Source of the DNA: a virus
Virus record (IMG/VR): IMGVR_UViG_3300025138_000423
Span: 1 to 22,097 of that record
Strand: one strand, 5' to 3'
Length of the DNA stretch: 22,097 nt
A program made the translations under genes and the position numbers. Of the stretch, positions 1-22,097 are shown piece after piece (position 1 is the first letter of the stretch; every line of letters begins with the position of its first letter). Below the pieces are notes generated by a model. It searched no databases. It worked only from the letters and a program-made list of their open reading frames with translations, and was not told the DNA's origin.

Positions 1-108
1 TGCCACAGCAGAAGCAAAAAAGAACTCAGAGGTGTAGCACCTATGCTGAAGTCGGGGTGTCCTAGCCTCGTAAAGTTAAAACAAACGCTACCGATTGGTT
101 ACCGTTAA
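1..108 (+). other. Possible 3' end of an upstream gene
   Basis: Frame 1 is open from the first base to a TAA at 106-108 (35 codons). Frame 2 is open to a TAG at 35-37 and would give a hydrophilic tail ending AKKNSEV. Either could be the tail of a gene that starts before the window. Neither piece is long enough to recognise, so this only records that a coding end may lie here. Confidence 0.25.
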
Positions 109-115
109 GTAACCA
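96..115 (+). promoter_or_regulatory. Inverted repeat in the ssb leader
   Basis: TGGTTAC and GTAACCA form a perfect 7-bp dyad around the 6-nt centre CGTTAA. It ends 13 nt before the AAGGAG ribosome site (129-134) of ssb. It could be an operator or a short mRNA hairpin controlling ssb. There is no T-run after it, so it is not a normal terminator. I found no convincing -35/-10 pair with correct spacing around it. Confidence 0.4.
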
Positions 116-139
116 CCTAATTTAATATAAGGAGATGTA

Positions 140-577
140 ATGGTCAATAAAGTCATGTTGATTGGTAACTTAACCAAGCCAGCAGAAATCAAAAACACGT
201 CAACTGGCGGAGTAGTAGCTCTGTTAAATTTAGCAACAAACGAATCTTGGGTAGATAAAACTTCCGGAGAAAAGAAGTCCAAGGCTGAATACCACCGCAT
301 AACAATTTTTAATCGTCTCGCGGAAGTTGTACAAAAATTAGACCTCGATACAGGTACTCAATTGTACATAGAAGGACAGCTTACTCACCGAGACTATGTT
401 GCCGCAAACGGTGAAAAGAAATACGTGACTGAGGTAAAGCTTGGCGGCTTTGGTTCTGAGCTAAAGATTTTATCTAAGAAAGTTAATACTCAAGCTCCAG
501 CTCAACAAATTGCTGATGCTCCAGCTTCTATTACCCCGGTTGCATCTGAGGAGTTTGACGATGACATCCCATTTTAA
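140..577 (+). CDS. ssb: Single-stranded DNA-binding protein
   Basis: This protein coats single-stranded DNA during phage replication and recombination and recruits partners through its C-terminal tip. The 145-residue product has the OB-fold typical of bacterial SSBs: the opening MVNKVMLIGNLTKPAEIK, an aromatic/basic stretch around residues 35-60 (ESWVDK, YHRITIFNRLAE), and LYIEGQLTHRDY at 76-86 (family: LxVEGxLxxRxW). A flexible Ala/Gln/Pro linker (about 115-135) leads to the acidic tip DDDIPF, the classic SSB protein-interaction tail. The start has an AAGGAG site 5 nt upstream. An ATG at 135 is followed directly by TAA and is not a start. It is the first complete gene of the plus-strand operon and overlaps the next gene by 17 nt. 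Confidence 0.96.
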   Translation: MVNKVMLIGNLTKPAEIKNTSTGGVVALLNLATNESWVDKTSGEKKSKAEYHRITIFNRLAEVVQKLDLDTGTQLYIEGQLTHRDYVAANGEKKYVTEVKLGGFGSELKILSKKVNTQAPAQQIADAPASITPVASEEFDDDIPF

Positions 578-758
578 AATAATTGTATTAGCGCTATTGT
601 TATCAGGCTGTAGTGCATTGCAAGATAAGCATGATTCATTATTAATACCACCGAACGTGATAGATGATGACCAGCTTATTTGTACGAGCGAAATCATGAG
701 CAACTGCGCTGGTTTCTTAACCCAAAAAGATATAGATAAGGAGAATGACAATGACTAA
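561..758 (+). CDS. Small outer-membrane-type lipoprotein
   Basis: The 65-residue product has a lysine-containing N-terminus, a hydrophobic core (IIVLALLL) and a clean lipobox LLSGC with Cys17 as the predicted lipidated residue. Ser at +2 favours sorting to the outer membrane. The mature part is only about 49 residues, is acidic towards its end and has two more cysteines. The open frame extends up to 510, but ATG 561 is preferred: GAGGAG lies 7 nt upstream and the signal peptide begins there. It overlaps the ssb 3' end by 17 nt and its TAA overlaps the next ATG. An Rz1-like outer-membrane spanin is possible by size, but it is not proline-rich and no partner spanin is adjacent, so the role is unknown. 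Confidence 0.75.
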   Translation: MTSHFKIIVLALLLSGCSALQDKHDSLLIPPNVIDDDQLICTSEIMSNCAGFLTQKDIDKENDND

Positions 759-918
759 ACTACGTCCATACTGGAGTAAATCGCTGAACATACAGCACAT
801 TACAGAACATTTTACTAAAGCTCAACTTGAAAAAAGACTTAGAAAAAAAGGTGTAGAATTAGATAAAAGAAAGTCTATGGCAAATCTTATAGAAGAAAAC
901 TATGACATTCTTAATTGA
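751..918 (+). CDS. Small basic protein, possible helix-extension-helix fold
   Basis: This is a 55-codon gene beginning MTKLRPYWSK. AAGGAG at 738-743 sits 7 nt before the ATG. It overlaps the preceding lipoprotein stop by 8 nt and the next gene by 17 nt, which argues for a real coupled gene. The segment FTKAQLEKRLRKKGVELDKR followed by KSMANLIEENYDIL resembles the two-helix pattern of SAP/HeH nucleic-acid-binding domains (hydrophobic-xx-LexrLrkkG, then a second helix). That resemblance is by eye and unproven. Its strong net positive charge fits nucleic-acid binding. Confidence 0.65.
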   Translation: MTKLRPYWSKSLNIQHITEHFTKAQLEKRLRKKGVELDKRKSMANLIEENYDILN

Positions 919-1015
919 AACTACAGTTCCATTGCTTGCGCTGATTGGTACAGGACTGGTTAGCGCTGGTGCTACGCTGTTGTTAATGACACTAGGTATG
1001 CCTGATGAAAAATAA
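902..1015 (+). CDS. 37-residue single-span membrane peptide
   Basis: ATG 902 opens a 37-codon frame with one long hydrophobic segment from about residue 9 to 31 (VPLLALIGTGLVSAGATLLL) and a short acidic/basic tail PDEK. It overlaps the previous gene by 17 nt and the next gene by 11 nt. Its own ribosome site is weak (AGAAGAAA), so translational coupling is likely. Function is unknown; small holin-like or membrane-modulating peptides are common in phages. Its place in an unbroken chain of overlapping frames is the main support. Confidence 0.5.
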   Translation: MTFLIETTVPLLALIGTGLVSAGATLLLMTLGMPDEK

Positions 1016-1205
1016 ATTTACAGATAAAGAGCTTATGGCTTTTGCTGATAAAGAAACTAAAGGTGAGAAAGCAATGGATATATTAGGTGCTTTGTTAAAA
1101 GGTGATGCAGAATCCAAGATACTAGCAAAAAGATTAGCTGTCTTTACACAAACACGCAATGCTTTGTTTAGTGGATTAGTTGACATACATAGGAGAAAAC
1201 AATGA
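1005..1205 (+). CDS. 66-residue protein resembling the N-terminus of anti-sigma factors
   Basis: The product begins MKNKFTDKELMAFADKE. Together with a helix near residues 34-53 (DAESKILAKRLAVFTQTRNAL), this mirrors the pattern of many alphaproteobacterial anti-sigma factors, where T-D-E-x-L-M-A-Y-x-D-G-E-L is followed by DPxxxxRlxxFrxxrdaL. It lacks the zinc-binding HxxxCxxC motif and the membrane span seen in many of those proteins, so any relation covers only the soluble part. It could bind host RNA polymerase or a sigma factor. The call is a pattern resemblance, not a demonstrated homology. Its ATG overlaps the end of the preceding membrane peptide gene. Confidence 0.6.
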   Translation: MKNKFTDKELMAFADKETKGEKAMDILGALLKGDAESKILAKRLAVFTQTRNALFSGLVDIHRRKQ

Positions 1206-1318
1206 GAAAGATTTGGTCATGGTTAATTTTTTTCTATTCAGTTGGTTTTATTATTGAAGTTACTGCAATCGTATACATAGCTTTGTGGTTCTCACAGTAC
1301 GAGCAGTACATTCACTAA
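1202..1318 (+). CDS. 38-residue single-span membrane peptide
   Basis: ATG 1202 is preceded by AGGAG with good spacing and opens a 38-codon frame beginning MRKIWSWLIFFYSVG. Nearly the whole product from residue 5 to 30 is hydrophobic, rich in Phe, Ile, Trp and Tyr, with a positive N-terminus, so a single membrane span with an inside N-terminus is likely. The TAA overlaps the next ATG as TAATG. Size and layout resemble small phage membrane peptides, but no function can be assigned. Confidence 0.6.
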   Translation: MRKIWSWLIFFYSVGFIIEVTAIVYIALWFSQYEQYIH

Positions 1319-1569
1319 TGGGTAAGCGTAGAACTCTGACGTACATGCTAGACGATGGTCAAAAAATAACATCAAGAGAATTATCAGCAGAACTTGGTTG
1401 TACAGAATCAGCCGCAAGAAATCGTTTAAACAGACACACCGACCCTGTTCAAATATTTGCTCCATTTAATAAAGCTAAAGGTGGTAGACCTAAAGGAAAA
1501 CAAAAGAAAGAAGAAATATTATTACGCTACGAAGACCCAATGTGGCGATTAGCATTAAAGACTATCTAA
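1318..1569 (+). CDS. Helix-turn-helix DNA-binding protein with AT-hook-like tail
   Basis: The 83-residue product has a helix-turn-helix at about 17-40 (ITSRELSAELGCTESAARNRL): a ReLA-type first helix, a Gly in the turn and an S-A-A-R-N-R-L recognition helix. A basic stretch at 52-65 contains GGRPKGKQKK, whose GRP core resembles an AT-hook. A GTG at 1285 would extend it, but ATG 1318 is preferred because it forms TAATG with the preceding stop. The stop codon abuts the stop of terL on the opposite strand. It may be a late-gene regulator. It may instead be a small terminase (TerS), since those carry N-terminal helix-turn-helix domains, though its length is short for that and its orientation relative to terL is unusual. 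Confidence 0.7.
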   Translation: MGKRRTLTYMLDDGQKITSRELSAELGCTESAARNRLNRHTDPVQIFAPFNKAKGGRPKGKQKKEEILLRYEDPMWRLALKTI

Positions 1570-2871
1570 TTAAACAACACCTTTTATGTTTCTTCTTAAA
1601 GGTTTATCCCAAGCTTCATTGTAAGGTGTGTACCCAATAGCAAGATACCTCATCGAGTCTGCCGCATGTGAACTCCAATCGTGCTTTGGTCTCATTCTCC
1701 ACGTCTTACCATTGTCATCCCAATCTCTTGAGTAATTTAACATAGCATCTATTAATTTTTCACACTTAACTTCGTCAAAATAACATCTGTCCAACAGCTC
1801 TCTAACTTTTTGAATGCCATCATCTATAAGTAATGAAGGTGCTATTTCAATATCTCTAATTCCTAAACCTTCTAATGTTTCAATACGACTCTTACCTGTA
1901 CCCAATTCTCTAACTCTAACGTCATGTGGAAATACATGCTGGTCGTAAACGTACCCTTTGTCTTGTAACACCTTAGCGTAATGCTCTAGTCCAGCACCTG
2001 ATGCTTCATAATAGTCAATGATGTGAATTTCAGTACCAATAAATTGTGAGAAAACGATTGACGTGCTGTCGCCTACCCCTAAATCCCAACTTGTTACTAC
2101 TCCTTTAGCTCTGTCATATCTTACTGTACCAATTCTGTCTTCGTCTTTAGCTCTTCTCATTTCAGAGCTGTAATAACTTCCCTCTGAGTAAACTAAAAAT
2201 CCACCTTCCCAAATGTGTTCGTACATATCCGGACGTTTCTTTTTGTCTTCTATGCGTTGGTCATCAAGAACTTTTGGAAACCAAGGATTGTCTGTGTAAT
2301 TTAACTTAACTATTTTACAATTGCTAGGAAAGTTAGCTCTAAATCTTTCATGCGTTGCAGAATATTTTGACTCCGGATTCCATGTCACCCAAATCTCTGA
2401 AGAAAATCCAATACTAAGGTCTTCTTCTCGTATAGATGGTAGTAGCACATCCCATGCTCTTCCGCTTACATTCTCTGCTTCATCTACCCAAGCTAATAAG
2501 ATACGAGACTTAGATTTAATTGAGTCTAGTGAACGTCTTAGACCAGCAAAAGTGTACGTAATTCGTCCATCCTTACTTTTAATGTACTTGTCACCTAACT
2601 CATAATAATCTTCTAGCCAAGGTACTGAACGTATAGCCGCTTTAATTTCTTCTAAAGATGACTCAGTTAATGAGTTCATAAACTCACGACCACAAAGTAT
2701 TGTACCGGATACACCTGAGCTACCCCAGCGATAGCCAAAGACAGCACTCATTAGTGCAAATGAACGAGTCTTGCCTGAACCTCTAGAACCATAGCTGGCT
2801 CTAATTCTTGCCTCGCCTTCAAATATTGGTACTAATTTAGGTGGTAACTCAATCTGTGCAATTTCACTCAA
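1570..2871 (-). CDS. terL: Terminase large subunit (packaging ATPase/nuclease)
   Basis: This motor pumps DNA into the prohead and cuts it. The 433-residue product has Walker A GSRGSGKT at 28-35, Walker B ILLAWVDE at 124-131 with catalytic Asp130/Glu131, and coupling motif TWNP at 163-166. The RNase H-like nuclease has acidic residues in SWDLG (Asp263), HDVR (Asp317) and HAADSMRY (Asp405). This is a complete PBSX/Terminase_3-type layout. The start is TTG: an in-frame TGA lies two codons upstream and the first ATG would remove Walker A, so no other start keeps the ATPase. The TTG overlaps the upstream TGA as TTGA, with a weak GGA 7 nt before it. It is the last gene of the late operon and meets the plus-strand operon with no gap. 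Confidence 0.96.
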   Translation of the reverse strand: MSEIAQIELPPKLVPIFEGEARIRASYGSRGSGKTRSFALMSAVFGYRWGSSGVSGTILCGREFMNSLTESSLEEIKAAIRSVPWLEDYYELGDKYIKSKDGRITYTFAGLRRSLDSIKSKSRILLAWVDEAENVSGRAWDVLLPSIREEDLSIGFSSEIWVTWNPESKYSATHERFRANFPSNCKIVKLNYTDNPWFPKVLDDQRIEDKKKRPDMYEHIWEGGFLVYSEGSYYSSEMRRAKDEDRIGTVRYDRAKGVVTSWDLGVGDSTSIVFSQFIGTEIHIIDYYEASGAGLEHYAKVLQDKGYVYDQHVFPHDVRVRELGTGKSRIETLEGLGIRDIEIAPSLLIDDGIQKVRELLDRCYFDEVKCEKLIDAMLNYSRDWDDNGKTWRMRPKHDWSSHAADSMRYLAIGYTPYNEAWDKPLRRNIKGVV

Positions 2872-3368
2872 GAGTCATTCCATTGTACGTTGCGTTTGCG
2901 ATGACCGTTCCAAGCTAACCAGCCACCTAATCTAAGTGCGTAGTACGCTAGGTAATTAATCAGTTTAAATCCGTTAACATCTACACAAATGTCTCTAAAG
3001 AGCATATCTGCCCATTTTTGAGTCTTTTTCTCTGTAGCACCCTTCTTGCCACCTAACTTGAGAACTTCAAATTTATACACATAGTCGTGTACGAGACCAC
3101 CACTCAAGAGGACACCCATAGGTGAGAGCCAACTTCTTAATGGTTTAGGTACTGAAGCGCCATCAAAGATAAATCCTTTAGGAATGACGTAATACGTTGG
3201 ATGTGTGTTACCATCATGTGTTATGTGAAATTTCCAATCTTTAGTAATCTCCCACGTTCTAGTCTTAGTGAGCCATAAGATAATTCCTCCTACAAAACCT
3301 TTGGATTTAGTTTCCATAGGTACTGGCATCATGTGTGGCATCTCTTGGTATTCAATTTTTACTGGCAT
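2868..3368 (-). CDS. DUF1353 family protein
   Basis: The 166-residue product carries the DUF1353 signature: IPKGFIFDGASVP at 62-74, HDYVY at 94-98 and a helical ADMLFRDICVD stretch at 120-130. The family is widespread in phages and often lies near lysis or late structural genes, but its biochemical role is not established. The conserved His-Asp and Asp residues look like a possible metal or catalytic site, which is inference. A hydrophobic segment around 24-33 is short and probably not a signal peptide. AAGGAGA lies 5 nt before the ATG. Its TGA overlaps the TTG start of terL, so terL is probably translated by coupling. Confidence 0.8.
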   Translation of the reverse strand: MPVKIEYQEMPHMMPVPMETKSKGFVGGIILWLTKTRTWEITKDWKFHITHDGNTHPTYYVIPKGFIFDGASVPKPLRSWLSPMGVLLSGGLVHDYVYKFEVLKLGGKKGATEKKTQKWADMLFRDICVDVNGFKLINYLAYYALRLGGWLAWNGHRKRNVQWNDS

Positions 3369-3379
3369 ATCTTCTCCTT

Positions 3380-3820
3380 TTATTTGCCTTTGGCGAGCTG
3401 TGCGCCGAAATAGAACTCAATAATCATGGTTGCCCATCCGAATAGTTCATCCATTTTGACTACTGAACCAGCTTGTACAGTTATGTATTCGACTACATCC
3501 GGGGTAAGTTGAAACAAACCTAAAAAGTTTAAACCCTCTTTAGTTGTTGGTATAACCATTTCTGCATTAAAAACGACTGGTGCTACTTGCGTAAAAATTA
3601 CAAGCGCTAAAATTACAAGAATAATTATTCGCCTGTTCCAAGCCGCCATAGGTGATTCTTTGTCTGCCGCCGCTCTTGCTTGATTAATAGAATCATTGCG
3701 AGCTTGCATGTTCTCTATCATTAGTTTCTGTTGTTCTTGAGCCGCTTGACTCTTCAAAGCAAATAACTTACCAAGAAAGCCTAGTGCTATTGGTGCTATG
3801 TTTGCTAAAAAACTAATCAT
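3380..3820 (-). CDS. Holin-like membrane protein (GTA/3TM type)
   Basis: The 146-residue product has a hydrophobic N-terminal helix (about 3-22), a charged Gln/Glu/Arg-rich linker (24-62), a strong transmembrane segment at 64-84 (RIIILVILALVIFTQVAPVVF) and a third hydrophobic C-terminal segment (127-142, ending GAQLAKGK). The order ESPMAAWNRR, span, FxWxxxxxxFYFGxxxAKG resembles the 3TM holin family found in gene-transfer agents and marine phages. The role would be inner-membrane lesion formation at lysis. There is no endolysin in the window to confirm a lysis cassette. Its ATG overlaps the upstream TGA (ATGA). Confidence 0.65.
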   Translation of the reverse strand: MISFLANIAPIALGFLGKLFALKSQAAQEQQKLMIENMQARNDSINQARAAADKESPMAAWNRRIIILVILALVIFTQVAPVVFNAEMVIPTTKEGLNFLGLFQLTPDVVEYITVQAGSVVKMDELFGWATMIIEFYFGAQLAKGK

Positions 3821-4005
3821 ATAAGTTTCATCAGTAGTTCACCAATTCCTATATCAGTTGCTACCATAACAGCAAAACCAATTAACAATCCTTTACCCAT
3901 AGACATAAATTTAAGATTCATATTCTTAATTTCTCTAACGTCTTTATAAAGGTCAGCAATCTGCTTCTCGTGTTTATCGAGTTGTTTTTGTTGTAGTGCA
4001 GTCAT
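3817..4005 (-). CDS. Small coiled-coil plus transmembrane protein
   Basis: The 62-residue product starts with a charged amphipathic helix (residues 4-28, QKQLDKHEKQIADLYKDVRE) and ends with one transmembrane segment (38-60). This layout resembles XhlA/hemolysin-like lysis accessory proteins and small holin partners. No family can be assigned with confidence. Its ATG overlaps the stop of the 13-codon micro-ORF (TAATG), and its TGA overlaps the ATG of the holin candidate. All three are probably translated as a coupled series. Confidence 0.65.
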   Translation of the reverse strand: MTALQQKQLDKHEKQIADLYKDVREIKNMNLKFMSMGKGLLIGFAVMVATDIGIGELLMKLI

Positions 4006-4046
4006 TAGTATCTTTTAACTGGTGGTTTTTTATTTCTTTTTTTCAT
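4005..4046 (-). CDS. 13-codon basic micro-ORF
   Basis: A GGAG site with ideal 5-nt spacing precedes an ATG that encodes MKKRNKKPPVKRY. Seven of the 13 residues are Lys or Arg. Its TAA overlaps the ATG of the downstream membrane-protein gene as TAATG. The downstream gene has no other evident ribosome site, so this peptide may be a translational-coupling leader or a bona fide micro-protein. It is too short for any homology statement. Confidence 0.5.
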   Translation of the reverse strand: MKKRNKKPPVKRY

Positions 4047-4062
4047 AGTATCTCCTATGTTA

Positions 4063-4539
4063 TCAGTTGTTTAATGGATTGTCTAATGACTGTTGTATTC
4101 GTTTCATTAGTTTTTCTTCTGTAGCATCTAGCTGTATGTCAAATTTATCAAGCTTATTATCCATCGTAGTAATACGTACATCAATAGACTGAAGCTTAGT
4201 GTCAATTCTATTTTCAAGATTATAACTAGACGTTCTAAGCCTAGCAAGGTCTTCCTTTAGCTCTACTTTAATCTCTTTGGCTACTTCTTCTACCCGGAGT
4301 ACGTCAGCAGAGGTCTTCTTCATCTGAGAACTTATAGCTCCAAGGTCTAATGAAGCTAAGGACTCTACCTTCTGATACATTAAGAACCCTCCATAAAGCG
4401 TTCCTAGAATACTGCCAAGCAAGGCAAACGCACCTACTAACTGCGTATAGGTAAATCTAAGGCTACCAATCTTAATCCTCTTATCGACTAAGCCTTCTAT
4501 CTTTGCTACCTTGTCACCTAAATCAGTTGTCAAATCCAT
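4063..4539 (-). CDS. Membrane-anchored coiled-coil protein
   Basis: The product has a short soluble N-terminus, one transmembrane segment at about 34-55 (LVGAFALLGSILGTLYGGFLMY) and a long heptad-patterned C-terminal half (about 65-150, VEEVAKEIKVELKEDLARL and NRIDTKLQSIDVRITTMDNKL). This is an inner-membrane anchor with an extended coiled coil, a layout shared by i-spanins and some holin-associated proteins. The given ATG has AGGAG directly against it with no spacing. A TTG two codons later (4533-4531) has GGAG at 6 nt and matches the ATAGGAGAT leaders of neighbouring genes, so TTG may be the true start and remove two residues. The 5' end overlaps the preceding gene by 17 nt. Confidence 0.7.
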   Translation of the reverse strand: MDLTTDLGDKVAKIEGLVDKRIKIGSLRFTYTQLVGAFALLGSILGTLYGGFLMYQKVESLASLDLGAISSQMKKTSADVLRVEEVAKEIKVELKEDLARLRTSSYNLENRIDTKLQSIDVRITTMDNKLDKFDIQLDATEEKLMKRIQQSLDNPLNN

Positions 4540-4948
4540 CTCCTATCTGCATAGATTTTAACAGTTCTATCTCTGCGCGCAACTTTTCTACCTCTAGTCT
4601 GCGTCTTTGTAGTTCAAGTTGGTACAGGGTATTACAATTAATTCGTTCTTTTGGAGCGTCTAATGGCACAATTATGCGTGCATAAATTCCAAAATCTTTA
4701 GTCTGTGGATTGTTTTTATCATCTGTACTAAACAAAGAAGTAGCGTTATTTACTATCCCAGTTAAACCTAATTCAAAATTTGTGCTTCCGCCAATAGAAT
4801 TTTGGCAGTCTAAATCACCAGCTTTAATACTGTCTGTACCATAACCAACTCCAGCACTAGGCAATGCTAGATTAAGAGATGTGCTATTAGCCATTGATTG
4901 TGTGCAAAGAACAGCTAATAACAAACATCTTATTTGAATTTTGAGCAT
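4523..4948 (-). CDS. Exported protein with C-terminal coiled coil (cassette gene 5)
   Basis: The 141-residue product opens with a Sec signal peptide (basic MLKIQIR, hydrophobic CLLLAVLC, cleavage likely near SMA|NS). The mature part has a Gly/Ser-rich region (31-55), a DFGIYARIIVPLDAP segment at 85-99 and a charged C-terminal helix with heptad character (LELQRRRLEVEKLRAEIELL at 111-130). Cys48 and Cys105 could form a disulphide in the periplasm. I do not recognise a named family. It is the last of five consecutive exported-protein genes and overlaps its upstream neighbour by 19 nt. It may be a periplasmic or surface scaffold component, which is inference. Confidence 0.7.
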   Translation of the reverse strand: MLKIQIRCLLLAVLCTQSMANSTSLNLALPSAGVGYGTDSIKAGDLDCQNSIGGSTNFELGLTGIVNNATSLFSTDDKNNPQTKDFGIYARIIVPLDAPKERINCNTLYQLELQRRRLEVEKLRAEIELLKSMQIGDGFDN

Positions 4949-5304
4949 ATTCTAGTTGCTAACAAAGTCTTACTCTCATCGTTACTCCTTAATTTAGACA
5001 AAGAACAAACGTATCTAGCTTCTACTATGTCTTTTTCTCTTATGTAAATATCAAAATTAACTTTACTTAAATAATTAAGTTTAATAATCTTATAAGCTGT
5101 TACAAATGGTATTGGTTTCCACTCACCATCAAATACACCAACCTCATAATAACCTACATCCTCTCTAGAGTTCCACAACTCCATGGTTGTTTTCTTTACA
5201 CCTTGTACCGAACTAATCTGCCACTTCGGATAGGTCGGTGTCATCTCATGACTATATACTGTGTAATTAAACAGTAATAAACATATCCCTATTGAGCGAT
5301 ACAT
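4930..5304 (-). CDS. Exported Ig-fold protein resembling a pilus chaperone (PapD-like N domain)
   Basis: The 124-residue product has a signal peptide (MYRSIGICLLLFNYTVYSHE). The mature part follows the strand pattern of a PapD-type N-terminal domain: a Pro-containing opening (TPTYPKW), a T-T-M-E-L-W-N strand at 39-45, YYEVGVFD at 52-59, WKPIPF at 62-67, KIIKLNYLSKVNFDIYI at 72-88 (where chaperones have P..L.PG....v.i) and RYVCSLSKL at 97-105. It is about half the length of a two-domain chaperone, so the second domain is missing. Cys100 and Cys120 may pair. It sits directly after a pilin-like gene and overlaps it by 16 nt. No usher gene is present. Confidence 0.65.
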   Translation of the reverse strand: MYRSIGICLLLFNYTVYSHEMTPTYPKWQISSVQGVKKTTMELWNSREDVGYYEVGVFDGEWKPIPFVTAYKIIKLNYLSKVNFDIYIREKDIVEARYVCSLSKLRSNDESKTLLATRICSKFK

Positions 5305-5792
5305 TCAGCTAATACTACTGCTTTATATGCGCCGCCCGGAAAAGCTTTAGCTTGACCACCACCATAAGTTGCAACCGATGTAGCTTTTATCCATAAAGTG
5401 CCGGCGTGAGCCAAAGCGTAATTTCGCATCGAGCCACTTGTTGTACTAGCCGCCTGATACCCACTTTGGTCAGAAGAACTCATTTGTGCTACAGCAACAG
5501 TACCTACCCAGCTAACGGTGTCTGACAATGATGGACTTGAAGTAAATGCTGTAGGATAACTAACTTGCGCGTGATAAGCATTAGCAAGAGTTACATCAAA
5601 TCTTACGATAGGGTCAACTCCTGAACTAGCCGGCGCAGTCGTAAGTGTGTGAGCATTTGGGTTTCCGTACGCACCCGGAGTATCCATATTCACGGTGCAT
5701 CTGCTCTGTACCGTTCCAGTAATGTCAATATTTTCTGCCAAGATTGGCGTTGCACTAAGTATTAAGCTAAGTGTTATTAATAGTTTCTTCAT
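5289..5792 (-). CDS. Exported pilin-like / spore-coat-U-like protein
   Basis: The 167-residue product has a textbook signal peptide ending LILSATPILA|EN. The mature chain starts IDITGTVQSRCTV and ends GGAYKAVVLAECIAQ, with Cys32 and Cys164 placed as in pilin-type Ig domains, where N- and C-terminal strands are disulphide-linked. Between them are alternating beta-strand segments (PIVRFDVTLANAYHAQVSYP at 61-80). The overall pattern suggests a DUF4402/spore-coat-U-like or classical pilin-like beta-sandwich. GAGGAG lies 9 nt before the ATG, which overlaps the upstream TGA (ATGA). Its neighbour downstream looks like a pilus chaperone. It might form a surface structure or act as a secreted decoy, which is inference. 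Confidence 0.65.
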   Translation of the reverse strand: MKKLLITLSLILSATPILAENIDITGTVQSRCTVNMDTPGAYGNPNAHTLTTAPASSGVDPIVRFDVTLANAYHAQVSYPTAFTSSPSLSDTVSWVGTVAVAQMSSSDQSGYQAASTTSGSMRNYALAHAGTLWIKATSVATYGGGQAKAFPGGAYKAVVLAECIAQ

Positions 5793-6670
5793 TTGTATTG
5801 CTCCTCTATCATTTCATTCATTAAATTATCTTGCGCCAAGCTCCTTAATGCTCTCCTATTATCCACGATATTACCACCTTGTAAAACGACAGACTCGGTA
5901 ATGTAACTATCAGGAATTTTTGCTACGTAATATGTGCCAATGTTTGTAGCACTATTTATTGAATTTAATATAACAGATTGCGCTACTTGATTAGCCATAG
6001 TCAATGCGTTAGTTGTACTAGCTAATGCAAACTCTAGGTCAGCGTCTTTATCTTCTTCATCTTCGTCATCTCTGTTTTCTTCATCATCTTCTAACAGTTC
6101 TCTGTCTGTTTCTTCTTGAGCTAACTGAACAGATTCATCTTCTAATGCATCATAATTAGGAATTTCAGGTACAGGCGGTGGTTTAGGTTTTACGTAGCCG
6201 GGGCAATTAGGGTCGCTTTGTGGGTTAAAACAACTATCAAAACGGTACAGATAAATGACTGAGACATCTTCTATTGTGCCTTGTCCAGTCTTTTTAACGT
6301 AGCCATCACCAAATACTGCAAGTGGTGTATATGGCATAGGCAAAACTTTTTTAATCTTACCACCGTACTTTTGTGACCAGTCTTCTATGTCTTCAAATAC
6401 TGTACCACCACCAACTTTAGAGTTACCAATAGTAACTACTAGGTCATCACTTAAATTTTTAACAGCTTCATAAGAATACAAAACACCTGATACGTCCATA
6501 CCACCAATACCATGCTCACCTAATGCACTAGGGTTCATGCCCCACGTCATACCATTTATAGCGGCGTTTGGTGTGCTTCCGTATATGTAGCTAGAAGAAT
6601 AAGAAGGCTGATGCAACAGCACCCATAAGCTTAATAGCGCTATCCCTCTTTTCCACAGTAGTCTTTTCAT
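5789..6670 (-). CDS. Exported acidic protein with Pro-rich linker (cassette gene 2)
   Basis: The frame is open from 6736, but ATG 6670 is chosen: GGAGG lies 6 nt before it, and it begins a signal peptide (MKRLLWKRGIALLSLWVLL, cleavage near SYS|SS). The 293-residue product then has an N-terminal globular part (to about 155) with a C-x8-C pair (Cys147, Cys156), a proline-rich linker (KPKPPPVPEIP, 161-171), a strongly acidic stretch at about 177-213 dominated by Asp and Glu, and a C-terminal helical/beta domain. I do not recognise the family. The first 80 nt overlap the preceding exported-protein gene, so the two are inherited and translated together. Confidence 0.7.
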   Translation of the reverse strand: MKRLLWKRGIALLSLWVLLHQPSYSSSYIYGSTPNAAINGMTWGMNPSALGEHGIGGMDVSGVLYSYEAVKNLSDDLVVTIGNSKVGGGTVFEDIEDWSQKYGGKIKKVLPMPYTPLAVFGDGYVKKTGQGTIEDVSVIYLYRFDSCFNPQSDPNCPGYVKPKPPPVPEIPNYDALEDESVQLAQEETDRELLEDDEENRDDEDEEDKDADLEFALASTTNALTMANQVAQSVILNSINSATNIGTYYVAKIPDSYITESVVLQGGNIVDNRRALRSLAQDNLMNEMIEEQYK

Positions 6671-7163
6671 GTTGTTCCTCCGGCATTGGTATTTCTTCAG
6701 TACGTACAGCCCATGCACGTTTAGCGGCATCGCCAATTAAGCCATCTATAGGGCAATAAGTTCCGGCGTTAGCCATGGCTTTAAAAATCGCTGGGTCTTG
6801 ACAGAGCAAAGATACGCTGGCTACCTTCATACCAGCCGAATAGAGCATTCTTGCCTTTTTTAACAGCAAACAATTTGCCTCTGTGTATGTAGCTCCTAGG
6901 CTCAAGGATAGTATCTGTGTACCTAAAGCTCCGCTAGATGAGATAGTACATAGGTCTGAATTATTTCCGCCTACATTAGGAGATATGGCGCTTGGCGGTG
7001 CAGATTTTACTGTCGTAGTTTGATTTCCGTTCGTTGTCACAGTAGAGTTTGTTGTTTGCTCTACTTTAGTTGTTTCAGCCATAGCTGAGAAAGACAATAT
7101 AAGGAAACAAGCTACTATGCCAAAGGCTATTGCGTTGTTAATTTTACTTTGCATAATCATCAT
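6591..7163 (-). CDS. Exported four-cysteine protein (cassette gene 1)
   Basis: The 190-residue product has a signal peptide ending FSAMA|E at about residue 29, a Thr/Asn-rich linker (31-70) and a cysteine-containing domain with Cys72, Cys98, Cys121 and Cys137, spaced to form two disulphides in the periplasm. Within it are CLLLKKARMLYSAGMKVASV at 98-117 and GTYCPIDGLIGD at 134-145. A hydrophobic end (GAVASAFLFF) could be membrane-associated. Start choice is uncertain among ATGs at 7163, 7160 and 7154; none has a strong ribosome site, which fits coupling to the upstream oxygenase gene that it overlaps by 20 nt. The family is not recognised by name. Confidence 0.7.
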   Translation of the reverse strand: MMIMQSKINNAIAFGIVACFLILSFSAMAETTKVEQTTNSTVTTNGNQTTTVKSAPPSAISPNVGGNNSDLCTISSSGALGTQILSLSLGATYTEANCLLLKKARMLYSAGMKVASVSLLCQDPAIFKAMANAGTYCPIDGLIGDAAKRAWAVRTEEIPMPEEQHEKTTVEKRDSAIKLMGAVASAFLFF

Positions 7164-7779
7164 AAATATCGTTAAAATTCCACCATCCAGTTACAATCAT
7201 TTTTTCTGATTTTTTACTTATTTGACCAACATGTGGATGTGTAAAGTATGCAGGCCAAATTAGCGTTAACCCTTTTATACAAGGTGTTGTAATAGCTTGT
7301 TGTGGAAATTTTGTGCCACCATCTTCTACATCATTTAAATATGTCATAAAAACTAAATGTCTATGTATTGTTGTAACAGAACCTGAATTTTCATGGTGTA
7401 ATATTTTATATCCTCCATTCTTTGGATACCATTGTACATTGTATTTACCTTTAATGCTAAATGGAAATGTGTGACCTGATGATGGATAATGTTTTACATA
7501 ATCTTCTAAACATTTTTGTAACAAATATTCGTACTCAAACCATGGTTCTGTTTTATTGTGTGGATATATTGCTTTTTCAATTGATTCTTTTGTTTTTTTA
7601 AGAACACGAAAATCTTTTGCATGTTTAGCCTGACTTGGAAAAATTCTGCCCGGATGTTTATGGTGTTGTAAAGTAGGGTCATGCCAATCTTCCCAAATAC
7701 TATCTATTAATTTTTCAGGGAAAATCCATCCACCTATGTGGGTATTATCAGGCATCATAAACCGTTTAACATCTTTCAT
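7144..7779 (-). CDS. 2-oxoglutarate/Fe(II)-dependent oxygenase (prolyl-4-hydroxylase-like)
   Basis: This enzyme class uses Fe(II), O2 and 2-oxoglutarate to hydroxylate proteins, nucleic acids or small molecules. The 211-residue product has the C-terminal double-stranded beta-helix: NVQWYPKNGGYKILHHENS at 114-132, with His128-x-Glu130 as the likely HxE iron ligands, RHLVFMTYLND (140-150), GGTKFP (154-159), and distal His183 followed by Lys193 as the 2OG-carboxylate ligand in place of the usual Arg. Glu instead of Asp in the HxD motif is a known variant. GGGAG precedes the ATG, which overlaps the sulfotransferase stop (ATGA). The substrate is unknown; proline or asparagine side chains of tail or exported proteins are possible. 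Confidence 0.85.
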   Translation of the reverse strand: MKDVKRFMMPDNTHIGGWIFPEKLIDSIWEDWHDPTLQHHKHPGRIFPSQAKHAKDFRVLKKTKESIEKAIYPHNKTEPWFEYEYLLQKCLEDYVKHYPSSGHTFPFSIKGKYNVQWYPKNGGYKILHHENSGSVTTIHRHLVFMTYLNDVEDGGTKFPQQAITTPCIKGLTLIWPAYFTHPHVGQISKKSEKMIVTGWWNFNDIYDDYAK

Positions 7780-8531
7780 AAATTAAGCTCCCTATCTTTA
7801 TATTTATTAATTATGTCTTCGTTTAAATAATCTTCAATATTTGTTTTTGTTTTACTAATACCATTTGTTCTTATTGTGTGTAAAGGCTCATTTAATACTG
7901 AATCGTCATAACACATACCATTAATATTAAATTGTGATAAATTATCTAAATCTACATTAAAAGTATCTTCACCTATAAAAGTAAATATTTTATTAACTAC
8001 GTCTTGAGGATTTTTAACAAACTGGTCATATGTAATAATAAGACACTCTTCGCCTGATGCAAGAGCATTTTCAATACTGTGAAGTGATAAACCTAGTAAA
8101 CCATCATTTGCCATGAAGTGAGAAGTAACTACGTCTACAAATGGATTTTTTTGTGATTTAACATATGATGCTAGACATTCTAAAACAGGACGATACAAGA
8201 TTACAAATTTAGGTTTTTTTACAATTTTTTTTAAAGCGGATAAATTTCCTATTGAACCCCAACAACCTCTATCAATAATTTTTGATTTTTTGTAGCTTTT
8301 GTAATAATTTTTAAAAACATTTTTAGTAATGTTGTCAAATGCTTTGTGGTCAGGAAAATTTGTAAAATATGGATTGTAATGTTTTATATTGTTTAAATTA
8401 TAAATTACGTCCATTAAAACAGAATTAGCCGATAATGCTACATTAGGACTTTGATTAATAAGTGAACCTAATACAGTATTACCAGCTCTAGGAACACCTA
8501 AAAGAAAGTAAAACTCTTTTGATTTATTCAT
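7776..8531 (-). CDS. PAPS-dependent sulfotransferase
   Basis: The 251-residue product transfers sulfate from PAPS to a hydroxyl or amine acceptor. It begins with the 5'-phosphosulfate-binding loop FYFLLGVPRAGNTVLGSLI (loop at 12-20, equivalent to PxSGTTxL) and has the 3'-phosphate-binding segment FVILYRPVLECLASYVK at 109-125 with Arg114 and Ser122. This is the Sulfotransfer_3-like layout. The acceptor may be a surface sugar, lipid or Tyr on a phage protein. The gene is clearly AT-richer than the structural genes. A ribosome site AGGAGG lies in the loop of a small hairpin immediately before ATG. It is coupled by ATGA to the oxygenase gene. Confidence 0.88.
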   Translation of the reverse strand: MNKSKEFYFLLGVPRAGNTVLGSLINQSPNVALSANSVLMDVIYNLNNIKHYNPYFTNFPDHKAFDNITKNVFKNYYKSYKKSKIIDRGCWGSIGNLSALKKIVKKPKFVILYRPVLECLASYVKSQKNPFVDVVTSHFMANDGLLGLSLHSIENALASGEECLIITYDQFVKNPQDVVNKIFTFIGEDTFNVDLDNLSQFNINGMCYDDSVLNEPLHTIRTNGISKTKTNIEDYLNEDIINKYKDRELNL

Positions 8532-8547
8532 TCTCCCTCCTGAGAAT
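8530..8547 (-). promoter_or_regulatory. Ribosome-site hairpin of the sulfotransferase gene
   Basis: In the minus-strand mRNA, AUUCUC and GAGAAU pair over 6 bp around the 6-nt loop AGGAGG. The loop is exactly the Shine-Dalgarno core and the 3' arm contains the first two bases of the start codon. The stem is AT-rich and short, so it may be only marginally stable. Confidence 0.45.
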
Positions 8548-8558
8548 AATTAAATTAT

Positions 8559-8936
8559 TTAACTGTTAGCAACCCACCCTGTTGTGTTGTCTGCTTGATA
8601 TGCTGATTCATCCCAATAATAATAAGGAAAAGTTTCTACATCTGCTGGTTCGGCTAAAGGAGCTTCCCATTCACCTGTTGCATCTACTAATGTCCAACTT
8701 GCAAAAGGTTTTGGAGCAATAAACATTTCTTTTGCCGCATCATATGTATCTCCAATGTGTGCATATCTATTGTGTAAATTACCGTTGTAACTAGTTTTTA
8801 TCCAACTATCACCACCCCAACCATTTAATAACCATGTAATTGTACCAGCTTCTCCTTTAGCATCTTCAACATCATTATCGACAACATTAATGTCTGTAAC
8901 TAAATTGTCAGAGTCTAATTTTGCATAATGTGCCAT
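8559..8936 (-). CDS. Small conserved tail-cluster protein
   Basis: The 125-residue product begins MAHYAKLDSDNLVTDINVVD and contains W-I-K-T-S-Y-N-G-N at 45-53, YAHIGDTYD at 58-66 and IAPKPFASWTLVD at 73-85, followed by EWEAP. This order (MAHFAxLdxxNxV, W.QTSYNGN.R..YAGIG, PPKPFpSWxl, WeAP) is familiar from cyanophage and other marine phage proteins lying beside tail fibre genes. Its molecular role is not established; it is probably a minor tail or fibre-associated protein. ATAGGAGAT precedes the ATG with 6-nt spacing. It lies between the glycine-rich protein and the sulfotransferase. Confidence 0.75.
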   Translation of the reverse strand: MAHYAKLDSDNLVTDINVVDNDVEDAKGEAGTITWLLNGWGGDSWIKTSYNGNLHNRYAHIGDTYDAAKEMFIAPKPFASWTLVDATGEWEAPLAEPADVETFPYYYWDESAYQADNTTGWVANS

Positions 8937-8945
8937 ATATATCTC

Positions 8946-9962
8946 CTATTGAAATTTGTATCTGAGAACTACAATACCTGAGCCACCGCTACCACCAGCA
9001 TTACCGCCTCCTTGACCACCTGAACCACCGCCGCCACCACCAGTATTTGCGCTACCTGAGCCAGCGTTACCAGCTCCACCTGAATTTGCACCACCTCCAG
9101 CGCCTCCTGAGCCTGAACCACCTCCAGCGCCACCACCAGCATAGTATCTGCTATCTTCGCCTGAACTTGTACCATTACCTAATGTTGTGTATTGTCTTCC
9201 AGCACCACCGTTACCATTTGAACTACCACCCGCTCCAGCACCACCTCCACCACCTTGTTGAGCGTTGTTACCACTACCACCACTATTTCCGTAGCCTGTT
9301 GCACCACCTGAGTTTCCTTGAGTTCCTGAACCGCCTGAACCAAAATTAGAACCACCACCACCACCGCCTGAACCACCATTAGCTGGGGCATTTCCACCAT
9401 CAGAAGCCGCACCAGTATAAGATTTACCACCACCGCCTCCTACAGCAGTAGAGCCATGAAATACAGAGTTTGCTCCTTGATTTCCACCTGAATTACCATG
9501 CGCCCCAGTAGTATTACTACCGCCACCACCAATAGTTACAGAGTAGTTTGTATTTGCATCAATTGTTTTACCTGAATGATAAAGTAAACCACCAGCACCA
9601 CCACCACCACCGTGTCTACCAGCACCGCCACCAGCTCCAGCAACGACTATATATTCAACTGAGTTACTTCCAGCAGAGTTACCGCCAGCCGCTACAGCAA
9701 ATGTTCCGTTACCAGTAAATTTAACATATTTATAATCACCTGAAGTTGCTATTGTGCCACCACTTGCCACCATAAATGTTGCGTTTTCTGTACCGTAAAA
9801 GTCACTCATTAAGATTTGACCTGAAGCTGGTATATCAGTTGCAGAAGATGGAACATTATCTCCACCCCTATAATATTCACTTAAAGATATAGGGTTAGAG
9901 CCACCAAATTCTGTTTGTAGTTCACTAAATTGTAGGTCATCACCTGACGATTGTATTGCCAT
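8946..9962 (-). CDS. Glycine-rich tail fibre tip / adhesin-like protein
   Basis: The 338-residue product has an N-terminal module of about 60 residues (MAIQSSGDDLQFSELQTEFG and SLSEYYRGG) common at the front of marine phage tail proteins. A beta segment (YVKFTGNGTFAV) and VEYIVVAGAGGGAG follow, then a very long Gly/Ser/Asn-rich region (about 110-328), ending GGSGIVVLRYKFQ. Polyglycine-helix bundles of this type form receptor-binding domains in T-even gp38 adhesins, so host recognition is the likely role. Gly codon use is mixed, so the tracts are kept by protein selection rather than being a simple microsatellite. Its ATG overlaps the stop of the fibre gene (TAATG). Confidence 0.85.
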   Translation of the reverse strand: MAIQSSGDDLQFSELQTEFGGSNPISLSEYYRGGDNVPSSATDIPASGQILMSDFYGTENATFMVASGGTIATSGDYKYVKFTGNGTFAVAAGGNSAGSNSVEYIVVAGAGGGAGRHGGGGGAGGLLYHSGKTIDANTNYSVTIGGGGSNTTGAHGNSGGNQGANSVFHGSTAVGGGGGKSYTGAASDGGNAPANGGSGGGGGGSNFGSGGSGTQGNSGGATGYGNSGGSGNNAQQGGGGGAGAGGSSNGNGGAGRQYTTLGNGTSSGEDSRYYAGGGAGGGSGSGGAGGGANSGGAGNAGSGSANTGGGGGGSGGQGGGNAGGSGGSGIVVLRYKFQ

Positions 9963-11623
9963 TATTTTTTCTCCAGTTTCTCTACTTTCGCAGTAAGCTC
10001 CTTGATAGATTCAATTAGCAATGCGTGTAGGTTGTCGTAGTTTAGTGTCTTAAACAATTGTTTGTTACCTGTATGAAGTGGAAGTTCTCTTTCCTGTACT
10101 GCACATGGTAATACCTTTTCAACATCTTGAGCAAGTAAACCAGCAGACTCCATTCCATCTTTAAGGTATTTGTAAGTTACACCTTTAAGAGTATTAATCT
10201 TGTCTAGGGCATGGTCAATAGGATTAATGTCATACTTTAGCGTTTCATCAGATATAGTAGATGAGAAAGCAACTATGTCACCATCAACGTGTAAAGCACC
10301 AGCATCTGTAAGTCTCATATCTTCTGCGTTAGCTGAATAAAAACGTATTCCTACGTCAGCATCATAATGAATATAATCATGTCCGTTACCATCATAAATA
10401 TCTGTAGTTGCACTTGAACTACGTCTGTCAACAGCTAACTTAGCACCTGAAACTTGTAAGTCACCTAAATGTGCTGTGTCAATAGAGCCATCTGTGTAAT
10501 GTTCTGAGTCTACCGCATTATCAGCAAGGTTATCTCCATCAACTGCATCTCCAGCTAAGTGAACATGGTCTACACTTCCATCTGTTATATGTTCTGAGTT
10601 AATAGCATCATCAGCAATTTTAGCACCTGTTACTGCATCTGCCGCAATCTCTGCTGTTCCCACCGCATTGTCTGCTAAGTGTTCATTGTCAATACTAGCC
10701 GCCGCATAATGTTCACTATTTAAGACGTTATCACCAATCTTTGCCGCAGTTACTGAATCAGCACCTAAAGCGGTAGCATCTACTGCACCAGCCGCAATGT
10801 GAGCTGAAGTTACTGAATCGTCAATAATAGCATCTGTGTTTACAGAGTTTGGTGCTAAATGTTCCGCATCAATACTGTCTGCGGCAATGTGTTCACTATT
10901 AATAACGTCATCACCGATTTTCGCGGCAGTTACTGCATCTGCGCCAATTTTAGCGGCAGTTACAGCTCCATCATTAATTTTTGCAGTTTCAACCGCAGAA
11001 GCGGCTATAGAAGCTGTATCAACTAAAACCCAATCTAAAACTCCTGAACCATTTGTAAGTAGCACCTCATTTGCATCACCATCATTATTAGGAAATGTTA
11101 GCGTGTAACTAGCATTAGCTGAATGTGGTGGACTCTTTAATTTAATACCATGTGAGTTTTGTGAACAGTTTAATTGGATATAACCATCCTGTGAGCTACC
11201 ATCACCTTTAGCTTCTACAGAAGGAACACTAGAAGTTGAGATTAGGTTTAATTTAGCAACTGTAACTGCATCATCATTAATCTTAGCAGTTTCAACCGCA
11301 GAAGCGGCTATCTCTGCTGTATCTACAGCATTGTCTGCAAGGCGAGCATTTGTCACCCAGTTATTAGCTGTAATAGCGTTAAGCTGTGTCTGAATGGCAC
11401 TTGTCACACCATCAGTATAATTTAGCTCTGCGGCAGTTGCAGTTACTGCTGTGCCACCCACTTTAAATTGTCCAGCAGTTAAGTTAGGTTTTATGGCAGT
11501 TGTGCCATCTAATAAATCATCTATCTTGTCTAAACCAGCGTTTAGTTTTGTTCCCCAAGTGTCGGCTGAAGCACCCACTTCAGGCTTCACAATGGAAAAA
11601 GTAGTTGTAGTTGTATCAGCCAT
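9962..11623 (-). CDS. Tail fibre with decapeptide repeats and C-terminal S74 intramolecular chaperone
   Basis: The 553-residue product is a trimeric fibre-type protein. The N-terminal part (1-90, TTTTFSIVKPEVGASADTWG, GTAVTATAAELNYTDGVTS) is common in marine phage tail proteins and probably attaches to the virion. Three decapeptide repeats (93-125) are interrupted by a non-repetitive insert (126-202), then about 20 more run from 203 to 398. A globular segment follows (399-450), then the S74/endosialidase chaperone domain (about 453-553): SDETLKYDINPI, LDKINTLKGVTYKYL, AGLLAQDVEKVLP, LNYDNLHALLIESIKEL and a terminal coiled coil. In this family the chaperone folds the trimer and cleaves itself off before the Ser of the SDExLK motif. 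GGAG precedes the ATG. Its TAA overlaps the glycine-rich protein ATG. Confidence 0.93.
   Translation of the reverse strand: MADTTTTTFSIVKPEVGASADTWGTKLNAGLDKIDDLLDGTTAIKPNLTAGQFKVGGTAVTATAAELNYTDGVTSAIQTQLNAITANNWVTNARLADNAVDTAEIAASAVETAKINDDAVTVAKLNLISTSSVPSVEAKGDGSSQDGYIQLNCSQNSHGIKLKSPPHSANASYTLTFPNNDGDANEVLLTNGSGVLDWVLVDTASIAASAVETAKINDGAVTAAKIGADAVTAAKIGDDVINSEHIAADSIDAEHLAPNSVNTDAIIDDSVTSAHIAAGAVDATALGADSVTAAKIGDNVLNSEHYAAASIDNEHLADNAVGTAEIAADAVTGAKIADDAINSEHITDGSVDHVHLAGDAVDGDNLADNAVDSEHYTDGSIDTAHLGDLQVSGAKLAVDRRSSSATTDIYDGNGHDYIHYDADVGIRFYSANAEDMRLTDAGALHVDGDIVAFSSTISDETLKYDINPIDHALDKINTLKGVTYKYLKDGMESAGLLAQDVEKVLPCAVQERELPLHTGNKQLFKTLNYDNLHALLIESIKELTAKVEKLEKK
10430..11017 (-). repeat. 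Tandem 30-bp coding repeats of the tail fibre (about 20 copies)
   Basis: Residues 203-398 are built of 10-residue units of the form xAxIxxDAVx, for example TAKINDGAVT, AAKIGADAVT, SEHIAADSID and AEHLAPNSVN. The DNA copies are diverged but keep the 30-bp step throughout. Three more copies lie upstream in the gene (residues about 93-125), separated by a 77-residue insert. Such repeats are expected to form an extended beta-helical shaft. Confidence 0.8.
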
Positions 11624-11640
11624 GCTTTTTCTCCATTATT

Positions 11641-11931
11641 TTAAAAAGTTCCCTTCCATACTCTTAGCTTATCAAAATCTCCACTAAGTAATTTCTTTCG
11701 TACAATCTCTTTACGAGCATTTACATCGCTCCATTTGATTCCAGCATCTTTACACCATTCTTGCATTATGTGCATAGGAATAGAACCAACATAACGATTT
11801 TCCCCAGTCATACCAGCACCTGATTTGCGTATATCCTCAACCCGGTCTAGGTATCTCTGATTATCGTGTGTACTTTCAATAATAATCTTACCGTTTTTAT
11901 TATCAAAATGTACTTGTTCTTTTGTTTTCAT
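11641..11931 (-). CDS. Small conserved phage protein after the capsid gene
   Basis: The 96-residue product begins MKTKEQVHFDNKNGKIIIES and ends with SIPMHIMQEWCKDAGIKWSD (50-69), ARKEIVRKKLLSGDFDKLRVWKGTF. The C-terminal half looks like a conserved helical domain with a positively charged centre. I do not recognise a named family. Its position between the major capsid protein and the tail fibre suggests a minor structural or assembly role. AAGGG lies 7 nt before the ATG. It is the first gene after the capsid terminator and its stop is 17 nt before the fibre start. Confidence 0.7.
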   Translation of the reverse strand: MKTKEQVHFDNKNGKIIIESTHDNQRYLDRVEDIRKSGAGMTGENRYVGSIPMHIMQEWCKDAGIKWSDVNARKEIVRKKLLSGDFDKLRVWKGTF

Positions 11932-11943
11932 ATTTTACCCTTT

Positions 11944-11978
11944 AAAAGTGTGGGAAGTTAAGGAGGACTCCCCACACT
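11944..11978 (-). terminator. Hairpin terminator after the major capsid gene
   Basis: On the minus strand, AGTGTGGGGAGT pairs with ACTTCCCACACT over 12 bp with a single G-U wobble that would be an A-C mismatch on the plus strand, so the structure fits minus-strand RNA. The loop is CCUCCUUA. TTTT overlaps and follows the stem end (11947-11944). It lies 17 nt past the capsid stop codon. The T-run is short, so partial read-through into the tail genes is likely, which would make capsid mRNA more abundant than tail mRNA. Confidence 0.72.
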
Positions 11979-11994
11979 AATAGTTTACCTCAGA

Positions 11995-12954
11995 TTATGA
12001 AGTTGAGCAATCAGCTACTAAGCCTGAAGCTTTTTCATTTTTAGAGACTAACGTTAGCTCTGTCAAAACTTGACGAGTAGTGTTATCACCAGTCTTAGCA
12101 AGTTCTGTGTTCTTAGTAGGTCGTAGTACAGCTACTTCAAACATATCATTGTCAAGTATCCAAACATCTCTGCTTTGACATTCACGATGTGGTGTAAATT
12201 CTACTGTACCCCAAGGAGTAACGTAGACTTCTACCGACTTTATGATTGTCTGTCTATCAGCATCAATATGTGAACGTTGGTTATTGTAACCTGTGAAACC
12301 TAAAGCAATGTTCATTTGGAAAGAAGATAGGTAGACTGAATCAGGCGTACCACCATTTTCCCAAATAGACTGCATTACAGTATCAAAGTCAGCTTGAGTA
12401 AACGCTGTCTGAGTACCATTAGTTCTTGCAGTAGCTCCCGGAACTGTTCCAGTAGGGTTAGCACCACCTGAACCACCAATGTTTGCAACATTAGATTTCA
12501 TGTATGCGCCTAGACCAGCTAGTTCACGTGCCGCAGAAGCTGAACCAGCTTCATACTTATTGTTAGCAAACAAAGCTTTCTCAATGTCTAGCTTTTGCTC
12601 TTTAGCAATTTTAAGCACTTGATATGCCATCTCAGCAGAACGACCAGCTTTTTCTAGTCCTTCGTCTGTATCAGGAATAACTACTGCATTCTTAAAGATT
12701 TGCGTGTAGTTACCAAGTCGAACAGTAGCAACTCTAGCTTCCGCAGAAGTTGCGTCACCTTCAATATGAGCGTTAGCGGCTGAAGCACGTAGTGCATCTG
12801 TCTGCCACTCATGGTAAGTGTTAGTTGCTTTAGTTTTTTTCAGCGATGAGTAAAAAGGAGTTTCTTCAGGACTTATGTCATGAATAACATTAGATAAGTC
12901 TTCTCTAATACCTTTAACGTCATAACTGTCGAACGTATGTGCGGGTTGCGCCAT
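11995..12954 (-). CDS. Major capsid protein (SU10-like / DUF5309 family)
   Basis: The 319-residue product forms the icosahedral shell. It matches the SU10-type capsid family: MAQPAHTFDSYDVKGIREDL at the N-terminus, IHDISPEETPFYSSLKK (24-40), YHEWQTDALR (47-56), RLGNYTQIFKNAVVIPDT (79-96), YQVLKIAKEQKLDIEKALF and a C-terminal domain with DVWILDNDMFEVAVLRP near residue 260. The fold in this family is HK97-like. There is no N-terminal delta domain; the separate acidic gene just upstream serves as scaffold. GGAGAAA precedes the ATG. A terminator follows directly, as expected for the most abundant virion protein. Confidence 0.92.
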   Translation of the reverse strand: MAQPAHTFDSYDVKGIREDLSNVIHDISPEETPFYSSLKKTKATNTYHEWQTDALRASAANAHIEGDATSAEARVATVRLGNYTQIFKNAVVIPDTDEGLEKAGRSAEMAYQVLKIAKEQKLDIEKALFANNKYEAGSASAARELAGLGAYMKSNVANIGGSGGANPTGTVPGATARTNGTQTAFTQADFDTVMQSIWENGGTPDSVYLSSFQMNIALGFTGYNNQRSHIDADRQTIIKSVEVYVTPWGTVEFTPHRECQSRDVWILDNDMFEVAVLRPTKNTELAKTGDNTTRQVLTELTLVSKNEKASGLVADCSTS

Positions 12955-12966
12955 AATATTTCTCCA

Positions 12967-13971
12967 TTATGTATTTAAAATTAAGTTCACAGCATCATCT
13001 AGACTACCTGAACCCTTGAGTTTTGCCTTTTGGCGTTCACGAATTTTAGCATTTGGAGTAGCAGTTCTCTTAGCACCCGGTTTCATAACAGGTTTCGCAG
13101 ACTTAGTTTTTACCTGAGCTTTTGATTTGCCTGAAATTATGTCCTGATACCTCTGAGCGTCTAGCAAGACTTTAATAGCTCTTGCATCAGTTATATTTGA
13201 AATTTCATTATCGGTATAACCGTAATGATTTTTTCCAGTTGTAACCAAACGTTCCCTTAATTTGCCAGCTTTATTAGCATCAGCAAACGCTGGAATTTCC
13301 TTTTGAAGAATTTGCATTTGTTCTTGTAAATAAGCCTTATGTGCATTTTCTTGAGCCGCACTACTTTTCTGTGCAACTTGTTGAAGTTGTGCCATTTGGT
13401 TATTGTACGCCGCACTAGCTTCCTCAAATTCAATGTTCTTTTGCATGTACCCTATTGGGTCTGAATCGAACTCTGCTTTTGTTGGTTTCACCGGTGGAGC
13501 TTGCATACCATTCTGTTGGATTTGGTTATATAACTGAGCTATTTGCTCTCGTTCGTTGTTTAGAGCGGCATAGACTTGTTCAGCTTCTTTCTTTTGTGCT
13601 GACGCCTCTTGCATCCCTTTTTGGACGTACTCCTGTCCACTATAGCCTTGCTTTAAGTCCTCTAGAGTTACCTCACGCTCCTGTCCATCTACCTTGACAG
13701 TATGCATTGAAGGCTCACTAGGACTGGCGTCCTCTATTAGGTCATCGTCATCCTCAGCATCCGAAGCTTCAATTTCGACTTCTTCGTCTGTGTTATCATC
13801 ATCCAAGTCAATATCAGTATCTATATCAGTATCAGCAGACGTTTCTATATCATCTGTTATCTGAGGTTCTTCTGTTACATTTTCTTCTATTGTCTCTTCC
13901 GGAGCAATTAAGCTCGCAACAGCACTTTCTATAGTGCCATCCATTTGGTTTTCAGTCGTTGATTCACTCAC
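12967..13971 (-). CDS. Capsid scaffolding protein
   Basis: The 334-residue product has an extremely acidic N-terminus (about 22-85, Asp/Glu-rich), a short VKVDGQEREVTLEDLKQGY motif (93-111), long Gln/Glu/Ala-rich helices with coiled-coil character (about 112-235) and a basic C-terminus (about 280-320, many Lys and Arg). An acidic front, helical middle and basic tail that binds capsid protein is typical of phage scaffolds, and its place immediately before the capsid gene supports this. The HTVKVDGQ.. segment is common to scaffolds of marine podoviruses. The start overlaps the stop of the upstream small gene (ATGA). Confidence 0.85.
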   Translation of the reverse strand: MSESTTENQMDGTIESAVASLIAPEETIEENVTEEPQITDDIETSADTDIDTDIDLDDDNTDEEVEIEASDAEDDDDLIEDASPSEPSMHTVKVDGQEREVTLEDLKQGYSGQEYVQKGMQEASAQKKEAEQVYAALNNEREQIAQLYNQIQQNGMQAPPVKPTKAEFDSDPIGYMQKNIEFEEASAAYNNQMAQLQQVAQKSSAAQENAHKAYLQEQMQILQKEIPAFADANKAGKLRERLVTTGKNHYGYTDNEISNITDARAIKVLLDAQRYQDIISGKSKAQVKTKSAKPVMKPGAKRTATPNAKIRERQKAKLKGSGSLDDAVNLILNT

Positions 13972-14216
13972 GGTGCTGATTCTCCTTTGGTTTGTTTGTG
14001 ATTGTACATTACCTCATCTGTTTTAACAGAGTCGAAATAATCATCAATCTTTCTAAGCGCACATATTATATCGTGTGCTTCCTCACGCTGTTCTAAACTA
14101 GAATCAGCATCTACAAAAACAGCAATTTGCTGTTCATTGATTTCTTTTAAGGCTAATTGAAATACATCATCAGCCTGTAATGTTCGCATCTTAGCACCTT
14201 TTTCAATTACATGCAC
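13968..14216 (-). CDS. Small helical protein between portal and scaffold
   Basis: The start used is GTG 14216, which overlaps the portal TAG (TAGTG) and has GGAGGT 8 nt upstream; an ATG at 14189 with AAGGTG upstream would give a 73-residue product. The 82-residue product is mostly helical and acidic in the middle (FVDADSSLEQREEAHDIICA), with no cysteine motif or membrane span. I do not recognise a family. Conserved small genes at this place often encode accessory head proteins, and its overlaps on both sides favour a real gene. Confidence 0.68.
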   Translation of the reverse strand: MHVIEKGAKMRTLQADDVFQLALKEINEQQIAVFVDADSSLEQREEAHDIICALRKIDDYFDSVKTDEVMYNHKQTKGESAP

Positions 14217-16309
14217 TAGAATCGACCTCCAGTAACTGCTTGCGCTGGTGATTGGTCAGGGTATCTAGATTCTTGTTGTGCTGTTTTAATTTTTGCAGTA
14301 TCTACTGAAGTACCGTATTTACCTAATATTTCAGCTACTTTAACCATTAATTCTTGGTCAAGTTTATCACGCTCTCTATCATCTACTGCAATAGCTTTTT
14401 GTGCATCAATCTGAAGTTTAATCATGTTCATTTCTGCGGCTTTATCTGCTTTGTATTGTTCTGCTTGTACTAACGCATCAGCTTCAGACAACTCCGTATT
14501 TTCTTCAGCCATTTGTTGTTGTTGTTCAACTAATTGTTGTTCAATTTCAGGTGTCAAAGGACTAAAGTATCTATCAACATTGCGTACGCCCTGTAAAGCT
14601 AACATATCACCAAGAGTATTTCTTATACCAGTCATAGTTACCATGCCATTACCACTACCATATTGAGTCCAAATTTGCATTTGCATTTGTAGAGCTTGAG
14701 TTAGTGCCGCATGACGTTCCCCCTCTTGCCCAGTACCTACACCTACATTAACAGTCATATCCATGCCTGTATTCCATACTCTAGGGTCAATTGGTTGAAA
14801 TTGTCCGTTTAAACGCATCATAGTCTCTTCACAGCTATTTTCAACTAAGAGATGTAACATTAACTTAAACAAACGCTTCATGCCACCCTCGGCAATATTT
14901 CGAGCCATTACTTCAATCTGTGCTGAACCTTGTTGAGCCTGTAATCTTGCGGCTGTTGCTGAAGTATTCTGTAAAGCGTCAGGGTCTAATCCCATAGAAG
15001 CTTTTGTTACTCCAGTTTTGCCTTCAATAGCCATATCTAGGTATTGCATTGCTGTTAATACTTGACCAGCAACAAATGGTGTAGCAATATCTACTAGTGC
15101 TTGTGGTGACTTCATTCTGACTAAACCACCAATCTCATTGTTCATTAAATCATCTACGTTAACCTGTCCTTGTACATAACCCTGTCTAGGAGAGTTTGTT
15201 AAAGCTACGTTGTCCATCATTCCTCTAAGCATTGCTGTAGAAGAGTCTTGGTCGTTCATAATAAGGTCTGCTACACTTCTACCAAAGAATGTATGTGGCT
15301 CAGGGTCTACTTCAAATACTGCAAATGGTACTTCACCGTAAGGTTCACACTCTAATACTTCGCTCTCACCACCAGCTAAGAAAATTCTGTACATACTCGC
15401 TACACCAGTACCTTCTTTATCCATTTTCATGTAAGCTTCAGTAACTTGTACTTTCTTCATTGAAGGGTCTTGAATATTTTCTTCATCTTCTTGCTCATAA
15501 CCCATACGTTCAAACTGTTCTGTATCTGTATATGTACTGTCGGTACTTAATCCTGATAAATCGTGGACTTGGTCATGGTCAAAACCCATTGCTACTAAAT
15601 CACTTACACGCATCTCTGTCTTATGCGCCACTATATATGCATCACTTACACTTTTTGCATTTCTATCTACAATAAACTCTTCAGGTGGTACACCTTCAAT
15701 TTTAAGTCCACCAGTAGATTTTTCATGACTAACTTTCAGTTCATGCATTGGTTGTTCAATTTCTTGACCAGTTTCATCAGGCATCATCCGTAATTCTGTA
15801 GAATGCTCTAAGACTGTTACGTCATCGTCATTAACGATAGCCATCATTTCTTGTTCAGTTACATTTGAGTAATTATGAATTGTAGCTTCAGTATTGTCTT
15901 CCCACCATATTTTTAAAATACCTGTTTTTTTAACTAAGGCATCATGTATGGCGTCATTAAGAAGTTTATAACCATCTAGTTGTTGAAATTTCCAATGAGC
16001 GTATTTAGTAGCTTGTTCTGCATTATTAACATCTTCTTGGCTAGTTGGAACAAACTCTACAGGGTTCTCTGAGGACAAAAACACACGCATGAGACTTGGT
16101 TTTATGGCTCTTATTGTGTCTCTTACCTTTGTAGAAACAATTTTAGAGCGTCCTTCTTCTTCACCAATGTCAGTCTCACCTTCAAAGTAACGTTGAGATT
16201 TTATACGGTCTTGTGATATTTCACTTTCAACAAAAGACGTTGCAGAGCTTAATGCATCCTTTACTATGTCTTGAACATCATCATCACTCAATCTTTTTAA
16301 TTTACCCAT
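14216..16309 (-). CDS. Portal protein (head-tail connector)
   Basis: The 697-residue protein forms the dodecameric ring through which DNA enters and leaves the head. Portal-family landmarks include RSKIVSTKVRDTIRAIKPSL (54-73) followed by NPVEFVP (82-88), HDALVKKTGILKIWWED (122-138), PPEEFIVDRNAKS, PYGEVPFAVFEVDPEPHTFF, GRSVADLIMNDQDSSTAMLR and NSPRQGYV. It then has a long Gln-rich helical C-terminal part (EIEQQLVEQQQQMAEEN). The size and layout fit the P22/SU10-like portals of podoviruses with a helical barrel at the C-terminus. GAGG lies 7 nt before the ATG. It follows the large 774-residue virion gene and precedes scaffold and capsid genes, the usual order. Confidence 0.93.
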   Translation of the reverse strand: MGKLKRLSDDDVQDIVKDALSSATSFVESEISQDRIKSQRYFEGETDIGEEEGRSKIVSTKVRDTIRAIKPSLMRVFLSSENPVEFVPTSQEDVNNAEQATKYAHWKFQQLDGYKLLNDAIHDALVKKTGILKIWWEDNTEATIHNYSNVTEQEMMAIVNDDDVTVLEHSTELRMMPDETGQEIEQPMHELKVSHEKSTGGLKIEGVPPEEFIVDRNAKSVSDAYIVAHKTEMRVSDLVAMGFDHDQVHDLSGLSTDSTYTDTEQFERMGYEQEDEENIQDPSMKKVQVTEAYMKMDKEGTGVASMYRIFLAGGESEVLECEPYGEVPFAVFEVDPEPHTFFGRSVADLIMNDQDSSTAMLRGMMDNVALTNSPRQGYVQGQVNVDDLMNNEIGGLVRMKSPQALVDIATPFVAGQVLTAMQYLDMAIEGKTGVTKASMGLDPDALQNTSATAARLQAQQGSAQIEVMARNIAEGGMKRLFKLMLHLLVENSCEETMMRLNGQFQPIDPRVWNTGMDMTVNVGVGTGQEGERHAALTQALQMQMQIWTQYGSGNGMVTMTGIRNTLGDMLALQGVRNVDRYFSPLTPEIEQQLVEQQQQMAEENTELSEADALVQAEQYKADKAAEMNMIKLQIDAQKAIAVDDRERDKLDQELMVKVAEILGKYGTSVDTAKIKTAQQESRYPDQSPAQAVTGGRF

Positions 16310-16312
16310 CCC

Positions 16313-18637
16313 CTACCTCTGTAAAAAATTAGAAACACCTAACATTGCTTTGTCTTCTATTTCTGTATCTTGCATAACTTGTTGTGTAAAGTTAATAGGA
16401 GCAATTGTTAGACGACTTGCAATTAATTCTGAAATTTTTAATATTTGTGCCTCTGTAGCCTCGCCTCTTTTTACTGAATCATATAATTCTCTGTATTGTT
16501 TTCTTGCCGCTAAACCTTTTGTACCTAATAAAGCATTTGCAAGTTCTTTCATTATAAGGTTTTTTCTTTTACCAGTAATGGTTTTAGCTTGTAATACCTT
16601 CTGCAAAAGTTCTTGTCCAGCTAAAACAGGCTGTATATTTGTCATTTTATTAATAACACCTTCATTCAATATTTCATCTACATTGCCGGCGGCTATACCT
16701 CTTGAAGCTGTTTGTGAGCCTTGAGCAATAGTTGCTTTTAATTTGAGAGCTGACTCTGCCATTTCAAGTGTTTTAAATACGCTTTTAGCTTTTTGGTCAC
16801 CTAATAGAATTTTTAATTTACCTCTAACGTTATCTGTAGATAAAGTTTTAAGTAAAGTGTTCATTTGATTTAAGTCTATATTAGGAGAGTTTATTGTTGC
16901 TTTTACATTTGCTAACGTATCTTCTATAGACCCTCTTAAACCAAATCGAGCCATTTCTTTTTCAGCGTCACCAGCATCTGCCATAATTCTACTGACAGTA
17001 TTACGATTTACATTTGGGTCTAATATGCTTCCACCAATCTCTAAAGCATTTTGTCTTGTTATTTTGTCTTGACCTAAGCGAGTTGCTTTTGAATATGCAG
17101 ACTCTCCATTTTTAGGTTTACCAATGCTTTTTAAAACGTTATTTAATTTTGCTCGTAATGAATTGTACATCATTGCATCACCACTAACTTTTAAACCACT
17201 CTTTTTTAGTATGTCAGGTGAGCCATAAGCTAATTCACCTAAAGCGCGCTTAATATAGTCTAGTTGCAACATATTTGGATTGTTTTTCATCACGATAGTT
17301 ACGCCATCTTCAGCTATGTCAAAACCATTTTGACCAAGTGGCATACCTTTCATAATAAGCATGTTGTTCGCTTTCTTTATTGCTTCTTTCTTAATATCCG
17401 GAGGAATTAATGCTAATACATCATTAATAGCTTTGCCATCCGACCCAGCGTAGTTGATTTTTTGGTTATATGCTTTTTTGTAAGCCGCAGTTCTAGCTGG
17501 TGCAGTAGATTGAGCAAGTTCTTTTGCTATCATTGTTGCGTCAGCCGATAAACCATCTTTATCTTTTGGTAAATTAGCAATATTTCTGTTTAAACTGCTA
17601 TCAACACCAGCCGCAACAGTTTGCGCTCTGCTACCTACTTTTTGCACTACCGTAGAACCACCTTCTCCACCAGTAATTACTATCAAATCTAACAAAGAAG
17701 ATATAGCGTCATCTGCATCAGGTATTTGTCCTTGACTACCACCTAAACGTAACTTTTCTATCATGGTGTTTATTCCAGCACTTGTACTAGAAACAGTTGC
17801 TTTTATTATGTCAACTGTTTTATCACTTGTAAGGCTAAACAACTCTTTAATTTCTGCTTTAGTAGAGTTTTTAAGCCCATCTTTAATTCTAACCCATGCT
17901 AAAGCACCAACATCGCTTAATGCTTGACCACCAATTTGACCAAGTCCTCCCCATAAACTACCTGAGATACCTAAATCAAACATATTCTCACCTCTAGTCT
18001 GAGTACCACCAGTCTCATCTTTTCCTTGTATACCAGCACCTGAAACAGCACCTTCAGTAACTCCGAAACTTGCTCCCATACCAGCCATCATTAAATATTT
18101 TTGTAAAAAAGGTAAGCCTTGAGCAAATTTATACAATTTTTGTGTAGTTCCCATCATTGCTATTGGAGCGGCACTTGTAACACCACCAGCTACTCTTAAA
18201 GCTATGTTAGTCTTTGGATATTCTTCTTCAAAAGCCATTTGGAGTCTTCTTTGTTGCTCCATTTTGTCTTCACCCATAACAGCGCCTACAGCTTCGTCAA
18301 CGTATTCACCAACAAACATTGTGCCTGACAGATATGAACCGGCAACTGCACCACCCATGTTTTCGCTAAGTAAATGTTGATTCATTCTTGTTCTTTCACT
18401 ATCTGCAAATGTAGCATCGCCTAATTTACGAGCTTCTATGTTTTGCAAATTCATTTCTAGCTGTTCTTCTGTGTATGGATAAGGTTCTAACGCCGGCTCA
18501 CCCACTTCAGCTCGTGCATTTGGAAAATCTCTGTTTAATATATCACGTACAAGTTGTGCATTAGCTGTATCACCAGCATTCTCTAATTCCAAAATGCGTT
18601 TCATTAAAACATCTTTGGTAACTACTTGCTCTGCCAT
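16313..18637 (-). CDS. Large virion protein, probable ejection/internal protein
   Basis: The 774-residue product has no recognised enzymatic motif. It contains two glycine-rich hydrophobic stretches (about 148-165, GGVTSAAPIAMMG; and about 183-200, MAGMGASFGVTEGAVSGAG), with further Gly-rich hydrophobic sequence near 225-245. Long helical, Lys/Ala/Leu-rich regions continue to the end. Amphipathic or membrane-inserting segments in a large late protein beside the portal suggest an internal protein ejected with the DNA, as for T7 gp15/gp16 or P22 gp16/gp20, but sequence similarity is not evident. Its ATG lies in a TAATG overlap with the preceding gene. Confidence 0.72.
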   Translation of the reverse strand: MAEQVVTKDVLMKRILELENAGDTANAQLVRDILNRDFPNARAEVGEPALEPYPYTEEQLEMNLQNIEARKLGDATFADSERTRMNQHLLSENMGGAVAGSYLSGTMFVGEYVDEAVGAVMGEDKMEQQRRLQMAFEEEYPKTNIALRVAGGVTSAAPIAMMGTTQKLYKFAQGLPFLQKYLMMAGMGASFGVTEGAVSGAGIQGKDETGGTQTRGENMFDLGISGSLWGGLGQIGGQALSDVGALAWVRIKDGLKNSTKAEIKELFSLTSDKTVDIIKATVSSTSAGINTMIEKLRLGGSQGQIPDADDAISSLLDLIVITGGEGGSTVVQKVGSRAQTVAAGVDSSLNRNIANLPKDKDGLSADATMIAKELAQSTAPARTAAYKKAYNQKINYAGSDGKAINDVLALIPPDIKKEAIKKANNMLIMKGMPLGQNGFDIAEDGVTIVMKNNPNMLQLDYIKRALGELAYGSPDILKKSGLKVSGDAMMYNSLRAKLNNVLKSIGKPKNGESAYSKATRLGQDKITRQNALEIGGSILDPNVNRNTVSRIMADAGDAEKEMARFGLRGSIEDTLANVKATINSPNIDLNQMNTLLKTLSTDNVRGKLKILLGDQKAKSVFKTLEMAESALKLKATIAQGSQTASRGIAAGNVDEILNEGVINKMTNIQPVLAGQELLQKVLQAKTITGKRKNLIMKELANALLGTKGLAARKQYRELYDSVKRGEATEAQILKISELIASRLTIAPINFTQQVMQDTEIEDKAMLGVSNFLQR

Positions 18638-20307
18638 TAGTTCATATTCCCAAAAATCAAGTTCATTTCATCTTGTGTATATGTCGGCGTATCTTCTGAA
18701 ACTATGCGCGTACCAGTTGTTGTGTACCTTCTAAGAGGCTCAATGTCAATTTTTCCACGTTTTGGTAAATTTGGGTTTTCATTGTGCATCTTAAAATAAC
18801 CACTATCAACTTTAGCGTTATATTTTTCAAGACCATCTATGTACATTTGTAATCTAAACTTAGTCATGTACTTTAATGTATCAATAGTCATGTTTGGTAG
18901 ACCTGTCATTACACTAATCAAGAAATCTCTTTCTGCTGGTGTATCTAGTCCTCTAGCACCAATTCCTAATGAACTAATCATAGGGAATACGTCACTACCT
19001 GTCATAACCTTTGTAATTTCAGTCTTAACAAGTTTTTCATAAAGTATATCTCTAGCTTTTGCTTTAGCATCACCTGTAGAATTTTTGTACGCTTCAATCT
19101 CTGAGGCATATTTTTTGTCTATTCCTAATGACGTTACTACGCGTGTTGCTTGTGTTAAGAATGGTTGGAAAATACCTGTGTATGGTGCAACACCATCAAC
19201 GCCATCGTCAGCTTCTAATATATCTAATAAATTACCTAATTTCTCTACTTGCGTTTTAGCTGTATCAACATCTTGCATAATTTTTGTACTATCTTTAATG
19301 TACTGTGGCATATATTCTTTTAAATATAGATTACTAGCTGATTCTGGTGTATCCATTCCAACATTAGTATCGCCAACTTCAACACTTATTGAATCTCCAG
19401 CCATGTTGACATCAAAGAATTTATTCCAATCTTCAGAACCTTTACTAAATCCTCTGTCTGTCGCTACCATTTCAAGCATTTTATATTTATCAGTCTTACC
19501 ATCATCAGGAGTCATACCAGCAATTATATTAAGAGAAAGCTCTTTGTATTCTTTTTGAGTAATTTCACCGGCATCTAACTTTGCCTTTAAATCTGCTTCT
19601 TTTTGTTTATAAACTGCTGGGTCACTAAGACCCATAATTTGTAGCTCACCATCAGATAATAACAATGTGCCATTTGCATCAATGTTTGCTGGGTCATGTA
19701 AAATTTCCCACTTTTTGTCAAAATCACTTTTTGTAGCCGCCGGGAATAAAAACGCTCGTTCTTTGTCAGATAAAGTAGGGTCTCTATACATTGCTAATTT
19801 TTGTTCTAACGCTGTTGAAGGTTTAACAGTTCTTGCTTCATTCAACGCGTCTGTCGCTGGCAACAAACCATCTTCTATCAATTCAATTAGGTCTTGCCTA
19901 CCGTTAGGGTACTCAGGACTTTTTAATGTCCTTAAATAAGCAATAGTGTCATTGTTTTTTGCAGTAACTAATCTGTTCTCACTTATTTTTCCAAGTCTTG
20001 ACTCAAAGTTTGCCGCCATTTGTGCATCAGGTTCAAAACGTAAAGTATTAAATCCTTGCCCCATTCTGTAGACTTCTTCTTGGCTCATGCCTTGAAAGAA
20101 AGAATTACTTATGCCACTTAAAGCGCTTCCTATACCCATACCCATACCGCCACCAGTATCACCGCCACCTTGATGAGTTGCACCGGGCATTACTGTGCCA
20201 TCAGGCATTGTGTGTGTAGCTCCTTGCTCTTCTTCCTTGTTGTCTGCCATACCACCTAAACCAAGCAGAGCCATTATGCCTATTGCTCTATCTCCTATAC
20301 CAGCCAT
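18637..20307 (-). CDS. Large virion-associated protein, unidentified
   Basis: The 556-residue product opens with a short hydrophobic stretch (AIGIMALLGLGGM), then a Gly/Met-rich linker with GGG and GMGMGIG (about 47-60), followed by a mostly helical, acidic body. No catalytic motif is seen. The C-terminus has TRIVSEDTPTYTQDEMNLIF. Its size, linker composition and place in the ordered run before the portal suggest a structural or ejection protein. GGAGG precedes the ATG. It abuts the repeat protein upstream and overlaps the next gene by 1 nt. Confidence 0.7.
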   Translation of the reverse strand: MAGIGDRAIGIMALLGLGGMADNKEEEQGATHTMPDGTVMPGATHQGGGDTGGGMGMGIGSALSGISNSFFQGMSQEEVYRMGQGFNTLRFEPDAQMAANFESRLGKISENRLVTAKNNDTIAYLRTLKSPEYPNGRQDLIELIEDGLLPATDALNEARTVKPSTALEQKLAMYRDPTLSDKERAFLFPAATKSDFDKKWEILHDPANIDANGTLLLSDGELQIMGLSDPAVYKQKEADLKAKLDAGEITQKEYKELSLNIIAGMTPDDGKTDKYKMLEMVATDRGFSKGSEDWNKFFDVNMAGDSISVEVGDTNVGMDTPESASNLYLKEYMPQYIKDSTKIMQDVDTAKTQVEKLGNLLDILEADDGVDGVAPYTGIFQPFLTQATRVVTSLGIDKKYASEIEAYKNSTGDAKAKARDILYEKLVKTEITKVMTGSDVFPMISSLGIGARGLDTPAERDFLISVMTGLPNMTIDTLKYMTKFRLQMYIDGLEKYNAKVDSGYFKMHNENPNLPKRGKIDIEPLRRYTTTGTRIVSEDTPTYTQDEMNLIFGNMN

Positions 20308-21725
20308 TACTGACCTCCTGTGTAAGCACCTGACATAGCTGTCAAATAATCAAATATTCCATTTTGTTTTGTCTCTTGCGTGCTTGTTGTGCCAACGTTA
20401 GGAGTTTGTCCAAGTGCTTGGTTAACATAGCCAATACTGTTAGCGCCTTGGTTAGAATATCCTTGGAATTGTTGTTTAGCCGCATCCATAAGAGCTTGTT
20501 GCATAGCTTGTTGTTGAGCGCCTTGCATAGCCAAGTTATTATTGACTGTTTGCCCCATGTTAAATCCAAGATTAGCAGTCTGACCTAATTGATTAGCCGC
20601 ACCAAGTCTTAATTGATTACCTTGTAAGCCAGCGTTTTGATTAGCTAATGAAGCTTGCAACTGGTTTTGTATATCTTGTTGTCCAGCCGCTTGGTTAGCT
20701 AGTTGACCTTGCATATTGTATTGCTGATTCATACCACCAGCTTGTAATGCATTGCCTTGATTTGCTAGTCCAGCTTGCATGCCAGCAGATTGATTTGCCA
20801 AGCCAGCCTGTAAAGCGTTACCCTGATTTGCTAATGCACCTTGCATGCCATACTGTTGGTTCATACCTTGAGCTTGTAAAGCATTCTGTTGGTTTGCTAG
20901 TTGTCCTTGCATGCCAGCCTGTTGATTCATTCCAGCCGCTTGAAGTGCGTTTTGTTGATTCGCAAGTCCAGCTTGTATTGCATTCTGTTGATTAGCTTGA
21001 GAGGCTTGTAATCCAGCTCCTTGGTTTGCTAATTGACCTTGCATGTTAGTGTTAATATCAAATTGACTACCAGCTTGGTTAGCCATCTGTGAATTAAAAT
21101 TGTTTGCTATATCTTGACCAGCCATTGCTTGTGCATTTTGGAAACCAGCTTGTCTAAGTCCAGCAGATGATTGTGCTAATTGTTGTGCTACACCTCTACC
21201 CATTTCACCCATAGCAACACCATGTCTTGAGCCGCCAAAGCCTCCAGCCGCTTGTGCCTGTGCGCCTAGCATGTCTAATCCCATGTTTGCACCACGTAAG
21301 ATGTCAGCCTCATTAGCCTTAATTACTGAATCTGTATATGGGTTCATGTAAGGGGTCATTGATGTATTACGCATCATTTGAGCCTGTACTTGAGGTGTTA
21401 ATGCTTGTTGACCTATTTGTTGAGCCGCAATATTTGAGCCAGCAACATTAGTTCCTGAAACATTATTTAAGGCTGGATTTACATTTGAGCCAGTAACATT
21501 GTAATTAGCTGGGTTTACATTTGAGCCAGCAACGTTTGTAGCGTTTACATTTGAGCCAGCTACACTTGTTGGATTAACTGAAGAGCTTGTTCCAGCAACA
21601 CCTACTTGACTCGGTGTGTAAGCCATTCCAGCCGCCGCTCCCATTCCAGCACCTTGTATTCCTTGAGCCGCTAGGCTGTTAATATTTGGTGGAGTCTTCT
21701 GACCTCCGGGTACTTGTCCAGCCAT
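20307..21725 (-). CDS. Virion protein with hendecad repeats
   Basis: The 472-residue product has four parts. The first is a Gly/Ala-rich front with SNVNP-type repeats (about 55-100). The second is a conserved segment NPYTDSVIKANEADILRGA (128-146) with AQAQAAGGFGGSRHGV (155-170), familiar from ejection- or tail-associated proteins of many podoviruses (motif AFGGSRxGV). The third is 11 tandem 11-residue repeats (228-348), built on [LMI]Q[AG]xxxNQxx[AG]. The last is a Gln-rich helical end. Eleven-residue periodicity is the mark of hendecad coiled coils, so an extended or bundled rod is likely. GGAGGT precedes the ATG. Membrane-spanning or DNA-ejection roles are possible but unproven. Confidence 0.8.
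   Translation of the reverse strand: MAGQVPGGQKTPPNINSLAAQGIQGAGMGAAAGMAYTPSQVGVAGTSSSVNPTSVAGSNVNATNVAGSNVNPANYNVTGSNVNPALNNVSGTNVAGSNIAAQQIGQQALTPQVQAQMMRNTSMTPYMNPYTDSVIKANEADILRGANMGLDMLGAQAQAAGGFGGSRHGVAMGEMGRGVAQQLAQSSAGLRQAGFQNAQAMAGQDIANNFNSQMANQAGSQFDINTNMQGQLANQGAGLQASQANQQNAIQAGLANQQNALQAAGMNQQAGMQGQLANQQNALQAQGMNQQYGMQGALANQGNALQAGLANQSAGMQAGLANQGNALQAGGMNQQYNMQGQLANQAAGQQDIQNQLQASLANQNAGLQGNQLRLGAANQLGQTANLGFNMGQTVNNNLAMQGAQQQAMQQALMDAAKQQFQGYSNQGANSIGYVNQALGQTPNVGTTSTQETKQNGIFDYLTAMSGAYTGGQ
20682..21044 (-). repeat. Eleven tandem 33-bp coding repeats
   Basis: The repeats encode residues 228-348 of the preceding product as 11 consecutive 11-residue units with no interruption, for example LQASQANQQNA, IQAGLANQQNA, LQAAGMNQQAG and MQGQLANQQNA. 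LANQ-type and GMNQ-type units partly alternate, hinting at past 66-bp duplications. The nucleotide copies differ at many third positions, so the array is old and selected at protein level. Confidence 0.85.
21426..21563 (-). repeat. Degenerate SNVNP coding repeats
   Basis: Residues about 55-100 of the repeat protein contain repeated units of the form V[AST]G[ST]NVN[AP], with spacing of 10-12 residues (VAGSNVNATN, VAGSNVNPANYN, VTGSNVNPALNN, VSGTN, VAGSNIAA). This second array differs in sequence and period from the hendecad array in the same gene. It suggests an extended beta or linker segment. Confidence 0.6.
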
Positions 21726-22093
21726 TATAGACCTCCATATAAACTTGTACGTGGTCGGTAATTACTTGTTAATTTTTTAGCTTTTACTGCGTTTTGATGT
21801 GCTATGTCTTTTGCTTTAGGAACATAGGTTGATTTTTGACCGTATGCACTATCTAATTGACTAACATAACTTCCCGGACTTATTTGTGCTAAATGACTTG
21901 CTTTATCTTTTGCATTGTAAGTGTTGTAATCATATGGATTATAATTAGATTGAGGATTTCCTCCTCCGCCACCACCGCCGCCGCCACCGCCACCGCCTAA
22001 ATTTTGTGGTGCGGCATTAACTGGCACTTCATTACCAAACAATGAGTCATAAGCATCTACAGTATCACCGTAGTTTGCTTTTAACTCTGTCAT
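21725..22093 (-). CDS. Polyglycine-containing virion protein, possibly 5'-incomplete
   Basis: The 122-residue product has an acidic start (MTELKANYGDTVDAYDSLFG), an uninterrupted run of 13 glycines (33-45), a Tyr/Asn-rich segment (NPYDYNTYN at 52-60) and a basic C-terminus rich in Lys and Arg. The gene lies 4 nt from the window edge, so no ribosome site can be checked, and the frame is still open at the edge. The true start may be further upstream. It is the first visible gene of the late operon. Function is not recognised; the flexible glycine linker and basic tail suggest a structural adaptor. Confidence 0.65.
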   Translation of the reverse strand: MTELKANYGDTVDAYDSLFGNEVPVNAAPQNLGGGGGGGGGGGGGNPQSNYNPYDYNTYNAKDKASHLAQISPGSYVSQLDSAYGQKSTYVPKAKDIAHQNAVKAKKLTSNYRPRTSLYGGL

Positions 22094-22097
22094 AGCT

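Follow-up and report, generated by a model that had tools for sequence, protein, structure and literature searches.

A five-gene cassette of exported proteins, conserved as a block in marine phages, with predicted pilin-type and chaperone-type members

Introduction

Chaperone-usher pili, such as FimA/FimC, CfaB, Caf1/Caf1M and CsuA/B-CsuC, have an usher and a two-domain PapD-like chaperone. The phage cassette described here resembles them in having a pilin-type subunit, a donor-strand-like N-terminus and an adjoining PapD-type chaperone, as judged from predicted folds. It differs in that no usher was found, the chaperone (D4) has one domain, three further exported partners are present (A1, B2 and E5), and neither a Pfam match nor profile homology links it to these pili.

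Curli (type VIII secretion) clusters have been published for phages, together with the idea of sibling capture (PMC7029224, PMC9599517). Those of pelagiphages and of Melnitz are, like the cassette, multi-gene, exported and common to several phage families; they have been proposed to act in aggregation, in defence against superinfection or in the control of lysis, and their proteins differ from those of the cassette. The exclusion lipoproteins of the T5 Llp and Cor type are small, exported and disulfide-bearing, and some members of the C3 family are likewise predicted lipoproteins. Llp blocks the receptor from the periplasm and is expressed early (PMC9586334); it is a single small protein, whereas the cassette is a late, multi-protein module. 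Uncharacterised bacterial operons encode the same three kinds of exported protein as genes 3 to 5 of the cassette (see below). No description of phage pilin/chaperone exclusion modules was found in the literature.

Results

Gene layout and coding evidence

The window is the whole 22,097-nucleotide stretch of viral DNA that was analyzed. Its open reading frames were found again and include the five overlapping minus-strand genes of the preliminary description: A1 (7163-6591, 190 aa), B2 (6670-5789, 293 aa), C3 (5792-5289, 167 aa), D4 (5304-4930, 124 aa) and E5 (4948-4523, 141 aa), with successive overlaps of 80, 4, 16 and 19 nt. In the longest overlap (6591-6670, minus strand) the tail of A1 and the signal peptide of B2 are encoded by the same DNA. 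The unit has a sixth gene, cc158 (4539-4063, minus strand), which codes for a membrane segment and a coiled coil.

All five genes are under purifying selection (dN/dS 0.04-0.33), and the number of conserved cysteines is even in each exported part from A1 to E5. Near-identical cassettes occur in contigs from other metagenomes (L002-L004), which excludes an assembly artefact. Searches of PDB sequences with profiles of all five proteins gave no meaningful match.

A1 has four conserved cysteines and a hydrophobic C-terminal tail, and matches phrog_20531 (E 2.5e-13). The family alignment of B2, which has no named family, shows a beta-rich N-terminal part, a proline stretch, an acidic linker and a conserved ...QYK end; B2 had no match in the GenBank phage records searched. 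Homology of B2 to the gene that follows A1 in pelagiphages was not supported: the layout is similar and the match is confined to a 13-residue tail. C3 belongs to phrog_25895. E5 has two conserved cysteines and a C-terminal coiled-coil-like helix (phrog_37374, E 2.4e-9), and a homologue of cc158 is present in HTVC115P (2e-13).

Export signals

Signal peptides were scored by a rule requiring a positive n-region, a hydrophobic core and a -3/-1 cleavage site, not by SignalP. All five window proteins were positive, as against one among 23 further ORFs of the window that were scored. Among homologues, positives numbered 104/118 for A1, 105/108 for B2, 115/117 for C3, 115/117 for D4 and 117/117 for E5, that is, 88-100% of family members, compared with 76 of 950 background ORFs (8%). 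The Sec-type signal peptides described for all five proteins are confirmed, and negative predictions for most members were not obtained.

The window proteins carry ordinary signal peptides and so differ from outer-membrane lipoproteins of the Llp/Cor type. A lipobox is found in 19 of the 117 C3 relatives.

Conservation of the block

Many marine phages have the five proteins as a conserved block. Gene order and strand were identical in all 104 non-redundant IMG/VR loci that have all five genes. No flanking gene was shared by 215 of 406 locus pairs, which places the block on unrelated backbones, T4-like phages included. A1 and B2 overlapped by 41-128 nt in 97 of 102 scored loci, and divergence was correlated among the cassette genes (r 0.80-0.91). 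Conserved synteny in diverse phages, the check proposed in the preliminary description, was thus observed, and the homologues are not scattered singly. The description of a set of five is accurate as to their co-conservation and too narrow in that cc158 follows E5 in 94 of the 104 full loci.

Three loci (L042-L044) were taken from bacterial bins. L043 and L044 were rejected as bacterial loci: L043 adjoins a tail-fibre gene and their bin has nine matches to T4-type capsid genes, and both thus appear to be phage contigs that were placed in a bacterial bin.

Parts of the cassette found apart

The cassette is composite: it consists of two parts, genes 1-2 and genes 3-4-5, which also occur apart. 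The claim that it moves as one unit is supported by the uniform order on unrelated backbones, and needs amending to allow for these two parts.

A1 is present in 12 reference phages, and in pelagiphages it occurs without the other four genes. In Vibrio phages the C3-D4-E5 trio occurs by itself and follows a fibre-like gene (phrog_10818, without function annotation); trio and fibre-like gene have been co-transferred in unrelated Vibrio phages. Carriers include a cultivated Thalassavirus. These phages carry the trio without cc158, and a small protein adjoining it is a predicted lipoprotein.

The trio was also found as chromosomal three-gene operons in bacteria (L220-L225), in the phage order C3-D4-E5 (L222, L224, L225) or as D4-E5-C3 (L220, L221, L223). 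Similarity of the bacterial proteins reaches 6e-15 for E5 and is weak for C3 (to 9e-7, L224) and D4 (0.01-0.07). No A1 or B2 was seen beside the bacterial trio where this was scanned, and five of eight bacterial genomes with the trio have no usher. Since the trio exists as a bacterial operon, mostly without an usher, it most likely has a common origin with a bacterial envelope locus of an undescribed, usher-independent kind, and part of this is shown.

Late expression and neighbouring genes

In 22 loci, against 0.4 expected, gene 1 has a T4-type late promoter in front of it; the cassette is therefore a late unit of its own there. In the window it lies in a late operon, as had been described, downstream of a tail-fibre gene (9962-11623, minus strand) that matches tail fibre PHROGs. 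Thirty full loci have a relative of this gene close to the cassette, for the most part on its upstream side; in T4-like loci no fibre linkage was seen.

Two holin-like membrane genes on the minus strand, at 3817-4005 and 3380-3820, are frequent and non-constant neighbours of the cassette; neither matched a family above the cut-off. About half of the loci have such genes after the cassette (46 of the 104 full loci for the 3380-3820 family), and in Brizo and pVp-1 there are holin and M15 endolysin genes downstream. Together with the late timing and the layout of cc158, which is that of an inner-membrane spanin (spanin match very weak, E 0.23), this would suit a role in lysis, in which the exported proteins and cc158 form an outer-membrane disruption complex replacing or assisting spanins. 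However, the constant linkage to holin and endolysin genes expected of a lysis cassette was not observed, as several T4-like contigs and phage K251, among others, have non-lysis neighbours. The position beside lysis genes given in the preliminary description consequently holds for phages of the window type and not for these. No spanin-type partner lipoprotein for cc158 was identified in the cassette, Vibrio phages have the trio without cc158, and the trio exists in bacterial chromosomes. We consider the lysis role unlikely.

Predicted folds of C3 and D4

The AlphaFold model of D4 (pLDDT 82) has fimbrial chaperones as its best PDB matches in Foldseek. The mature part, about 106 residues, forms one domain with a PapD-type fold and a Cys100-Cys120 pair, which supports a single-domain PapD-type chaperone. 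For C3 (pLDDT 91) the best PDB matches are pilins and are weak (E 3e-3, TM ~0.4), so that the predicted pilin-type subunit is more weakly supported than the D4 chaperone; a BFVD fold search with C3 gave no clear match. The N-terminus of C3 is donor-strand-like: hydrophobic residues alternate strictly over positions 22-32, with G26 invariant in 35 members. The glycine of this stretch is not kept in Brizo.

At the sequence level, 35 members of each family gave no match to PapD_N or fimbrial Pfam entries, and profile comparison with chaperone-usher proteins was negative once signal peptides had been removed. C3 scored 75% for homology with E. coli pilins, mostly owing to the signal peptide, and 2% after trimming. 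The pilin-like and chaperone-like members named in the preliminary description are thus borne out by predicted fold and not by sequence.

The usher family PF00577 was absent from the window, from 22 cassette phage records, many virus records being fragments, and from Brizo. A true chaperone-usher pilus was rejected because no usher was found, the chaperone has one domain, and neither a Pfam family nor sequence homology connects the proteins with such pili. CsgG (PF03783) was found in none of the cassette virus records, which led us to reject a curli-like module; the metagenome-assembled genome of L043/L044 has CsgG on other contigs.

The fold and N-terminus of C3 could nevertheless mean that it polymerises by strand donation into a surface fibre, by which infected cells would adhere mutually or attach to new hosts, a role also suggested for phage curli. 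The lack of both usher and CsgG in these records argues against this, as do those C3 members that look lipid-anchored, and a fibre is not likely to be the product. A chaperone-subunit pair without its own usher could also act as a dominant-negative inhibitor, C3-D4 capping or jamming a pilus of the host, or a related assembly, so that a pilus used by competing phages is removed; with most bacterial trio carriers having no usher and the chaperone being single-domain, this is improbable. Incorporation of at least one of the five proteins in the virion, to which the late-operon site adjoining tail genes might point, is very improbable, since consistent Sec signal peptides direct the proteins out of the compartment of tailed-phage assembly and the trio exists outside phages.

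Discussion

Our preferred explanation is that the cassette is a phage module, expressed late and spread horizontally, by which the infected cell has its envelope remodelled, including receptor masking. As a whole this statement is tentative, and we would not give it an even chance; the part that concerns the identity of the module is probable, and receptor masking, the likeliest purpose, has somewhat less than an even chance. The explanation draws on the export signals, the conserved order, the unrelated backbones, the late promoter, the correlated divergence and the folds of D4 and C3, and also on the N-terminus and lipobox of C3, the fibre-gene linkage, the usher-less bacterial trio and the precedent of Llp. 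We count against it the missing sequence homology to chaperone-usher proteins, the weak fold scores of C3, the missing fibre linkage in T4-like loci, the lack of a function annotation for phrog_10818, and the timing, known exclusion proteins such as Llp being early and the cassette late.

In such a module D4 would hold periplasmic C3 up to the moment of docking, possibly by strand donation, to C3 itself, to E5 or to an outer-membrane protein of the host. Anchoring of the assembly across the periplasm might be provided by A1, B2 and cc158. A surface receptor could in this way be blocked or hidden late in infection, and progeny would not be lost on infected cells and debris.

The origin may be an undescribed usher-independent pilin-chaperone envelope system, a bacterial three-gene operon, which several unrelated tailed-phage lineages captured, combined with another exported module and placed under late control, and which now alters the surface of the dying host. 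We put this forward as a possibility with somewhat less than even expectation.

None of the five proteins has a functionally named family, even though many marine phages have kept the set together. Pilin and chaperone folds without an export pore point to an undescribed viral remodelling of the surface of a doomed host. Should they build a functioning complex in the envelope, this would amount either to late exclusion or receptor masking by unusually elaborate means, or to a new usher-free donor-strand assembly common to bacteria and phages. The Vibrio phages that carry the trio are cultivated, and the question of function is therefore directly testable.

Organization and export signals of the cassette

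The window is an IMG/VR virus record of 22,097 bases whose minus strand encodes the portal, the major head protein, tail fibres and the terminase; SSB is encoded on the plus strand. The five cassette genes, A1 (7163-6591), B2 (6670-5789), C3 (5792-5289), D4 (5304-4930) and E5 (4948-4523), all on the minus strand, were confirmed at these coordinates with overlaps of 80, 4, 16 and 19 nt, and lie inside the late operon, where the preliminary description had placed them. A sixth gene, cc158 (4539-4063, minus strand), overlaps E5 by 17 nt and encodes a membrane segment and a coiled coil. Of 102 loci scored, 97 had an A1/B2 overlap of 41-128 nt; the shared DNA encodes both the hydrophobic tail of A1 and the signal peptide of B2.

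Signal peptides were called with a simple rule rather than with SignalP. The five cassette products were all positive, in agreement with the claim that they are exported; of 23 further ORFs tested in the window, a single one was positive, a small predicted lipoprotein gene (510-758, plus strand). Across the five families, 88-100% of complete members had a signal peptide, versus 8% of background ORFs. Conserved cysteines are even in number in each exported domain, a pattern expected in the periplasm. With dN/dS values of 0.04-0.33, each of the five genes shows purifying selection.

The lipoprotein gene at 510-758, on the early strand, overlaps SSB, probably starts at an internal ATG of MTSHFKIIVLALLLSGC and is kept beside SSB in related loci; its product could be an exclusion lipoprotein or an o-spanin. 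The cassette is separated from the tail fibres by 2OG-Fe(II) oxygenase-like and sulfotransferase-like genes (7144-8531, minus strand), the former overlapping A1 by 20 nt; relatives of both occur near the cassette in a minority of loci. A DUF1353 protein (2868-3368, minus strand), whose gene is often found after the holin-like genes, matches a PHROG family whose label, 'tail assembly chaperone', looks doubtful.

Conservation and mobility

The cassette is real, conserved, mobile and exported. Matches in viral stretches numbered 547 for the E5 profile and at least 590 for A1, and the best 80 of each were kept. All five genes were present in 104 of 147 non-redundant loci, a sample drawn with window-derived queries and biased toward relatives; co-occurrence was not built into it, because every scan searched for one gene singly. 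Order and strand were identical in all 104, which bears out the proposal that the genes move as one unit. Every B2 locus with 3 kb on each side (49/49) carried all five genes and cc158, and B2 had no match among 50,697 phage records.

The pairwise divergences of the five proteins were correlated (r 0.80-0.91). Long flanks were available for 29 loci, and 215 of their 406 pairs had no flanking gene in common; two of the comparison loci, L058 and L133, show 60-76% identity in the cassette and share no flanking gene. Among the backbones that carry the cassette are the window type (with phrog_1328 as head protein), that of L058 (phrog_1357) and T4-like contigs with Gp23.

Late expression

The motif TATAAATA, which from established knowledge of T4-like phages we take to be a T4-type late promoter, precedes A1 by 12-83 nt in 22 of 93 loci; its density in the same loci would predict 0.4. 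It never occurs in the 150 nt upstream of B2 or C3. The window contains no such box. The upstream gene was on the opposite strand in ten loci. T4-type Gp23 was present in two TATAAATA-bearing contigs (L151 and L178); most of the 22 are fragments that gave no Gp23 match. On this reading of the motif, the cassette is its own late unit in the TATAAATA-bearing loci.

In the bin of Rhodobacteraceae bacterium Water_Bin34 (L043, L044), Gp23, the T4-type capsid protein, was matched nine times and the cassette is present in several copies, so the bin appears to contain many phage contigs.

Two modules found apart

A1 is found without the trio C3-D4-E5 in pelagiphages, Roseobacter phages, freshwater phages and N4-like Achromobacter phages. 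A larger gene usually sits 3' of stand-alone A1, in the B2 position; comparison with B2 did not establish homology. In Roseobacter phage CRP-810, the A1-domain protein gp53 (L033 4818-5573) is annotated 'OmpA family protein' and adjoins a lysozyme gene, which together hint at an envelope role for A1.

Conversely, C3-D4-E5 occurs without A1 and B2 in Vibrio phages: T5-like Thalassavirus and Vipunavirus, 51E28.4 (D4 assigned by position only), K251 and BP15. Profiles built without Vibrio phage Brizo found C3 (1.4e-7), D4 (3.5e-7) and E5 (2e-13) adjacent there, and A1 is absent from its entire genome. Wherever it was read, the gene upstream of the Vibrio trio, in otherwise differing genomes, belongs to phrog_10818, a family of about 800 aa, putatively fibre-like from its sequence. 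The annotated starts of Brizo gp139 and gp140 (L029 7645-8342) lie too far downstream; upstream starts provide signal peptides and yield the D4 and E5 homologues. A small predicted lipoprotein after E5 (L205 5112-5288; L206 4314-4472; L029 8293-8496), with the pattern C..IDTDYA.Q...GGPIEEEVTT, is a possible fourth exported partner in Vibrio phages.

Bacterial counterpart

The cassette also has a bacterial counterpart. The E5 profile matched 9 of about 398 other genomes from the phylum to which the Rhodobacteraceae bin belongs (E 2e-4 to 6e-15); the C3 profile alone had no match in them. Small exported D4-type and C3-type genes overlap or adjoin bacterial E5, in the order C3-D4-E5 (L222, L224, L225) or D4-E5-C3 (L220, L221, L223). 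These C3 and D4 assignments draw mainly on gene position and size, on signal peptides and on cysteines because sequence similarity is weak: up to 9e-7 for C3 of L224 (Vibrio-phage profile, filters off) and 0.01-0.07, suggestive only, for D4. The surrounding genes look like ordinary chromosomal genes. No usher match was obtained in five of the eight bacterial genomes carrying the trio, and the bacterial proteins had no meaningful Pfam or NCBIfam match. In L223, a 1783-aa lipoprotein-like Ig-repeat protein (8381-13729) with a weak metallopeptidase match is encoded divergently from the D4-E5-C3 cluster, after another C3-like gene.

Predicted folds and proposed role

The D4 model (pLDDT 82) is a seven-strand sandwich whose best PDB matches are the chaperone-usher chaperones DraB, FaeE, SfaE, SafB, PapD, FimC and Caf1M (E 1e-4 to 1e-3, TM about 0.6); major sperm protein domains, which share this fold, were also matched. 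Caf1M-type chaperones have an F1-G1 disulfide in their last two strands, and the placement of D4 Cys100 and Cys120, in its last two strands, resembles it. For C3 (pLDDT 91) the best matches were pilins, CfaB, the PapG pilin domain, FimF, FimG and CsuA/B, all weak (E 3e-3, TM about 0.4). The mature N-terminus of C3, unstructured in the model, alternates strictly: position 22 is hydrophobic in 89%, I24, G26, V/I28 and C32 are each present in 35/35, and the positions between are hydrophobic in 0-11%. Such alternation is the pattern of pilin donor strands and is the best single hint of mechanism. The pilin-like and chaperone-like members of the preliminary description were thus recovered by fold; sequence profiles gave no homology between C3 or D4, with signal peptides cut, and E. 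coli K-12 pilins or chaperones.

Since two separate fold searches hit the two partners of a known system, encoded adjacently, C3 and D4 are likely a chaperone-subunit pair, and a pilin-chaperone core of the cassette is credible. By the tests applied, the cassette does not belong to the chaperone-usher family (no usher, no profile homology). With no usher in the cassette phage records examined or in most bacterial carriers, the pair would have to work usher-free or with a borrowed usher.

Receptor masking is favoured by the late timing, by the linkage to fibre genes in Vibrio and window-type phages and by the inconstant linkage to lysis genes: the late module may hide the receptor on debris and on cells that are dying. 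T5 Llp is a precedent for a receptor blocked by a phage from the periplasm (PMC9586334), although Llp is early and the cassette late. A surface fibre, suggested by the pilin-like fold of C3, is a less likely rival reading; a lipobox occurs in 19 of 117 C3 members, which fits an outer-membrane-tethered product and not a long fibre. A role as a lysis aid, which late timing would suit, is a rival of about the same low probability given the variable linkage to lysis genes.
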